From Porphyromonas sp. (GTDB lineage Bacteria; Bacteroidota; Bacteroidia; Bacteroidales; Porphyromonadaceae), in contig JALFBN010000003.1 in assembly GCA_022772085.1 (NCBI GenBank), positions 248,001-312,000 of the forward strand: a DNA stretch of 64,000 nt, given 5' to 3'. A program made the position numbers and the translations under genes. Within the stretch, counting starts at the first letter, position 1. Each line of letters starts with the position of its first letter. This document shows, in pieces, positions 1-64,000 of the stretch. The notes under the pieces were generated by a model, which did not search any database, was not told the origin of the DNA, and was given only the letters and a program-made list of their open reading frames with translations.

Positions 1-989
1 AAGTGCTGGAGCTGCAAAAGACTAGCCTAAGCCAAAAGTTCAAAGAAAAGATTGGACAATTGGTATCGGCAGAGGTATATCAAGTGTGGAAACGTGAGGC
101 ACTACTCGTGGACGATGAGGGAAATGAGCTACTTCTCCCCAAATCAGAGCAGATCCCTGGAGATTATTTCCGTAAGGGAGAGAGTGTGCATGCCGTGATT
201 GATCACGTAGACGACGAAAACAACAATATAAAAATATACATCTCTCGTACAAGCCCGGAGTTCCTCAAACGACTATTCGAACTCAATGTACCCGAGATCG
301 GAGATGGCCTGATTACCATTAAGAGGGTGGCTCGTATCCCTGGGGAACGAGCTAAGATGGCCGTAGAGTCATACGACGATCGTATTGACCCCGTAGGTGC
401 TTGCGTGGGAATGAACGGGAGTCGTATTCGCAGTATTGTGCGTGAGCTCAAGGGCGAAAACATTGATGTTATGTCCTACACGACTAACTCAAGTCTCTTC
501 GTACAACGGGCCCTAAGTCCTGCCAAGATCACCTCCATCGAGATCCTTCCTGAGGATCTGAAGGCGGAGGTTTATCTAGATCCCGAAGAGGTGCCTATGG
601 CGATCGGGAAAAATGCCTCTAACATAAAATTGGCATCTGCCCTTACAGGGTACAAGATTGAGGTATTCCGCAATATCGAAGAGAGTGATGAGGAGGATAT
701 CTTCCTCAACGAATTTAGCGACGAAATCGAAACTTGGATACTCGAAGAGCTCAAAAACATAGGATGCAACACGGCCTTGAGCGTACTCCGTATTCCTCGT
801 GCAGAGCTCTTAACCAAGTCGGACCTCGAAGAAAGTACGATCGACAATGTACTCGAAATCTTGTCATCGGAATTCGATGCCGAAGAATTGGCTCGTATCG
901 GATTCTCTGCCCACAACAATGAGACAGAAAACGAAGAAACTCCAGCAGAATCGCTTCCTTCCGAAACAACAGCTACCGAAGAGGAATAA
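1..989 (+). CDS. nusA: Transcription termination/antitermination factor NusA (5' truncated by window edge)
   Basis: Binds RNA polymerase and nascent RNA to control pausing, termination and antitermination. The visible 328 residues read in from the window edge; the GTG at position 3 is not a real start, since family members are about 410-430 residues and the N-terminal RNAP-binding domain is missing here. Seen in order: an S1-like domain (about residues 15-85), KH1 (about 95-165, with the GMNGSRI loop), KH2 (about 175-230, with the IGKNASNIKLA loop), then an acidic tail. It is followed 65 bp downstream by infB, the usual bacterial order. Identification is firm; only the start lies outside the window. 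Confidence 0.95.
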   Translation, partial: VLELQKTSLSQKFKEKIGQLVSAEVYQVWKREALLVDDEGNELLLPKSEQIPGDYFRKGESVHAVIDHVDDENNNIKIYISRTSPEFLKRLFELNVPEIGDGLITIKRVARIPGERAKMAVESYDDRIDPVGACVGMNGSRIRSIVRELKGENIDVMSYTTNSSLFVQRALSPAKITSIEILPEDLKAEVYLDPEEVPMAIGKNASNIKLASALTGYKIEVFRNIEESDEEDIFLNEFSDEIETWILEELKNIGCNTALSVLRIPRAELLTKSDLEESTIDNVLEILSSEFDAEELARIGFSAHNNETENEETPAESLPSETTATEEE

Positions 990-1054
990 GCGTCTACGCT
1001 AAAACGATAGATTATATTTGAGATTACACACAGAGGATAGAGGAGACAATTAGG

Positions 1055-4054
1055 ATGGAGATTAAACTTTTAGAAGTACAAAAGAAACTGAACATAGGAA
1101 TGGGTTCTATTAGAACATTCCTCGAAGAGAAAGGGATTGCAAAAAATGCAACCCCCAACACCCCCATTGACAGAAAGACCGCGCTATCTATCATCAACGA
1201 GTTTCGTTCCAAAATAGATAAAGAACAAGGAGAGAAACTTCTCGCCCTCTTCGAGACGGAAAGCGGGAAGGGAAGTTCAACGGCTCCCGCGACTGTCGAT
1301 GCCAAAGAAAAGCTTAGCGCCAAGCAAGATATAGTAGAACCCTACTCTCCATCCAACGTTACCGATCAAACTCCTACTCTAAAAGTATTAGGACACATCG
1401 ACGAAAGCGGTAAAGCTATCATGAATCAAACTCCTATCGAAATAGGAGTAGAACCCAACACAGCCTCTCCGGAAACTCCTAAAAAGAAGGCGACTACACA
1501 CGCAACAAAAAGTAGCAATACTCCTCAAGAGAAACCCGCCACAAAAGAAGTGAAAGGTGAATCCTCATCCGCAAAGAAGGCTCAACAAAAAGAAGAAGAT
1601 CCTAAGAAGGAAGCCTTCAAGCCTCAAGAAGAGACTAAGGAGCTCTCGAAAAAAGTGGATCATCCAAAGGAAAAAGAGACTGTTGCCCCCTCTAGGGAAG
1701 TAAAGGAGACATCAAAAGCAGAGGTACTACCCGAGAAAGAACCCCAAGAACAACCCAAGGAGACTGACAACGAACCCACCACTACTGCACCGGAAGTGGC
1801 TGATGCGCTCAGTGGCGATAATTCTGAAATCTATCGTCCCTCCAAGCGGAAAGAGATGGGAGTTACCGTTGTGGGCAAGATTGACCTCAGCACGATCAAC
1901 CCTCCGAAGAAAACGGAAAAGGGTGATCGCAACAAGGGACGACGCAAACGCATTGGATCTCAGGCTGTTGATGTCAAGAGCGAAGCAGCCAAAGGAATTG
2001 ATCCCGTAAACCCGAACTCTCGTCGTGCTCAAGGAGCCAACAACAAGAGTAGCTCGGGCAACAACCAAGGACAAGGGGCAAATCAGCGCAAACGCCCCAA
2101 GAAAGAGAACAACAAACCGGCCGTAGCCAAGAAGGAAATTACGGAAGAGGATGTACAAAAACAGGTAAAGGAGACGCTCGCCCGTCTACAAAGTCAAAAC
2201 GTTTTTGCCAAGAACGCACGTTCTCGCAAAGACCGAAGAGATGCAGCTCGTCAAGCTAAAGAGGAGGAAAAGAAGATCGGAGAACACGAAAGTCGTGTAC
2301 TCAAACTCACAGAATACGTTACCGTGAGCAACCTCGCAGACATGATGGATGTACCCGTGAACGATGTTATTGCTACCTGCATGAGCATTGATATGATGGT
2401 ATCCATCAATATGCGTCTTGATGCAGAAACGATCAAACTCGTGGCTGAAGAGTTCGGTTTTGAAACGGAATTTGTCAGTGCCGATGTCGTGGAGGCAATC
2501 CAAGCAACCGAAGAGGTAGATGACGAAAAAGACCTACAACCTCGTGCTCCCATCGTAACCGTGATGGGACACGTTGACCACGGTAAAACCTCCCTTCTTG
2601 ACAATATCCGTAAGAGTAATGTGATCGCTGGTGAAGCTGGAGGGATTACTCAACATATTGGATCTTACAATGTACAACTCCCTTCAGGAAGAAGGATCAC
2701 TTTCCTTGACACTCCAGGTCACGAGGCCTTCACCGCCATGCGTGCTCGGGGAGCCCAAGCGACCGATATTGCGATCATCATCATCGCCTGCGACGATAAG
2801 GTGATGCCTCAGACCAAAGAGGCTATAAATCATGCCGCAGCCGCAGGCGTCCCCATCGTATTTGCATTCAACAAAATCGATGTACCGGGAGCAGATCCAC
2901 AAAAGATCAGGGAGCAACTCGCTGGTATGAACTACCTCGTAGAGGATTGGGGTGGAAAATATCAGTGCCAAGAGATTTCAGCAAAAAAAGGAATCGGAGT
3001 CTCCGAACTACTCGAAAAGGTACTACTCGAAGCTGATCTATTAGACCTCAAAGCCAACCCCAACCGCCGTGCTCAAGGTCTTATTATCGAATCATCACTA
3101 GACAAGGGGCGTGGATATGTATCCAACGTCCTCGTGAATAATGGTACGCTCCGTGTTGGAGATATTATATTGGCCGGTAAGTACTATGGTCGTGTCAAGG
3201 CGATGTTTAACGAACGTAACCAGTCTCTCAAGTCCGTTGGCGCAGGCCCCTCGGTACCCGCTACAATCCTGGGATTCAATGGAGCGCCGTCGGCTGGAGA
3301 TACCTTTAACGTCTTAGAAAGTGAACAAGAGGCGCGTGAAATTGCCAACCGAAGGGAGCAATTACAACGAGAACAAGGCTTCCGAACACAAAAGATGCTC
3401 TCTTTGGATGAAATCGGAAGACGTATCTCTGTAGGCAATTTCCAGGAACTCAATTTGATCATCAAGGGGGATGTGGATGGTACGGTCGAGGCTCTCTCCG
3501 AGAAATTCCTCAAACTATCTACCGAGGAGATCGGGGTTAATGTAATCCACCGTGCCGTTGGTCAGATCTCAGAATCGGATGTGGTGCTGGCAGCAGCATC
3601 CCAAGCCGTGATCATTGGCTTCCAAGTACGCCCCAGTGCTTCTGCTCGCAAAAATGCTGAACAGCAGGGTGTAGAGATCCGTACCTACTCGATCATCTAT
3701 GATGCCGTTGCGGATGTAAAGAGTGCCATGGAGGGGATGTTGTCTCCCGAAATCAAAGAAGTCATCACAGCCTCTTTGGACGTGCAACAAACATTTACTA
3801 TTGGGAAAGTGGGTACGATTGCAGGCTGTCTTGTCAAGGAGGGCAAGATCAAACGTACCGACAAGGTACGCGTTATCCGTGATGGTATCGTGATCCACTC
3901 CGGAGAATTAGAGTCTCTAAAGCGATTCAAAGATGATGTCAAGGAGGTTGCCTTTGGATTGGATTGCGGTCTTAACATCAAGGGCTATAACGAGCTACTC
4001 GAAGGTGACGTGATTGAATCATACGAAGAGATTGAAGTAAAGAAAACCCTCTAA
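1055..4054 (+). CDS. infB: Translation initiation factor IF-2
   Basis: GTPase that places initiator tRNA on the 30S subunit and promotes subunit joining. 999 residues. It has an N-terminal IF2_N helical domain (1-50), then about 320 residues of Lys/Glu/Pro-rich low-complexity linker, a second IF2_N-like segment (about 415-465), and the GTPase domain with G1 GHVDHGKT (505-512), G3 DTPGHE (552-557) and G4 NKID (606-609). Two beta-barrel domains follow. The ATG at 1055 is preceded by AGGAGA. The long charged linker is usual in Bacteroidetes IF-2. It lies in the nusA operon and ends before a strong inverted repeat. Confidence 0.97.
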
Positions 4055-4141
4055 TCTCCCTCTGGATTGAACGTGATATAAGACCTACAGCACTACAAAA
4101 TTCACTATTTCATAGAGATTTGTGTCATGTAGATAAGCAAT

Positions 4142-4202
4142 AGCTACTAGGATTTCCTTAGATCGTACAAAAACGAAATAAGCCATCCTAGTAGCTCCTT
4201 TT
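4142..4202 (+). terminator. Rho-independent terminator after infB
   Basis: A perfect 12-bp inverted repeat (AGCTACTAGGAT at 4142-4153 and ATCCTAGTAGCT at 4185-4196) with a 31-nt loop is followed by CCTTTTAT. It lies between infB and the separate promoter-like element ahead of cvpA, so it probably ends the nusA-infB transcript. The long loop is slightly unusual. Confidence 0.7.
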
Positions 4203-4214
4203 ATCTCCTATAAT

Positions 4215-4222
4215 TACTTTTG
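4215..4222 (+). promoter_or_regulatory. Bacteroidetes -7 promoter element ahead of cvpA-suf
   Basis: TACTTTTG fits TAnnTTTG. No clear TTTG is seen at the -33 position. The predicted start of transcription is only about 10 nt before the cvpA ATG, giving a very short leader. Confidence 0.45.
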
Positions 4223-4239
4223 AAATTGCATATACAGAG

Positions 4240-4848
4240 ATGAATTGGATAGATCTTGGTATCATTATCATTGTTGGGCTTTGCCTATTTAAAGGATTCA
4301 GAAAAGGATTGATCCATCAAGCCGCTTTTCTTTTCGCCATCATCGTAGGCATTGCGATGTCGGGATTTGTAGCAGATTGGTTAGGAAAAATGCTTGCAAC
4401 ACTGCTCGAAATGAAGGAGAAGACAGCCAACTCCGTAGCTGTGGCCCTCTCTTTTTTTGTAATCCTAGGCGTTGTATATCTAGCCAGTTGGCTCATCACT
4501 AAATTCCTAAATAAGACTCCTCTTGGGATATTCAACAAGCTCTTCGGAGCAGCTCTTGGAGGGATATTGGCACTTGCAATCCTGGGATATCTGTTTGTTT
4601 TTGTGGATTCGATCTTTCTTCCCATCTCCCATGCCAGCAATGTGATTAGCTCTACACTCAACGGAGCCTCTCCTCACACAAAAACACAAAACAACGTCGA
4701 AAAAGCAAAAGATATACGGCAGGAATCAACTTTTTACTACCCTGTCAAGACTTTTGTGCCAACTATTCTGGCTCCTCGGCTGTTGCATAAAGAAAGTGAA
4801 CTGGTAGAAAAGTCCGCTAACGATAAAGAAGAACTAAATGAACAATAA
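4240..4848 (+). CDS. cvpA: CvpA family inner-membrane protein
   Basis: 202 residues. About four hydrophobic helices fall in the first 130 residues (roughly 5-25, 30-48, 62-85 and 105-128), followed by a charged, probably cytoplasmic or periplasmic tail. The N-terminal MNWIDL and the GFRKGLI motif fit the CvpA/colicin V production family, which is linked in other bacteria to envelope homeostasis; the biochemical role is not known. The last 11 nt overlap the start of sufB, so translation is probably coupled. The ATG follows directly on a promoter-like TACTTTTG. The family call rests on the hydrophobic pattern and the N-terminal signature. Confidence 0.8.
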
Positions 4849-6322
4849 TACAGAACCGCTCTCTCCACAACAAGGGGGAGGGCAAGATGATATCCTACAA
4901 GAGGTAACCCGGGGAGACTACAAGTATGGGTTTGAAACTCCAATCTCCACAGAAACCATAGGGAGAGGACTAAATGAGGATGTGGTTCGACTTATTTCCG
5001 AAAAAAAGGGAGAACCCGAATGGCTTTTGGACTTCAGACTCAAGGCTTATCGTCATTGGCTCACATTGGAGCAACCACAGTGGGCACATCTCTATATCCC
5101 GACGATTGATTATCAAGACATCATATACTATGCAGCTCCCAAGCAAACAGTAAGCAAAGAGGATCCCAAAGAGATTGATCCTGAGCTAATGAAAACGTTC
5201 GACAAACTAGGTATTCCCCTACACGAACGGCAGATATTAGCGGGGAATACCGCTGTAGATGCAGTAATGGATAGTGTCTCTGTCAAAACGACCTTTAGAG
5301 AAAAGCTCTCTGCTTTGGGGATCGTTTTTTGCTCTTTCAGTGAAGCTGTTAGGGAATACCCCGATCTTGTCAAGAAATATCTTGGCAAAGTAGTGGGTTA
5401 TAGAGACAATTATTTTGCCGCTCTCAACTCAGCCGTTTTCAGTGATGGCTCCTTTGCCTATATACCTAAGGGGGTACGATGCCCCATGGAGCTCTCGACC
5501 TACTTCCGCATCAATGCTCGCAATACAGGGCAGTTTGAGCGCACGCTGATCGTCGCGGACGACAATGCCTACGTAAGTTACCTTGAAGGTTGTACTGCTC
5601 CGATGAGAGATGAAAATCAGTTACACGCTGCTATTGTGGAGATTATTGCCGAAGAGAATGCCGAAGTCAAGTACTCCACAGTGCAAAACTGGTATCCCGG
5701 AGATAAAGATGGTAGAGGTGGAATCTACAACTTCGTAACCAAGCGCGGACTCTGTCGAGGAAATAACTCCAAGATATCCTGGACACAAGTAGAGACAGGA
5801 TCAGCCATTACCTGGAAATACCCCAGCTGTCTTTTGGTGGGGGACAACTCTGTTGGCGAGTTCTATTCGGTAGCTGTTACCAATAATTACCAGCAAGCTG
5901 ACACAGGCACTAAGATGATCCATGTAGGAAAAAACACCAGGAGCACCATTGTATCCAAGGGAATTTCAGCGGGATCGAGTCACAATAGCTATCGAGGTCT
6001 TGTCAAGATATCCGCTAGTGCTACGGGTAGCCGCAATCACTCCCAGTGCGACAGTCTTCTTTTAAGTGACCATTGTGGGGCACATACCTTCCCCTATGCA
6101 GAAGTACTCAATGACACGGCAATTATAGAACATGAGGCCACAACCTCAAAGATCAATGAGGATCAGCTTTTTTATTGCCAACAAAGAGGGATCTCTTCGG
6201 AGGAGGCCGTTGCACTAATCGTCAATGGTTATGCTCGCGAAGTGATGAACAAACTTCCCATGGAGTTTGCCGTAGAAGCACAAAAGCTACTCAGTGTAAC
6301 CCTCGAGGGTTCAGTCGGATAA
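4838..6322 (+). CDS. sufB: Fe-S cluster scaffold protein SufB
   Basis: Core scaffold of the SUF iron-sulfur cluster assembly complex SufBCD, which receives persulfide sulfur and builds clusters in the cytoplasm. 494 residues, full length. It shows the characteristic beta-helix core, with [25 protein letters not shown] and [10 protein letters not shown] segments, and a C-terminal HEATTSKI-type motif containing the conserved His. The start overlaps the cvpA stop; sufC follows 46 bp later. No sufS (desulfurase) or sufE lies nearby, so the sulfur donor must be encoded elsewhere. Confidence 0.97.
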
Positions 6323-6368
6323 GGTCCAAAAAAAAGACCCAGATTCATCTATAAACTAGGTATTCAAC

Positions 6369-7133
6369 ATGAGCAAGAATCTATTAGAAATAAAAAATTT
6401 GCATGCCTCCATCAATGGGAAAGAGATATTAAAAGGGATCTATCTTTCAATTAATGAGGGAGAAATACATGCCATAATGGGACCGAATGGAAGCGGCAAA
6501 AGTACCCTCTCGTCAGTCCTTGTCGGGAATCCTGCCTTTGAGGTAACCGAAGGAGAGATCCTATTCAAAGGAGAGAGTATTTTGGGCTTGTCTCCTGAGG
6601 AACGCTCACACAAAGGGTTATTCCTCAGCTTTCAGTATCCTGTAGAGATCCCCGGCGTGAGTATGGCAAACTTCATGAAGGCGGCCATCAACGAAAAGCG
6701 AAAATCACAAGGGTTGCCTCCGATGCCAGCAGTGGAATTCCTCAGCATGATGAAAGAAAAAAGGGAATTTGTTCAACTGGAGAGCAAGTTATCCAATCGA
6801 TCTGTTAACGAAGGATTTTCGGGAGGAGAGAAAAAACGAAATGAGATCTTCCAAATGGCAATGTTAGAACCCGCGCTCTCTATCCTCGATGAGACCGATA
6901 GTGGTTTGGACATCGATGCACTCCGCATTGTAGCAGAGGGCGTGAACAAACTGCATACCCCCGAGAAGAGCTCTATTGTCATTACCCACTACCAACGTCT
7001 TCTAGACTACATCAAACCTCAGTTTGTGCATATCTTATATAATGGTCGTATCGTGAAGGATGGAGGTCCCGAGCTCGCACTAGAGTTGGAAGAGAGAGGC
7101 TATGACTGGATCAAAGAACAGAATAATGGTTGA
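6369..7133 (+). CDS. sufC: SUF complex ATPase SufC
   Basis: ABC-type ATPase that drives conformational change in the SufBCD scaffold; it is soluble, not a transporter subunit. 254 residues. It has Walker [10 protein letters not shown] (38-46), the [10 protein letters not shown] signature, and a Walker B region LDETDSGLD in which the usual P after DE is replaced by T, typical of SufC. It lies between sufB and sufD, with the stop only 17 nt before the likely sufD ATG. Confidence 0.97.
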
Positions 7134-7150
7134 TATCCTCTCGCTGTAAT

Positions 7151-8515
7151 ATGGAAAATAAAACAACCAACTACCTCGAACTCTTTGACGCCAATAGAGT
7201 CACTATAGAGCAAGACTCTATACCTCTGATGAACCGAGTTCGTGAAGCCGCACGTGAGGACTATTGCCGGCATGGGTTGCCCTCTCTCTCGGAGGAGAAC
7301 TACAATCGTACTGACATACAGGCTCTCTTCGACTACGACTTTGGGATCAATATAAATCGTGTACACTTCCCACTACACGATACAAAGGGCTTCTCTTGCG
7401 ACGTTAAAGATATGCCCTATATGCAGGGGATCATCTTAAATGAACATTTCGACGAGGAGCTCTCTAGGGGACTGGGGCAGCTACCTCAAGGTGTATACCT
7501 CGGAAGCCTAAAAAAGTTTCTTTTGGAAAATCCTCAGAGGGAGGCACAAATGAGCCAAATATATGGTCGATATGCAGAGACGGACATTGATGGTATTGTA
7601 GCCCTCAATACCTTATTTGCCCAAGATGCGGTACTCTTATTCATCCCTCAAGGTGTCCGTGTGCAAGATCCGTTACGCCTGATCCAATTGGTACGTGCAG
7701 ATGTACCAATGCTTCTTTTCCGCCGAGTACTGATTGTACTAGAGGAAGATAGTGCCATTGATCTGCTTGTATGTAACCACACGCTCGACAAGCATAATTT
7801 TTTAGTAGACCAAGTCATAGAGATACATGTAGCACAGAATGCCTCTCTCAAACTCTACGATGTAGAGGAGTCCAGCAGTCAGATGAAACATCTATCCACC
7901 CTATGTTTACGTCAATATGAGGGAAGCGAAGTTCTTATTAACGGACTTACACTTAATAATGGCGTCACGCGGAATAGCTACTGGACCCGCTTTATGGGGA
8001 CTCACGCCAAGCTAACTCTAGCAGGACTCGCCATTGGAACGCAAAAGCAACATATCGACAATTTCACCTACATCAGCCACACGTATCCCGACTGCAAGAC
8101 TCAAGAACTTTTTAAATATGTAATGAATGACGAATCCGTAGGTGCATTCTCGGGGCGGGTTTATGTAGCAGCAAATGCTCAAAAGACCGATGCTCAACAG
8201 AGTAATCGGAATCTATTGCTCTCTCCCGATGCTCGTATCTTCTCTAAACCCCAGTTGGAGATCTATGCTGATGATGTCAAATGCAGTCATGGAATGACTA
8301 CGGGACAACTTGATGATGAGGCTCTCTTTTATATGCAACAACGGGGAATCTCTCTAGAGGAGGCACGTACGTTACTCAGTATAGCTTTTACCGATGATGT
8401 GGTAAGCCTTATCGACTTGGAGCCATTACGTGCTTCCATTGTAGATGTCATAGCCTCTCGCTTCAGTGAACAAGAGCTATTGCATTGCAATAAGTGCGGC
8501 AAAGTCTGCTTCTAA
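7151..8515 (+). CDS. sufD: Fe-S cluster assembly protein SufD
   Basis: Paralogue of SufB that completes the SufBC2D complex and helps iron entry and cluster assembly. The ATG at 7151 gives 454 residues; an in-frame TTG at 7130 overlaps the sufC stop, but the ATG fits the family better. The C-terminal beta-helix core includes KCSHGMTTGQLDDEALFYMQQRGI, here cited as the region of residues about 380-405. The extreme C terminus carries three cysteines (CNKCGKVCF), a possible metal- or thiol-active tail. A non-suf gene, ispE, follows after 39 bp. Confidence 0.95.
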   Translation: MENKTTNYLELFDANRVTIEQDSIPLMNRVREAAREDYCRHGLPSLSEENYNRTDIQALFDYDFGININRVHFPLHDTKGFSCDVKDMPYMQGIILNEHFDEELSRGLGQLPQGVYLGSLKKFLLENPQREAQMSQIYGRYAETDIDGIVALNTLFAQDAVLLFIPQGVRVQDPLRLIQLVRADVPMLLFRRVLIVLEEDSAIDLLVCNHTLDKHNFLVDQVIEIHVAQNASLKLYDVEESSSQMKHLSTLCLRQYEGSEVLINGLTLNNGVTRNSYWTRFMGTHAKLTLAGLAIGTQKQHIDNFTYISHTYPDCKTQELFKYVMNDESVGAFSGRVYVAANAQKTDAQQSNRNLLLSPDARIFSKPQLEIYADDVKCSHGMTTGQLDDEALFYMQQRGISLEEARTLLSIAFTDDVVSLIDLEPLRASIVDVIASRFSEQELLHCNKCGKVCF

Positions 8516-8554
8516 ATCAGGCAAAAAAGTCAATCAACGAATAGGAATAAAAGA

Positions 8555-9394
8555 ATGCTGACCTTCCCCAACGCCAAACTGAATCTGGGGTTACGAATTC
8601 TCGGGAAACGGAGCTCGGATGGATATCACGAACTCGAAACCGTCTTTCTACCCATAGCTCTAACAGAAGCCCTTGAGCTCACTCCCAATGGCGATATTCA
8701 GCAAGATCGTTGGGATCAACGAGGCCTGGCAATTGATGGGGACCCCAAAAACAACACCGTACTGCGTACTGTACGTATGCTTCGGGAGGAGTACGCTTTT
8801 CCATGGCTTGACGTAACCCTGTATAAGAAAATCCCTTTCGGAGCCGGATTAGGGGGAGGCTCTGCTGATGCGGCCTTTGCACTAAAGATGATTAACGAGC
8901 GGTTTGCTCTTGGGCTTTCGGAGACAGAAATGGTAGAGAGGATCGCCCCCATTGGCGCAGATTGTCCATTCTTCATCCACAATAAGCCTATGCTCGCCAC
9001 GGGGATCGGAGAGTTTTTGACTCCCATTGAGATCCCCACAGAGATCAAAAAGTGCCATATTGTACTGATCAAGCCTCAACTATCAATCTCGACCAAGGAG
9101 GCTTATGCACAAATAACCTGCCATCCGGAGGTCAAGGGAATGCTACCTCGTCTACTCCAAGCTCCGCTTAGCCAATGGAGAGATTTAATCGTGAACGACT
9201 TTGAAGAGCCCCTCTTTAGATGCTATCCTCTTCTAGATCAACTAAAAAAAGAGTTGTACGAAGCAGGAGCTTTTTATGCCTCTATGACAGGATCAGGGTC
9301 TGCCATTTATGCTTTTTTTAAGGAGCCTATTGCTACAGCTCCACTCCAACAACACAATCCAGATTGCTTTATATGGCAGGGGCACATGCTCTAA
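8555..9394 (+). CDS. ispE: 4-diphosphocytidyl-2-C-methyl-D-erythritol kinase
   Basis: Phosphorylates CDP-methylerythritol using ATP in the MEP isoprenoid pathway. 279 residues, GHMP kinase fold. The N-terminal segment FPNAKLNLGLRILGKR with DGYHEL is the IspE signature. The ATP-binding loop PFGAGLGGGSADAA is at about 94-107, and a late MTGSGSAIYA motif is present. The 3' end overlaps the start of the next gene by 22 nt, suggesting coupled translation. Confidence 0.95.
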   Translation: MLTFPNAKLNLGLRILGKRSSDGYHELETVFLPIALTEALELTPNGDIQQDRWDQRGLAIDGDPKNNTVLRTVRMLREEYAFPWLDVTLYKKIPFGAGLGGGSADAAFALKMINERFALGLSETEMVERIAPIGADCPFFIHNKPMLATGIGEFLTPIEIPTEIKKCHIVLIKPQLSISTKEAYAQITCHPEVKGMLPRLLQAPLSQWRDLIVNDFEEPLFRCYPLLDQLKKELYEAGAFYASMTGSGSAIYAFFKEPIATAPLQQHNPDCFIWQGHML

Positions 9395-11271
9395 CCGACT
9401 TCTTACCCACTTCAAAAAAGGAGATGGAGGCTCGGGGATGGAGCGAAGCCGACGTGATTATTTTCAGCGGAGATGCCTATGTCGATCACCCCTCCTTTGG
9501 AGCAGCTGTCGTAGGGCGTCTACTAGAGAGTTTCGGTCTTCGTGTGGCCATTATACCGCAACCGAACTGGCGCGACGATCTTAGAGATTTCAAGAAACTC
9601 GGAAAACCTAAGCTCTTCTTCGGAGTGTCACCCGGAGCCATGGACTCAATGGTCAATAAGTACACAGCAGCCCGACGTATCCGAAGTGAAGATGCCTATA
9701 CCCCCGATAAGCGAATCGATATGCGTCCCGAATATCCCTCCGTCGTGTACAGTCGAATTCTGAAAGAGATCTATCCTGATGTACCTGTGATCCTCGGAGG
9801 TATCGAAGCCTCCCTGCGCCGCTTGGTACACTATGATTATTGGCAGGATAAGTTGCTACCGGGAATGTCGATCCTTAGCCCTGCGGATTTGATTATCTAT
9901 GGCATGGGAGAATTACCTTTGACGACGCTTGTGAAAAAGATAAAAGACGGAGCAAGTATGGCGGAGCTGCGAAAAATCCTGCAAACCTCCTACGCTATCC
10001 ATCCGAGGGACTTTATGCCCAAGGAGGATGATCTTACTCTTTTCAGTTACGAAGAGTGCCTCAAAGACAAGAAGAAGCAGGCGATGAACTTTCGACATAT
10101 TGAAGAAGAAAGTAACAAATACCACGCACGACGCATCGTACAGAAGTGTGGAGATAGGCTCATCGTGGTCAATCCACCCTATCCCCCCATGACCACAGGA
10201 GAGATTGATGCCTCATTCGACCTCCCCTACACACGCCTGCCGCATCCTCGCTATCGGGGAAAAACCATTACAGCTTACGACATGATCAAGCACTCTGTCA
10301 ACCTCCATCGAGGATGCTTTGGCGGATGTGCCTTTTGTACGATCTCGGCACACCAAGGAAAGTTCGTTGCCTCTCGTAGCGAAGCCTCTGTACTTAAAGA
10401 GGTACGATCTATTGCGGCTATGGAGGATTTCAAAGGTTATCTAAGCGACGTCGGAGGTCCCTCTGCCAATATGTATCGAATGGAAGGGATTAACAAGGAG
10501 CACTGTGCACGATGTGTACGCCCCTCTTGTATATTCCCGGCGATATGTCCCAATTTGAATGCCAATCACAAACCTCTCAATGACCTCTTGGAAAAAATCG
10601 ATCGAATCCCCGGAATCAAAAAGAGTTTCATTGGCAGTGGCGTTCGTTATGATCTCCTACTCGCCCGGTATAAAACTCCTCAATTCCAAACCGAAGCCCG
10701 GAGGTACACAGAGGCTCTTATAGCCCATCACACATCGGGACGCCTCAAGGTCGCTCCCGAGCATACATCTCCACGTGTACTCGAAGTGATGAGGAAACCT
10801 CCCTTTGCACTCTTTGAACGCTTCACACACGTCTTCAACGACATCAATAGGAAATATGGGCTCAAGCAACAACTGATCCCCTACTTTATCTCTTCGCATC
10901 CCAACTCTCAGGAGTCGGATATGGCAGAACTAGCCGTGCTAACCAAACGACTTAATTTTCATTTGGAGCAGGTACAGGACTTCACACCCACCCCGATGAC
11001 CTTAGCCACGGAAATCTATTATACGGGATATCATCCCTACACGTTGGAGAAACTCTACTGTGCCATCACGCCGGAGGATAAGCGAAAACAAAAAAGATAT
11101 TTCTTTTGGTATAAGCCTGAGGAGCGTAAGGAACTGATCTTTGCACTCAAAAAGATGCAACGCCACGACCTCGTAGAGGCTCTTTTTGGAACTCAAATGA
11201 TGTCACATAAAAGCAACTCACCTAAAAATCCAACAGCAAGACACAAGGACTTTAGATCGAAGAAACGATAA
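9373..11271 (+). CDS. YgiQ family radical SAM protein
   Basis: Radical S-adenosylmethionine enzyme of the YgiQ (UPF0313) family; substrate unknown. The ATG at 9373 gives 632 residues. The N-terminal part has the YgiQ-type MW/DVIIFSGDAYVDHPSFG segment (about residues 25-45), a cobalamin-binding-like region, then the 4Fe-4S motif C315-x3-C319-x2-C322. A second cysteine set in HCARCVRPSC lies further on and could bind another cluster. The C-terminal tail is Lys/Arg rich. It overlaps ispE by 22 nt; an upstream TTG at 9364 is a weaker start. Confidence 0.9.
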   Translation: MAGAHALTDFLPTSKKEMEARGWSEADVIIFSGDAYVDHPSFGAAVVGRLLESFGLRVAIIPQPNWRDDLRDFKKLGKPKLFFGVSPGAMDSMVNKYTAARRIRSEDAYTPDKRIDMRPEYPSVVYSRILKEIYPDVPVILGGIEASLRRLVHYDYWQDKLLPGMSILSPADLIIYGMGELPLTTLVKKIKDGASMAELRKILQTSYAIHPRDFMPKEDDLTLFSYEECLKDKKKQAMNFRHIEEESNKYHARRIVQKCGDRLIVVNPPYPPMTTGEIDASFDLPYTRLPHPRYRGKTITAYDMIKHSVNLHRGCFGGCAFCTISAHQGKFVASRSEASVLKEVRSIAAMEDFKGYLSDVGGPSANMYRMEGINKEHCARCVRPSCIFPAICPNLNANHKPLNDLLEKIDRIPGIKKSFIGSGVRYDLLLARYKTPQFQTEARRYTEALIAHHTSGRLKVAPEHTSPRVLEVMRKPPFALFERFTHVFNDINRKYGLKQQLIPYFISSHPNSQESDMAELAVLTKRLNFHLEQVQDFTPTPMTLATEIYYTGYHPYTLEKLYCAITPEDKRKQKRYFFWYKPEERKELIFALKKMQRHDLVEALFGTQMMSHKSNSPKNPTARHKDFRSKKR

Positions 11272-11295
11272 ACAACTCTATAACAAGACTCCATT

Positions 11296-11595
11296 ATGAA
11301 CATCGGTTATTTCTTATGCGGAGGTGTATGCCTCATTCTCGCCCCCCTCGTCTATCGCTATCCCATGCTGATCGCGGGATACAATACAATGCCTAAAAAA
11401 GAACAAGAAAAAATTGACGTTAAGCATCTAAAGAAATCTTTGGCAGGCGCACTCATGATCTTTGGCTTTGTTTCGGTACTATTCGGCTTTCTACCCGAAA
11501 AGCCCTGGGTGAACTACACCTATCTCGGATTCATCTTAGTTTTTACAATTGTGACACTCTTCTTAGTCTCAAACAAAAGGATGAGAAAGAAATAA
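11296..11595 (+). CDS. DUF3784-like small membrane protein, copy 1
   Basis: 99 residues with an N-terminal hydrophobic helix, a conserved AGYNTMPKKEQEKID segment in a cytoplasmic-looking loop, then two hydrophobic helices (about 50-67 and 75-92) and a basic tail. The AGYNT plus KKE/ID pattern is typical of DUF3784 membrane proteins, whose function is unknown. It is followed at once by a paralogue sharing most residues in the same order, so the pair arose by tandem duplication. Confidence 0.75.
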   Translation: MNIGYFLCGGVCLILAPLVYRYPMLIAGYNTMPKKEQEKIDVKHLKKSLAGALMIFGFVSVLFGFLPEKPWVNYTYLGFILVFTIVTLFLVSNKRMRKK

Positions 11596-11632
11596 ACCCT
11601 CCAACATTACTCCATAAAAAAGGACTTTATAT

Positions 11633-11929
11633 ATGAATACCTTTTTCATCATGGGAGGTATATGCCTCATTCTTGCTCCCCTCATCTATCGCTATCCCAT
11701 GCTACTCGCAGGCTACAATACGATGCCCAAGAAAGAAAGAGAGAAGATCGACACCAAGCAACTCAAGAGGTCCGCAGCAGGCGGTATCATGGTGTTTGGT
11801 ATCATTACGGCTTTCTTCGGATTCTTACCCGATATACGTTGGGTACACTATACCTATATCGGATTCAGCCTCATTTTTCTGATTGTGTTTCTCTGCCTCA
11901 TTTCAACGAAAAAAATGCAGAAGAGGTAA
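11633..11929 (+). CDS. DUF3784-like small membrane protein, copy 2
   Basis: 98 residues, closely similar along its whole length to the gene just upstream: the same ICLILAPLxYRYPML start, AGYNTMPKK loop, two C-terminal hydrophobic helices and short basic end. The two copies lie 37 bp apart on the same strand. Function unknown. Both lie downstream of the radical SAM gene but nothing shows a shared role. Confidence 0.75.
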   Translation: MNTFFIMGGICLILAPLIYRYPMLLAGYNTMPKKEREKIDTKQLKRSAAGGIMVFGIITAFFGFLPDIRWVHYTYIGFSLIFLIVFLCLISTKKMQKR

Positions 11930-12000
11930 ATACTCAAAAATACAGGCCTGCACAATAGAAACTCTTGGGCAACGGTCCTCATTCTCTTGCCCAAGAAATA

Positions 12001-12024
12001 AAAAACTACAGGCCTGTAGTTTTC
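12001..12024 (+). terminator. Palindromic, possibly bidirectional terminator
   Basis: A perfect palindrome (AAAACTACAG then CCTGTAGTTTT around a central GGCC) has A and T runs on its two ends, as in a bidirectional intrinsic terminator. It follows the DUF3784 pair on the + strand. An operator is the main alternative. Confidence 0.5.
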
Positions 12025-12179
12025 TTAGCTTCAAAAGCTATCTTTGTTACAACCTATCCTACTTCCTTAAAACCACAAACGAGAAACGAAGATCCTCACA
12101 CTCAGGATGAGGGTAAGAGCATTTCATCCGGTTCAAATTATATTCCCTCTCAGAGCTCCTTCGGTTGCCTTTTTGTATG

Positions 12180-12187
12180 TACCTTTG
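12180..12187 (+). promoter_or_regulatory. -7 promoter element ahead of glycosyltransferase
   Basis: TACCTTTG fits TAnnTTTG exactly and lies about 45 bp before the ATG at 12232. No good -33 element is seen. Confidence 0.5.
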
Positions 12188-12231
12188 CCCAAAAGAAGTG
12201 TAATACGTGTATATGTACATAGTCAAGGTCT

Positions 12232-12984
12232 ATGCCCAATATGAAGGATAAGATCATTATCATCCCAACCTACAACGAGCGTGAAAATGTAGCAGAGATG
12301 ATCTCTCAGGTATTCGCTCTAGAGGGAAATTTTGAGATTCTCATTGTTGATGATTCCTCACCCGATGGTACGGCATCTATCGTCAAAGATCTGATGACAC
12401 AACACCCCGATCGGCTGCATTTACTTGAAAGGGAAGGAAAATTGGGACTTGGGACTGCCTATATCGCGGGATTTAAGTGGTGCCTCTCCGCTGGATATAA
12501 CTACATATTCGAGATGGATTGCGACTTCAGTCACCCTCTGGAGGCATTGCCTCGACTTTACGATGCTTGCCACAACAAAGGATATGACGTAGCCATTGGC
12601 TCCCGATACATCAAGGGAGGGGGTGTTAAGGATTGGCCCAAAGATCGCATTATGATGAGTCGTTGGGCATCCTATTATGTACGTATGATCACTTGGTTGC
12701 GGGTACATGATACAACAGCCGGATTTGTCTGCTACAAACGAGAGGTACTTGAAAGCATTGATCTTGAGGCTATCCATTTTAAAGGATATGCCTTTCAGAT
12801 TGAGATGAAATATGTAGCGGCCTGTTTGGGATTTAAACTAACGGAAGTACCTATTACCTTCGTCAATCGCAAATTAGGCACCTCCAAGATGAGCAGTTCG
12901 ATCTTCGGAGAAGCCTTTACAGGGGTACTCAAATTAAGATATTGGCACACATTCAAAGGATATCCCCAACGAAAATTGCGATGA
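12232..12984 (+). CDS. Polyprenol monophosphomannose synthase-like glycosyltransferase (GT2)
   Basis: Probably transfers a sugar (mannose in the named family) from a nucleotide sugar to a polyprenyl phosphate at the inner membrane. 250 residues, a single GT-A domain. It has IIPTYNERENV at the N terminus, the nucleotide-binding VDDSSPDGT, the metal-binding DCDFSHP, and GSRYIKGGGVKDWP, all typical of DPM1-type enzymes. No C-terminal membrane anchor is seen. The start may be ATG 12232 or 12241. The stop overlaps the next ATG as ATGA, so it is co-translated with dihydroorotase. Confidence 0.88.
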   Translation: MPNMKDKIIIIPTYNERENVAEMISQVFALEGNFEILIVDDSSPDGTASIVKDLMTQHPDRLHLLEREGKLGLGTAYIAGFKWCLSAGYNYIFEMDCDFSHPLEALPRLYDACHNKGYDVAIGSRYIKGGGVKDWPKDRIMMSRWASYYVRMITWLRVHDTTAGFVCYKREVLESIDLEAIHFKGYAFQIEMKYVAACLGFKLTEVPITFVNRKLGTSKMSSSIFGEAFTGVLKLRYWHTFKGYPQRKLR

Positions 12985-14336
12985 AACGACTACTCCATAA
13001 CGCCCAAATAACGAATGAGGGAAGAACATTCTACGGTTCTATCTTGATAGACCAAGAACGTATCGTTGCCGTTTATTCGGGACTGACTGCGTTGAATGAT
13101 CTCCCCGAAGAGACACGAGGAGCCCAGCTAGAGTCGTGCGAGGGACTTTGGGTCTTCCCGGGTGTCATCGATGATCAGGTGCATTTCCGAGATCCTGGAT
13201 TGACCCACAAAGCGGACATCGAGAGTGAGAGTCGGGCTGCCATCGCCGGGGGAGTTACCTCCTTTATGGATATGCCCAACACCAACCCGGCCACCACGAG
13301 CTACGATGCGCTTATGTGGAAGCGAGAGCATGCCGAAGAGATTTCTTGGGGCAACTATGCGTTCTTCGTAGGAGGGACCAATAGCAATGCCGAAGAACTA
13401 TTCAAACTAGATCCTCAACTTATTCCCGGGATTAAACTCTTTTTAGGAGCCTCTACGGGCAATATGTTAGTCGATCGTAGGGATACCATCGAAACTTTTT
13501 TTGCAGAAAGTCCACACCTCATAGCCATTCACTCCGAGTCTGAAGAGGTGATCCGTAAAAATAAGGCCGAGTATATTCAACGCTATGGGGAGGATCCCCC
13601 TATCACCTATCACCCCTTAATCCGAAGTCATGAAGCCTGCTATCGTTGCACCTCCGAGGCTTTGGATCGTGCAACGAAATATGGTACTCGTCTGCATGTG
13701 TTGCACCTAAGTACAGCGCAAGAGGTGGCTCTATTTGATGCCAAAACTGCTCTTGAAGCCAAGAAGATAACAAGTGAAGTCTGCGTACATCATCTCTGGT
13801 TTACAGATCAAGATTACACCACTCTGGACACTCGTATCAAATGGAATCCATCCATCAAGACAGTTAACGATCGGGAGGCACTGCGCCATGGACTCGTACA
13901 GGGGCAGCTAGACATCGTAGCCACAGACCATGCTCCTCATCTATTGTCTGAGAAGCAAGGAGGTGCACTCAAAGCAGCATCGGGAGGACCACTCATCCAA
14001 TACTCTCTCCTCGCCATGCTTCAGCTGGCACATCAGGGACTATGGTCCAAGGAGTTGGTTGTCGAAAAGATGTGTCATGCACCGAGCAAACTTTTTGGGA
14101 TACAAGGGCGAGGGTACATCCGTCCGGGCTACTATGCAGATCTTGTTTTGATTAACCCACAAAAGCAAACAACGGTATCAACAGACACCATTGTCAGCCG
14201 TTGTGGATGGTCTCCTTTTGAGCACTGCAGCTTCAGTTGTAGTGTGGAGAGTACCTACGTGAACGGACATCGTGCCTATCACAGAGGGCTATTCATCACA
14301 AGACCTTCGGTGAAGCCTTTGCTATTTGTTCGATAA
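12981..14336 (+). CDS. pyrC: Dihydroorotase
   Basis: Cyclises carbamoyl aspartate to dihydroorotate in pyrimidine synthesis. 451 residues from ATG 12981, which overlaps the previous stop (ATGA). It has the amidohydrolase metal motif around QVHFRDPG and GGVTSFMDMPNT, downstream His residues in AIHSESE and HVLHLST, and the catalytic Asp in IVATDHAPH. The first metal site reads D-x-V-H rather than the more usual D-x-H-x-H; one ligand may differ, although this is seen in some type I relatives. Other cyclic amidohydrolases are the alternative, but the DPGLTHKADIES context favours dihydroorotase. Confidence 0.88.
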   Translation: MKRLLHNAQITNEGRTFYGSILIDQERIVAVYSGLTALNDLPEETRGAQLESCEGLWVFPGVIDDQVHFRDPGLTHKADIESESRAAIAGGVTSFMDMPNTNPATTSYDALMWKREHAEEISWGNYAFFVGGTNSNAEELFKLDPQLIPGIKLFLGASTGNMLVDRRDTIETFFAESPHLIAIHSESEEVIRKNKAEYIQRYGEDPPITYHPLIRSHEACYRCTSEALDRATKYGTRLHVLHLSTAQEVALFDAKTALEAKKITSEVCVHHLWFTDQDYTTLDTRIKWNPSIKTVNDREALRHGLVQGQLDIVATDHAPHLLSEKQGGALKAASGGPLIQYSLLAMLQLAHQGLWSKELVVEKMCHAPSKLFGIQGRGYIRPGYYADLVLINPQKQTTVSTDTIVSRCGWSPFEHCSFSCSVESTYVNGHRAYHRGLFITRPSVKPLLFVR

Positions 14337-14348
14337 TGGCTACTTTTG
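14318..14348 (+). promoter_or_regulatory. Promoter of ilvE (TTTG-N19-TAnnTTTG)
   Basis: TTTG at 14318-14321, a 19-bp spacer, then TACTTTTG at 14341-14348, a full match to the Bacteroidetes housekeeping promoter. It lies inside the end of pyrC and supports the ilvE start at 14383 over an upstream in-frame codon. Confidence 0.8.
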
Positions 14349-14382
14349 TAGCGTTATACAAATCTCAAATACATATCGTATT

Positions 14383-15402
14383 ATGGAACAACTCGACTGG
14401 TCATCATTGGGTTTCGGTTACCTCAAGACTGACTATAATGTACGTTGCTACTACCGCAACGGTAAATGGGGAGAATTGGAAGTATCTTCCGATGAAACAA
14501 TCACAATGCACATGGGGGCAACTTGCCTTCACTACGGTCAAGAAGCATTTGAAGGTCTTAAGGCTTTCAAGGGCAAAGATGGAAAGATCCGCATCTTCCG
14601 TATGGATGAAAATGCAAAGCGTATGATTCGCTCGGCAGAAGGCGTTGTGATGCAACCCGTACCCCAAGAACTTTTTGAAGAAGCTTGTATCAAAGCCGTG
14701 AAGTTGAACGAGCGTTTCGTTCCCCCTTACGAAAGTGGTGCATCCCTCTATATCCGTCCCCTCCTTTTGGGACTTGGTGCTCAGGTAGGAGTAAAACCTG
14801 CTCCTGAATATCTGTTCATCGTATTCGTAACTCCCGTGGGTCCTTACTTCAAAGAAGGGTTCAAGCCTACTCCTATGGCTATTATGCGAGGGTATGACCG
14901 TGCAGCTCCATTGGGTACCGGTACGATCAAGGTCGGTGGTAACTATGCAGCTGGTATGATCCCTACCGTAATTGCTCACGATAAGGGTTACTCTGCATGC
15001 CTTTTCCTTGACGCTAAGGAAAAGAAGTATATCGATGAATGCGGTCCTGCTAACTTTTTCGGCATCAAAAATAATACCTACATCACTCCCGAGTCTACCT
15101 CTATCCTACCCTCTATCACCAACAAGAGCTTGATGCAACTTGCAAAAGATATGGGGATGACCGTGGAGCGTCGCCACGTACCCGAAACCGAACTCGCTGA
15201 GTTTGAAGAAGCCGGTGCTTGTGGTACTGCGGCTGTGATCAGTCCCATCCTTCGCATCGATGACCTTGACGAAAATAAGAGCTATGTTATCTCCAAGGAT
15301 GGCAAGCCTGGTAAGCGTTGCGAAGAACTCTACAACCGCCTCCGTGCAATCCAGTATGGCGATATTGCAGATCCCTATGGTTGGGTTACTGTAATTGAGT
15401 AA
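14383..15402 (+). CDS. ilvE: Branched-chain amino acid aminotransferase
   Basis: PLP enzyme that interconverts Leu, Ile and Val with their keto acids using glutamate/2-oxoglutarate. 339 residues from ATG 14383; the frame is open further upstream but the promoter lies there. It is a fold-type IV enzyme with the PLP lysine K183 in GTIKVGGNYAAG, the EAFEGLKAF motif near residue 55, and the late CGTAAVISP segment. Codon use looks highly biased, consistent with strong expression. A strong terminator follows. Confidence 0.96.
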   Translation: MEQLDWSSLGFGYLKTDYNVRCYYRNGKWGELEVSSDETITMHMGATCLHYGQEAFEGLKAFKGKDGKIRIFRMDENAKRMIRSAEGVVMQPVPQELFEEACIKAVKLNERFVPPYESGASLYIRPLLLGLGAQVGVKPAPEYLFIVFVTPVGPYFKEGFKPTPMAIMRGYDRAAPLGTGTIKVGGNYAAGMIPTVIAHDKGYSACLFLDAKEKKYIDECGPANFFGIKNNTYITPESTSILPSITNKSLMQLAKDMGMTVERRHVPETELAEFEEAGACGTAAVISPILRIDDLDENKSYVISKDGKPGKRCEELYNRLRAIQYGDIADPYGWVTVIE

Positions 15403-15430
15403 TCGATCTCACGTATCGTACCCCTATATA

Positions 15431-15475
15431 AGAGAGTCTGAGGAGCAAAAAACTCCCGGACTCTCTCTTTTCTTT
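15431..15475 (+). terminator. Rho-independent terminator after ilvE
   Basis: AGAGAGTC (15431-15438) pairs with GACTCTCT (15459-15466), extended inward by GGAG/CTCC, and is followed by CTTTTCTTT. A strong stem of 12 pairs with a short A-rich loop. Confidence 0.9.
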
Positions 15476-15555
15476 ATAAGCTCAAGTGAAAATCAACGTA
15501 GTCCAAGGAGCGTAGAGGAAAAGCACCGCCCTCTTTAAGTTCACAAGAAAGCTAT

Positions 15556-15563
15556 TACCTTTG
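15556..15563 (+). promoter_or_regulatory. -7 promoter element of topA
   Basis: TACCTTTG with a weak TTTA at about -33 (15534-15537). Transcription would begin near 15570, which rules out the upstream in-frame TTG at 15561 as the topA start. Confidence 0.6.
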
Positions 15564-15584
15564 TCCCCAAAATACGGAAAAGAA

Positions 15585-17954
15585 ATGCAGAAAATCCCGA
15601 ATCTAGTCATAGTCGAATCCCCAGCAAAGGCCAAAACGATAGAAAAATTTCTGGGTAAAGAATTTCGAGTACTATCTAGTTATGGACACATTCGAGATCT
15701 AAAAAAGAGCGGATTAGGTATTGATCTTGAACATCAATTTGCTCCTAATTATATAATAAGTAAAGACAAGAGTGCCGTGGTCCGTGAGCTCAAACAAGCC
15801 GCAGACAGTGCCTCCATCGTTTGGTTGGCTTCTGATGAGGACCGTGAGGGGGAGGCCATTGCCTGGCATTTATATGAAGTACTTGAGCGAGAGGGCAAAC
15901 CGACCAAACGTATTGTATTTCATGAAATCACCCAACAAGCTATTGACCATGCCATAGCGAATCCTAGGGATATTGACCGTAATCTTGTAGATGCTCAGCA
16001 GGCTCGTCGAGTATTGGATCGGATTGTGGGGTTTGAGCTCTCACCCGTTTTATGGAAACGAATTAAACCTGCACTCTCCGCAGGGCGTGTACAATCTGTT
16101 GCTGTTCGCCTGGTCGTAGATCGTGAGCGAGAGGTACAGCAATTCATATCTTCCTCCTCGTATCGAGTTACGGCTCGTGTTGTAAAAGAGGGCATTTGTA
16201 ATGAGATGCAGGTTGTAGCAGAGAAGACATTCGACACAGCGGAAGCAGCAAAAGTTTTTCTTACCGACAATCATAATGAGACCCTGGAGGTAACCTCCCT
16301 GGTGAGCAAACCGGGGAAACGCTCCCCTTCAGCCCCCTTTACCACTTCCACATTACAGCAGGAGGCTGCTCGCAAACTAGGCTATACCGTAGCCTCTACC
16401 ATGCGCATCGCTCAAAGGCTATACGAAGCCGGGTATATCACCTACATGAGAACGGACTCTGTAAACCTATCAACATTGGCATTGAACAGTACTGCTAAGG
16501 TGATCAAGGAACGGTGGGGAGAAGATTTTTACCAACGTCGTACCTATAAAACCAAAAGCAAGGGGGCACAAGAGGCACACGAAGCCATTCGTCCCACCTA
16601 CATTGATCGAGAAACGATCTCGGGTACTGCTCAGGAGCAAAAGCTCTATGAAATGATCCGAAAGCGAACACTCGCCTCTCAAATGGCTGATGTGGTCCTC
16701 GAGAAGACTACTGCCAAACTAGAGAGTGAAAACACTCGAGAAGTCTTTGTTGCCGAAGGCGAAGTTATTCGCTTTGAGGGATTTTTGAAAGCCTACAACT
16801 ATACCTCTAAAACGAATGATGAGGAAGAGTCTCTAGAAAGTAGTCACCAACTCCCCGAACTCAAAGAGGGCGAAAAGTTAAAACTCCAGGAGATCGTTGC
16901 AACCGAACACCTATCTCACGCACCGGCTCGCTACTCCGAAGCCTCTCTCGTGCGTCGGATGGAAGAATTAGGCATTGGACGCCCCTCTACTTATGCACCA
17001 ACGATTCAAGTCATACAAGCCAGAGAATACGTGTCTAAAGGCACGAGCAGTGGCAATGAATATCAGTATCAAGATTTTCGTTGTGATGCGCTCCACCCCT
17101 CGCCCGAACTCATAATCCGAAAAGAAAGGATAGGCTCCGATAAAGGGAAATTGATTCCTACAGATATTGGGATCGTAGTTAATGACTACCTGGTAGAGAA
17201 TTTCCCCAAGGTAGTTGATTACAACTTCACCGCAAAAGTCGAAGAGCAATTTGACCACATTGCTGAGGGGAAGCAACTTTGGACTGATGCGATGGATCAC
17301 TTCTACAAACTCTTTCATCCCCTCGTAGAGACAGCACTGGAAACCTCTGATAACAGATCCCGAGGAGAGCGAGAATTAGGAGTAGACCCTGCTACGGGGA
17401 AGAGTGTATCTGTGCGCATCGGACGGTTTGGTCCCTTGGTGCAACTGGGAGAAAACAGCGAAACCGAAAAAGCAACTTTCGCCTCTCTAAGGGAGGGACA
17501 ATCAATTCAAACCATTACGCTGGAAGAGGCTCTTGATCTCTTCAAACTCCCTCGCATCGTTGGCAGTTTTGAAGAGTCGGAGATCAAGGTTGCAGTGGGA
17601 CGCTTCGGTCCTTACATCCAGCATCAGGGGAAGTTCGTTTCGATACCAAAACAATTCGATCCCCTGACGATCACTCGAGAAGAGGTTATCGAGCTTATTC
17701 AAACGAAACGGGAAGAAGAGGCGAAAGCCGAACTGAAAACGTTTGCAGAAGATCCGACCCTTAGCATACGCATGGGTAGATTTGGAGCCTTCTTAAAACA
17801 CGGTAAAGACAACTACAAGCTAAGCAAAGAGCAAAAGGAAAAAGCAGAGCAACTCTCCTACAAGGAGTGCCTCGGTATTATGGAAAAGGGTACACCAACG
17901 GGAACGAAAAAAGGTAGTACTACGAAAAAGACGACCCGTAAAGCAAAAAAGTAG
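15585..17954 (+). CDS. topA: DNA topoisomerase I
   Basis: Type IA topoisomerase that relaxes negative supercoils by single-strand passage. 789 residues from ATG 15585. It has the N-terminal Toprim domain (VIVESPAKAKTIEKFLG near residue 6; DEDREGEAIAWH near 83), and the catalytic tyrosine Y287 in ITYMRTDS. At the C terminus there are no Cys4 zinc ribbons as in E. coli; instead there are three short repeats of the form GRFGPLVQLG, GRFGPYIQHQG and GRFGAFLKHG (Toprim C-terminal repeats) and a Lys/Thr-rich tail likely to bind DNA. truA follows after 7 bp. Confidence 0.96.
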   Translation: MQKIPNLVIVESPAKAKTIEKFLGKEFRVLSSYGHIRDLKKSGLGIDLEHQFAPNYIISKDKSAVVRELKQAADSASIVWLASDEDREGEAIAWHLYEVLEREGKPTKRIVFHEITQQAIDHAIANPRDIDRNLVDAQQARRVLDRIVGFELSPVLWKRIKPALSAGRVQSVAVRLVVDREREVQQFISSSSYRVTARVVKEGICNEMQVVAEKTFDTAEAAKVFLTDNHNETLEVTSLVSKPGKRSPSAPFTTSTLQQEAARKLGYTVASTMRIAQRLYEAGYITYMRTDSVNLSTLALNSTAKVIKERWGEDFYQRRTYKTKSKGAQEAHEAIRPTYIDRETISGTAQEQKLYEMIRKRTLASQMADVVLEKTTAKLESENTREVFVAEGEVIRFEGFLKAYNYTSKTNDEEESLESSHQLPELKEGEKLKLQEIVATEHLSHAPARYSEASLVRRMEELGIGRPSTYAPTIQVIQAREYVSKGTSSGNEYQYQDFRCDALHPSPELIIRKERIGSDKGKLIPTDIGIVVNDYLVENFPKVVDYNFTAKVEEQFDHIAEGKQLWTDAMDHFYKLFHPLVETALETSDNRSRGERELGVDPATGKSVSVRIGRFGPLVQLGENSETEKATFASLREGQSIQTITLEEALDLFKLPRIVGSFEESEIKVAVGRFGPYIQHQGKFVSIPKQFDPLTITREEVIELIQTKREEEAKAELKTFAEDPTLSIRMGRFGAFLKHGKDNYKLSKEQKEKAEQLSYKECLGIMEKGTPTGTKKGSTTKKTTRKAKK

Positions 17955-17961
17955 GGGGAAT

Positions 17962-18750
17962 ATGTACAATCGCTATTTCTTGGATATAGCCTTTGATGGG
18001 AGTGGCTACTGCGGATGGCAACGCCAACCCAATGGAGTCTCCGTCCAGCAAGTAGTCGAGGATGCTTTGGCGACGCTTTTTCAAAGAGACCTCTCTATCG
18101 TTGGGGCAGGTCGCACCGATGCCGGGGTGAATGCCTATTCCCTACCGGCACACGTAGATATACCCAAGGATGCTCATGGAGATCCCTTCCGATGGCGTAA
18201 AAGCCTCAATGGGATCCTCCCTCACAACATACATATAAAAGGGATCCATTCTGTACAACCCACCGCCCATGCACGATTTGATGCCACGGCACGGCGCTAT
18301 CTCTACTTCATAGCCAACGAAAGAGATCCTTTTAATCGGCAATGGGTATTACCGATACGCCCATTCCCTCATATAGAACTGATGAATGAGGCGGCTCAAC
18401 TGTTGCTCGGGACTCACGACTTCACAAGCTTCAGCCGCCTTCATACCGATACACATACCAACATCTGTACGGTACAAGAGGCTCTTTGGAGTGCTTCTCC
18501 CTATCCTGATACTTGGCAATTCAGCATCACAGCCAACCGATTTCTAAGGAATATGGTGCGGGCTATAGTGGGCACTCTACTCCAAGTGGGAAGCAAAAAA
18601 ATTCCACCCGAGAGTATTCTAGAGATCTTGGATGCCAAAGATCGCACTCAAGCAGGAGCTTCTGTGCGAGGAGAAGCTCTATTTCTCGCCCACGTAGCAT
18701 ACCCCAAAAATATTTATCTATCGAACAAAAACTCCTTGGAGATATCGTAG
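17962..18750 (+). CDS. truA: tRNA pseudouridine synthase A
   Basis: Converts U38-U40 of tRNA anticodon stems to pseudouridine. 262 residues, the usual length. It has YCGWQRQPN near the N terminus, the catalytic Asp53 in GAGRTDAGV, and the FLRNMVRAIVGTL motif. The ATG follows topA closely behind a GGGGGA purine run, so it is probably co-transcribed. A separate promoter element sits just after its stop. Confidence 0.95.
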   Translation: MYNRYFLDIAFDGSGYCGWQRQPNGVSVQQVVEDALATLFQRDLSIVGAGRTDAGVNAYSLPAHVDIPKDAHGDPFRWRKSLNGILPHNIHIKGIHSVQPTAHARFDATARRYLYFIANERDPFNRQWVLPIRPFPHIELMNEAAQLLLGTHDFTSFSRLHTDTHTNICTVQEALWSASPYPDTWQFSITANRFLRNMVRAIVGTLLQVGSKKIPPESILEILDAKDRTQAGASVRGEALFLAHVAYPKNIYLSNKNSLEIS

Positions 18751-18778
18751 AATTGTCCGTACACAACAAAAAACTCAT

Positions 18779-18786
18779 TATCTTTG
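18779..18786 (+). promoter_or_regulatory. -7 promoter element ahead of SPOR lipoprotein gene
   Basis: TATCTTTG fits TAnnTTTG; a TTG 23 bp upstream is a poor -33. It would give a leader of about 135 nt before the lipoprotein ATG at 18929. Confidence 0.45.
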
Positions 18787-18928
18787 CGTTATCCTCTAGG
18801 AGTGTCGGTTATTTTTTAAGCACTCCATTAGGGATATCTTGTAGTATTGGAACGAGATAAGCGATTTCGTTCCGAAAGAGAGATTGTATTCAGAGATAGT
18901 ATCAGAAACTCTAAATATTGATAGACAG

Positions 18929-19420
18929 ATGAAGAAATCAATTATTGTACTTTCTGCATTGGCTCTTGTAGCATCATTGGGAGCCTGCAAACCAAAAAAG
19001 AGTACCTATCGCCAAGTGTACGAAAAGGCTAAGCAACGTGAGATTGCCCAAAATCAATCTTCTTCACAAGCCCCAGATACAAACGAAAGTGACATCATCA
19101 TTTCAAAACCCGCTCAGAGTTCTGTTCAGATTCGTCGCGAACGCCTCATGGTTTCGGAGGGTGAGGACGCAAATCGCCTAAACCAGTATTGCGTTGTTAT
19201 CGGCAGTTTTCAGAATAGGACTAATGCTCTATCGCTCAAAGAACGTATGGAGGAAGCTGGCTTCAAGGCCGTACTTGCAGAAAATGAACATGGTATGATC
19301 CGTGTTATCGCTGCGAGTTTCTCCAACAGAGAAGATGCCATTTCTAGTAGAGAACAAATTAAAGAACGCTTTGCCCCTCAGTTCCAAGACGCTTGGTTAT
19401 TAGAACGAGACGCTCGTTAA
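18929..19420 (+). CDS. SPOR domain lipoprotein
   Basis: 163 residues from ATG 18929 (the frame is open upstream, but this start gives a clean lipoprotein signal). The signal peptide ends in the lipobox LGAC with lipidated Cys20. A charged Ser/Gln-rich linker follows to about residue 85, and a C-terminal SPOR domain (about 87-160, beginning NQYCVVIGSF, ending DAWLLERD) that in other bacteria binds denuded peptidoglycan glycan strands at division sites. Likely an outer-membrane lipoprotein that touches septal peptidoglycan; its exact partner cannot be told. murB follows 3 bp later. Confidence 0.85.
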   Translation: MKKSIIVLSALALVASLGACKPKKSTYRQVYEKAKQREIAQNQSSSQAPDTNESDIIISKPAQSSVQIRRERLMVSEGEDANRLNQYCVVIGSFQNRTNALSLKERMEEAGFKAVLAENEHGMIRVIAASFSNREDAISSREQIKERFAPQFQDAWLLERDAR

Positions 19421-19423
19421 TCC

Positions 19424-20458
19424 ATGGATATAAAGTCCAAGTACCCACTAATCTCGCACAACACCTTTGGTATTAAGGCTACTGCAGATTGGTGGGTATC
19501 CTTTCATTCTCTAGAGGATCTTGATCGTCTAGCTCGTGATGAGTATTTTTTGAGTCAGCCCTATTTGGTGATTGGGGAGGGAAGCAATCTCCTGTTCCTA
19601 GAGGATTATCATGGGGTAATCATGCATTCCGAGATCAAAGATCTAGAGGTCATTTCTGATATATCACATACTCTCTCCAAAGATGAGATCTTGGTACGGG
19701 TGGGTTCCGGTGTCGTATGGGATGACTTTGTTGCATGGTCTTTAGATCAAGGCTTTTATGGTGCAGAAAATTTATCGTGGATCCCGGGGAATATTGGAGC
19801 TGCCGCAGTACAAAACATTGGAGCTTACGGTAGCGAGATTGCTCAGTTAGTAGAATCGGTAGAGACTTTTGACCTCGAAACTCGATCATCACGAATCTTC
19901 TCACAGGAGGAGTGCCGATACGCTTATCGTTACAGCATCTTCAAAGATCCGAAAGCAAGTCGCTACATCGTTACCCATGTTGTACTGAAGTTGTCGTCAA
20001 AGGCAAACGTAAACCTTTCGTACAAGGCATTAAGGGATTATTTGGGCAACAAGAGGGACATTTCTCCCAAAGAGGTACGTGCAGCCGTAATTGCAATTCG
20101 TAAAGAGAAATTGCCCGACCCAAAAGAACTTCCCAATGCAGGGAGCTTTTTTATGAACCCTGTGGTGGCTTTGGATGTTTATCAGAAGTTACAAGAGCAA
20201 TACCCCGAAATGCCTCACTATGAAGCCCCCAACGGCGTAAAACTCTCTGCTGCATGGCTTTTGGATCATGCAGGGCTAAAAGGATACGCCGTAGGCCATG
20301 TAGCAACCTACAAGCATCAACCACTGATCTTGGTAAACCGAGGGGAAGCTACGGGTAAAGAGGTTGCTCTGTTTGCTAAAGAGCTCATCGGAAAAGTAAA
20401 AGAACATTTCGGAGTAGAGCTACGCCCCGAAGTGCGATATATAGGAAAAGACTGCTAA
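19424..20458 (+). CDS. murB: UDP-N-acetylenolpyruvoylglucosamine reductase
   Basis: FAD enzyme that reduces the enolpyruvyl group to make UDP-MurNAc in peptidoglycan synthesis. 344 residues, type I MurB. It has the FAD-binding GEGSNLLFLEDY and IPGNIGAAAVQNIGAYGSE, the YRYSIFK segment that marks type I, and the catalytic Ser in PNAGSFFMNP. It starts 3 bp after the SPOR lipoprotein gene, so the two are translated together; both act on cell wall. Confidence 0.96.
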   Translation: MDIKSKYPLISHNTFGIKATADWWVSFHSLEDLDRLARDEYFLSQPYLVIGEGSNLLFLEDYHGVIMHSEIKDLEVISDISHTLSKDEILVRVGSGVVWDDFVAWSLDQGFYGAENLSWIPGNIGAAAVQNIGAYGSEIAQLVESVETFDLETRSSRIFSQEECRYAYRYSIFKDPKASRYIVTHVVLKLSSKANVNLSYKALRDYLGNKRDISPKEVRAAVIAIRKEKLPDPKELPNAGSFFMNPVVALDVYQKLQEQYPEMPHYEAPNGVKLSAAWLLDHAGLKGYAVGHVATYKHQPLILVNRGEATGKEVALFAKELIGKVKEHFGVELRPEVRYIGKDC

Positions 20459-20474
20459 ATCTCCATAAAGTATC

Positions 20475-22007
20475 ATGGCTGAGATCAAGTCGGTTCGGAT
20501 ATTGGGATCCGGAACGAGTACAGGAGTTCCCGAAGTGGGGTGTTATTGTAGCACCTGCCTAAGTCAAGATTCCAAAGACAAACGAACGAGGACTTCTGTT
20601 TTGATAGAAACATCGGAAGGGAAAAACATCCTTTTGGATTGCAGCCCTGACTTTCGGGAACAAGCAATCAAAGCCGGTGTTGATCGCTTGGATGCCATTA
20701 TACTCAGTCATGAGCATTACGATCACATCGCCGGGCTGGATGATCTGCGCACCATTGCGTGGGCTAAGGATCTCCCCATATACGCAGAAAAACGAGTTCT
20801 AGATGCCATTCGTAATCGACTACATTACTATTTTGGATCCAATCCTTATCTAGGGACTCCTAGACTCAAACTACAAGAAATCTCCATATCCCCCTTTCGA
20901 ATAGAGGGATTGGAGGTTATTCCCATACGTGTGTATCACGGCAAACTTCCCATTACGGGCTACCGAATTGGGGATTTCGCATTTCTAACCGATCTCAAGA
21001 CCATTGAGCAGAACGAGGTAAAAAAACTACGGGGAGTAGATACACTACTCATTAACGGACTTCGTTTTACCAAACCCCACCCTACTCATCAGACGATTGA
21101 GGAGGCTGTTGCTCTCAGTCAAGAGGTTAATGCACGCCAATCATTTATCATTCACCTGTCCCATCATGCACCTCAGCAATCGCTATTAGAGACTAAGCTC
21201 CCCCATGGAGTGCAGGCTAGCTATGATGGAATGAGATTGGAGCGAATAGGTACCCATCTAGAGCTAGCGACCCGTGAAGAGACCAGTTTCAAGTCATCAT
21301 CAAGCATTCCTTACAACTTCCGAGATTGCCATGAGATCTGCTATACAGAGGCCTATGCACTCCAAAAAGAATTGTTCCGGAGATCCATTGATCAAAAGAG
21401 CAGAGGAGAACGTCCTCTGAATACGCTTCTATTCTGTGAACATGAACCCGTTTTCACCCTTGGGAAGCACGGCAAAGAGAGTAACCTACTCATCTCCGAA
21501 GAAATACTTCGTTCCCGAGGAGTAAATCTTCACCACATAGATAGAGGTGGGGATATTACCTATCATGGCCCCGGACAGATCACGGGTTACCCCATCTTCG
21601 ATCTCGAACAATTCGGCATGGGGATCAAACAATACATCTACACACTGGAGGAGTGCATTATTGACACACTGCGCGTTAATGGCATCCAAGGAGAGCGTTT
21701 GGATGGTGCAACGGGCGTTTGGATTGAACCACACACACCTAGAGCTCGTAAGATTTGTGCCATCGGAGTGCATTCGTCTCGCTATGTTACACTTCATGGT
21801 TTTGCCCTTAATGTATTCACAGACCTATCTTATTTCTCATGGATCAATCCCTGTGGATTTACCAATAAAGGAGTAACCTCCATGGCTCAAGAGATGGACA
21901 AACCAACTACACTCGACTTGGTCAAACAACAACTAGAGGAGGCTTTTCATAGACACTTCTACCAAGCCTACAAAAGAAGATCGTCCATTCAAAAGGGCCT
22001 TTTTTGA
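20475..22007 (+). CDS. lipB: Fusion of PhnP-like metallo-beta-lactamase-fold hydrolase and LipB octanoyltransferase
   Basis: 510 residues, about twice the usual LipB length. Residues 1-255 form an MBL-fold domain with the metal motif H79-x-H81-x-D83-H84 and further His residues in HLSHHAP, of the PhnP/cAMP-phosphodiesterase-like type. After a Ser-rich linker (about 265-280), residues 285-500 are a lipoyl(octanoyl) transferase. It has HEPVFTLGKHGK, RGGDITYHGPGQ, Lys426 in ARKICAIGV and the acyl-carrying Cys460 in NPCGFTNKG. LipB moves octanoyl groups from ACP to lipoyl domains. The frame is continuous with no sign of a shift, so the fusion appears real. The MBL substrate is unknown. Confidence 0.9.
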   Translation: MAEIKSVRILGSGTSTGVPEVGCYCSTCLSQDSKDKRTRTSVLIETSEGKNILLDCSPDFREQAIKAGVDRLDAIILSHEHYDHIAGLDDLRTIAWAKDLPIYAEKRVLDAIRNRLHYYFGSNPYLGTPRLKLQEISISPFRIEGLEVIPIRVYHGKLPITGYRIGDFAFLTDLKTIEQNEVKKLRGVDTLLINGLRFTKPHPTHQTIEEAVALSQEVNARQSFIIHLSHHAPQQSLLETKLPHGVQASYDGMRLERIGTHLELATREETSFKSSSSIPYNFRDCHEICYTEAYALQKELFRRSIDQKSRGERPLNTLLFCEHEPVFTLGKHGKESNLLISEEILRSRGVNLHHIDRGGDITYHGPGQITGYPIFDLEQFGMGIKQYIYTLEECIIDTLRVNGIQGERLDGATGVWIEPHTPRARKICAIGVHSSRYVTLHGFALNVFTDLSYFSWINPCGFTNKGVTSMAQEMDKPTTLDLVKQQLEEAFHRHFYQAYKRRSSIQKGLF

Positions 22008-22027
22008 ACTAATGTTAGTGCTATAAA

Positions 22028-22215
22028 ATGGATAAGGAATCAAGAGACTTAGAGGAGGCTCTAACGGCAGCAGAAGCCATTGGAGACGATACGTTACGAA
22101 AAAAATCTAAAGGTTTCTCTGTACCCAACTCCTTTACTCAAGGAGAAAGCCAGCAGCACAGTAGATGAGAGCCTCTCGTCAAGGATTCCAAAACGGGACA
22201 ATTTACAGGAAATGA
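22028..22215 (+). pseudogene. Decayed C-terminal remnant of a YpfJ-family neutral zinc metallopeptidase
   Basis: A 46-codon frame from 22028 translates to a segment beginning [12 protein letters not shown] and containing [10 protein letters not shown] and [12 protein letters not shown]. From memory this closely parallels the C-terminal end of E. coli YpfJ (DLEEALNAAQAIGDD, VPDSFTHGTSQQ). Just before its stop the match moves to another frame, where SRQGFQNGTIYRK continues the expected RGF-G pattern and ends at 22213-22215. There is thus at least one frameshift and a lost N-terminal catalytic part (no HExxH). No function is expected. Confidence 0.75.
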
Positions 22216-22240
22216 ATTACAACTATAAACAACAAACCAT

Positions 22241-23143
22241 ATGAATAAGAAACATCGAATTGCAATTGTAGGCTACGGCAACATAGGTCATTATGCCTTC
22301 CAAGCTATAAAATCTTCTCCTGATTTTGAATTAGCAGGGGTCATCCGAAGGGATCCCCATGCCGAGCAACCTGTAGAACTCCAAGGAATACCCGTCGTTC
22401 GTTCCATTGATGATTTGAGTGATGTTCATGTAGCATTACTCTGCACCCCGACGCGTTCAGTGGAAAAATTTGCCCTAGAGATCCTTGCAAAAGGCATTGC
22501 CACGGTAGACACCTTCGATATTCATAGTGACATCGTAACCCTTCGTCGCTCACTAAACACCACAGCCCAAGCCCATAATACTACGGCAGTCTTATCAGCA
22601 GGGTGGGACCCCGGTAGCGACTCCATGGTTAGAACGATCATGGAAGCAATCGTACCCAATGGGATTACCTACACTAACTTTGGCCCTGGTATGAGTATGG
22701 GGCACACTGTTGCAGTAAAGGCAATAGAGGGTGTGGAGCGGGCTTTATCTATGACAATCCCCATTGGCACGGGATTGCATCGTCGTATGGTATATATCGA
22801 ATTAAAACCGGGATATAATGGCGAAGATGTCGCTGAGCGCATCAAAACAGACGATTACTTTGCGCATGACGAGACGCACGTTATGGTTGTGGACAATGTA
22901 GATCGACTCATCGATATGGGGCATGGTGTTTCTATGAACCGCAAGGGCGTTTCGGGAGAGACACACAACCAACTCCTCAACTTTGAGATGAAAATCAACA
23001 ACCCTGCACTAACGGCTCAGGTAATGATCTGCGCAGCTCGAGCAGCTTTAAGGATGCCGGCTGGAGCTTACACCCTGCCCGAGATCGCCCCCGTAGATCT
23101 CTTGCCCGGAGATCGCGAGGAGTGGATCAGAAGGCTTTGCTAA
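22241..23143 (+). CDS. ddh: meso-Diaminopimelate D-dehydrogenase
   Basis: NADP-dependent enzyme that makes meso-DAP from tetrahydrodipicolinate in one step, for lysine and peptidoglycan. 300 residues. It has the Rossmann motif [10 protein letters not shown] at the N terminus, the CTPTRSV and DTFDIH segments, and GWDPGSDSM, all typical of Ddh. This one-step route is found in Porphyromonas and relatives. The 3' end overlaps an alternative upstream GTG of lgt, but not the ATG chosen here. Confidence 0.95.
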
Positions 23144-23169
23144 CAAACTTAGAAATAAACACCGAAGAT

Positions 23170-24033
23170 ATGCTAACACTCAATGCGATAACTTGGGATA
23201 TAGATCCTACCCTATTTACTATTTTTGGACTAGAAGTTCGTTGGTATAGCCTCCTATTTAGTATTGGACTTCTCCTATTAGGACCCTATATAGAGCACCG
23301 TATATGGAAGAGAGAGCAACTACCCACCGCTTGGATTGAAAAGCTTTGGTGGTATATTGTTATCAGTACCATTATTGGAGCTAGGCTCGGACATTGCCTT
23401 TTTTACGATCCTGGTTACTATCTAGCGAATCCCATAGAGATATTAAAAACATGGGAAGGAGGATTGGCAAGCCACGGAGGAACCATCGGGATTATCATCG
23501 CCGTATGGATCTTCTCTCGGCGCGTAACCCATAAGCCTATCATTTGGACATTGGACCGTCTTGCTGTGCCGGTAGGACTTGTTGCCGCTATGATCCGTAT
23601 TGGCAACCTTATGAATAGCGAGATCTTTGGTGTACCAACGGATCTGCCTTGGGCTATCCGCTTTATCAAATCTCCCGAATATCTAGCCTTAAATACTGAT
23701 ATGGGATGCCACCCCACAGCTATATATGAAGCATTAGCCTATCTCATCGTCTTTGGCATTTGCTGCTGGCTTTATTGGAGGCGAGATGCAGCACGCCGAC
23801 GTCCGGGACTTATTTTGGGATGGTTCCTCTTTGGAACATTTGCCGCACGACTCGTTATCGAACGACTTAAGTTTGTCCAAGAAGCCTGGGAACTGCGCTG
23901 GGTAGAGACCATTGGATTAAACCAAGGTCAAATACTCAGTATCCCCTTCGTTATCGCAGGGATTGCCCTTATCGTGTACGCACTGCGCCGCCCAGCTCTA
24001 GAGGTTGCACCTCTACCTGAGAAAAAGAAGTAA
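23170..24033 (+). CDS. lgt: Prolipoprotein diacylglyceryl transferase
   Basis: Inner-membrane enzyme that attaches diacylglycerol to the lipobox cysteine of prolipoproteins. ATG 23170 gives 287 residues; an in-frame GTG at 23122 overlaps ddh and is less likely. About seven hydrophobic segments. Key motifs are seen: [27 protein letters not shown] (with the essential His) and the [12 protein letters not shown] signature with the essential Arg. The C-terminal tail is Lys rich. Several lipoproteins in this window depend on it. Confidence 0.94.
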
Positions 24034-24056
24034 GAATAAATCATCATAAATACACT

Positions 24057-25274
24057 ATGATTCCTCAAATAAACATTACCGAATCCATTTACTATGTTGG
24101 TGTAAACGATCGCACCAAAGACCTCTTCGAGAGCATGTGGCCCCTACCTCATGGGGTAAGTTATAACTCTTATCTTATTGTTGACGAGAAGATAACTCTT
24201 ATAGACACTGTGGATATTTGCTACTCCGAACAGTTCTTTCGTCAGATCGAGCGCATCATTGGAGATCGTCCCATAGACTACCTAGTAGTCAATCATATGG
24301 AGCCCGACCACAGTGGTTCTATCGGAATGTTACAGCGTCGCTACCCCAACATCAAAATTGTTGGTAACAAGAAAACATTCAATATGTTGCAGGCCTATTA
24401 TCCCGATTTAAGCGCAGAGTTCATCACCGTAAACGAAGGCGATGTACTGGATACAGGGGGTCGCAAACTCACCTTTATCATGGCACCCATGGTACATTGG
24501 CCCGAAGTGATGTTTACCTATGATCCAACGGATGGTGTCCTCTTCTCGGCAGATGCCTTTGGTACCTTCGGTTCTCTAGACTCCCATGTACTTGATCACA
24601 AACTCAGTTTGGAGAACTATTATAATGAAATGTACCGCTACTACTCCTGTATAGTAGGCAAATATGGACCTTTCGTACAGAAAGCACTTGCAAAAATGTT
24701 GGGGATGAACCTTACGATCAATGCTGTCTGTTCTACTCACGGCCCTGTATGGACGGGCGAGGGCTTTCCTCGAGCTCTAGCCATTTACGACCAACTGAGC
24801 AAATACGACACAGCCAAAGGTGCCGTAGTTCTTTACGGAAGTATGTATGGCAATACAACAGTGATGGCCGACATGGTAGCCCGAGGACTTGGAGAAGCAG
24901 GAATCAAGGATGTAATTTGTCATGACGTGTCTCGCACCAATCCCTCCTATATCTTACGTGACCTCTTCCGCTATCGCGCCCTTGTTATCGGAAGTCCGAC
25001 CTACAGCAACGAGATCTATATGCCGATACAAAATGTACTCAATATGATCCGCCTACGCGAAGTAAAAAATCATATCTGCGGTATATTTGGCTCTTGTTCT
25101 TGGGCCGGTCAGGCGGTACGCAAGCTAACTCCATTTGCTGAAGAGATGGGCTGGGAGCTCGTGGGAGATCCCATAGAACAGATGGGTGCCCCAAATGAAG
25201 GAGACCTGAATAAAGCCTTTGAACTTGGGAAACAAATTGCTCAACGTCTACACGAATTGTACCCCGAAGACTGA
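24057..25274 (+). CDS. A-type flavoprotein (flavodiiron protein)
   Basis: Reduces O2 and/or NO to protect the anaerobe. 405 residues. It has an N-terminal MBL-fold diiron domain with the H-x-E-x-D-H motif in NHMEPDHSG and a further His in MVHWPEV. The C-terminal flavodoxin domain (about 260-400) opens with VVLYGSMYGNT, which binds FMN. No rubredoxin domain is fused, so an external electron donor is needed. The metal ligands are of the catalytically active type. A strong terminator lies 14 bp after the stop. Confidence 0.95.
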   Translation: MIPQINITESIYYVGVNDRTKDLFESMWPLPHGVSYNSYLIVDEKITLIDTVDICYSEQFFRQIERIIGDRPIDYLVVNHMEPDHSGSIGMLQRRYPNIKIVGNKKTFNMLQAYYPDLSAEFITVNEGDVLDTGGRKLTFIMAPMVHWPEVMFTYDPTDGVLFSADAFGTFGSLDSHVLDHKLSLENYYNEMYRYYSCIVGKYGPFVQKALAKMLGMNLTINAVCSTHGPVWTGEGFPRALAIYDQLSKYDTAKGAVVLYGSMYGNTTVMADMVARGLGEAGIKDVICHDVSRTNPSYILRDLFRYRALVIGSPTYSNEIYMPIQNVLNMIRLREVKNHICGIFGSCSWAGQAVRKLTPFAEEMGWELVGDPIEQMGAPNEGDLNKAFELGKQIAQRLHELYPED

Positions 25275-25288
25275 TCAAATATCGAATA

Positions 25289-25337
25289 AGACCTACTGCT
25301 AAACGATTTGGCTCGTTTTGTAGTAGGTCTCTTTTTT
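25289..25337 (+). terminator. Rho-independent terminator
   Basis: AGACCTACT (25289-25297) pairs with AGTAGGTCT (25322-25330); the stem continues inward through AAACGA/TCGTTT with a few mismatches. The hairpin is followed by CTTTTTT. It ends the ddh-lgt-flavoprotein transcript, and read-through would be needed to reach the lipoprotein gene. Confidence 0.9.
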
Positions 25338-25361
25338 ATTTATTCTTCTAGGAGAAATACT

Positions 25362-26534
25362 ATGAGCCGATCCATTCTTATTGGCATACTTATTGCGTTC
25401 TCAGTTGGTCTACTGACCTCTTGCAAACAGCAAGGGGGGGAACAAGATGGAGAGAATAAGGATACGCTTGAAGCAACAGGAGATTCTATCTCGCAGATCA
25501 CCGTAGAATACGCTGAAGGATTCCGAGTAAAATATATTCCCGGCGTGGCTCTCATATCCATTTCGGATCCTCAATCTCCCAAAGAATCGACCCAATATCA
25601 CTTTGCCTTAATCCAAGATCCAGAAAACTATAATAAGGAGGAGATCCCTGAAGGTTATGTCTCTATCCCCCTGCCCACCCGCAAAGTCGTCTGCATGACA
25701 ACCCTGCAACTCTCCAACTTCATTGCCCTAGGGGCATTGGATAACATTGTAGGCATTAGCAGCACCCGACACCTATTTAATACCGACATCAAGGCTTTAC
25801 AGCACTCGGGAAAGATCCAAAAGATCGGCATCGAAGGCAATTTCGATCGGGAAGTGGTAATGGGCATTGATCCTGATATTATACTGATATCACCCTTCAA
25901 ACGAGGGGGGTACGATGATTTGAAAGAGATTGACATTCCTCTGGTACCACACCTTGGATACAAAGAAAATAGCCCTCTAGGCCAGGCCGAATGGGTTAAA
26001 TTTGTGGGATTATTACTGGGTAAAGAAAAAGAGGCTAATGCTTACTTCGCTCAAGTTCGAGATGAATATAATCGATGGAAAGAGATCGCAAGCCACGTAA
26101 CCCACAGACCTACAGTTTTTAGTGGTGATCTCAAGGGAGGAGCTTGGTATGTCGTCGGGGGAAAAAGTTTTCTTGCTCAACTATTTCATGATGCAGGGGC
26201 AGATTATTTCCTCAAAGATGATCCCAATACGGGTGGTGTCACTCTGGACTTTGAAACGATCTACAGCCGAGCAGCCGATGTAGACTATTGGCGTATCCTA
26301 AGTAGCTTCGATGGCACATTTTCGTACGACGCCCTTTTGGCGCAGGATGAGCGGTATGCAGATTTCAAAGCCTTTAAGGAAAAAGGGGTTATCCACTGCA
26401 ACCTAAAGACTACGCCCTACTACGAATCGGCCATCATACACCCGGACCTTCTTCTCAAGGACTTTATCAAGGTATTTCACCCCGACTTATTGCCGAACTA
26501 TTCCCCCACCTACTACCACTTGATGGGGCATTAA
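25362..26534 (+). CDS. ABC transporter substrate-binding lipoprotein (BtuF/FecB type)
   Basis: Captures a metal chelate, haem or cobalamin for the permease encoded next. ATG 25362, behind AGGAGAAA, gives 390 residues with lipobox LTSC and lipidated Cys21. The frame is open further upstream but that part lies across the terminator. It has a class III binding-protein fold, with KVVCMTTLQLSN and DNIVGI in the first lobe and a long linking helix. The ligand cannot be told from sequence. It belongs with the permease and ATPase that follow. Confidence 0.88.
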   Translation: MSRSILIGILIAFSVGLLTSCKQQGGEQDGENKDTLEATGDSISQITVEYAEGFRVKYIPGVALISISDPQSPKESTQYHFALIQDPENYNKEEIPEGYVSIPLPTRKVVCMTTLQLSNFIALGALDNIVGISSTRHLFNTDIKALQHSGKIQKIGIEGNFDREVVMGIDPDIILISPFKRGGYDDLKEIDIPLVPHLGYKENSPLGQAEWVKFVGLLLGKEKEANAYFAQVRDEYNRWKEIASHVTHRPTVFSGDLKGGAWYVVGGKSFLAQLFHDAGADYFLKDDPNTGGVTLDFETIYSRAADVDYWRILSSFDGTFSYDALLAQDERYADFKAFKEKGVIHCNLKTTPYYESAIIHPDLLLKDFIKVFHPDLLPNYSPTYYHLMGH

Positions 26535-26571
26535 ATCAGAGGTAACTACAAACTGTACAATTCTCTGTCCT

Positions 26572-27615
26572 ATGAAGCAGCTCTCACTCTCATCCAAAAT
26601 CATGGCTCTTTTTGGGGGTATTGTGCTATTATTCCTACTAAATCTATCTCTCGGTTCACTCTCTATCCCTGTCAAAGATATCTGGAATATCTGTTTAGGA
26701 GATAGAGAAGGTGTTGATCCTATTTGGATCAATATCGTGACCAAATCACGCCTTCCTCAATCCATTACAGCAATCTCCGCAGGAGCAGGACTTGCGGTAA
26801 GTGGGCTATTCATGCAAACGGTTTTTAGGAATCCTCTAGCGGGGCCCTCTGTATTAGGAATCAGCTCAGGAGCGAGCCTTGGAGTTGCGTTGGTAGTACT
26901 CCTTTCGGGTAGTCTCGGTGGGATTATACTGAGTTCTTTAGGTGTTTTGGGAGAGCTTGCTGTCACACTCGGAGCTACACTCGGAGCCTTATCAGTGATG
27001 ATCATCATTGCCTATGTATCCCAAAAAGTAAAAGGAAATGTGACACTACTGATCATCGGAGTCATGATCGGGTATGTAGCTAACGCTGTAATTGGAGTAC
27101 TTAAATACTTCAGTGTAGAGGAGGATATAAAGGCTTATGTCGTATGGGGGCTGGGTAGTTTCTCCCGCATTGGACCCTCACAAGTCCCACTCTTTAGCCT
27201 TACGATACTCCTACTTCTCCTATTGAGTATTCTACTCATCAAGACCCTAAACCTGATGCTCTTGGGGGAAAATTATGCTCGTAGCCTCGGACTTAATATC
27301 AAGAGGGCACGATTGCTTATCATATCAACCTCTGGGATATTCGTTGCTGTGGTCACTGCTTTTTGTGGGCCTATCATCTTTTTGGGATTGGCTGTTCCAC
27401 ACCTTTGCCGTGCACTATTTCAGACCTCTGACCATCGTATACTGTTACCAACTTCTATACTCGTGGGAGGAGCGATGGCCCTTTTGTGCAACCTCATTGC
27501 ACGTCTTCCGGGATTAGAGGGAGCTTTGCCCATCAACTCTGTAACGGCACTCATCGGAGCTCCTATTGTTATATCCGTTCTATTCAAAAGGCACCGAGGA
27601 GAAATCAAGGAATAG
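26572..27615 (+). CDS. FecCD-family ABC transporter permease
   Basis: 347 residues with about ten hydrophobic helices. It has the family motif LPQSITAISAGAGLAVSGLFMQT near residues 62-84 (cited here by position) and the late GPIIFLGLAVPHLCR and NSVTALIGAP segments of the iron-siderophore/cobalamin/haem importers. A single permease gene implies a homodimer. It is followed directly by the ATPase gene, whose ATG abuts the permease stop. Confidence 0.93.
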   Translation: MKQLSLSSKIMALFGGIVLLFLLNLSLGSLSIPVKDIWNICLGDREGVDPIWINIVTKSRLPQSITAISAGAGLAVSGLFMQTVFRNPLAGPSVLGISSGASLGVALVVLLSGSLGGIILSSLGVLGELAVTLGATLGALSVMIIIAYVSQKVKGNVTLLIIGVMIGYVANAVIGVLKYFSVEEDIKAYVVWGLGSFSRIGPSQVPLFSLTILLLLLLSILLIKTLNLMLLGENYARSLGLNIKRARLLIISTSGIFVAVVTAFCGPIIFLGLAVPHLCRALFQTSDHRILLPTSILVGGAMALLCNLIARLPGLEGALPINSVTALIGAPIVISVLFKRHRGEIKE

Positions 27616-28623
27616 ATGATGAAAAATCCTTGCATTACACTGGATCACCTAAGTACAGGCTACCGAGGGCAACGGGAACAACATCTGGTATCCTCTGACC
27701 TCTCCGCCTCTCTGTATCAAGGAGAACTAACCTGTTTATTGGGAGCAAATGGAGCGGGTAAATCGACCTTGCTTTATACATTATCAGGATTTATCCCGAG
27801 AAGTTCTGGGAAGATTACTCTACTTGGCAAAGAACTTTCGTCCTATAAAACCAATCAACTTGCTCATGTCATTGCTGTTGTGCTAACGGAAAGATGCGAT
27901 TTACGTAACGTATCCGTGTTTGACATGGTCGCCTTGGGACGAAGCCCTCACACGGGTTTTTGGGGTAAGCTAACAGCAACAGACCAAGAGTTTGTCACAA
28001 AGACAATTCGAGACATTGGGATCGAAAACTTGCAAGATCGAATGATGCATACCCTAAGTGATGGGGAGAGACAAAAGGTGATGATCGCCAAAGCCTTAGC
28101 ACAGGAGACTCCTATTATTTTTTTGGATGAACCTACGGCATTTTTGGACTTTCCCGCTAAGGTAGAAGTAATGCAACTCTTGGCTCGTATAGCCCATACA
28201 CACAAAAAAAGTATTTTCCTCAGTACGCATGATTTGGAGCTCGCCCTCCGCATTGCAGATAAAGTATGGGTTCTGGAAAAAGGGGTGGGACTCTCCGTTG
28301 GAACGCCCGAAGATTTGGCGTTGAATGGCACGCTTCAACGTTTTTTCCAAGGACGAGGAGTACAATTCGACGCGCACACGGGACTTTTTACGCTAGAGGA
28401 TCATACCACTCGATATATCGCACTCTCGGGTTTGACTGACAATCGTCGAGAAATGGTTGCAAAAGCACTCTCTCGGTATCATATCGGAGTAAAAACTTTC
28501 AAAACAGAGCCTAACGATGAAGAACAGATCGAAATCCTCAGTGATCAATTCATCTACCACTCTAAGGGAGAAAAGTACAGAGCCTCTTCCATCGAAAGTC
28601 TTCTCAATTACGTCTTGGACTAG
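27616..28623 (+). CDS. ABC transporter ATP-binding protein (FecE/BtuD type)
   Basis: 335 residues. It has Walker A GANGAGKST (about residue 45), a signature LSDGERQKV that differs slightly from LSGGQ, and Walker B IIFLDEPT. The ATPase core ends near residue 235; about 100 more residues follow (from GRGVQFDAH onward), with no motif recognised, longer than most family members. It powers uptake by the preceding permease and binding protein. It starts next to the permease stop and faces the convergent patatin gene 33 bp away. Confidence 0.93.
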   Translation: MMKNPCITLDHLSTGYRGQREQHLVSSDLSASLYQGELTCLLGANGAGKSTLLYTLSGFIPRSSGKITLLGKELSSYKTNQLAHVIAVVLTERCDLRNVSVFDMVALGRSPHTGFWGKLTATDQEFVTKTIRDIGIENLQDRMMHTLSDGERQKVMIAKALAQETPIIFLDEPTAFLDFPAKVEVMQLLARIAHTHKKSIFLSTHDLELALRIADKVWVLEKGVGLSVGTPEDLALNGTLQRFFQGRGVQFDAHTGLFTLEDHTTRYIALSGLTDNRREMVAKALSRYHIGVKTFKTEPNDEEQIEILSDQFIYHSKGEKYRASSIESLLNYVLD

Positions 28624-28656
28624 AAAAATTATAGGCTTTTGCAGATCGTATTTTAT

Positions 28657-29436
28657 CTACTCTGAAGCCGATCGCATGGGTAATAACCGTTCCATATTGC
28701 TCCGCTTAGCCAAGCGATACCCCAAAGCCATAATCTCGGCGGCACTACTTACCTCAAACATCCCATACTTCGTCACTTGAAGCGTCTCTAGAAGGAGATC
28801 GCATGCCTCTTTATCCACACGTGCATTTTGACGAAAAACCAGTTGCCAAGAGCGTTCTGCCACACCCCGAATCGTCTTTTTGTAACGTCGGAATGTTTCA
28901 GGTCCCAGATTAACACCAATGACCTTATCACATTCCTCCCGAATCACTGTTACAGGGAAGTTACGAAAAAGACCTCCATCCACGTAAGAAATCTTGTCGA
29001 TGATCACCGGTTGAAAAAGCACAGGAATGCTACACGATGCCACGATGCGCTCGGGTAATGATCCCTCTGAAAAAACCATTTGTACACCATTATCCAAATC
29101 GGTGGCAACGATGCGAAGTGGTATCGGAAGCTCCTCCATATTTTGGTGATGCAAGTATGTACGAAGCCGCTCCATGAAATTTTTAGTTGAAAACATCCCT
29201 CCACGCTTGGGTAAAAGGGAGGTCATCCCCCGAAAACCGACAGATGAGAATATATCGAAGATCTCTTGAGGAGTGTGACCATCGGCATAGAAAGCTCCCA
29301 TAATGGCCCCGGCACTAGTACCTGCTATGATATCAGGTTTTAATCCAATCTCATCCATATATTGAAGGACTCCTAAATGAGCAAAACCTTTTATGCTCCC
29401 ACCACTTAGAGCCAACCCTATTTTATATCGAACCAT
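28657..29436 (-). CDS. Patatin-like phospholipase
   Basis: Acyl hydrolase, bacterial RssA-like patatin. 259 residues, no signal peptide. The oxyanion glycines are in LSGGSIKG (11-17), the nucleophile Ser41 in GTSAG, and the catalytic Asp in the DGG of SYVDGGLF. It is the only host gene on the - strand in this window and stands alone. A TACTTTTG element on its own strand (29510-29517) is a possible promoter. The substrate is likely a membrane phospholipid. Confidence 0.9.
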   Translation of the reverse strand: MVRYKIGLALSGGSIKGFAHLGVLQYMDEIGLKPDIIAGTSAGAIMGAFYADGHTPQEIFDIFSSVGFRGMTSLLPKRGGMFSTKNFMERLRTYLHHQNMEELPIPLRIVATDLDNGVQMVFSEGSLPERIVASCSIPVLFQPVIIDKISYVDGGLFRNFPVTVIREECDKVIGVNLGPETFRRYKKTIRGVAERSWQLVFRQNARVDKEACDLLLETLQVTKYGMFEVSSAAEIMALGYRLAKRSNMERLLPMRSASE

Positions 29437-29940
29437 AATCTTAATGTATAAACTATTTCATCCCTATGGATCATTCTTCCAGGACAATCGGTGGACGATC
29501 ACCGAGGGACAAAAGTACCAAATTGTATTTTCTCCGACACTAAAGCGTAGGCTAAATCTCCTAAAAAATCGAACCCTAAACTTTTTTTTGTTTTAGGCAG
29601 AAAATCAAAAGTTCCCAGGCAGAAATTTCCGATTTCTTGGGCTATACTTTCAGTTTAAGGAACCCATAAACTAAGGGGAGGGGGAAGATCTCCCTCATTG
29701 ATGTGTAGTAATCGGTGATCTGATTTTAGGGAAAATCCTCAAAACCTATACGTTATCTCAAGGAAAAGGCCTACCTTTGCGAATAGTTTGTAACCGTTGC
29801 GTACAGTTCGATCTCGATAACAGAGTACAGAATATGGAAGAGGTCTTGAGAACCAAATCTTTATACTCCAGACTGGGTGCGGTCGGCTAGTCAAGGCGGG
29901 TGCAATACCTAAATGTAACGCATTAAAATAGAAAAGCGAA
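29437..29940. other. Regulatory intergenic region between patatin gene and rpsO
   Basis: No gene seen. On the - strand, CAAAAGTA (29510-29517) is TACTTTTG, a -7 element for the patatin gene. An imperfect inverted repeat CCTAAAC/GTTTTAGG encloses a run of eight T (29575-29597). Two near copies of GGCAGAAA occur around 29596-29630. The + strand -7 element for rpsO is at 29772-29779, leaving a leader of about 155 nt that could hold an S15 autoregulatory site; no fold was proven. Confidence 0.55.
29772..29779 (+). promoter_or_regulatory. -7 promoter element of rpsO
   Basis: TACCTTTG followed by C, a full match to TAnnTTTGC. Its -33 region is weak. The leader to the rpsO ATG is long (about 155 nt). 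Confidence 0.6.
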
Positions 29941-30210
29941 ATGTATTTAGATTCAGCAAAGAAGAAAGAAATCTTCGAAAAGCATGGTCAGTCTGCAACA
30001 GACACCGGTAGCGTAGAAAGCCAAGTGGCCCTCTTCACTTTCCGTATTGCTCACCTTACAGAGCACCTCAAAAGCAACAAAAAGGACTTTGCTACGGCAC
30101 GTGCCCTTAAGATGCTCGTTGGTAAGCGTCGTCGTCTCCTTGACTATGTAGCCAAGAAGGACATTGAGCGTTATCGTAAGCTCATTGCCGAACTTGGTAT
30201 CCGTCGCTAA
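29941..30210 (+). CDS. rpsO: 30S ribosomal protein S15
   Basis: Primary 16S rRNA binding protein of the platform, needed for assembly and the B4 bridge to 23S rRNA. 89 residues, exact family length, with [16 protein letters not shown] near residue 21, LTEHLK, and the [10 protein letters not shown] helix. Expressed from its own promoter with a long leader; S15 represses its own translation in many bacteria. A hairpin follows about 70 bp downstream. Confidence 0.98.
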
Positions 30211-30280
30211 AACTCCCCCATCAGAGTAAGGAGACGCTTTCACAAGACAGTCTCTCTATGCCTAGGAGATTAGGGATATT

Positions 30281-30353
30281 GTCACCTCCCACTTCTTGTT
30301 CATAGTCCTCTTGTCACAAGTGGATTGCAAGGAGAGAGAGGTGGCTTTTTTTG
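30281..30353 (+). terminator. Probable terminator after rpsO
   Basis: CACCTC (30283-30288) pairs with GAGGTG (30338-30343), enclosing a second helix CACTT/AAGTG, and is followed by GCTTTTTTTG. The long U run supports termination; the stem is imperfect. Confidence 0.6.
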
Positions 30354-30394
30354 TCCTTTTGAGTAAAGATTCTGCTTCTCTCACACATTATATC

Positions 30395-30402
30395 TATATT
30401 TG
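30395..30402 (+). promoter_or_regulatory. -7 promoter element ahead of sppA
   Basis: TATATTTG fits TAnnTTTG. No clear -33. It lies about 120 bp before the sppA ATG. Confidence 0.4.
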
Positions 30403-30523
30403 TGGGTGGTGTAGTAGAGAGTTCGACACCTAGTAAATCGGGTATAGCTCTCCACTTGGCCAAGATAAAGCAGTGTATGTAACGACAGCAAATAGAATAA
30501 ATAAGCCCATAACGTAATAAAAG

Positions 30524-32275
30524 ATGAAAGATTTCTTGAAGATGTTCTTAGCCTCTATGCTGGGATTCATCGTAGCCTCGGTTATACTCACCTGCATCAG
30601 TGCATTTCTGTTTGTAGGGGTTATAGCGATTGTAGCCTCTAAAGCTCAAACGAACACAAAAATTCCCAATGAATCTGTTTTGGTTGTCGATCTCTCTACC
30701 ATCAAGGAGATTGAGAGTGGATCGCCCTTTGATAATTTTCTAGATCCCGAAAAGGAACGCACTTTAACGCTAACAGAAGTCATTCACAGCATTCGTTATG
30801 CAGCAGAAAATCCTCATATTGAAGGAATCTATCTGACAAGCTCGACACCCGATGCAGGATTGGCTTCCATCGACGATGTGCGTAACGCGCTCAAAGAATT
30901 CAAAGAATCAGGTAAGTTCATCATATCTTATGCCGATCAGTACAGTCAAAAGGGCTATTACCTGGCCTCTGTTGCTGATAAGATCTATCTCAATCCGCAA
31001 GGTGCGATAGACCTTGACGGTATGTACGTATCCAACGTATTCTACAAAAACGCTCTAGAAAAATTCGGGGTCTCTATGCAGGTCTTTAAAGTAGGAACCT
31101 ACAAAGGTGCCGTAGAACCTTTCATCTTGGATAGGCTTAGCGAACCTAACCGTGCCCAGATCACCTCCTTTGCCTCAGAGCTTTGGGACAACATCCTCAC
31201 AGGCATTGCTCAGGAGCGGAAGCTATCAGTGGATTCACTTCGTGCCATCGTGGATCGTGCCCCTACCTTCTTCCCTCAAGAAGAACTTGTTGCTGCCAAA
31301 CTCGTTGACAAACTCTGCTATGAACGCGAGGTAATGGACATACTCGAAAATGATTATGGAATAGATCCCGATAATACTGTTAGCCTAGCTCAAGTATATG
31401 ACAGAGAACATCGTTACGACAATTCGGGAGAGGGTACGGTTAAGGTGCTCTACGCAGAAGGAGAAATCACCTCAGGCGTAGAATATGGTACCATTACCGA
31501 AGGCCTTGTGGGACGCTTGCTAGATGTTGCTGATGATGACGATGTAGATGCTGTTGTACTACGCGTAAATTCGCCGGGGGGTAGTAGCTATATATCGGAT
31601 CAGATTTGGGATGCCGTACACTATACCAAGACGAAAAAGCCCATCGTTGTATCTATGGGCGACTATGCCGCATCAGGAGGGTACTACATATCCTGCGCCT
31701 CCAACTATATTTTTGCCGAGCCTTCTACAATTACGGGTTCTATCGGCATCTACGGTCTATTCCCCAACTTTGCGGGTACGGCTCAGAAACTCGCCATTAC
31801 GGAAGATGGTGTCAAAACCGGGAAATTTGCAGACTTCGGTAATGTGTTCCGCCCTATGACGGACGAAGAGAGAGCTCTCATGCAACGTCATATTGAGCGT
31901 GGATATGATACTTTTTTAACCCGTGTTGCAGAGGGTCGAAAACTATCCAAAGCACAAGTGGATAGTGTAGCACAAGGTCGTGTTTGGACGGGTAAACAGG
32001 CTCTACAACGTCACCTCGTAGACGCACTGGGTAATTTGGATGATGCTATTGCCAAAGCCTCGCAACTTGCAGGGCTCGAAACGCCTAAAGTATGGTACGA
32101 GTCGGCCCGCCAAGATAAATTCTCAAACCTCATGGATCGCTATCTATCTCAGGGTTCAGAGAGGGTGGCTAATACGATCCTTACCGAAGAAGAAATCGAA
32201 ACATTGAAAAAAGCAAGACTACTGCGGAGCACAACGGGAGTACAAGCCCGTATGCTCTACGATATTCAATTCTAA
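30524..32275 (+). CDS. sppA: Signal peptide peptidase SppA, long (67K) type
   Basis: Membrane-bound serine protease that degrades cleaved signal peptides on the periplasmic side. 583 residues with one N-terminal membrane helix (about 9-40). It is a tandem of two SppA domains. The catalytic Lys194 is in the N-terminal domain (TYKGAVEPF) and the nucleophile Ser384 in the C-terminal domain (AASGGYYIS), the Ser/Lys dyad arrangement of E. coli SppA. It has its own likely promoter and is followed by lpxK after 145 bp. Confidence 0.95.
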   Translation: MKDFLKMFLASMLGFIVASVILTCISAFLFVGVIAIVASKAQTNTKIPNESVLVVDLSTIKEIESGSPFDNFLDPEKERTLTLTEVIHSIRYAAENPHIEGIYLTSSTPDAGLASIDDVRNALKEFKESGKFIISYADQYSQKGYYLASVADKIYLNPQGAIDLDGMYVSNVFYKNALEKFGVSMQVFKVGTYKGAVEPFILDRLSEPNRAQITSFASELWDNILTGIAQERKLSVDSLRAIVDRAPTFFPQEELVAAKLVDKLCYEREVMDILENDYGIDPDNTVSLAQVYDREHRYDNSGEGTVKVLYAEGEITSGVEYGTITEGLVGRLLDVADDDDVDAVVLRVNSPGGSSYISDQIWDAVHYTKTKKPIVVSMGDYAASGGYYISCASNYIFAEPSTITGSIGIYGLFPNFAGTAQKLAITEDGVKTGKFADFGNVFRPMTDEERALMQRHIERGYDTFLTRVAEGRKLSKAQVDSVAQGRVWTGKQALQRHLVDALGNLDDAIAKASQLAGLETPKVWYESARQDKFSNLMDRYLSQGSERVANTILTEEEIETLKKARLLRSTTGVQARMLYDIQF

Positions 32276-32420
32276 AAGACAATCGTAAGCGAGGGGAGGA
32301 AGAGCTCGGAGAAATGAGCCCTCCCTCCCGGGATTTTAGACTAGAGATTCTTTACCAAAAGGTCTGACTCCCTTAGAGTCCTCTCCCCTGATTACTATCC
32401 TCCGGATCAAAAAGAGTACA

Positions 32421-33503
32421 ATGAAAGCAACCGGCATATCCCCTTGGCTTAGTCCACTAGCGCACCTCTATGGTGTGGGGGTACATTTGCGTAATTGGTT
32501 GTACGACAAAGAGATCCTATCCAGCAAATCTTACCCAATCCCAACGATATGCGTTGGAAACTTGGCGGTAGGGGGAACAGGAAAAACGCCCATGGTGGAG
32601 TACCTCTTGGAAATGCTCCAAAGCGAATATCGAGTTGCCGTAGTCAGTCGTGGCTACAAGCGAAAGACCAAAGGGTTAATCCATGCCACAAATCACTCTA
32701 CGGCTCAAGAGATTGGAGATGAACCCAAACAAATCCTAGAGAAATATCCCTCTACAACTTTGGTCATAGAAGGGAATAGGAGGCGTGCCATAGAGTATAT
32801 CTTATCTCTTCCCCAGGAGAGTCGGCCTCATGTGATTTTGCTGGATGATGGCTATCAGCACCGCCAACTCAAAGCCTCCCTATACCTACTTCTTACCGAT
32901 TATGAACATCCCTTTACCGAGGATCGCCTGCTCCCCGCAGGGAGATTGCGCGAACCCACTAAGGGACGCTTGCGTGCCGATGCCGTAATTGTGACGCGTT
33001 GTCCTCAAGATATGCAGCCGATTACTCGGCGTATCATGGAGCGACAGTTGTCTTTATATCCTCATCAGGCGGTCTTTTTCTCCAGTATCCTGTATGGAGA
33101 TTTTGTACCTCTATACCCAAGTGATCAAAGAGAGCCTCCTCCCTCCATGTGGCCTTCACGCAATAGCCGTATCCTTGCTGTTGCAGGGATTGCCCGACCG
33201 GAGCAATTCTTCAGCGAACTAAAGGGACGTTTCAAGGAGGTCGTAGAATGTAGATTCCACGATCACCACGCTTTTTCTCAGTCAGATATAGATAAGATGG
33301 AGTCGCGGTTACACACCACAAGTGACTACCTCATTCTCACAGAAAAGGATGCCGTACGCCTAAAGGACAGCACTCTTGCACTATCTGAAACCCTTCGCAA
33401 ACGCATTTTTTATTTACCGATCCGTCCACTCTTTTTAGGCTCCGGAGCCGAACGACTCAAACAACTTATTCACACAACGATACAGAAGTATCCCACCAGA
33501 TAA
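32421..33503 (+). CDS. lpxK: Tetraacyldisaccharide 4'-kinase
   Basis: Phosphorylates the 4' position of the lipid A precursor at the inner membrane. 360 residues. The N-terminal hydrophobic segment is followed by the P-loop VGGTGKTP (about residues 56-63), SRGYKRKTKG, DEPKQI and LLDDGYQHRQL, the LpxK signatures. This confirms a Gram-negative with lipid A. It lies in a row with thiL and mlaEF. Confidence 0.95.
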   Translation: MKATGISPWLSPLAHLYGVGVHLRNWLYDKEILSSKSYPIPTICVGNLAVGGTGKTPMVEYLLEMLQSEYRVAVVSRGYKRKTKGLIHATNHSTAQEIGDEPKQILEKYPSTTLVIEGNRRRAIEYILSLPQESRPHVILLDDGYQHRQLKASLYLLLTDYEHPFTEDRLLPAGRLREPTKGRLRADAVIVTRCPQDMQPITRRIMERQLSLYPHQAVFFSSILYGDFVPLYPSDQREPPPSMWPSRNSRILAVAGIARPEQFFSELKGRFKEVVECRFHDHHAFSQSDIDKMESRLHTTSDYLILTEKDAVRLKDSTLALSETLRKRIFYLPIRPLFLGSGAERLKQLIHTTIQKYPTR

Positions 33504-33535
33504 TCACCAACTTCACATACAAACAAAAGAGAATT

Positions 33536-34585
33536 ATGCCAACTCCAATTTCCGAATTGGGTGAGTTTGCTTTGATTGAACGACTGACCCAACAACATAA
33601 GACCACCCAAGCCTCTACCCTCAAAGGGGTAGGTGATGATGCTGCTGTATTACAAACTCCCGAAGGGCAGTCACAAGTGATCACAACCGATCTTCTCCTA
33701 GAGGGGATACACTTTGACCTCACCTATGTTCCTTTGAAGCATCTCGGCTATAAAGCAGTAATGGTCAATCTGTCGGATGTATTCGCCATGAATGCCCAAC
33801 CTACCCAGATCACTGTATCGATCGGAATCTCTTCCAAATTTTCCGTAGAGCAAATAGATGAATTTTATGAGGGGGTCTATCTCGCAGCATCCCGATTTGG
33901 TGTAGATGTCGTGGGGGGAGATACCAGTGCATCTCTGAATGGATTGGTCATTAGTATTACAGCGATAGGATATGCTCCTAAGGAGGATATTGTATACCGT
34001 AGCGGAGCTAAACCCACTGACCTCATCTGTGTTTCGGGTAATTTGGGTGCAGCCTACATGGGACTTATGCTCCTAGAACGTGAGAAGCGAGTATTTGAGG
34101 CCGATCCCACTCCCTACTTCTCACCGGACTTTGATGGTAGAGAATACCTAATTGAACGACAACTAAAGCCCGAAGCTCGAGGTGATGTAATCGCCGTATT
34201 ACGGGGCCACGGTATTCGTCCGACCGCCATGCTTGATATATCCGATGGGCTTTCAAGCGAATTGCTCCACCTTGCTAAAGCTAGTGGTGTGGGTATTCGT
34301 CTCTACGAAGAGCGCATCCCTATAGATCATGAGACCCATTCGGCGGCTTCGGATCTCCACCTATCACCCTTTGGAGTGGCTCTCAATGGGGGAGAAGATT
34401 ATGAACTACTCTTTACCATACCCCTATCATATGCCGACGAAATCAATAAGATCGCGGGGATTCAGATTATAGGACATACAACTGAAGCCGAAGAAGGTAC
34501 AATCATGATTACCTGTGATGGATCGCTCGTACCCATCGAAGCACAAGGTTGGAACGCTCAAAAGAAATTATCGGAGCAACAGTAA
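33536..34585 (+). CDS. thiL: Thiamine-monophosphate kinase
   Basis: ATP-dependent phosphorylation of thiamine monophosphate to thiamine diphosphate. 349 residues. It has the N-terminal SELGEFALIERL, GVGDDAAVL, VNLSDVFAMNA, GGDTSAS and LDISDGLSSEL motifs with the acidic Mg-binding residues. The TAA stop shares its last base with the next ATG (TAATG), so translation of mlaE is coupled although the functions differ. Confidence 0.95.
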   Translation: MPTPISELGEFALIERLTQQHKTTQASTLKGVGDDAAVLQTPEGQSQVITTDLLLEGIHFDLTYVPLKHLGYKAVMVNLSDVFAMNAQPTQITVSIGISSKFSVEQIDEFYEGVYLAASRFGVDVVGGDTSASLNGLVISITAIGYAPKEDIVYRSGAKPTDLICVSGNLGAAYMGLMLLEREKRVFEADPTPYFSPDFDGREYLIERQLKPEARGDVIAVLRGHGIRPTAMLDISDGLSSELLHLAKASGVGIRLYEERIPIDHETHSAASDLHLSPFGVALNGGEDYELLFTIPLSYADEINKIAGIQIIGHTTEAEEGTIMITCDGSLVPIEAQGWNAQKKLSEQQ

Positions 34586-35364
34586 TGGAAGAAAAAAATA
34601 CTCCCAAGAGATTGGGATTTTTCGCGCATTCTCTAAAAGCTGTCGGTGAGTATAGCCTACTGATGAAGCAGGTATTTCGTCGACCTGCTCGCTGGAGTAT
34701 GTTCTTTAAGCAACTAGTACATGAGATTGCTAAGATTGGGTTAGATTCGCTTTTGATCGTTATAATCATTTCCTTTTTTATCGGGACGGTCATAACCATT
34801 CAACTTGCAATCAATATCAGTTCGCCCATGATCCCTCGCTTCACAATCGGATACTCCACTCGAGAGATCATATTATTGGAGTTTTCATCCTCGATTATGT
34901 GTCTAATCCTTGCAGGAAAAATCGGATCGAGCATTGCATCCGAATTGGGGACCATGAGAGTAACCGAACAGATTGATGCTCTAGAGGTCATGGGGATCAA
35001 TTCGGCGAATTTCTTAATCCTACCTAAAATAATTGGCCTACTTCTCTTCATTCCTATACTCTCCATTATCAGTATGGCAACGGCCATTGGCGGAGGGTTT
35101 CTTGCCACCTTCGTGACATCGACCCTATCGGCAGAGGACTTTGAATATGGAATGCAACTCTTCTTTAAACCCTCTAACGTGCTCTACTCCATCATAAAGA
35201 GCCTTGTATACGCCTTTATTATCACCTCAGGGTCAAGCTATTTTGGATATTATGTAAGAGGAGGAGCCTTGGGGGTGGGTGTGGCAAGTACCAATGCCGT
35301 AGTAACAAGTAGCGTTCTAATCCTCCTCGCTGATGTATTACTAACCAACTTACTCCTTATCTAA
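34585..35364 (+). CDS. MlaE-family lipid ABC transporter permease
   Basis: Inner-membrane subunit of an MCE-type phospholipid transporter that maintains outer-membrane asymmetry. 259 residues from ATG 34585 (one-base overlap with thiL). It has five or so hydrophobic helices and the ELGTMRVTEQIDALEVMGIN coupling region (about residues 118-137). The ATPase gene follows after 2 bp. The MCE substrate-binding protein (MlaD) is not in the next gene, so it is encoded elsewhere. Confidence 0.92.
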   Translation: MEEKNTPKRLGFFAHSLKAVGEYSLLMKQVFRRPARWSMFFKQLVHEIAKIGLDSLLIVIIISFFIGTVITIQLAINISSPMIPRFTIGYSTREIILLEFSSSIMCLILAGKIGSSIASELGTMRVTEQIDALEVMGINSANFLILPKIIGLLLFIPILSIISMATAIGGGFLATFVTSTLSAEDFEYGMQLFFKPSNVLYSIIKSLVYAFIITSGSSYFGYYVRGGALGVGVASTNAVVTSSVLILLADVLLTNLLLI

Positions 35365-35366
35365 GT

Positions 35367-36083
35367 ATGATCGAAGTACACAATCTTGTGAAAGAATTTG
35401 AGGATAAAACAGTACTGAAAGGGGTATCTGCCAACTTCAAAAGCGCAACGGTCAACCTGATTATCGGCAGGAGTGGAGCAGGTAAAACGATTTTTCTCAA
35501 ATCGCTCATAGGGCTCGTAACTCCAACAAGCGGTGAAATCCTATTTGACGGAGAGGATGTACTCCACTTCGATAAGGACCAACAAAAGCAACTCTACCAA
35601 AAGATGGGAGTAATCTTCCAAGGGTCTGCTCTTTTTGACAATATGACCGTTTTGGAGAATGTACAGTTTCCTTTGGATATGTTTATGCGCAAACCGCTCA
35701 AGATCAGGAGGAGTATTGCCCAAGAGTATGTCAAGAAGGTCGGCTTGTCCGATGCGATGAACAAATATCCCTCCGCCATCAGTGGGGGAATGATGAAGCG
35801 TGCTGCTATCGCTCGTGCGCTAGTAACTCATCCCAAATATCTATTTTGTGATGAACCCAATTCGGGGCTAGATCCAAAGACAGGGGGGCAAATTGATCAA
35901 CTGATCATGAGCCTGACAAAGGAATTTGGTGTAACAACCATCATCAACACGCATGACATGAACTCCGTGCACAACATTGGAGAGCACATCTTATTCCTCC
36001 ACCACGGAGAAAAGAATTGGGAGGGGAGCTCCGCCGAAATAGAATGCATGGGTACTCCTGAGCTGAGGAGATTCATCATATAA
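35367..36083 (+). CDS. MlaF-family lipid ABC transporter ATP-binding protein
   Basis: 238 residues. Walker A GRSGAGKT (about residues 34-41, with T in place of S), Q-loop IFQGSALFDNMTV, signature ISGGMMKRAAIARAL and Walker B YLFCDEPNSGLDP. ISGGM and NSGLDP are hallmarks of the Mkl/MlaF group. It works with the MlaE-like permease just upstream. Confidence 0.94.
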   Translation: MIEVHNLVKEFEDKTVLKGVSANFKSATVNLIIGRSGAGKTIFLKSLIGLVTPTSGEILFDGEDVLHFDKDQQKQLYQKMGVIFQGSALFDNMTVLENVQFPLDMFMRKPLKIRRSIAQEYVKKVGLSDAMNKYPSAISGGMMKRAAIARALVTHPKYLFCDEPNSGLDPKTGGQIDQLIMSLTKEFGVTTIINTHDMNSVHNIGEHILFLHHGEKNWEGSSAEIECMGTPELRRFII

Positions 36084-36154
36084 ATACCCTCTTCACCTTA
36101 TTTGATACACAGATTCCAACCCTTTGGGATTCCCCTCAATACCCTATTTTTGTC

Positions 36155-36162
36155 TACCTTTG
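36155..36162 (+). promoter_or_regulatory. -7 promoter element of proS
   Basis: TACCTTTG followed by C, about 40 bp before the ATG. The -33 region is not well conserved. Confidence 0.55.
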
Positions 36163-36201
36163 CATCCAAATAAAACAGATCAATCAGTATAAACTGTACT
36201 T

Positions 36202-37683
36202 ATGGCAAAAGAGATAAAGGAACTTACTCCTCGTAGCGAAAATTACTCACAATGGTATCAAGACCTAGTAACCAAGGCAGATCTTGCGGAGAACTCTGCC
36301 GTACGAGGGTGCATGGTCATCAAACCCTATGGCTACGCTATATGGGAAAAGATGCAGGCAGAATTGGATCGAAGATTCAAGGAGACAGGACACGTTAATG
36401 CCTACTTTCCTCTGTTCATACCCAAGAGCTATCTAAGTCGAGAAGCTGATCACGTTGAGGGGTTTGCCAAAGAGTGTGCCGTAGTAACACACTACCGACT
36501 CAAAAACAGTCCGGACGGCAGTGGTGTCGTTGTAGATCCAGAAGCCAAGTTAGAAGAAGAGCTCATCGTGCGCCCCACCTCCGAAACGATCATTTGGAGT
36601 ACCTATAAAAACTGGATACAAAGCTATCGAGACCTCCCCATTCTCTGCAACCAGTGGGCCAATGTAGTGCGTTGGGAAATGCGTACCCGACTATTCCTCC
36701 GTACAGCCGAGTTCCTTTGGCAAGAGGGACATACAGCTCACGCCACGCGTGAGGAAGCCGTTGCCGAAGCTGAGAAGATGTTAGAGGTATATGCCGACTT
36801 TGCCGAGAAAGTATTAGCAGTGCCCGTTGTCCGTGGAGTAAAAAGCGAAACAGAACGCTTCGCAGGGGCTGTAGACACCTATACGATTGAAGCGTTGATG
36901 CAAGATGGGAAGGCTCTCCAGTCAGGGACTTCGCACTTCCTGGGACAAAATTTTGCCAAGGCCTTTGATGTACAATTCCTTAATAAAGAGGGACAGAGAG
37001 AACTCGTTTGGGCTACCTCTTGGGGCGTTTCTACTCGATTGATGGGGGCTCTCATCATGTCCCACTCCGATGATAACGGATTAGTACTGCCTCCTTCATT
37101 AGCACCTCTTCAGGTGGTTATTGTACCTATTTACAAGACAGAAGAGCACCTTGATGCCATCCGCAATAAGATCAAGCCTCTTATCCAAGAACTCAGGACA
37201 CGTGGCATAAGTGTAAAGCTGGATGACAACGATAATAAAAAACCCGGATGGAAGTTTGCAGAGTATGAACTCAAAGGGGTACCTGTACGCCTAGCCCTCG
37301 GAGCAAGAGATTTGGAACAAGGAACCGTAGAGGTTGCTCGCCGTGATACTCTTACCAAGGAAACGGTTAGCTTCGAAGGCATTGCAGACTATATTGCTTC
37401 ACTATTGGAGGATATCCAGAAGAATATCTACAATAAGGCTCTCGCCTTCCGTGAAGCAAGCACCCGTACAGTCGATAGCTACGAAGAATTTAAGATAGAA
37501 ATCGAGAAGGGTGGCTTTATCCTAGCACACTGGGACGGAACGCCTGAGACTGAAGCGCTGATCAAGGAAGAGACCAAGGCAACGATCCGTTGCGTACCCC
37601 TTGATGGAGATCCGACTCCCGGGGTATGTATGGTCACTGGTAAGCCCTCCAAGCAACGCGTTTTATTTGCAAGAGCTTACTAA
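36202..37683 (+). CDS. proS: Prolyl-tRNA synthetase, archaeal/eukaryote-like short type
   Basis: Charges tRNA-Pro. 493 residues, lacking the editing insertion of the E. coli type. It has class II motifs: [12 protein letters not shown], the motif 2 arginine in [21 protein letters not shown] (about residues 156-176, given by position), and the anticodon-binding and C-terminal domains. The C terminus ends in Arg-Ala-Tyr; a terminal Tyr is typical of this type. It has its own promoter element, and a terminator follows. Confidence 0.96.
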
Positions 37684-37710
37684 AAGGTTCATATACAAAA
37701 TTAAAGAGAG

Positions 37711-37754
37711 CCTTAGGAGTATGACTAACGCAAGAGTTGTACCCTAAGGTTTTT
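37711..37754 (+). terminator. Rho-independent terminator after proS
   Basis: CCTTAGG (37711-37717) pairs with CCTAAGG (37743-37749), with a small inner AAC/GTT helix, followed by TTTTT. It is not a preQ1 aptamer despite standing before queC. Confidence 0.75.
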
Positions 37755-37777
37755 CGTGTTCTTATTTAGGTCTAAAA

Positions 37778-38458
37778 ATGTCTTTTACAACCCAACATAA
37801 TAGTATAAAAAATGGGCTTATTGTACTCTCGGGAGGACTTGACAGTACAACCCTCTTGTATGACCACCGCGAGGAGATCGCCCTAGCCGTCACTTTTGAC
37901 TATGGGTCTAAGCACAACCATAATGAAATCCCCTGTGCACAGTTTCATTGCCGGTGTTTAGGTATTGAGCACTTAATCATCCCCTTGAGCTTTATGGGGC
38001 AGTACTTCCGTAGTGACCTACTACTGTCTGGGGGAGAGATCCCCACCGGTACGTACAACGAAGAGAATATGCAAGCCACGGTGGTACCCTTCCGCAACGG
38101 TATTATGCTCAGTATTGCCGCAGGACTAGCCGAAAGCAGAAATCTCAAACGCATCTTTATCGCCAATCATTTTGGAGACCATACTATCTATCCCGATTGC
38201 AGAGCTTCCTTTATAGAGCCGATGCAACTGGCAATGCGATCGGGGACTTCTAATCAAGTAGAACTGATCGCCCCCTACACCCAATTATCAAAAGATCAGA
38301 TCGTGGCCCTTGGGGCTTCTCTCGGTATTGACTATGCCTCCACATGGAGTTGTTATCAAGGTGGGGAGGTACAGTGCGGTATATGTGCTACGTGCCAAGA
38401 GCGCAAGGAGGCTTTTTCTCAAGCTGGGATTATAGATCCGACTACATATCTACAATAA
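37778..38458 (+). CDS. queC: 7-cyano-7-deazaguanine synthase QueC
   Basis: Makes preQ0 from 7-carboxy-7-deazaguanine for queuosine in tRNA. 226 residues. It has the PP-loop LSGGLDSTTLL near residue 17, DYGSKHN, and the zinc-binding set SCYQGGEVQCGICATC near the C terminus with four Cys. No queD or queE is adjacent. The short start region has no clear promoter, but it follows a terminator, so one must exist between 37755 and 37777 or read-through occurs. Confidence 0.95.
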   Translation: MSFTTQHNSIKNGLIVLSGGLDSTTLLYDHREEIALAVTFDYGSKHNHNEIPCAQFHCRCLGIEHLIIPLSFMGQYFRSDLLLSGGEIPTGTYNEENMQATVVPFRNGIMLSIAAGLAESRNLKRIFIANHFGDHTIYPDCRASFIEPMQLAMRSGTSNQVELIAPYTQLSKDQIVALGASLGIDYASTWSCYQGGEVQCGICATCQERKEAFSQAGIIDPTTYLQ

Positions 38459-38478
38459 TTGCAAAAAGTCTAAGATTC

Positions 38479-40482
38479 ATGGAAGTAGCCCCCATACAGA
38501 TACCTGACCCCGATAATATCGAGATGCATTACCTCCTGCAACTAATACAGGAGACCAAGCGCAATATATTCCTCACAGGTCGAGCAGGAACCGGTAAGAG
38601 TACCTTACTCCGCTACGTCAGCTCCCATACTTCAAAGGAGCACGTGATATTAGCACCTACGGGTATATCGGCTCTCAACGCCGGGGGGCAAACAATCCAT
38701 TCCTTTTTTCGCCTACCGTTTAGTCCTATACCACCTACGGACAAGGAGCTTCTGCGTAATTCTCTCAAAAAGATCCGCAAGGAACAACGCAAACTCATCA
38801 ATAAATTGGAGCTGATTATCATAGACGAGGTCTCCATGGTGCGAGCCGATGTTATTGATGCTATCGACTATCTGTTGCGTGTGATTAGGGGACTTATGTC
38901 CGTCCCTTTCGGGGGAGTCCAAATGCTTTTTGTCGGTGATCTTTTTCAGTTAGAACCCGTTGTTACACGAGGGGAGATGGATATTATAAGCCGATTCTAT
39001 AAAACATCTTTTTTCTACGGAGCTGTGGCATTTGATACAGAGCAGCCTTTGCTCATAGAGTTGAGCAAAGTGTATCGGCAAACAGACAAAGAGTTTGTTT
39101 CTATTCTAGACCGTATCCGCACAGGAGTTACTACAAACGAAGATGTGGCACTACTTAATGGGCGTAGTACCAATCAAACAACCAAAGAGCCTCATAGTAC
39201 AGAGTTTAATATAACTCTAACCTCCCGACGCGACAGAGCCATGGCCATTAACGAAGAGGCTCTAGAGCAACTTAATACAGAGGAAGAGCGATTCCAAGGA
39301 AGTATTGTAGGAGAATTTCCTGAAAGCACCCTCCCCACAGATCTTTCCCTTTCTCTCAAACGAGGCGCACAGATCATGTTTATTGCCAATGATCCCAACC
39401 ACGAATGGGTAAACGGATCTCTAGGACGTTATTTGGGATCTAATGAGGAATTTGGATTTCTAGAAATAGAATTAGAGGATGGACGGGAGTGCCAAGTGGA
39501 ACCCTATACCTGGGAAAATAAACGGTATACACTTGATGAAACAAATAATTCCATAGAGGAAGAGGTCATAGGTAAATTCACCCAATATCCATTGCGTTTA
39601 GCCTGGGCTATCACGATACATAAGAGTCAGGGGCTAACTTTCGATAACGCCACCATAGACTTTTCGGATGGAACCTTTGCAGCAGGTCAGGCTTACGTTG
39701 CCTTAAGTCGTTGCCGTACGCTAGAGGGTATGAAGTTGGTATGTCCTTTTCAAAAGCATGATGTGATCACCCGCCCGGCCATAATAGAGTACTACCGATC
39801 AGTAGCGAATCCCGAACAGCTCAAAAGCTCCCTAAAAACAAGTCGTGCTAATGCGCTCTATCAATCAGCCATAAGCCTACTCAACAAGGGCGATTTATAT
39901 CAAGCAATCACTCGCTTTGGAGAAGCCCTCAAAGAGGAAAATATCTTTGATAACCCTCGAGCCCAACGATTGCTACTCCACAAACTCTATCAAGTAGAAT
40001 CGGTGATCGCACAACAAAAGAAGCGATCTTCTCAAACGTCTAAAAGCAAGAAGCAGATTGAACAGCTCTGCCAAGAGTATATCGAAATGGGGGATCAATG
40101 TATCCATGAATATGATGATGCCACCTCTGCAATCAAAAACTACGATAAAGCATTAGCTTTAGATCCGCTACAACCTACGGCCATCGCTCATAAAGCCTTT
40201 ACCTTGCGATCAACCGGGCATATCCAAGAGGCTCTTCAGTTGCTCCAAGAGGCCTACAAAAAACTATTCCGTAACTTAGAGATTGCTGTACAGTTTGCGC
40301 TTACTCACTTGGAACTAGGATCGGACAGAGAAGCTTATAAAATACTTAGTAGAGCTGCTACGGAATACCCAACAAACAGAATACTTTTACAACAGCTCGT
40401 AGACCTCGCTAAGAGGCTCGATTACAAAGACGAAATGCGTCGATACCAAATCCTGCTAAAAAAATCGGACGAAGAATGCTAA
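38479..40482 (+). CDS. PIF1/RecD-like helicase with C-terminal TPR domain
   Basis: 667 residues from ATG 38479. N-terminal SF1B helicase: Walker A GRAGTGKST (34-42), PTGISALNAGGQTIHSFF, Walker B IIIDEVSMVRADV, and the late ITIHKSQGLTFDNATID with YVALSRC (UvrD_C_2-like). From about residue 460 the protein becomes a helical region with TPR-like units (for example CQEYIEMGDQCI and AIKNYDKALALDPLQPTAIAHKA). Bacteroidetes carry such helicase-TPR proteins; the role is unknown, presumably DNA repair or replication linked to protein binding. It is the last protein-coding gene before the tRNA and prophage. Confidence 0.9.
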   Translation: MEVAPIQIPDPDNIEMHYLLQLIQETKRNIFLTGRAGTGKSTLLRYVSSHTSKEHVILAPTGISALNAGGQTIHSFFRLPFSPIPPTDKELLRNSLKKIRKEQRKLINKLELIIIDEVSMVRADVIDAIDYLLRVIRGLMSVPFGGVQMLFVGDLFQLEPVVTRGEMDIISRFYKTSFFYGAVAFDTEQPLLIELSKVYRQTDKEFVSILDRIRTGVTTNEDVALLNGRSTNQTTKEPHSTEFNITLTSRRDRAMAINEEALEQLNTEEERFQGSIVGEFPESTLPTDLSLSLKRGAQIMFIANDPNHEWVNGSLGRYLGSNEEFGFLEIELEDGRECQVEPYTWENKRYTLDETNNSIEEEVIGKFTQYPLRLAWAITIHKSQGLTFDNATIDFSDGTFAAGQAYVALSRCRTLEGMKLVCPFQKHDVITRPAIIEYYRSVANPEQLKSSLKTSRANALYQSAISLLNKGDLYQAITRFGEALKEENIFDNPRAQRLLLHKLYQVESVIAQQKKRSSQTSKSKKQIEQLCQEYIEMGDQCIHEYDDATSAIKNYDKALALDPLQPTAIAHKAFTLRSTGHIQEALQLLQEAYKKLFRNLEIAVQFALTHLELGSDREAYKILSRAATEYPTNRILLQQLVDLAKRLDYKDEMRRYQILLKKSDEEC

Positions 40483-40500
40483 TAGTTTCCCAAATATAGG

Positions 40501-40508
40501 TATCTTTG
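40501..40508 (+). promoter_or_regulatory. -7 promoter element of tRNA-Ala
   Basis: TATCTTTG followed by C, 14 bp before the mature tRNA 5' end, ideal spacing for a tRNA promoter. Confidence 0.65.
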
Positions 40509-40522
40509 CAAACGAATTATTT

Positions 40523-40596
40523 GGGGCATTAGCTCATCTGGCTAGAGCGCGACACTGGCAGTGTCGAGGTGATCGGTTCGAGTCCGATATGCTCCA
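40523..40596 (+). tRNA. tRNA-Ala (anticodon GGC)
   Basis: Full cloverleaf: acceptor stem GGGGCAT with ATGCTCC, D-arm around AGCTCATCTGGCTAGAGC, anticodon stem CGACA/TGTCG with loop CTGGCAG giving anticodon GGC at 40557-40559 (reads GCC/GCU Ala), and a T-arm with GGTTCGAGTCC. The discriminator base is A40596 and CCA is not encoded. It has its own promoter element. The prophage begins on its 3' side, so the tRNA 3' end is a likely attachment site. Confidence 0.93.
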
Positions 40597-40819
40597 CGAA
40601 CAACCTTATATATCAACCTGTTACGAAAATTGGACACGATTTTGAACTAGCCTAAGCAATAATATGGTCAAAACAGGGATATACTACTAGTTCTTTATGC
40701 GCTTTGCGTATTAGTAAATAATCGAGAGAGTTTCACTCAGTAAAAAATGGGTGCTCGGATAAAACTGTTGCGTTTTCAGACAATAGTACTCCACTTGTTT
40801 CTCTTATATTTTTCGACAA
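40597..40819. other. Junction region between tRNA-Ala and prophage
   Basis: No gene or clear structure. A stretch beginning TGTTACGAAAATTGGACA (about 40619) resembles the end of IS3-group elements in general look, but there is no transposase. This is where a phage attachment core would lie; the second copy would be beyond the window. Confidence 0.4.
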
Positions 40820-40995
40820 CATAAAAAATAAAAGGCATCCGCCTGCCCTACTGTCGAAACACTATAAGATGTGTTTGTATTGATCATTACAATCAATACG
40901 TAGGAGTACGGATACCTATATAATTTTTTCCTTTATATGCGCTACTTGTGTAGCAACCCTGCACTAAATACAGAGCCTTCTTATAATGTTTCGAC
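40820..40995 (-). ncRNA. Candidate structured small RNA with own promoter and terminator
   Basis: On the - strand a -7 element TATCTTTG (41007 to 41000) stands 4 nt before GTCGAAACATTATAAG (40995-40980). That segment pairs at 15 of 16 positions with CTTATAGTGTTTCGAC (40868-40853), closing the RNA. Inside are local hairpins: CTCTG/CAGGG, GCTAC/GTAGC and a perfect 8-bp GTATTGAT/ATCAATAC. After the closing helix comes GGCA-loop-TGCC and TTTTATTTTTT, a terminator. The predicted length is about 175 nt. Size and closing stem recall 6S RNA, but the inside looks multibranched, so the class is not assigned. No reverse transcriptase is adjacent. Confidence 0.5.
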
Positions 40996-40999
40996 GCAA

Positions 41000-41007
41000 C
41001 AAAGATA
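41000..41007 (-). promoter_or_regulatory. -7 promoter element of candidate small RNA
   Basis: TATCTTTG on the - strand, four bases before the proposed RNA 5' stem. A TTTG lies 16 bp upstream (41027-41024), shorter than the usual 19-21 spacing. Confidence 0.5.
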
Positions 41008-41049
41008 GACATTTTTTCAATCTCAAACGCTACATAGACTCTTCGGCTA

Positions 41050-41580
41050 TTATTTCGCAGGTGGTTTATCCTTCTTCTTAAGAATCTTTCGACAACACAA
41101 CACAACAAGAACAACAGCCAAAATAATCACAAATACAGCAAGAGGAGTATAGAAGTTGCTACTTACATTGCTTTTCGTTTTCGTCTTTGTAAACGTATTG
41201 GTTTCGGCATCAATTGTAGCTTGAATAGAGTTGCTACTATCCTCACTCCGAGCCTCTTCATTCTTCTTGTCTTCTTGTATATTCTTATTTTCTCGAATGT
41301 CCTCCATTTCCTCTTCGATAGAGCTGATGTACTGCGCACCGTTATTATCAGGTGGAGAAAAGATAATGGTTTTCTTTTTTCTGCTCTTATCAATGTTTAA
41401 GACCTCCTTTTTCTGAGATTTTTCAGAACTTGTAGATGCAATACTGACCTCTTCATTAGAAATTGTTTCGCTCTCTACATGCTCTATTTTACTGCTTTCA
41501 ACACTGCTCTTATACTTATGCTTTGCACCACAAGAACAAAGAGTAAGGATAAATACAATCAAAAATACAAATCTCTTCAT
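41050..41580 (-). CDS. Probable unimolecular spanin (lipoprotein with C-terminal membrane helix)
   Basis: 176 residues. The N-terminal signal ends in a lipobox LCSC with Cys17, predicting an outer-membrane lipoprotein. A long charged Ser/Glu/Lys-rich stretch (about 20-140) follows. At about 145-165 there is a hydrophobic helix (FYTPLAVFVIILAVV) followed by a basic RKILKKKDK tail, an inner-membrane anchor. Lipobox plus C-terminal helix is the u-spanin architecture (as in phage T1 gp11), which bridges and fuses the two membranes in the last lysis step. It lies 2 bp after the endolysin gene at the end of the late operon. No sequence homologue is recognised; the call rests on topology and context. 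Confidence 0.7.
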   Translation of the reverse strand: MKRFVFLIVFILTLCSCGAKHKYKSSVESSKIEHVESETISNEEVSIASTSSEKSQKKEVLNIDKSRKKKTIIFSPPDNNGAQYISSIEEEMEDIRENKNIQEDKKNEEARSEDSSNSIQATIDAETNTFTKTKTKSNVSSNFYTPLAVFVIILAVVLVVLCCRKILKKKDKPPAK

Positions 41581-41582
41581 TA

Positions 41583-42104
41583 CTACAACTTCTTAATATC
41601 TTCTAGTCGATTAAGCCAGCCTTTAAGAAATCGCTTATTGGCAGGTCTTGAAATTGTTATATCATTCAAAAACTTCTTGCGTGCATCAAACACAGTCTTA
41701 AAGAACTTGTCAGGGTCTTGTGCATTGAGAGCTTGTAACGTCTTACTTCCAACGACTCCGTCTTGCTTAACTCCAAGCAAGCGTTGAGGTATAGTAATAC
41801 CCCATTTACCACTCCCCCAAACCCAATCCACAAGGATATTCGCCACCTTTTGCGACTCTATTTTGTCGGCTCGCCAACGATCCCAATAGTAAGGTTTTAG
41901 TACTTTGTTCTTAACATCATCAACAGAGATCATTTTTAAGTCTTGTACGTCAATATCTCCGTCTCCATCTTTGTCATACCCAACACGCCTCCAAGTAGCT
42001 ATTGTAACACCTTTGTTTGTCGCCCCACCTCGGTCTGCTGGATCATTCACAAATCCACCCTCCCATTTCAAAATGTATGGTAATAGCACTTCAACTTTGG
42101 CCAT
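41583..42104 (-). CDS. Phage endolysin, GH108 family with PG-binding domain
   Basis: Cleaves peptidoglycan glycan strands at lysis. 173 residues, no signal peptide, so it depends on the holin. The N-terminal GH108 motif [20 protein letters not shown] (residues 16-35, by position) holds the catalytic Glu. [13 protein letters not shown] (about 48-60) has the spacing of an EF-hand calcium loop. The C-terminal half has the PG_binding_3 pattern [16 protein letters not shown]. The start overlaps the holin 3' end by 14 nt. Confidence 0.93.
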
Positions 42105-42558
42105 CTTTATTTTCCTCCTTTTTATTCAGGTACTCCGACACAGCTTTTGCTATTGCGTCTAAGTTATCTCGGTTTGATATGACCTGCCCAGCTAGTGCCG
42201 CCACGTTGTCTATTCTTACCTTGTCCTCTGCCTTCTCGTAGATGGATTTAATCTCAATAAGTCCAATGCCAACGCCGCCCAGTAGCGAAATAAATGGGAA
42301 CAAGGGAATAGAATATTGGTAGTAGGTCTCTAGGTACCACACAGATGACATCTGCATTGCATCTATAATCGTTAGTGCAATCATCATGTTGTAATACCTT
42401 ACCATCTTGTCAATCGTCCTCTTATAGCCATAGCTTGACCGAGCTACATTGTTCTTTTTCGCCTTTCTCACACCAGCCCAAAGGTCAGCGAGAATTGCGA
42501 GTAATACAGTCATGTAGATGCCAAAAAGAATCCACAGAGTTACAAAAATCTTCTCCAT
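42091..42558 (-). CDS. Phage holin
   Basis: 155 residues from ATG 42558 (a TTG three codons upstream is unlikely). The first hydrophobic helix is at about 5-25, a basic loop [15 protein letters not shown] follows, then two or three more hydrophobic stretches (about 55-75 and 83-105) and a charged C-terminal tail. Position just before the endolysin and the helix pattern indicate the holin that opens the inner membrane. A toxin-secretion/phage-lysis type holin family is the nearest fit from memory. Confidence 0.82.
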
Positions 42559-42708
42559 TCTAAACAATAAGTTTGCATTAAAATCCTTTCACAAAAATAT
42601 CTACAAGTATTTTATTGTAAAACACCAATTAGTAAGTAAAACGTAACTTTTACACGCATACATCAAACTCGCAAAATACCTTTGAGATCAAATCTTTTTT
42701 CTCTGAGA

Positions 42709-42740
42709 TTTGTGTATTACGATATTTCGTATTATCTTTG
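42709..42740 (+). promoter_or_regulatory. Promoter of + strand small-gene cassette (TTTG-N20-TAnnTTTG)
   Basis: TTTG at 42709-42712, 20-bp spacer, TATCTTTG at 42733-42740: a full Bacteroidetes promoter on the + strand, opposite to the late genes on both sides. It is placed to express the small ORFs from 42779 onward, perhaps in the lysogen. Confidence 0.8.
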
Positions 42741-42778
42741 TGGTGTCAATATAAACGACCTAATAAGCAAAAGAGAAA

Positions 42779-42907
42779 ATGAAACTAACAGAAAAAGAAG
42801 TGGAACTGATAGAAGCTATCCGGAACTACAAAAGGGCTTACCCAAACGGGCAATTTGAATTGAGGTTATACATAGACATCCTCGTGAGTGAATTAACAGA
42901 CATCTAA
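42779..42907 (+). CDS. Small phage protein, 42 residues
   Basis: ATG 42779 to TAA 42907, 39 bp after the promoter -7 element, encoding a charged helical peptide starting MKLTEKEVELIEAI and ending LVSELTDI. The short Lys/Glu-rich start followed by RNYKRAYPNG looks like a family of small proteins common in Bacteroides phages and plasmids; function unknown. Position next to a strong promoter and a good reading frame support it as real. Confidence 0.65.
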   Translation: MKLTEKEVELIEAIRNYKRAYPNGQFELRLYIDILVSELTDI

Positions 42908-42913
42908 TTAAAA

Positions 42914-42931
42914 CCTCCCCTTCGGGGGAGG
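42914..42931 (+). repeat. Stable UUCG-tetraloop hairpin between small genes
   Basis: CCTCCCC-TTCG-GGGGAGG, a perfect 7-bp stem with the extra-stable UUCG loop, 7 bp after the 42-residue ORF stop. There is no T run, so it is not an intrinsic terminator; it may protect the mRNA 3' end or limit read-through into the next small gene. Confidence 0.7.
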
Positions 42932-42948
42932 ACTAAAAGATAAGAGAA

Positions 42949-43096
42949 ATGAAGGTTGGAGATACAGTTCGTCTAATAGATTTTTCGTGTTAGGGAGATA
43001 TTCGAAGATGGATTTATAAATGCAATTGAGATAACAGAAGCATACGATAAAAAAGTTCTATGTAGAGACAGTGCGGATTTTGAATTTGTAGGATAA
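42949..43096 (+). pseudogene. Small phage protein gene with a frameshift in a T5 run
   Basis: From ATG 42949 the frame reads MKVGDTVRLIDFSC and stops. With one T fewer in the run at 42981-42985, reading continues as FRVREIFEDGFINAIEI and ends at TAA 43096, giving about 48 residues. The start looks like a small SH3-like phage protein. The continuous sensible reading across the shift suggests either a recent mutation or a sequencing error. Confidence 0.55.
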
Positions 43097-43106
43097 AAAA
43101 AGAAAT

Positions 43107-43358
43107 ATGGAAACGGTACAGAAAGTAAATAAAAGCACGATGGAAATCGTCAAAGACATTGCACTAGACATATCATGGCAACAGATAGCAAAGAGATATT
43201 TTGGGAAGTCGTCTTCGTGGCTATACAGCAAATTGCACGAAAGAGACTTAAACAAAATAGGCAAACCATTTAAGTTTACCGAAGAAGAAACAGACCAATT
43301 GAAAGGTGCTTTGTGCGATTTGGCAAATAGAATACGTCGTGTAGCCGATGAGTTATAA
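43107..43358 (+). CDS. DUF5053-like small phage protein
   Basis: 83 residues, ATG 43107, 10 bp after the frameshifted gene. It has a helical pattern with DISWQQIAKRYFGKSSSWLYSKL in the middle (about residues 22-44), suggesting a small helix-turn-helix-like unit, and KFTEEETDQLKGAL near the end. This matches my memory of DUF5053 proteins found in Bacteroidetes phages. Function unknown. Two hairpins with T runs follow. Confidence 0.65.
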   Translation: METVQKVNKSTMEIVKDIALDISWQQIAKRYFGKSSSWLYSKLHERDLNKIGKPFKFTEEETDQLKGALCDLANRIRRVADEL

Positions 43359-43368
43359 ACACTCCAAA

Positions 43369-43390
43369 GCCCCTCTTCTTGGGCGTTTTT
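43369..43390 (+). terminator. Terminator after DUF5053-like gene
   Basis: GCCC (43369-43372) pairs with GGGC (43381-43384), loop CTCTTCTT, then GTTTTT. A short stem, but the T run is good. Confidence 0.5.
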
Positions 43391-43400
43391 ATTGACACTA

Positions 43401-43435
43401 GCCCCTGTCGTTGGAGTGTACGGCAGGGGCGTTTT
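43401..43435 (+). terminator. Second terminator hairpin
   Basis: GCCCCTG (43401-43407) pairs with CAGGGGC (43424-43430), followed by GTTTTCT. An alternative pairing of ACACTCCAA (43359-43367) with TTGGAGTGT (43411-43419) would disrupt both hairpins. Confidence 0.6.
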
Positions 43436-43490
43436 CTGTCAGCTCATATACTTTATGATTTATTGTATGCACATTTACATTTAATCTAGC

Positions 43491-43498
43491 TACCTTTG
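43491..43498 (+). promoter_or_regulatory. -7 promoter element of second small operon
   Basis: TACCTTTG; the -33 region has only a distant TTG. Transcription would start near 43505, which argues against the GTG at 43503 as the start of the next gene. Confidence 0.5.
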
Positions 43499-43529
43499 TC
43501 GCGTGACAATTTGGACGAAAGGATGTGTT

Positions 43530-43757
43530 ATGATGATTATTTGTAAGATATGTCGCTTTCTCGCACTTGGATTTAGTACGTTTTCGCTGTCCGTTAGAGG
43601 AGCAGCAAAGCCAGCCACAAACGAGACTAAAGAATGGGAAAAGGAATTGTATAACATTGGCGGAGGGATGGCTGCTGACAAGCGAAATCTTCTCGAAGAT
43701 AGAGCAAAGATCGGAGTAGACTTGCGCCATGCGTTCAATAAATCTGTGCATGGCTAA
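43530..43757 (+). CDS. Small phage protein with N-terminal hydrophobic segment
   Basis: 75 residues from ATG 43530, preceded by AAAGGA. The first 20 residues are hydrophobic and include two Cys (MMIICKICRFLALGFSTF), a likely membrane segment or signal. The rest is charged with a central GGGMAADKRNLLEDRAKIGVD-like stretch (residues about 47-66). Function unknown. Its stop overlaps the start of the next gene by a few bases, so the two probably form a translation-coupled pair. Confidence 0.6.
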   Translation: MMIICKICRFLALGFSTFSLSVRGAAKPATNETKEWEKELYNIGGGMAADKRNLLEDRAKIGVDLRHAFNKSVHG

Positions 43758-44165
43758 AAGACAGTTACACCAATCGTCTAGTAATGTTGCAACGCCCAAC
43801 GGCGTTGGACGAGTTGATGAGCAAAACATAACAATAGATGACAATTGCTTGCCTTCTCCGCAGGAATTGGAGGCATACAAGCGATTAGATCCTAATTTAC
43901 TCCCATTCTTCATGGACATAGCTCGAAAGGAGCAAGAGCATAGACACAAAACAGATGATGATAAAGTAAAGCTCGTTGGATTTGTTGAGAAAAAACATTT
44001 AGGACTAATCGTTTTGGGATGTTTTGTGCAACTATAATCCTTTTCTCGATTGTTTTGTTTGCAGCCTATGCAATGTACCTAGGCCACGAGGTACTCGGGG
44101 GTATATTTGGAGGAGGGTCTCTCGTTGGAGTCCTCTCTACACTTGCACAACGCTCCAAAGACTGA
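43750..44165 (+). pseudogene. DUF2335-like membrane protein with a frameshift in a T4 run
   Basis: From ATG 43750 the frame gives LPSPQELEAYKRLDPNLLPFF and ARKEQEHRHK, which matches the soluble part of DUF2335 membrane proteins, and stops at 44037. If the T run at 44022-44025 held one more T, reading would continue into two hydrophobic stretches (LFSIVLFAAYAMYLG and GGIFGGGSLVGVLS) and stop at 44165, giving the usual length of about 138 residues. A real truncation or a base-call error are both possible. DUF2335 function is unknown. Confidence 0.65.
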
Positions 44166-44210
44166 GTTCTTCTCTCAGTAAGATCTATTTACATTGATCA
44201 TGATGAACAC

Positions 44211-47200
44211 TTATTTATATTCTCCGTTTTTGACAATGTATATTTTGTATTTGCTGCTCCCATCATTATTGCAGTATATGTCATAAGTCACTCCTTTATC
44301 GAGGAACAAGTTATAATACACAACACCATCTTTTTCGATTCTGTTTCCCGAGAGACCATCTGTTCCCATCGTTGTCGTATTGCCATATCGTAATATAGTC
44401 TGCATCGATGGAGAGGTAAATACTTTCCAATGTCTCGCCATACCTCGCTCTATTTCATCGATATTCTGCATTGAATAAATTATGAGCGCACTTGAATCTC
44501 TGTGATATTCATTACCTATCTGATACTCACCACTTTTAAGCGTTTTTGTATTGCGCTCGATATACATTGGAGGCATTGAATCCATGCTCTTGTATATCTC
44601 ATAATCATGCACAGTTACAACATATCCATCAACTCCACCTCCTAATCCAGGGGATGGGATTGTGTGAATTTCTGTGTGGGTATAATCTGTCCATTTCACC
44701 GACTTGCTGTAGGTAAACGTTGTAATATCCTGCTCGACAATAGTTTGTATCGTATGATCGATGCTTTGCAGTCTTGTCGTATGTTTGCCGATCTCTGTTG
44801 CGGTATGCTCCATTCCTTGATTGATAGAGTTAATCGCAATTTTCTGTACATCAATCCACTGCGCAAGCTGTTCCTGCTTGCCTTGTAGTTCCGTCTGTCT
44901 ATCTGTTACTACACTTATTTCCTGCCCTAACCTGTGCAAAGCGTCAGTTGTTGCCATGCCGTTACGTATGCGAGCAAGATGCGTGTTGGAACTTGTTATT
45001 TTGCTAGCCGTCTGATCTGCGAGTTTCGCCTGCCACTCGGTCGTATTGATCGCGCTTGCAACAGACGCAGCGGTAGGGCTATCGCCTTTGAGGCTCTTCG
45101 AGGTCTTACCTGCAACGCTGAGCCTATCGCCCTGCCATTGTATGTTAAGGTCTGCTAGTGTTACACTCTTGCCGTCCGCCCCTTTTAAGTCATCAGGATG
45201 GGGGAGGTAGGCACTCGCCTTGTCGCTATCGCTAGTGACTTCTTCGAGTTTGATGTTGTAATACCTTGCTAAGTTTCCACTCGATTTTCCGTGTTCACCT
45301 GCATAGCCTACAACGTCCACAATACTATCAATATTGATCGTATCATCAATATTGATGTAGAGACTTGCCCGTGTTTTTGTGCCATTTAGGGTAGTTTTTG
45401 TCTCGCGGATAAAACCTCCTGCTGTCGTTACGAGACCGAGCGATACGGCATTTGCGCTCCCCTCTAACAGCTCAAAATCAGCACTCAATACGTACTTTTT
45501 GCCCATCTCCAAAAAGGGTTTGATACCCAGTCGCGCGTGTACATTAGCACTCCCCTGCGCTGATGTTGTCCGCTTTTCGGTACCCAAAAATCCTTGCAGG
45601 AGATTGGGCCGTACGGGGTCCGCAGGATCGCCTTTAAGTCCTTTTGTGATCGAGACAAACTGAGCGTCTGCTTTGAGGATGTCGCGGATTGTGTCGCGGA
45701 ATGTACTTGTGTTGAGCTGTTGCACAACCTCCTGTGCCGTTACACTCTCACCGTCCGCACCCTTAAGGTCGTCGATATGAGGGATATACGCAGTAGGCTC
45801 GATGGGTTCTCCCTCCTCGGCAAGTTCTACTTTGAGATCGGTAAATTCGACCCAATCCCCATCAATCCAATGATTTTCCTCTCCCGAAAAGGGGTTGGCA
45901 TAGACTCCACCTCTTACCCATTGTTCTTCGTGATTGGTATTACCAACCGTGTAGTAGCGTCCGCCCTTGCTTTGCAGCTTAGACTCATTGAGCAATTCGG
46001 GTCGCGAGGCTCCGACTACTCGCCATGATGCAAGCCTCGTTTTTGTTGATTTTTGTGGGAGGAGCGGTCGGGTGTACATTGTGATACTCCGCCACATTTT
46101 ACCGCGCTTCGTGATGCGGTAAACCCCCTCTTTGTACGTGACCTCTACACTGTCTGCTGCGTTACCCATGTTGGGGTACAGGGATTCGCCCCTTTTTATG
46201 AGGTTGGGCCGTACGGGGGCTGCGTCTTGTCCTGCATCTCCTTTGTCGCCTTTGAGTTCTGCCTTGCGCGCCGTAAACTCTGCCGTAACCTTATCGCCTA
46301 GCCGTGTCAAAAACTCAATCTTAGTATCGTTCACAACTTCATTAAGTCGTTGAGCTTCCGAAAGGGCAACTCGTGCAGGTGAATCACTCATCTCTGCCCA
46401 TCGATACATCCCTGCCCCACTCCCCTTGACAAAGCGGTATATCTTGCCGTTTTCGGTCGCTCCTGCTTTATTTACAAGCCACGTGTCGCCCACGTGTGCC
46501 TCGAGCTTTCTGTCTGTACCAGCCTTTCCCCACGAATTGTAAGGCTCGCCGTTAATCTTGGCAATGTCGCTCGCTGCAATATCCCTATTTACAAGATGGG
46601 GCACCCCCTCCACTGTCCACGCACTGATTTCATTGTGTACAATAGTCTTTAGGTTATCAAATTCACGATTAACCACATAGCCCTTGAGGTCTTCCGTGAA
46701 CTTGTCGATAGTCACTCGCCTGTCTAACCCATCCTTTAGCTCCTTGTACTTAGCGGTTGCGTTCGAGGCATCTTCCTTGAGCTCTACTAATCGTGCGATC
46801 CTTTCGTCTGCATTAGATAGCTCTTGTAGACGAGAAGAAATACTCATCGCTAGCTCCTTTCTGTCCTCGATCATATGATGTACGCTACCTGTTAACTCTC
46901 TGTCTGCCACTATAGACTTTAACCGATCCACCCAGCTTTCATACACTTCTTTTATCCGTCTTTTTCGTGAAAAACTAGCCACATCAACGCTGTATTCTTG
47001 AGTTAGTAAGTCTACCTCCGTTTGCTGCACAACAAGTCTAGCACGCCCACTCTGTGGTATGCTACTGTCTACAATCGTGACAACGTCTCCCACATTCACA
47101 TCGGACACAAATCCATCACAGAAGACTAGGGAATATTCCATTTTTGGGGAGGATACTTCGTTGTAATGAAGCTTGGCACTCGCTAGGAGGGTGTCCCTTG

Positions 47201-48350
47201 CATCAAGTACTATATTGAATGGGTATTCTATGCCTATGCATTTGAATGTATCACCTATGGCAATGCGGTATGGTGAGCTTTTGTCTACTGATGGGTACTC
47301 CAGCTTGAGGTCTTTGTCTACAATCTTATTAATGACAATTTTGCCACCTTCGGCACGCTTTACAGAAAATTCCATTCCCTGTAGCCCTCCTGTCTCGAAG
47401 ACTATTTTTGCTGTTTCTCCATCCGCTAACTTGGAAAACATGCTCCAAGCAGGTGAATAGAAGGTGCAGGGGTCGTCTGCAATCTCTTTTACCTCTCCTA
47501 AGTAGGTGGGCTTTGCCTCCTCATTGATATATACCCCCTCTGATAAGCCATAAATGCGCACTTTCTCGGGGTCTTCGATATAACTATTGGTCGTGTCTTT
47601 GTTCGGGAGCGTAAGTCTGTCTCCGGCTTTCTCTGCCCCTTCTTCGCTGCCAAAAGCCCAAAGACGAGTAACTACATTGTCGCTGTCTACTATTTTACGC
47701 TCCACAGAAAAAAGAGCGTCCCCAATACGCCATTCAGAGCTTGGTGTAGGGTTATATTCGTATTCACTAGCGAATTTGAGAGTTCGCACTCCGCTCTTTG
47801 TGTCCTCGTGTGTCGAGAATACAACATTGAAGGCTTGCGCAATCTTATGCAGGGCTGAAAGGCAATTTTCGCTTCTGTCGAATGAGAGCAGTTTGCCGCC
47901 TTTATCCGTTTTAATTACTCCGTCAATCTTCCACGTAACCCCAAGAGTGCGCTTTAGATTTGCGGCTAGTATGTCTGCAAAGTGGTAAAGGTTGCCAAAG
48001 CTACCACCTGAATATACCTTGTCAAGAGCCGCTTGTGAGGGGTTTATTGAGGTATCGTAGAGCACTCTACCGAGCTCGTATCGCACACTCTCTAGCTCCA
48101 CGACGTACTCTATAATATCGTGCCACTCCTTTTTGACCTCTGGGTGGCGATTCATTCTGTAGCGCACCCCTTGATAGTCTATATAACTTGCAATTGGTAT
48201 CTCAAGAGGTTTTGCACTCTCAATCTGTAGCTCTAGAGTCTCCTCGCCCTGCCATACTCTCTTGCATTTGGCTGCTGTGAGCTCTTGGTTGTCTTGATAG
48301 CTAACTAGAGGTATTTCCACTCCATTAGGTGAGTATAGCCTTATTTCCAT
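44211..48350 (-). CDS. Phage tail-associated (Tal/baseplate hub) and fibre protein
   Basis: 1379 residues, following the Dit-like gene with a 10-nt overlap. The N-terminal part (about 1-400) has the beta-rich character of Tal/gp27-like hub proteins. A helical section (about 480-600) follows. Then come two related modules (about 713-866 and 909-1060), each opening with PVRPNL and closing with AYxPHxDDLKGADGxSVT, separated by collagen-like GDKGDAG stretches. A coiled-coil region (about 1120-1220) and a C-terminal beta-rich tip of about 150 residues end the protein. It probably forms the tail tip and binds the host surface. The modules look like carbohydrate-binding sandwiches, by inference only. 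Confidence 0.85.
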   Translation of the reverse strand: MEIRLYSPNGVEIPLVSYQDNQELTAAKCKRVWQGEETLELQIESAKPLEIPIASYIDYQGVRYRMNRHPEVKKEWHDIIEYVVELESVRYELGRVLYDTSINPSQAALDKVYSGGSFGNLYHFADILAANLKRTLGVTWKIDGVIKTDKGGKLLSFDRSENCLSALHKIAQAFNVVFSTHEDTKSGVRTLKFASEYEYNPTPSSEWRIGDALFSVERKIVDSDNVVTRLWAFGSEEGAEKAGDRLTLPNKDTTNSYIEDPEKVRIYGLSEGVYINEEAKPTYLGEVKEIADDPCTFYSPAWSMFSKLADGETAKIVFETGGLQGMEFSVKRAEGGKIVINKIVDKDLKLEYPSVDKSSPYRIAIGDTFKCIGIEYPFNIVLDARDTLLASAKLHYNEVSSPKMEYSLVFCDGFVSDVNVGDVVTIVDSSIPQSGRARLVVQQTEVDLLTQEYSVDVASFSRKRRIKEVYESWVDRLKSIVADRELTGSVHHMIEDRKELAMSISSRLQELSNADERIARLVELKEDASNATAKYKELKDGLDRRVTIDKFTEDLKGYVVNREFDNLKTIVHNEISAWTVEGVPHLVNRDIAASDIAKINGEPYNSWGKAGTDRKLEAHVGDTWLVNKAGATENGKIYRFVKGSGAGMYRWAEMSDSPARVALSEAQRLNEVVNDTKIEFLTRLGDKVTAEFTARKAELKGDKGDAGQDAAPVRPNLIKRGESLYPNMGNAADSVEVTYKEGVYRITKRGKMWRSITMYTRPLLPQKSTKTRLASWRVVGASRPELLNESKLQSKGGRYYTVGNTNHEEQWVRGGVYANPFSGEENHWIDGDWVEFTDLKVELAEEGEPIEPTAYIPHIDDLKGADGESVTAQEVVQQLNTSTFRDTIRDILKADAQFVSITKGLKGDPADPVRPNLLQGFLGTEKRTTSAQGSANVHARLGIKPFLEMGKKYVLSADFELLEGSANAVSLGLVTTAGGFIRETKTTLNGTKTRASLYINIDDTINIDSIVDVVGYAGEHGKSSGNLARYYNIKLEEVTSDSDKASAYLPHPDDLKGADGKSVTLADLNIQWQGDRLSVAGKTSKSLKGDSPTAASVASAINTTEWQAKLADQTASKITSSNTHLARIRNGMATTDALHRLGQEISVVTDRQTELQGKQEQLAQWIDVQKIAINSINQGMEHTATEIGKHTTRLQSIDHTIQTIVEQDITTFTYSKSVKWTDYTHTEIHTIPSPGLGGGVDGYVVTVHDYEIYKSMDSMPPMYIERNTKTLKSGEYQIGNEYHRDSSALIIYSMQNIDEIERGMARHWKVFTSPSMQTILRYGNTTTMGTDGLSGNRIEKDGVVYYNLFLDKGVTYDIYCNNDGSSKYKIYIVKNGEYK

Positions 48351-49042
48351 ATCATGATTGTATTAGGTACGTTTATTCGGCTGTCTTCGCTAAGGTCACC
48401 TGTTATAATTAGGTAATCCTCCTCGGGGTCGTAGTCGTACAGTACAGATATTGTTTTGTCTTTTGCATCAAGTAGGGCACGTGGAGTAGGTTCTAGAGTT
48501 ACTCCTCCTTGGGGCTTAAAGTATTCTCTTTTTGACTTGTAAATGCTGAGTTGTAGCCCTAGAGGATTTTCGATTTGCACCCTCATTGCACCTTTCGGCA
48601 ATTTGTACACTCTTTTGATTGGTTCTGGCTCTACTAAGTCTATAGTAAGACTTGCAGCCATCACTCCTTTGCGCCATCTTACACTTGATAATCCGCTTAT
48701 CTTTGTGCAATATACCTCGTATTCTAATGGATATTTCGCAGGGGTTACAACCTCAAGACGGAATGTAGCCCCAAAGGAATTACGCTCAAATAGGACATTT
48801 TTAAGGGCTGCTGCACGCTCGCTGAACTGTGTAGCACCGTCCCCTATGAGGGTGCACTTGAGGCTTATTTTGCGAGATTCGAAATAAACCTTGGCTCGGT
48901 TCATCATTTCTCCATGTCGGTGTAGCTCAATCTGCGTATAACGGTTGCGTTTTGGGGTGAGGGGGTCAAGAAGCCCCACACCCTCATTGACAATAAGCCC
49001 CCACTCTCGTGTCTCCCTACCCCTGAACTTATACGTTATCAT
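48341..49042 (-). CDS. Distal tail (Dit-like) protein
   Basis: 233 residues from ATG 49042, chosen because AAGGAGAG stands 6 nt upstream on this strand; an in-frame ATG at 49057 gives 238. The N-terminal RGRETREWGLIVNEGVG and the spacing of a beta-rich N-domain with a second galectin-like half are consistent with siphovirus Dit hubs, which join the tail tube to the tip. Position between tape measure and Tal supports this. Overlaps both neighbours. Confidence 0.72.
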   Translation of the reverse strand: MITYKFRGRETREWGLIVNEGVGLLDPLTPKRNRYTQIELHRHGEMMNRAKVYFESRKISLKCTLIGDGATQFSERAAALKNVLFERNSFGATFRLEVVTPAKYPLEYEVYCTKISGLSSVRWRKGVMAASLTIDLVEPEPIKRVYKLPKGAMRVQIENPLGLQLSIYKSKREYFKPQGGVTLEPTPRALLDAKDKTISVLYDYDPEEDYLIITGDLSEDSRINVPNTIMIWK

Positions 49043-49556
49043 AGGTCTCTCCTTCATGGTTGATAATCTTGCAGTCTACTCCTTCTGTTGCATTCACCTT
49101 TATGTTTCTTCCACCCCATGAGTGGATACGCAGTGTTGAGTATCCATTGGCATTGATTAAGACTTGTGCCCCTCGCTGCACATCTAGGAATAGCGCTACT
49201 CCATCCTCTAGTGTTATCTCTGCCTTTGCCTTGTCTGTTGCTATTACATGTGCGCAACCTCCACCGTCATATGATAGTCTGGCACTAGTTGTACCAAGTA
49301 AAGCAACTTGTCTTGCATTGTGTAGTTTGACGTCTTTTGTGTTGGCATATATCCCCTCGTCTTTTGCTTCATGTATACGTTTGGCTATGTATTCAGGAGA
49401 GGGGAATCTCCGTGCAACGCAGAAGCGGTAGTACTCCCAAAATAGCCCTGCCAGCTCTTTTTTATCTCGTGCAATTGTAATATCGAAAATGCCCTCCACA
49501 CAGGCTTTCTTGCCATTGAGCATCTCTAGTAGTTCTTCTTTTATAATTCTTGCCAT
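49029..49556 (-). CDS. Phage tail protein of unknown function
   Basis: 175 residues, between the tape measure and the Dit-like gene. The N-terminal half is helical and charged (MARIIKEELLEMLNGKKACVEG). The C-terminal half is rich in short beta-like repeats (VKLHNARQVALLG, SARLSYDGGG, AQVLINANGYSTLRI) that could form a small beta-helix. No family recognised. Its place suggests a tail-tip or assembly component. Confidence 0.7.
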   Translation of the reverse strand: MARIIKEELLEMLNGKKACVEGIFDITIARDKKELAGLFWEYYRFCVARRFPSPEYIAKRIHEAKDEGIYANTKDVKLHNARQVALLGTTSARLSYDGGGCAHVIATDKAKAEITLEDGVALFLDVQRGAQVLINANGYSTLRIHSWGGRNIKVNATEGVDCKIINHEGETYDNV

Positions 49557-49560
49557 ATTC

Positions 49561-52500
49561 TTACGCCCCGTAGGCTCTTCTGTCGTTTTTTATTGTGCTT
49601 AGTTTCTTATCGATACTCACTAGGTATTTTGTGTTGCGCTCTATGGCGGATAGGTGCTGTAGTTGCTCTCGCATTAGCTCTGTAGCTTTCATTTGGTTGA
49701 TGCGTATAGCGTTCATTTGCCCCTCGATAAGTCCTGCTGTTTTCTCGGTTATGCCTTTTACCGCTCCTTTAAGGGTTGATTCACTCCCCATCTCTTGAGA
49801 GATCCCTATTTTGGCAAGAAGGGCTTCAATGGCTTCTTTGCTTTTTACTCCAGCATCTTTTAATTCATCTGCAAACTCTGTAGCTGTATCTACCACTTTT
49901 CCTGTGTCTACTCCACCTTTACCATCGCTCCACTTCTTCTCGTAATTCGCAATAATACGCTCTATCTGCTTGCCTAGGATTGTCTGCACAATCATTCTCT
50001 TTGCGATGCCTTGTACCACCTTGTCTACCGATTTTCCCCATGCTTCTAGAGCATCTTCGCCTGTTGCGAATGCATCCACAAAGGCATTGCCAAGCTCCTC
50101 TGCTATACTCTTAGCACTCCCTCCGATGATCTCATCACGCAGTTTGTCAAGAAACTCAGCTTGCTTTTCTTTGAATCGCTCTGCTTCTTGTTCGTACTCC
50201 TCAGCTTTCTCTTCTTCTGGCTTCTTTTTTGCTCGCTCCTCTTCCGCTTTTGCTCGTGCTTCTTTTGCAGACTTCCCAAGATTTGTCACAGCCTCTCGGG
50301 CTTTATCGTACTTCTCAGCTCCAAACGCCTTTTCTATAGCTCGCTCTAAACGCGAGTACTCCTCTTCGAGCTTCTTGATATTCTTTCTGTGTTGTTCGAT
50401 AGCTTTCTCACGCTGCTTGTCGTGCAACTTAAGTAGAGACGCAATAGCGGTAGCTGCCACAAGGGCTGCTTGTACGATAGCAAGTACAACAGTGCCTTTT
50501 TCTGCCGTCTTGACTGCTGAGGCTACCGCTAGACTTGTTGAGATTACCGAACCTAGGCTACTGAGAGCAGTAGCCCCCACCTCTCCGATGGCTTCTTTTA
50601 GAGGGGCGCAGCTTTCCACAGCATTTTGTACAAATTCGAAGCTCTTAGAGGTCGCTTGCCCAAGATTCTTCCAATCCGCTTTTATTTGTGCTGTACTCTT
50701 CTTGTTTTCGTCTGCTCCACTTGCGAATACCGCTTTAAGAGAGCTGCCTAGAGCTGCAAATGGGTTGCGCTCTATAAGTTCTGCCTTTGCCTCGCCTAGC
50801 TTATTGCGTATTGCATCAAGGTCTATAGGATTGAACACCCCGGAGAGAGAGGCGAAGCGTGCCTCGATCTCTTGTATTAGTGTATCGATCTGCTCTGTGG
50901 CTAATCCGTCTAAGTTGCTAAACAGATTGCTCCATGCATCGGACTTTTGTAGCTCCTCTACCGCAAGAGACGATTGCTTTGTCTCCTCCTCTCGGTTGAT
51001 ACTCGCTACTAATTCTGTGTTTCCTCCTGCGAGCTTCCGTTTCTCTGCATACTCTTCGGCTATGGCTTGCCGCTTCTCTTCGTAAGACTTAAACTCGTTC
51101 AATAGAGCTTCGTATTCATTAGCTCTTGCATCTTCACGCTTAATACGAGCGGTTCCCAACTCTGTCGTTAGTATCTTTCGTTGTATGTCGCTGAGTTCCC
51201 CTGCAAGAGCCTCTTCTAAGCGCACAATATCCTTTGTGTATCGCTCGTAGTCGGTCTTCTTGTGATTGAGGAAGTTACGGTGCTCCCCTTGTGCTTTCGA
51301 GAGGCTAGCAAGAGATTGAGCAAGTAATTGCCTCTCCTCGTTCTCTATCAGTTTTTTCTTCTCTTTATCGATACCATCTCCGCCTAACTCTTTCTTATAA
51401 GCATCCTTGATCATTGAGATCTTATCCACAACACCATCCGCAGAAGTAAGGCTTTGTTTAAGATCTCGTCCAAATAGATCTAGTATGCCATCTTGATCTT
51501 CCTCAGCGATGCGCTTGTATAGTTCCATAAGGTGTGCCTGCTGTTTTGCAGACAACTTTCCCAAACCCTCTAGTTTTTCTCTCTCCTGCTTGAGGTATTC
51601 CAGATAGCTATCTCCTTGTGCCTTTAAGTTAGCCCATCGAGTTTCTCCTTCTTCCCTAGTTTTTTGATCGCTACTAGCCAACAGCTTTTGTGTTTCTAGG
51701 TAAGCCTGTTTCCGTTTATCAAGTTGCTCTATATAAGGATCTTTGACGTCTTTTATTGACTTACTTGGCTTATCAAATTCATCAAGAGGTGTGATTCCCC
51801 CCTTCTTCATGTAGTACTCCTCGTTTTTGCTCGCTATATAAGAGTTCTCAAGCATTTGCCTCTGTCTTCTCTTCTTTGCATCAATGATTTTAGCGAGATC
51901 TTTTTTTTCTTCGTTGTCTACCTCATAAGAGGTGTAAGAATGCATCCCGGAAGTAACACTACCTGATAACGCTTCTTTTTTTACCTTGTCAGGCATCCGG
52001 CTGTATTGGTCTTCAAGTGTCATGATATCCCTCACCTCATCCATAGACTTCTCTAGCCATACGGAAGCACGAGCTTTAGCGATTTGCGCATCTATAAAGG
52101 CATCTTTATTCTTGATAAGAAGATTTTCAGCATCACGGACGTTTTTGATCGAGACACCAAGTTCTTCGAAGGCTTTCTTGTTGTCTTTGACAAACTTCTC
52201 CTTAGCCTTCATATCGTCTCCGAGTTTTTTCCAAGCATGCGACAACTGCTCTACCTTGCCAACAGCCTTATAGCACCCCTCTACTGTAGACTTAGTAAAC
52301 TCTTCTTGTGCCTTCTTGGCTTCCTTTGCCTTACTTGTAAAGTGAGAAACTAAAGCTATAAGAGTACCAATACCGGCAAGAATCCATCCAAACACAGGTA
52401 TTGACGAAATAGCCGCTCCAACCGCTCGAATAGCTCCGGCAAGTGTAAAGTTTGCCACGGTTGCTGTTCCTGCGGCCACTGTGCCAACACCCTTGGCCGC

Positions 52501-53460
52501 AGCATCTGCGGTTTCTGCCCTGACAGCTTCGACAGAAGATGTAGCTACCGCTTTTTTAGCGGCTGCTTCTGCAAGATCCGCACCAGTTGCTATTCGTGTG
52601 AGCTTAGTCCAAGTTTTCTTAAGTCCGTTGAGCGTTACAAGACGAAAAGCACTATCCTTATTAAGTGTCTGTGCTACTTGTTGCATCCCCATCGTAACCG
52701 CCATAACTGCTTGAACCTTTGCCATAACCCTCTGCAGCTCCTCATTCTCTTCACCAAAGAGAGCCATTGCACCGGTAGCAGCCGAAAATCCACCGGCAAG
52801 TCCGGACAAACCTTGCAACACACCCTGAAACTTAGCTTCATCGTTTGCAAGGATCTTTCCTTGCTGTGCTATATCTCCTTGAATATCTTGCAGGCGTCCT
52901 AATTCATTCACAAGAGCTTTATATGCTTCACTTTGCTCATCGATTCCTTGGTCGATAAGCAATGCCATTTCTTCTCTTAGTTCACGAATACGCCCTCGCA
53001 GAGATTGCTGGGCTTGTGTATTCTTTTCCGTTTCTTGACGCTCCTTCTCTTTTTTTTGCGCAAGCGTCTCAAGCTCATTAGAGGTTTCTCGCACCTCTTG
53101 GAGCATCTTTTTTCTTATGACAATCTGCCCCTCAACAGCTTGTATTTCTTCCCTGATCTTTTCAACACCCTTGGAATCTCCCTTGTCGCTTGCAGATTGC
53201 AAAGACACACCCAAATCTCTGTATTTTGCTTCAAGTTGTGCTATCTCCGATTCGTGTATTTCGCACGCCTTCCCCATCATACCAAGAGCACTACGGATCT
53301 CCTCCGCACTCTTGTTGAAAGCGGCATTCATCTTTGATCCGCACTCCTCTGCAGATGATGAAATACCTAGTATGCTTTTTACAGCCTCATCGATAGCCCT
53401 AAGAAGCTGTTCATTGTCGAGAGAAGATTCAAAATAAAGACCACCATCTTGATTTTTCAT
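49561..53460 (-). CDS. Phage tail tape measure protein
   Basis: 1299 residues, by far the longest helical protein in the cassette; its length sets tail length. It has long coiled-coil regions (about 85-200 and 580-880). A hydrophobic, Ala/Gly-rich segment lies at about 330-380 (SIPVFGWILAGIGTLIALV), a second at about 965-1015, and the C-terminal region is Lys/Glu rich. The ATG overlaps the stop of the upstream frameshift ORF as ATGA. At roughly 1.5 angstrom per residue the length predicts a long flexible tail. Confidence 0.93.
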   Translation of the reverse strand: MKNQDGGLYFESSLDNEQLLRAIDEAVKSILGISSSAEECGSKMNAAFNKSAEEIRSALGMMGKACEIHESEIAQLEAKYRDLGVSLQSASDKGDSKGVEKIREEIQAVEGQIVIRKKMLQEVRETSNELETLAQKKEKERQETEKNTQAQQSLRGRIRELREEMALLIDQGIDEQSEAYKALVNELGRLQDIQGDIAQQGKILANDEAKFQGVLQGLSGLAGGFSAATGAMALFGEENEELQRVMAKVQAVMAVTMGMQQVAQTLNKDSAFRLVTLNGLKKTWTKLTRIATGADLAEAAAKKAVATSSVEAVRAETADAAAKGVGTVAAGTATVANFTLAGAIRAVGAAISSIPVFGWILAGIGTLIALVSHFTSKAKEAKKAQEEFTKSTVEGCYKAVGKVEQLSHAWKKLGDDMKAKEKFVKDNKKAFEELGVSIKNVRDAENLLIKNKDAFIDAQIAKARASVWLEKSMDEVRDIMTLEDQYSRMPDKVKKEALSGSVTSGMHSYTSYEVDNEEKKDLAKIIDAKKRRQRQMLENSYIASKNEEYYMKKGGITPLDEFDKPSKSIKDVKDPYIEQLDKRKQAYLETQKLLASSDQKTREEGETRWANLKAQGDSYLEYLKQEREKLEGLGKLSAKQQAHLMELYKRIAEEDQDGILDLFGRDLKQSLTSADGVVDKISMIKDAYKKELGGDGIDKEKKKLIENEERQLLAQSLASLSKAQGEHRNFLNHKKTDYERYTKDIVRLEEALAGELSDIQRKILTTELGTARIKREDARANEYEALLNEFKSYEEKRQAIAEEYAEKRKLAGGNTELVASINREEETKQSSLAVEELQKSDAWSNLFSNLDGLATEQIDTLIQEIEARFASLSGVFNPIDLDAIRNKLGEAKAELIERNPFAALGSSLKAVFASGADENKKSTAQIKADWKNLGQATSKSFEFVQNAVESCAPLKEAIGEVGATALSSLGSVISTSLAVASAVKTAEKGTVVLAIVQAALVAATAIASLLKLHDKQREKAIEQHRKNIKKLEEEYSRLERAIEKAFGAEKYDKAREAVTNLGKSAKEARAKAEEERAKKKPEEEKAEEYEQEAERFKEKQAEFLDKLRDEIIGGSAKSIAEELGNAFVDAFATGEDALEAWGKSVDKVVQGIAKRMIVQTILGKQIERIIANYEKKWSDGKGGVDTGKVVDTATEFADELKDAGVKSKEAIEALLAKIGISQEMGSESTLKGAVKGITEKTAGLIEGQMNAIRINQMKATELMREQLQHLSAIERNTKYLVSIDKKLSTIKNDRRAYGA

Positions 53461-53795
53461 AATGATATGGAGTTGATATAATTTGCAATTTGTTCGCTCT
53501 TGTCGTCTGTCAATACGAGGTTACTATCCTCGTCTTCCTTCTCTGTATGATAGCTTGGGGCATCAAGCATCATCTTCTGTACTGTTGACCAAGCAATGCC
53601 GTGCAAGAGGTATGTATAAGTCCATCCGAAATGCTCGCAAATAGCACCACGGTAACCGTACGGACTTCTTAATCCTCTAACCCTTCCTCTATCCGATGTG
53701 GCATTGCGGTTCGCTGTGTCTGAATCAATCGAATAGAGTAGATAAAATCCCCTAGGTTCATTGTTGCAATAATAGCCCCAAATAGTTCTACGAGT
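53457..53795 (-). CDS. Tail assembly chaperone T-like ORF, made only by -1 frameshift
   Basis: This frame is open from 53795 down to a TGA at 53457-53459 but has no ATG, GTG or TTG. It overlaps the last 127 nt of the preceding gene in the -1 frame and continues for 70 codons with protein-like sequence (SPYGYRGAICEHFGW, YLLHGIAWSTVQKMML, then an acidic tail). A start-less ORF overlapping the gene before the tape measure is the classic G/GT arrangement. No canonical X-XXY-YYZ heptamer was found in frame, so the slip site is uncertain. Its stop overlaps the tape measure ATG. Confidence 0.7.
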   Translation of the reverse strand, partial: TRRTIWGYYCNNEPRGFYLLYSIDSDTANRNATSDRGRVRGLRSPYGYRGAICEHFGWTYTYLLHGIAWSTVQKMMLDAPSYHTEKEDEDSNLVLTDDKSEQIANYINSISL

Positions 53796-54214
53796 TTAGA
53801 TGGTTTGATGTAATGCTCAAATAATGTAGCCAATCGCTCTATACGTACTCGGTCTTCCCTATAAGAAACACCGCCGTTATTGAGAATCTTCTGCTTGTAT
53901 ATCCCCTCTCCGAGGACGGCTATTGCGAGGATACGAGCACAGCGTTTTGCATGTTTCAAAGCCATTGCTTTAGCCTCTTGTATAGTGTCTGCACCACTGT
54001 TTTTCAGAGCCTCCTCATCAAGGATTATATCAATAGATTCTCGTGCAATTCGATCAAGAATAGCTAATGTTGGCTCGTGAATTGTAAACTTTCTAGGCTC
54101 TAGGATAGACCGAGTTTTCAAGCCATACCACTTCGGACGACTAGGCACTTGTATCATAAATGAATACCCTTCATCAACAAGTCGTGATAATTCATTTTTT
54201 TCTAATGAAATCAT
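53669..54214 (-). CDS. Tail assembly chaperone (G-like)
   Basis: 181 residues, between the tail tube and tape measure genes. Helical, with SFMIQVPSRPKWYGLKTR near the N terminus. Fits the lambda gpG role of binding the tape measure during tail assembly, from position and from the overlapping start-less ORF that would extend it. No sequence family is recalled. The gene ends in LED at TAA 53669. Confidence 0.72.
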   Translation of the reverse strand: MISLEKNELSRLVDEGYSFMIQVPSRPKWYGLKTRSILEPRKFTIHEPTLAILDRIARESIDIILDEEALKNSGADTIQEAKAMALKHAKRCARILAIAVLGEGIYKQKILNNGGVSYREDRVRIERLATLFEHYIKPSKLVELFGAIIATMNLGDFIYSIRLIQTQRTAMPHRIEEGLED

Positions 54215-54294
54215 ATCTAACGAAATAAAATGGGAGGGAACTAGACATAGAGACTAGCCCACCTCCCAAAGCACTACAACAATAAAAAATGAAA

Positions 54295-54816
54295 TTACTT
54301 TTTAGGGATATAGGCGCGTACAGCACCATCAGCTGAAACAGAAAGAGGTGTTACCTCAAACTCTACAAGAAAAATCCCCTTTGCCGAAAACTCCGCATTG
54401 ATATGCGCTTCGATTGAAGCATTAGGAATATCAATCCAAAGCCCCTGCTTTGTCTTTACTTGTATTGCCTTTGGCTCTACATCTTCTGTCCCATTAAACT
54501 TCCACGTATCAACCTGCGCACTAGGTTCTCCCATCTTTTCAACCTTACCGCCAACGTAAGCTGCGAGGGTCTGAACACTTGCATCCATCAACGAGAAAGT
54601 GAGTTTTGGAGTCTTCTTCTCTACGAATCGTATGATGGGGGCAGGATTACCCTCCTCGAAATGCTCTGTAACTTCTCCTGCATCTTGCACAAACTTACAG
54701 GTGTCTTTGTATGTCAGACCTATCTTGGTCAAATCCTTTGGCATTACGCCCTCAGGGCTTGCCTTACCTACTAGGATCTCACTAAGACCCAAGGTAACTG
54801 TTTCTACTTTTGCCAT
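54295..54816 (-). CDS. Major tail tube protein
   Basis: 173 residues from ATG 54816 (the frame has a TTG three codons earlier). Beta-rich, with VTEHFEEGNPAPIIRF and KKTPKLTFSLMDAS, and a late GIFLVEFEVTPLS strand typical of tube proteins. It is followed by a gap of about 80 bp before the chaperone gene. Identity rests on size, position and strand pattern. Confidence 0.75.
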   Translation of the reverse strand: MAKVETVTLGLSEILVGKASPEGVMPKDLTKIGLTYKDTCKFVQDAGEVTEHFEEGNPAPIIRFVEKKTPKLTFSLMDASVQTLAAYVGGKVEKMGEPSAQVDTWKFNGTEDVEPKAIQVKTKQGLWIDIPNASIEAHINAEFSAKGIFLVEFEVTPLSVSADGAVRAYIPKK

Positions 54817-54821
54817 AATAA

Positions 54822-55241
54822 TCAATCAATCTGTATATTCCACGTTATCCTTATATTCGAATAGTGCTGTTTGACACTACTTTCTTGTAATATAGTTTGA
54901 CTTTCAGGAGTGAATAGTAGCCCATCTATATTAGCCTCTCGCAATACTTCTAAGACCTTCTTAGTAAGCTCAGCCAAACGCCTATTGTTAGGCTTCAATT
55001 GCTCTACCTTGTTGATATTGCACTTCATATCAGCAACATAGATGTTTATATTGCTCGTTGCAAGCTGAGGTAGAGAGTCTTGTGTGGACGCAATTGTATT
55101 GACCACAATATCCTCGTCACGAGAGCCGTCAGGTCGGTCGTTTTGATAATAAACGCCACCACTAATCCTTAGCTTCTTATCTGCTATTGACTTCCTCAAT
55201 AAATCAATAACAATTTCATCAATCTCGAATGACGTTTTCAT
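54822..55241 (-). CDS. Tail terminator/completion-like protein
   Basis: 139 residues. N-terminal helices (MKTSFEIDEIVIDLLRKSI) then strands with VNTIASTQDSLPQLATSNINIYV (about residues 47-69). Position between the HK97 gp10-like and tube genes suggests the tail terminator that caps the tube (SPP1 gp17-like). The start overlaps the gp10-like stop by 4 nt. No family is recognised with certainty. Confidence 0.65.
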   Translation of the reverse strand: MKTSFEIDEIVIDLLRKSIADKKLRISGGVYYQNDRPDGSRDEDIVVNTIASTQDSLPQLATSNINIYVADMKCNINKVEQLKPNNRRLAELTKKVLEVLREANIDGLLFTPESQTILQESSVKQHYSNIRITWNIQID

Positions 55242-55711
55242 CGCCTAAACATTTTAACCGCCTCTCTAACATCACGCCTCAACTGCTTGAGCATCTTAGG
55301 CAATTCTTGTTGTGACAACTGCTCTGCGCTTGTTATAACATCGCGCCCCCGGCTCTCTACATACAAGGCATAGTTCATACCAGCTGTTACAACGAGGCAA
55401 AAGCCAGTAGTCTGTTCTCCAACTTTTTGTGCAAGAGTTTCTCCTGTTTTTACTCCAATGGCACCACTACTTACTTCATTATATGAGGCATGTACAGCAA
55501 CGCCATCGACAAACACAGCATAACCAATAGAAGAGCGAAGATTGCCGGTTTGGTCTTCAAAACCTTGTTCTTTTGGTATTGATCGAGCATGAGCAACACA
55601 CATCTCTCCCAAGTATTGCAGAGCCTTGATTTGCTCTTCCTGAACAACAGACAAAAACGCATCAAATCGCTTCTGTATGTCACTATTAGTAAAGCCTGCT
55701 TTTATACCCAT
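55238..55711 (-). CDS. HK97 gp10-like tail component
   Basis: 157 residues. The pattern DQTGNLRSSIGY followed by a late YALYVESRGRDVI is the signature of the HK97 gp10/ PF04883 group, minor tail proteins used in joining. Helical ends, LPKMLKQLRRDV at the C terminus. It overlaps the next upstream gene by 10 nt. Confidence 0.85.
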   Translation of the reverse strand: MGIKAGFTNSDIQKRFDAFLSVVQEEQIKALQYLGEMCVAHARSIPKEQGFEDQTGNLRSSIGYAVFVDGVAVHASYNEVSSGAIGVKTGETLAQKVGEQTTGFCLVVTAGMNYALYVESRGRDVITSAEQLSQQELPKMLKQLRRDVREAVKMFRR

Positions 55712-56031
55712 AACCGTGAATGCAACTGACCTTTGTCGAACTTCAAAACAACCCCATTTATACGAACACTTGAACCATCCTTATTATCAGACACAAAAAC
55801 GCTTGTACCCTCTTCGATAATCAAAGCCCCCTTGGGTATCTGAATGATAGCCGAATACTTGCGATAAGTACCATCAGCGGTCTGAATCTCCGAACCTCGA
55901 CCATCGGTTTCCTCCCGACACATAGAAAGAAATACCGTCTTCTGCTCTCCACTAGTCCAAAAACCATTATCATCTTTGACGGATTCAGAGGTTTCTTTGG
56001 CAAACAGATAATGAGGATATTGTTTCACCAT
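55702..56031 (-). CDS. Head-tail closure protein
   Basis: 109 residues, mainly beta: YPHYLFAKETSESVKDDNGFW, then KTVFLSMCREETDGRGSEIQTADG, YSAIIQIPKG and a late VRINGVVLKFDKGQLHSR. Size, strand pattern and position (after the connector) fit the SPP1 gp16-type head closure group. It overlaps both neighbours by a few bases. Confidence 0.7.
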   Translation of the reverse strand: MVKQYPHYLFAKETSESVKDDNGFWTSGEQKTVFLSMCREETDGRGSEIQTADGTYRKYSAIIQIPKGALIIEEGTSVFVSDNKDGSSVRINGVVLKFDKGQLHSRLWV

Positions 56032-56339
56032 ACGTTCGACTTATTGCGAATTTTAGGGCGAGAAAACAATACATTGTCAAGCCCCAATTCGGTACAAAGG
56101 GCACTGTAATAGGCTTTCACAGCATCCATGTTCCAAGAAATTGAGTAACCGCCCTCTGAAACATTCTGTGTAGCCCCCTTTAGGATTAGCGACATTCGCC
56201 GATAGGTAGCCTCATCGCACCCTCGTACGTCCGCCTCAGCCTCTCCATCAAGGTTCGATTTCATCAGGACAATGTCAATATCATCTTCTGAAATGTTTAG
56301 CCCCGAAAGTGACTTGACTAAGTATTGTTTATTCGTCAT
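56025..56339 (-). CDS. Head-tail connector (DUF6706-like)
   Basis: 104 residues, all helical. Recognisable segments are NKQYLVKSLSGLNISEDDIDIVL, CDEATYRRMSLILKG and EGGYSISWNMDAVKAYYSALC. This matches my memory of DUF6706, a Bacteroides phage family whose place and size fit the portal adaptor (SPP1 gp15-like). Ends 6 nt into the closure gene. Confidence 0.7.
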   Translation of the reverse strand: MTNKQYLVKSLSGLNISEDDIDIVLMKSNLDGEAEADVRGCDEATYRRMSLILKGATQNVSEGGYSISWNMDAVKAYYSALCTELGLDNVLFSRPKIRNKSNVW

Positions 56340-56345
56340 CTATCG

Positions 56346-56675
56346 TCATTCTTGGGTTTGTTCTGTTAACTTTGAGATACGATCTTCAATGGCTTTCAAT
56401 ACAGTAGAACGAGGTTTTTTTGCTTCATTCTCTGCACTGAGATACTCATTAAGGGCATCAACATCAGTAGTCTCATTAACAATCGCAATCAGTTCTGTTG
56501 CACCAATCCTAGGTAAATCATCGTTAGACTCATCATTTTCGATCTTGACAAGTCCACGTTCAGCCAACTTTGAGATGCGATCTTCATCGAAACTGACAAG
56601 TTCTTCACCGACTTTGTAACGCTTCGAAAAGCAATCACGGTCAGCAAACTCTACTAATACAATTACCTTCTTCAT
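56346..56675 (-). CDS. Small phage head protein of unknown function
   Basis: 109 residues, 6 bp before the connector and 3 bp after the capsid gene. The N-terminal strand-rich MKKVIVLVEFADRD and YKVGEELVSFDEDRISKLAERGLVKI resemble small domains found next to capsid genes in other phages (rho-N/HeH-like at the C-terminal end: ENEAKKPRSTVLKAIEDRI). Role unknown. Confidence 0.65.
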   Translation of the reverse strand: MKKVIVLVEFADRDCFSKRYKVGEELVSFDEDRISKLAERGLVKIENDESNDDLPRIGATELIAIVNETTDVDALNEYLSAENEAKKPRSTVLKAIEDRISKLTEQTQE

Positions 56676-56678
56676 ACT

Positions 56679-57776
56679 TTACTCCTGAACTACTTTGGTG
56701 TCAATCTGGAAGATTGATTCAACGTTGCAAATCACAGGAACAACTCGAGCCTGCGAGGATGTGTACTCTGCCACAGAAGGACGATTCTGACGGAAGCGAG
56801 AGACAAGAATGTAGTCATCTGCCTTTTGATAAGACACCCCCTCAACCGGATGATTTTCCTCTGCAAGTTTCGCATAAGTGAGTACCCCGACCTCAGTAGA
56901 TCCCGTAAGAATCACCTTACCGGCACTCCACGGAGAAATGCTCTTACGCTTACCATCACGTTCTACAAGAATTGTACGGTCGATCACGTGGATTGTAATC
57001 TTGTACTTAGAATCACGCTTGAGGGCTGCGTTGATCTCTTCAAGAGAGGGGGTGGGCACTACGACACCATTTGCAACTTTAAGAGACCATGCAAAGAAGT
57101 CCTTAACCTGCTTAGACGCCACAAATTGATCAAAAGTAGCCTCATCCATATACACCTCTGAAACCGGGAACCCCGCAACTTTTGCTTGCTTGATCATCTT
57201 GCGCAAGTCATCAAGAGGTTTGGCATCATTTGCGTTACTCCACACCACCTTAACTCCTGATTTGTTGCTATCAAGATAGCCATAATCAATACGCACACCG
57301 GTACCAACATTATCCTTATCATCAAGCATGGTAACTCCCGATGAAAATCCCTCCAAGAAGCAACGCTCCATAAGCTCATAGATACCGATAATCACTCTTG
57401 GGGTGTCCTCAAACAACTTCGCCACAATCTCCGCATCAGTTGCCCCGGTGGCTACCATTGTGTCGAGTTCCTGCAATTGTGATTCGTTGAGATACAATTC
57501 CATACCACTCTTGACAATATCGCCAGACACCTTACCAATCGAATCTCTACGCTTTAGAGGCAGGGACGAATCCAATGCCACGAAATCGGCAGAGACACGA
57601 GTATTAAGAATATTGATGGACTCCCATTTGCCGGTAACGGAGAACTCCTTACGCAACATGGTCTTAAACATATACGTAAGCGTGTCTTTATTTTTATCGT
57701 TCACCGTCTCCACTATGTGGACAACAATACCTTTGAAGTATTTCTCGATCCACTGAATAAATGCACTTTTTTCCAT
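56679..57776 (-). CDS. Major capsid protein (gpE-like)
   Basis: 365 residues. Position after the decoration protein, length and the segment LPLKRRDSIGKVSGDIVKSGMELYL (about residues 73-97) fit the lambda gpE (Phage_cap_E) group of HK97-fold capsids. GIYELMERCFLEGFSSG marks the long spine helix. The late part (RPSVAEYTSSQARVVP) fits the C-terminal A-domain strand. It is probably the most abundant virion protein. Confidence 0.82.
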   Translation of the reverse strand: MEKSAFIQWIEKYFKGIVVHIVETVNDKNKDTLTYMFKTMLRKEFSVTGKWESINILNTRVSADFVALDSSLPLKRRDSIGKVSGDIVKSGMELYLNESQLQELDTMVATGATDAEIVAKLFEDTPRVIIGIYELMERCFLEGFSSGVTMLDDKDNVGTGVRIDYGYLDSNKSGVKVVWSNANDAKPLDDLRKMIKQAKVAGFPVSEVYMDEATFDQFVASKQVKDFFAWSLKVANGVVVPTPSLEEINAALKRDSKYKITIHVIDRTILVERDGKRKSISPWSAGKVILTGSTEVGVLTYAKLAEENHPVEGVSYQKADDYILVSRFRQNRPSVAEYTSSQARVVPVICNVESIFQIDTKVVQE

Positions 57777-57781
57777 GTCTT

Positions 57782-58177
57782 TTAATCTTGTCTAAAGTCA
57801 ATCAAAGGCAGAGCGGTCTTTACCGCCTGCAAGATAGCCGTCATTGGGAAAGGTGCGGCCTCCGGATTCACTGTTCCACGTACCAAGATACCTGCAAATG
57901 GCCGGGAAGTCTTGATAGAGGAGATGAGGATACCGGCATACTCATGTCCTCCCGGCAATTCTGCATAAGCTGTACCCTCTTCATTGAGTGGCATAGGCTT
58001 GTGCGTGCCCGAACTAGTCTCTTTGATGATTACGTGTCCAGCATTGATAACCGTCTTTTTATACCCTGTTACATCAAGGGTTCGTCCGCCTCGCACAGAC
58101 TGAAGATTGTCCACGATCACAATGTTATCATTGCTCGTATTAACATCTTCTCTAGGGTTTGTCAAATTACCTGTCAT
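57782..58177 (-). CDS. Head decoration protein
   Basis: 131 residues, 5 bp before the capsid gene. Acidic, beta-rich, with KKTVINAGHVIIKETSSGTHKPMPL and LPGGHEYAGILISSI and RGTVNPEAAP, which fit lambda gpD-like trimeric decoration proteins that stabilise the expanded head (for example the AGxVxxGTVN pattern). Confidence 0.78.
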   Translation of the reverse strand: MTGNLTNPREDVNTSNDNIVIVDNLQSVRGGRTLDVTGYKKTVINAGHVIIKETSSGTHKPMPLNEEGTAYAELPGGHEYAGILISSIKTSRPFAGILVRGTVNPEAAPFPMTAILQAVKTALPLIDFRQD

Positions 58178-58197
58178 TGCATTGTGTTATTAAATTA

Positions 58198-58884
58198 TTA
58201 GATCGGCATTCGTCCAATCACAGCATCAAGTTCTTCCTTTGAGGCCTCTTTATTACCACCTCCGCTTGGAGCAAGAGGTTTGCCGTTTCCTCTTAGATTG
58301 GAGTTTGCCACATTCTGATTTGCGGTTGCTATATCAGTCTCCTTCTCGGTCAAGTATTCAGAAAATGCCTCATCAGTTTCGAATTGCATTCGCTTAAAGT
58401 CCTTCAAAGTTTGCGCCTTGAAAGTCTCGTCCCTGCACTCGTTCAACTTCTCAGTTAGTTTCTCAAGCCTTGATTTTTCCACATCGCCCTTTTCGTACTT
58501 TTCAAGTCTTTCTTGGAGTGGCTTTACCGCACTTGCAACGGCATTAGCAACAATCGTTGCAATGTCATCAGTTGATTTGGGTGCTGGTTTTGGGTCGTCA
58601 CCAGAATTCGGATCTGGATCTGTCTTCTTCTCAACAAAATCATACTTCTTTTTCAAGTTCGTCTCAAAGGTTTTGTTGCTGTCGGAAACCTCCTTGTCAA
58701 CAACTTTGCGATACTCTTTAACGAAGTCATTTACTTGCGCATCAGTAATCTTTTCGACAAGAGTTTTCGCTTCTTCTTCATTTGAGCATTGTAACGCAAT
58801 CATACGTGCCATCTGCTCCAATCCATCTTTTCGCACGCCTGAATACTTGGCGATCAGTAGTGCAAGAATCTGTTGATAGGTCAT
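58198..58884 (-). CDS. Capsid scaffold protein
   Basis: 228 residues from ATG 58884; a TTG ten codons earlier lies near the predicted transcription start. Helical and charged throughout, with a coiled-coil around residues 120-170 (VASAVKPLQERLEKYEKGD) and a flexible GNGKPLAPSGGGN stretch before a helical C terminus. Position before decoration and capsid genes fits a scaffold. A full promoter on the same strand lies just upstream, an unusual second start for late transcription. Confidence 0.75.
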   Translation of the reverse strand: MTYQQILALLIAKYSGVRKDGLEQMARMIALQCSNEEEAKTLVEKITDAQVNDFVKEYRKVVDKEVSDSNKTFETNLKKKYDFVEKKTDPDPNSGDDPKPAPKSTDDIATIVANAVASAVKPLQERLEKYEKGDVEKSRLEKLTEKLNECRDETFKAQTLKDFKRMQFETDEAFSEYLTEKETDIATANQNVANSNLRGNGKPLAPSGGGNKEASKEELDAVIGRMPI

Positions 58885-58911
58885 AGTCAATCGCTTATTT
58901 TTAATCTGCGA

Positions 58912-58944
58912 CAAATGTAGAGTGTTTTATAGTGTAACTACAAA
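58912..58944 (-). promoter_or_regulatory. Promoter of scaffold-capsid genes (TTTG-N21-TACATTTG)
   Basis: On the - strand TTTG (58944-58941), a 21-bp spacer and TACATTTG (58919-58912) form a full Bacteroidetes promoter, about 25 bp before the scaffold ATG. It would restart late transcription after the opposing three-gene insert. Confidence 0.75.
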
Positions 58945-59015
58945 TAAATCGAAATAGAGTTACTAATTAGTTACTAACATCTGAGTTTTTGACACTCACT
59001 ATTCGCCTGAATAGC

Positions 59016-59044
59016 GATTATATTAAATATAATCACTACCTTTG
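59016..59044 (+). promoter_or_regulatory. Promoter and palindromic candidate operator of the ADP-ribosylglycohydrolase operon
   Basis: TACCTTTG (59037-59044) is a -7 element on the + strand. Directly upstream lies an 8-bp perfect inverted repeat GATTATAT-TAA-ATATAATC (59016-59034), in the promoter spacer, where a repressor or activator dimer could bind. A -33 TTTG is lacking, which also suggests activator dependence. The leader is about 80 nt and contains a GAGCTT/AAGCTC hairpin (59088-59104). Confidence 0.55.
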
Positions 59045-59134
59045 CATTATAATAATAACGATGAGTATGTATACAACATAACTGAACGAGCTTTTGAGAA
59101 GCTCAACCAAAAATACCTGTGAATGTGATTTCTA

Positions 59135-59371
59135 ATGAATGGAACGACTATTTACCATGTTTGCTTTGGCGATGAAGAGCATTATTACTTTGGCTCTATT
59201 GCCGCTATTTATGAACGCTTCACCCCCGAACAACTCGGGGTATCATTAAGTCGCTTGTGGTCGTTTGGCATCACCCCTGAGCGTCCTTACAAGAATAGAG
59301 TATGCACGATATTTCGTGGGGTGATACAAAGAAAGAAAGGAAATAGATATGTTAGGCGCAATAATCGGTGA
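59135..59371 (+). CDS. Small protein, first gene of the ADP-ribosylglycohydrolase operon
   Basis: 78 residues. It begins MNGTTIYHVCFGDEEHYYFGS, then AAIYERFTPEQLGVSLSRLWSFG, ITPERPYKNRVCTIFRG and a basic tail with many Arg (GNRYVRRNNR). No family is recognised; the aromatic/Cys-bearing N-terminal half and basic end could bind a nucleotide, protein or nucleic acid. It overlaps the hydrolase start by 23 nt, so translation is coupled. It could be a regulator or an accessory to the hydrolase. Confidence 0.65.
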   Translation: MNGTTIYHVCFGDEEHYYFGSIAAIYERFTPEQLGVSLSRLWSFGITPERPYKNRVCTIFRGVIQRKKGNRYVRRNNR

Positions 59372-60140
59372 CATTGTCGGTTCTCGTTTTGAGTTCAACA
59401 ACACCAATAGGACAGACTTTGAGCTATTCACAGATGAATGCTCATTCACAGATGATACTGTATGCACGGTTGCCGTTGCAGATGCAATCTTGCGTGAAGA
59501 AGACTTCGGGAATGTAATACACGAGTGGTGTAACCGCTATCCTAATCCAATGGGTGGATATGGTGGGCGATTTGTCCAATGGGTGCATTCAGACAATCCC
59601 AAACCATACAACAGCTTTGGCAATGGCTCTGCAATGCGTGTTTCTCCTTGTGGGTATATCCCTCGTATAAATGAAGTGATGTTGAATGCTCGCAAATCAG
59701 CCGAATGTACGCACAACCACCCTGATGGAATCAAGGGGGCTGAATGTGTGGCATTATGTATAGCCCTTTCAAAAAGGCACTATCACAATGTTTCCAAAAT
59801 AGACTGGAATAAGGAGCGTATCAAACAATTGGTCGTTGAGCGTTACGATTACAATCTCGACCAAACTTGTGACGAGATACGAAGAACAAACACATTCAAC
59901 GAAACGTGCCAAGTTACCGTACCACAAGCCATCGTGTGTTTCCTCGAAAGCACCGACTTTGAAAGTGCTATCCGCCTTGCTGTGTCAATAGGTGGTGATA
60001 GCGATACAATAGCTGCCATTACAGGGAGTATTGCAGAAGCATATTGCGGCATTCCTCAACAGATACAAGACAAGGCTTGGGGCTATCTGCCCCAAGAGAT
60101 GCAGGATATAATAACTCAATTTTACAAGATATATGGATAA
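59349..60140 (+). CDS. ADP-ribosylglycohydrolase (DraG/ARH-like)
   Basis: Removes ADP-ribose from modified proteins (arginine side chains in the DraG/ARH1 type). 263 residues, full family length. Metal and substrate motifs are intact: GDIVGSRFE at 7-15, the Mg-binding FTDDT at about 34-38, NGSAMRVSP, and GGDSDTIAAITG near residue 220, followed by EAYCGIP. It sits on the opposite strand within a phage late operon, tail-to-tail with the MuF gene whose C-terminal domain is an ADP-ribosyltransferase. The inferred role is antidote/immunity to that toxin domain, or reversal of its action in the lysogen. Confidence 0.93.
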   Translation: MLGAIIGDIVGSRFEFNNTNRTDFELFTDECSFTDDTVCTVAVADAILREEDFGNVIHEWCNRYPNPMGGYGGRFVQWVHSDNPKPYNSFGNGSAMRVSPCGYIPRINEVMLNARKSAECTHNHPDGIKGAECVALCIALSKRHYHNVSKIDWNKERIKQLVVERYDYNLDQTCDEIRRTNTFNETCQVTVPQAIVCFLESTDFESAIRLAVSIGGDSDTIAAITGSIAEAYCGIPQQIQDKAWGYLPQEMQDIITQFYKIYG

Positions 60141-60465
60141 GAAAGCCCTTATAAGGCAATGCCGCTACTACAGCGGTCAAGATGAAAGTCCATTTAATGA
60201 TGCAACAATGGACTGGTTCTGGGATATGGAACGAGTGTATGTTGCTTCACAAGGACAATTCACAGGGGAACGTGATTACTACGAACAAATAAACGGAAAA
60301 CCCTATCCGGGCATTCCGTTTGATTTGCTTATGGTAATGTTTACTTCGTGGGGAAAGACTACCTATTCAATCAAGGATAGCATCAATGATTTCTACAAAC
60401 TAATAGATGAATACCTATTTATCGCTAACGACCATTGCCAGGAAGATAGAATCCCTGGTCAATAG
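60133..60465 (+). CDS. Small protein, third gene of the ADP-ribosylglycohydrolase operon
   Basis: 110 residues, overlapping the hydrolase stop by 8 nt and ending convergent with the MuF gene (7-nt overlap of the 3' ends). Begins MDKKALIRQCRYYSGQDESPFND and has a long aromatic-rich helical body (WFWDMERVY, FDLLMVMFTSWGKTTYS). Similar small proteins with an N-terminal ALIRQCRYY-type segment are, from memory, found near ADP-ribosylation genes in Bacteroides, but no function is known. Could be a second immunity factor that binds the toxin domain. Confidence 0.7.
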   Translation: MDKKALIRQCRYYSGQDESPFNDATMDWFWDMERVYVASQGQFTGERDYYEQINGKPYPGIPFDLLMVMFTSWGKTTYSIKDSINDFYKLIDEYLFIANDHCQEDRIPGQ

Positions 60466-63050
60466 CCTATATTGCTATCCGAAACATAGGTCAATGGCTT
60501 AACATCTTGACCTATTACTTCACAGTCGATAAACGTTTTACTTCCCACTTGGTACACTTTTGTTATTCGCATTATCGTACCTCGTTGGAACAATGTTTCG
60601 TGTTCAGAGCTAAACGATGTGAAACGTTGCTTGCCGTCCCAGTTCCTGCCCGCTCCATTTCCAAAAGCACTAATAGGCTCTATATACGCTGCTCTTGTTC
60701 CTTTTGGAGCATAGATATTCAACACAACAGATTTATTGCTGAACCCTTTACCTTTTCTGCTACCTGTTGACATAAAACCACCCTCTTGCATTGTCATTCC
60801 GACTAAGGACTGTAGGTCATTAGGCATAGTTCCTCCGGCAAACTTGATGCGTGAAGCAATGACGCCAAGTCCATCATCACCTCTCATAAACCACATATCC
60901 TTTGGCAAGATATTTTTACTGATGTAGGATGTGATGTTATTTACTCGATGCTCAAAATCCTTTCGTGTCTGATGGTTTAGGTATTTACGACCCTGCAACG
61001 GCTCGTTTACATTGCAATAGTGATGGGTATATTCATAGACCTTATCTTTTTCATCTTCTGTTGAAGCTATCCAACTCTTTGCTGCAACGTCAATAAGGGT
61101 TTTGTCCGCAACCTTACCACTACCCTTATCCCAAACAGCTTTATCTTTTCGCTCTTGTGTGTAAGAATCAGGAGCAAAGCCATTGCCCAGCTTGCTTAAC
61201 TTCTTCAAGTCTCGTGCAAGTTTTGCGGCTTCCAACTTTGCCACCTCACTATTTAGTGCATCCGCCTTTCCTTGAAGCTCTGAAATAGAAGCATCATTAG
61301 CAAGCAGGGATTGAAGTTCGGATACAAGCTGTTTAACCTTTGTGCTTTTTGTGCTTTGAGCAAAAGAGAATGAATGACTGGTGCTTGCCTCAATTGCCTG
61401 CTTATCAATCTTGTATTGCACCTTGGTGAGGTGTATTTTGTAAGCATCTTTTGCGACATTCCAAGTCTTATACTTCGTTTGAGCACCATACTTATCTGTA
61501 CCAAAGTACTCTTCGGACTCAAACTTCAACTTCTTGGCTTGCTCTTGCAATGCCAAATTATCCCACGATGCAAGTTTCTTTTCAACAGCACTATATACGA
61601 CCTTGAGTTCATCAAGCGTAAACTGCTTGTGCCACTCGTGTATGTTGGGGATAAGTTTAGAAAGGGCTTGTTCTTTCTTTATCATATCTGATATAGCCTT
61701 TTCAACCTCTCTTGAGATAGATTGCATCTTACCAATATCCCCTGAATCAATAGCATTCTGCAAGGCTGAAAAATCAACCTCGTTATAGTCTTTTGCATTA
61801 TCAAGAATGCCTTGTGCTTCTTGCTTGATAAGTGCGTGCTTTTGCTTTCTTTCCTCCCAACGCTTTTGAATGTCTTGTACTTGTTCAGGTGTACGCTTTT
61901 CGTGCCTAATCGCTGCCTTTTCAAGTAATGTTAGTTGGACATATACCAACCCTTTTGTTAGATCCCCATCGATAAAGTTATCCTTAATAAAATAGGGGGT
62001 TGAACTCCAATTTGCCTGCTTTTCTTCGTTTTCAGAAACCCATTCTTTGAAGTTATCGGGCAAGTCTTTTATCAAGTTCTTGGAGACGTACTTCTTAGCC
62101 TCTTCGCCTCTAAGTGCAGCACGCATACGAGCTACACGATCATCTGAACGCTCCTTGCTATAGAAATCCTCAAGAATAGGAACGCAATAGCACATACATT
62201 GAGGGTGCCATCCTTTGAACTTAAACCATTTAGGGTAACGTCCAACAAGACGCGCGCATAGCTTACACTCGCATAGTGGCTCATGGTTCGATCTCCGCAC
62301 CTCAAATCCAATAACAAAATCGAGATTTTGCCATCTCAACCAATCGGATTCTCGATAAGCCATATTGATTTCCGATCGGGTAAGTCGCATAGCATTCTTA
62401 TAGCTACTTCGGTACACGCCTGTACCGGGATGAAAGGCTTTGGCAGACTTTGAAAGTTGCAAGTTTCCGCGCTTATCTCTCACACGCCTAAATAGGCGGT
62501 TGGGGTCTTGCAAGTTCTGTCGCAAGTCCCTTGAAAGTTGTTGAGCTGAACGCCCCTCTCCAAGTCCGACATCAAGACCAACCTCTATTTGAGCCTTGTA
62601 CTGCTCGGCGTACTTCCATACACGCTCAGATAAGTTCATTCCTCCAACCTTGCGCTGCTGGAATGATTGTAATGCATCAAGATTTCGATCTTGGTACTTC
62701 TTTAGCTGTCCCTTTGTTAGCTTTGTTGTATCGAAGATAGAAGCAATGAACTCATCATTCTTTTGGCAAGCGAAGAGCCACTGCTTCCTTGACCCCAATT
62801 CAATAACCGCCTGCATCTTCTTGGCAAGTCTGTTTATTGTTGTCTGCAAACGAGCCCTTGCCTTCGGGTAATCATCAAAAGAAAAAGGCTTCTCCGTGTC
62901 CACGTCAAGGCTAACAGCCATATTCGCAACATCCTCTGTTGCTTTATTGAATAAAGCATTCACAGCACGTGTATAAGCCACTGTAGTTTTATAGTGGGCG
63001 TTATCGAAACCTTGAAAGGAAAAAACTTTTGTCTTCTGCCTTTTAGCCAT
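60459..63050 (-). CDS. MuF-type minor head protein with C-terminal ADP-ribosyltransferase domain
   Basis: 863 residues, far longer than a simple MuF protein. The N-terminal MuF domain (about 150-295) has AYRESDWLRWQN near 231 and paired Cys clusters CECKLC and HPQCMCYC. A helical, coiled-coil-like linker covers about 300-640. The C-terminal domain (about 660-840) has the three hallmarks of R-S-E-class ADP-ribosyltransferases: Arg723 in WFMRGDD, Ser761-Thr762 in GFMSTG, and Glu816-x-Glu818 in SEHETLFQRGT. E-x-E indicates arginine as acceptor. MuF proteins enter the head and can be injected with DNA, so this is likely a virion-delivered effector. The portal and a small gene precede it. Confidence 0.9.
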   Translation of the reverse strand: MAKRQKTKVFSFQGFDNAHYKTTVAYTRAVNALFNKATEDVANMAVSLDVDTEKPFSFDDYPKARARLQTTINRLAKKMQAVIELGSRKQWLFACQKNDEFIASIFDTTKLTKGQLKKYQDRNLDALQSFQQRKVGGMNLSERVWKYAEQYKAQIEVGLDVGLGEGRSAQQLSRDLRQNLQDPNRLFRRVRDKRGNLQLSKSAKAFHPGTGVYRSSYKNAMRLTRSEINMAYRESDWLRWQNLDFVIGFEVRRSNHEPLCECKLCARLVGRYPKWFKFKGWHPQCMCYCVPILEDFYSKERSDDRVARMRAALRGEEAKKYVSKNLIKDLPDNFKEWVSENEEKQANWSSTPYFIKDNFIDGDLTKGLVYVQLTLLEKAAIRHEKRTPEQVQDIQKRWEERKQKHALIKQEAQGILDNAKDYNEVDFSALQNAIDSGDIGKMQSISREVEKAISDMIKKEQALSKLIPNIHEWHKQFTLDELKVVYSAVEKKLASWDNLALQEQAKKLKFESEEYFGTDKYGAQTKYKTWNVAKDAYKIHLTKVQYKIDKQAIEASTSHSFSFAQSTKSTKVKQLVSELQSLLANDASISELQGKADALNSEVAKLEAAKLARDLKKLSKLGNGFAPDSYTQERKDKAVWDKGSGKVADKTLIDVAAKSWIASTEDEKDKVYEYTHHYCNVNEPLQGRKYLNHQTRKDFEHRVNNITSYISKNILPKDMWFMRGDDGLGVIASRIKFAGGTMPNDLQSLVGMTMQEGGFMSTGSRKGKGFSNKSVVLNIYAPKGTRAAYIEPISAFGNGAGRNWDGKQRFTSFSSEHETLFQRGTIMRITKVYQVGSKTFIDCEVIGQDVKPLTYVSDSNIGY

Positions 63051-63240
63051 TTGTTCTTAGCTCGAAGTATTCACATTGAGGGTCTTTCAGAAACTTTATG
63101 TACTTACCATCGTGATGGTAGGGGCAACGGCACATAAATAGTTCCCCCTGCCAATTCTTCTCATGCCAATTGCAAGAGTGCTTACAATCCTTGCACTTGT
63201 ATCTTGGGACAACACTTGTCTGCGTAGCTCTCTTTGCCAT
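63043..63240 (-). CDS. Small Cys-rich (zinc-ribbon-like) phage protein
   Basis: 65 residues from ATG 63240, which overlaps the portal stop (TGATG). It carries CKDCKHSC and CRCPYHHDG with a final CEYFEL: two Cys pairs and His residues able to bind zinc. Similar short proteins lie between portal and MuF genes in Bacteroides phages, in my memory. It ends 8 nt into the MuF gene. Role unknown. Confidence 0.7.
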   Translation of the reverse strand: MAKRATQTSVVPRYKCKDCKHSCNWHEKNWQGELFMCRCPYHHDGKYIKFLKDPQCEYFELRTNG

Positions 63241-64000
63241 CACGCATCAATTACAGGTTCACCAATAGAGAATGAATTTTCGGCACTTGCTTCTTCTTGT
63301 ATTTGTTCAAAATCTTTTTCTGGGTCTTGCGTGAGATTTGCCCCCTTAACGCTTGCTTTCTGTGATACAAGCGGCTTATTTCCATTTGCAGCTAACCACA
63401 TATTGATCTCTTCAATCTCACTTGTTGGCATATATGGTGTTATTTCTGGCTCTACCTCCAATTCATCCAAAGCATCCTCTAAGTTCGGATTAAGTTGTGC
63501 CAAATATGCCTTTATAACATTGACACGTCTTTGCAGATAATCACCGAACATCTCCATCTTATCCTGCACCTTTAAGTGTGCGTCCATGAATAGCAGTTTG
63601 AGAGCAACACCACTAATCGCTCCCAATCCTTTGACGTTCTCAAAGCTGATGTCCGGTGTCTGTGAGATTGTATAGATAAGTTTGAGGAGCGTTTCAATCT
63701 CTAACTTAACACTCTCAGGCGCATTCTGCCACGAAACATATTGCATCGTCGCCCCTTCCTCTCCTTGAACAACAGCCCCAGACTCTCCCTTTTGAGCAAA
63801 CCCTATTATTTGTCCTGTAACAAAGATTTTTGGGCTTGCATGGTAATCGTTTGTATCAGCAAAGTTCGAAAGTAACTTCTCTAGACGATCAATAAGGTTG
63901 TCAAAATCCTCGGTTTCGAACTTCTCTTGATTGCCATACACTATAGGAATCTTGGCTATTGCATTGACTTTCGGATACCCATCAACAATCGCATATCCGC
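63240..64000 (-). CDS. Portal protein, SPP1 gp6-like (N-terminal part beyond window)
   Basis: The frame runs open through the window end, so the apparent GTG at 63941 is not the start; upstream codons give AIAKIPIVYG just before it. The visible 253 residues include IPIVYGNQEKFETEDFDNLID, KLLSNFADTNDYHASP, and ISGVALKLLFMDAHLKVQDK, typical of the Phage_prot_Gp6 group of dodecameric portals through which DNA enters and the head joins the tail. The acidic C-terminal tail ends in FSIGEPVIDA. It overlaps the next ATG by one base. Confidence 0.9.
   Translation of the reverse strand, partial: GYAIVDGYPKVNAIAKIPIVYGNQEKFETEDFDNLIDRLEKLLSNFADTNDYHASPKIFVTGQIIGFAQKGESGAVVQGEEGATMQYVSWQNAPESVKLEIETLLKLIYTISQTPDISFENVKGLGAISGVALKLLFMDAHLKVQDKMEMFGDYLQRRVNVIKAYLAQLNPNLEDALDELEVEPEITPYMPTSEIEEINMWLAANGNKPLVSQKASVKGANLTQDPEKDFEQIQEEASAENSFSIGEPVIDA

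What the first reader, a model, noticed from the sequence alone, without database searches (positions are those of the whole stretch)
59135..63050. Phage capsid protein armed with an ADP-ribosyltransferase and paired with its enzymatic antidote
The 863-residue MuF protein ends in an R-S-ExE ADP-ribosyltransferase domain (R723, S761-T762, E816, E818). Directly tail-to-tail with it, an inserted + strand operon encodes a DraG/ARH-type ADP-ribosylglycohydrolase with intact metal motifs. The chemistry matches: the E-x-E motif points to arginine as acceptor, and DraG/ARH1-type enzymes cleave ADP-ribosyl-arginine. MuF toxin fusions are known in temperate phages, but a hydrolase used as a cognate antidote in the middle of the head genes is not something I recall. 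Inference: injected ART modifies host proteins (or blocks rivals), while the lysogen protects itself by undoing the mark rather than by binding the toxin.
Basis: partly seen in the sequence, partly recalled or inferred. Interest (0 to 1): 0.92.

Follow-up and report, generated by a model that had tools for sequence, protein, structure and literature searches.

The report
Prophage capsid toxin with two antidotes
A dormant virus in a Porphyromonas-like bacterium carries a head protein tipped with a protein-modifying toxin, and beside it genes for an enzyme likely to erase the toxin's mark and for a small protein likely to block the toxin; this is a new member of a system described in 2024, and comparison suggests that the blocker is inherited with the toxin while the eraser is not.

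Summary
The minus-strand MuF gene (60459-63050, 863 aa) ends in an R-S-ExE ADP-ribosyltransferase (ART). A three-gene plus-strand operon meets it tail to tail: 78 aa, ADP-ribosylglycohydrolase (ARH, 263 aa, metal motifs intact), 110 aa. It is not unprecedented: layout and families match the published Bxa/BAH/Bsi system of a Bacteroides stercoris prophage (PMC11699363), where BAH erases Bxa's arginine marks and Bsi binds and blocks Bxa. The 110-aa gene is Bsi-like, so 'rather than by binding the toxin' is probably wrong: both modes are encoded. Exceptions: a QxE ART lacks ARH, and two MuF-ARTs have a Bsi-like gene but no ARH. New here: across 44 cassettes Bsi co-varies with the ART domain (partial r 0.55), whereas ARH does not (0.06) and follows the MuF core; a P. 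gingivalis phage pairs a 77%-identical ARH with a very different ART. The antidote operon also has its own promoter-like element with a recurrent palindrome. Injection and lysogen protection remain untested.

The parts
60459..63050 (-). MuF-ART protein, 863 aa (Bxa-like)
   Evidence: PHROG 16625 'Bxa ADP-ribosyl transferase' 3.5e-137 and head-morphogenesis PHROG 7625 2e-88
61947..63050 (-). MuF core (residues 1-368), shared across toxin types
   Evidence: alignment A3; 528 viral relatives confirmed, 80 kept
60540..61073 (-). ART domain, residues 660-837; R723, S761-T762, E816-x-E818
   Evidence: PF03496 1e-22; residues; PDB sequence matches to Lmo0066 (8za7_B) 2.7e-9 and a C3 exoenzyme (3bw8_A) 5.7e-7
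60133..60465 (+). Bsi-like gene, 110 aa, overlaps the MuF 3' end by 7 bp
   Evidence: PHROG 19606 (no function given) 2.2e-8; alignment A6 of 29; found by a profile made without window sequences; family covaries with ART
59349..60140 (+). ADP-ribosylglycohydrolase (BAH-like), 263 aa, E15 / D35-D36 / D217, D219
   Evidence: PF03747 2.2e-37; PHROG 6572 6.8e-78; motifs
59135..59371 (+). 78-aa first gene of the operon (PHROG 10608), function unknown, homologues in MuF cassettes with and without ART
   Evidence: both kinds of cassette; AlphaFold2 model pLDDT 88.4, no PDB match at E <= 0.001
59016..59044 (+). Promoter-like element of the antidote operon: palindrome GATTATATT-A-AATATAATC (59016-59034) just upstream of TACCTTTG (59037-59044), a Bacteroidota-type -7 box (consensus recalled)
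   Evidence: recurrent element

Best explanation
A Bxa-type MuF polymorphic toxin in a temperate prophage. The MuF protein, encoded among the head genes, is built into the head and carries a C-terminal arginine-specific mono-ADP-ribosyltransferase. The opposite-strand operon, from its own promoter, makes two antidotes: a BAH-like hydrolase that removes ADP-ribose from modified proteins, and a small Bsi-like protein that plugs the ART active site. The plug is toxin-specific and is inherited with the ART domain; the hydrolase acts on the product, is largely indifferent to which ExE ART is present, and follows the phage backbone. Shown here: domains, motifs, gene overlap, association, covariation, promoter-like element. 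Shown by others for the homologue: toxicity in E. coli, arginine linkage, hydrolysis, binding. Inferred: activity of these very proteins, virion loading, delivery, and when the operon is on.
For: Domains and motifs. The published homologue has the same kinds of parts: the Bxa ART domain is residues 621-869, catalytic E820; Versailles MuF is 869 aa with E820, and the window has E818; BAH catalytic E15 = window E15. MuF-first survey: 7 of 8 MuF-ART vs 0 of 43 MuF without detected ART have ARH next door, Fisher 7e-8; Pfam at E <= 0.001 finds no ART family among those 43. ARH-first: the 45 of 80 viral loci and 6 of 80 genome loci that hold MuF each also hold an ART by my profiles. ExE in 45 of 46 distinct class A domains from loci with ARH, the other being cut before the motif; ExE invariant in the 7 class B/C ARTs aligned. 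Covariation over 44 cassettes: ART~Bsi given MuF 0.55 (p 0.0005), ART~ARH given MuF 0.06 (p 0.18), bootstrap difference 0.30-0.66.
Against: ARH is not obligatory: L258/L259 (one group) and L318 are MuF-ART with a Bsi-like gene and no ARH within 6 kb (L318 has only 2.6 kb of room). ExE is not sufficient: 14 of 17 complete non-redundant phage ARTs not matched by my MuF profile lack ARH, 13 of these 14 with an ExE by simple pattern. Four of six class C ARTs beside ARH have S where R is expected in the R-S-E signature. For classes B, C and D the ART profile was built from the same loci; Pfam backs L018 (at its cut-off), L085, L026 and L098 only. Of the Bsi residues shown to matter (K89, E92), the window protein keeps the lysine but not the glutamate in a three-sequence alignment of remote relatives. 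The best PDB matches of the ARH are ARH3-type and no ARH1 chain is listed, so arginine preference rests on BAH and on the ART motif. No toxicity, catalysis or delivery was tested.
Confidence: 0.88

Rival explanations
1. The ARH is a general phage counter-defence or housekeeping hydrolase that reverses host-made ADP-ribosylation, and merely sits next to MuF-ART.
For: Close ARH homologues are common without any detected ART or MuF in the fetched stretch: 73 of 80 genome loci and 28 of 80 viral loci. Large phages of 337-485 kb carry ARH genes. Iyer et al. 2022 discuss phage ARH domains acting on host-made modifications (PMC9503650, passages).
Against: 0 of 43 MuF genes without detected ART have ARH downstream, against 7 of 8 with ART; homologous BAH neutralises Bxa through its catalysis (PMC11699363).
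Confidence: 0.06
2. The main target is the animal host, as reported for Bxa in B. stercoris colonisation, and the antidotes only prevent collateral self-damage.
For: Alexei et al. cite Brown et al. 2021 that Bxa acts on epithelial cytoskeletal proteins and promotes gut colonisation (PMC11699363; the 2021 paper itself is not held).
Against: Relatives of the same MuF family carry glutamine-deamidase (8 of 43) and CdiA_C-type (1 of 43) domains, typical of conflict between bacteria; not decisive.
Confidence: 0.2
3. Phage exclusion or lysis-lysogeny steering: the injected ART acts in a newly infected cell, and the operon protects lysogens from incoming sibling phage.
For: MuF position beside portal and capsid genes; Jamet et al. 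2017 hypothesis (PMC5576092, passages); the operon has a promoter-like element of its own on the other strand.
Against: No delivery data. The palindrome lies beside the -7 box, so a bound repressor could just as well switch the antidotes off in the lysogen.
Confidence: 0.35

Closest known systems
Bxa / BAH / Bsi, Bacteroides stercoris prophage (Alexei et al. 2024, PMC11699363)
   Same: MuF fused to an R-S-ExE ART; adjacent ARH with the same catalytic E15; adjacent small immunity protein; a third small ORF; head-gene context
   Different: Porphyromonas-like host (inferred); compared here through the Bacteroides phage Versailles homologue (ARH 51%, Bsi 30%, ART region 36% identical), because the B. 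stercoris sequences were not in hand; one of the two Bsi residues shown to matter is not conserved in the alignment used
Porphyromonas gingivalis phage005 (PP754928, BK068088)
   Same: MuF core 77% and ARH 77% identical, same tail-to-tail layout
   Different: Very different ART (16-19% identical), divergent Bsi-like gene (30-32%), and a 78-aa gene annotated as transcriptional regulator in place of the 78-aa PHROG 10608 gene
Tre1/Tri1 (T6SS, PDB 6DRE/6DRH)
   Same: ART toxin with an ARH-type immunity protein
   Different: 6dre_A is 366 aa against 263 aa here and matches only from chain residue 189; T6SS delivery (from PMC11699363 and recalled)
Lmo0066/Lmo0067 (PDB 8ZA7)
   Same: ART and ARH chains in one PDB entry; best PDB sequence match of the window ART, 2.7e-9; ARH match 1.1e-8
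   Different: Listeria, no MuF (recalled; no paper on the pair found)
MuF toxin family (Jamet et al. 2017) and Apk2 with Aph1 and a binding immunity protein
   Same: MuF polymorphic toxin; Apk2 also has one enzymatic and one binding antidote (PMC11699363)
   Different: Other toxin chemistry

Membership tests
Bxa/BAH/Bsi system | MuF N-terminus fused to R-S-ExE ART | tested here: met
Bxa/BAH/Bsi system | Adjacent ARH with catalytic Glu and metal residues | tested here: met
Bxa/BAH/Bsi system | Adjacent small protein of the Bsi family | tested here: met
Bxa/BAH/Bsi system | Bsi residues K89 and E92 | tested here: inconclusive
   Lysine kept, glutamate not, in an alignment of three remote sequences
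Bxa/BAH/Bsi system | Arginine ADP-ribosylation and its reversal | not testable with these tools
   needs enzyme assays
ARH/DraG family (PF03747) | Profile match and binuclear metal motifs | tested here: met
   2.2e-37; motifs
ARH1-type (arginine-specific) subfamily | Arginine-ADP-ribose specificity | tested here: inconclusive
   Best PDB sequence matches are ARH3-type; DraG-type (2woc_A) 4.3e-6; no ARH1 chain listed at E <= 0.001
Tre1/Tri1 | N-terminal ARH extension (feature recalled) | tested here: not met
   263 aa; PF03747 match starts at residue 1; 6dre_A is 366 aa
MuF polymorphic toxins | Shared MuF core with swapped C-terminal domains | tested here: met
   77% identical core with a very different ART in phage005; relatives with Gln_amidase and CdiA_C

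The most novel reading that the evidence does not exclude
Two-tier immunity: the enzymatic antidote is a toxin-agnostic eraser tied to the phage backbone, which lets a phage exchange one arginine-ART domain for a very different one without self-killing, while the binding antidote is a toxin-specific module exchanged together with the ART. Both are driven from a palindrome-bearing promoter that recurs on the opposite strand of related phages.
Probability: 0.55. Interest if true: 0.6.

Novelty: new member of a known kind. Interest (0 to 1): 0.42.

Why it matters
It extends a published phage-borne toxin with double antidotes to a Porphyromonas-like lineage. It also suggests why two antidotes are kept: one tracks the toxin, the other tracks the chemistry. 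If cross-protection tests agree, this would give a simple rule for how polymorphic toxin domains can be exchanged, and a source of general arginine-ADP-ribosyl erasers.

Tried and rejected
Rejected: that the pairing is a chance neighbourhood; that ARH occurs beside MuF genes in general (0 of 43); that ExE alone predicts ARH. The one MuF-first exception, L186, carries an internal ART with QxE plus a C-terminal glutamine deamidase. ARH is not one phage lineage: on a quick tree (SH-aLRT only) of 153 ARH proteins the MuF-ART label needs 17 changes, 7 of them forced by well-supported branches. Structure of the 78-aa protein: confident model, no PDB match. Class B ART (phage005): Pfam gives nothing; profile comparison to class C gives probability 86%, E 4.9e-6, but to class A only 4.5%; one moderate model (pLDDT 64.6, pTM 0.67; the other four 38-42), made with class C rows in its alignment and so not independent of them, matches ART structures, best Vis toxin at 3.0e-9. 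The paper searches for Lmo0066/Lmo0067 gave no account of that pair.

Rows dropped: one search left out 19 of 80 MuF loci (open ORF or under 1.5 kb downstream) and 10 near-duplicates. One search reduced 82 ART ORFs (class A profile, E <= 1e-4) to 56 groups: 3 lacked room, 11 had no start of the ORF in the contig and so no verdict on MuF (1 of these 11 with ARH), leaving 25 and 17. Of the 25, L310, L319 and L324 have weak or partial MuF matches; L319 has its ARH on the same strand; L251 is the QxE one. With the weak three moved to the other column and L251 left out the counts are 19 of 21 against 4 of 20 (p 6e-6). One search used only cassettes in which MuF, ART, Bsi-like and ARH were all detected (68, reduced to 44; near-copies L002 and L010 both stayed in).
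Full report
What is there. The minus-strand ORF 60459-63050 encodes 863 aa: a MuF-type head protein (head-morphogenesis PHROG 7625, 2e-88) with a C-terminal ART (PF03496, residues 660-837, 1e-22); it matches the PHROG named 'Bxa ADP-ribosyl transferase' at 3.5e-137. On the plus strand lie 59135-59371 (78 aa), 59349-60140 (263 aa, PF03747 2.2e-37; E15, D35-D36, D217 and D219 present) and 60133-60465 (110 aa), overlapping one another and the MuF end. Portal (63240 onward) and major capsid (56679-57776) flank them. The own genome (2.06 Mb) holds one ARH match at E <= 0.001. The contig ends 3.7 kb beyond the window, just past the terminase gene, so the rest of the prophage is not seen. In 38 genomes of the family held, only the own genome and a fragment in one other match the ART alignment. 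The host is called Porphyromonas-like from the nearest named relatives of its prophage genes only.

Already published kind. Alexei et al. 2024 (PMC11699363; abstract and whole Results read) describe Bxa, a MuF-ART of a B. stercoris prophage. It kills E. coli, modifies arginine, and is neutralised by BAH (an ARH1-like hydrolase; E15A abolishes this) and by Bsi, which co-purifies with it; a third ORF did not protect. They also report relatives with glutamine-deaminase and alarmone-synthetase domains. Zhang et al. 2012 had predicted Imm-ARG for R-S-E ARTs (PMC3482391, passages). Iyer et al. 2022 note MuF-ART fusions (PMC9503650, passages), and Jamet et al. 2017 the MuF toxin family (PMC5576092, passages). 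I did not have the B. stercoris sequences. Phage Versailles serves as proxy: its MuF is 869 aa with E820, like Bxa, and its small protein shows the K-Y-x-E spacing of Bsi. The window ARH is 51%, the 110-aa protein 30% and the ART region 36% identical to Versailles. A profile grown from the Versailles small protein, with no window sequence in it, finds the window's 110-aa protein.

Starting from MuF (80 best of 528 viral relatives), 51 loci remained after dropping 19 unusable and 10 duplicate ones. ARH lies within 3 kb downstream in 7 of 8 with ART and 0 of 43 without (Fisher 7e-8). Pfam finds no ART family in the 43, but Gln_amidase in 8 and CdiA_C in 1; an ART too remote for Pfam and my profiles would be missed. 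Starting from ARH: of 80 viral loci (best of 168) 45 hold MuF, each with an ART, 7 an ART without detected MuF, and 28 neither; of 80 genome loci (best of 554) 6 hold MuF, each with an ART, 1 an ART only, and 73 neither. Caveat: the ART profiles for classes B, C and D were built from these loci; Pfam independently backs L018 (just at its cut-off), L085, L026 and L098, while L043, L063 and L089 rest on similarity to them. Starting from ART (80 best of 101, with the five loci in the same script): in non-redundant loci with room, ARH is near 20 of 25 MuF-family ARTs and 3 of 17 complete ARTs not matched by my MuF profile (Fisher 1e-4). The five MuF-family cases without ARH are L259 and L318 (Bsi-like gene present), L251 (the same contig as L186; QxE), and L310 and L324 (weak or partial MuF matches).

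Chemistry. Of 46 distinct class A domains from loci with ARH, 45 have ExE at the window's E816/E818 columns and one is cut before the motif; of two from loci without ARH, L186 has QxE and L243 is cut by the contig end. The 7 class B/C domains aligned have ExE, but four of the six class C ones have S where R is expected. That ExE goes with arginine and QxE with other acceptors is recalled knowledge. Many ExE ARTs outside this MuF family have no ARH, so this is a fit and not a rule.

Two antidotes, two inheritances. In P. gingivalis phage005 the MuF core and ARH are each about 77% identical to the window while the ART is 16-19% and the Bsi-like protein 30-32% identical; in L011 the ART is 89% and the Bsi-like protein 92% identical but ARH only 74%. 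That the phage005 domain is an ART rests on its FRG and EQE motifs, a profile match to class C but not to class A, and one moderate model matching ART structures. Over 44 cassettes, ART and Bsi identities correlate given the MuF core (partial r 0.55, permutation p 0.0005), ART and ARH do not (0.06, p 0.18), and ARH follows the MuF core (r 0.49); the bootstrap interval of the difference is 0.30-0.66. This fits a product-eraser that need not recognise the toxin and a plug that must. Limits: identity matrices, not trees; only cassettes whose Bsi-like gene was detected; near-copies L002 and L010 both kept.

Control region. Upstream of the operon lies a perfect 9-1-9 palindrome (59016-59034), found nowhere else in the window with up to 3 mismatches, just before TACCTTTG (59037-59044), a Bacteroidota-type -7 box (consensus recalled). 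The box alone is common: 60 in the window against 44 expected. Within 300 bp upstream of the 78-aa family, it occurs in 30 of 75 MuF loci (24 of 43 with ART, 6 of 32 without), against a mean of 7.2 in mononucleotide shuffles and 10 on the other strand. Palindrome plus box together occur upstream of ARH in 17 of 50 MuF-ART loci and 1 of 109 other ARH loci; shuffles give a mean of 0.14 loci, at most 2. It also occurs on the strand opposite MuF in phages with other toxins, sometimes twice, so it belongs to the opposite-strand gene block rather than to ART cassettes. The motif was drawn from some of the loci on which it was then counted, so these counts describe and do not test. A bound repressor would shut the antidotes off; whether they are on in the lysogen is open.

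Verdict. phage005 of P. gingivalis is reported as producing nuclease-protected DNA in culture (PMC10367356, passages), which offers a way to test virion loading; those passages do not mention its ART or ARH. Ten searches of the held library listed no title or abstract start on ART-antidote covariation in MuF cassettes or on this promoter element; two listed papers that bear on cross-protection in general (PMC12483513, PMC13392607) I saw only as listings. Subscription papers and preprints are not held.

Noticed in passing
own-genome locus L250, 696-3143 (-), in the 3.7 kb beyond the window end: Read by eye, the large terminase (815 aa) seems interrupted at its Walker A region by an intein-like insert with LAGLIDADG-type stretches. 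The phage005 terminase gene has the same length (2448 nt), but its sequence was not checked.
   Followed up: no
59016-59044 and loci L170-L249: Palindrome plus TAnnTTTG element recurs, mostly on the strand opposite MuF, in related phages, before antidote operons and before other opposite-strand genes.
   Followed up: partly
59135-59371: The 78-aa PHROG 10608 family accompanies MuF genes with and without ART; in phage005 a gene of equal length annotated as transcriptional regulator takes its place.
   Followed up: partly
L030, L032, L033: MuF and ART are separate ORFs on the same strand, beside Bsi-like and ARH genes.
   Followed up: no
L186, 5992-8946 (+): A MuF protein with two toxin-like domains, an internal ART with QxE and a C-terminal glutamine deamidase, and no ARH within 3 kb.
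   Followed up: partly
L018, L043, L085, L089: Class C ARTs beside ARH have S where the R of the R-S-E signature is expected; whether they are active is unknown.
   Followed up: no
40523-40597: A tRNA-Ala gene lies to the left of the phage genes seen and may mark the integration site.
   Followed up: no
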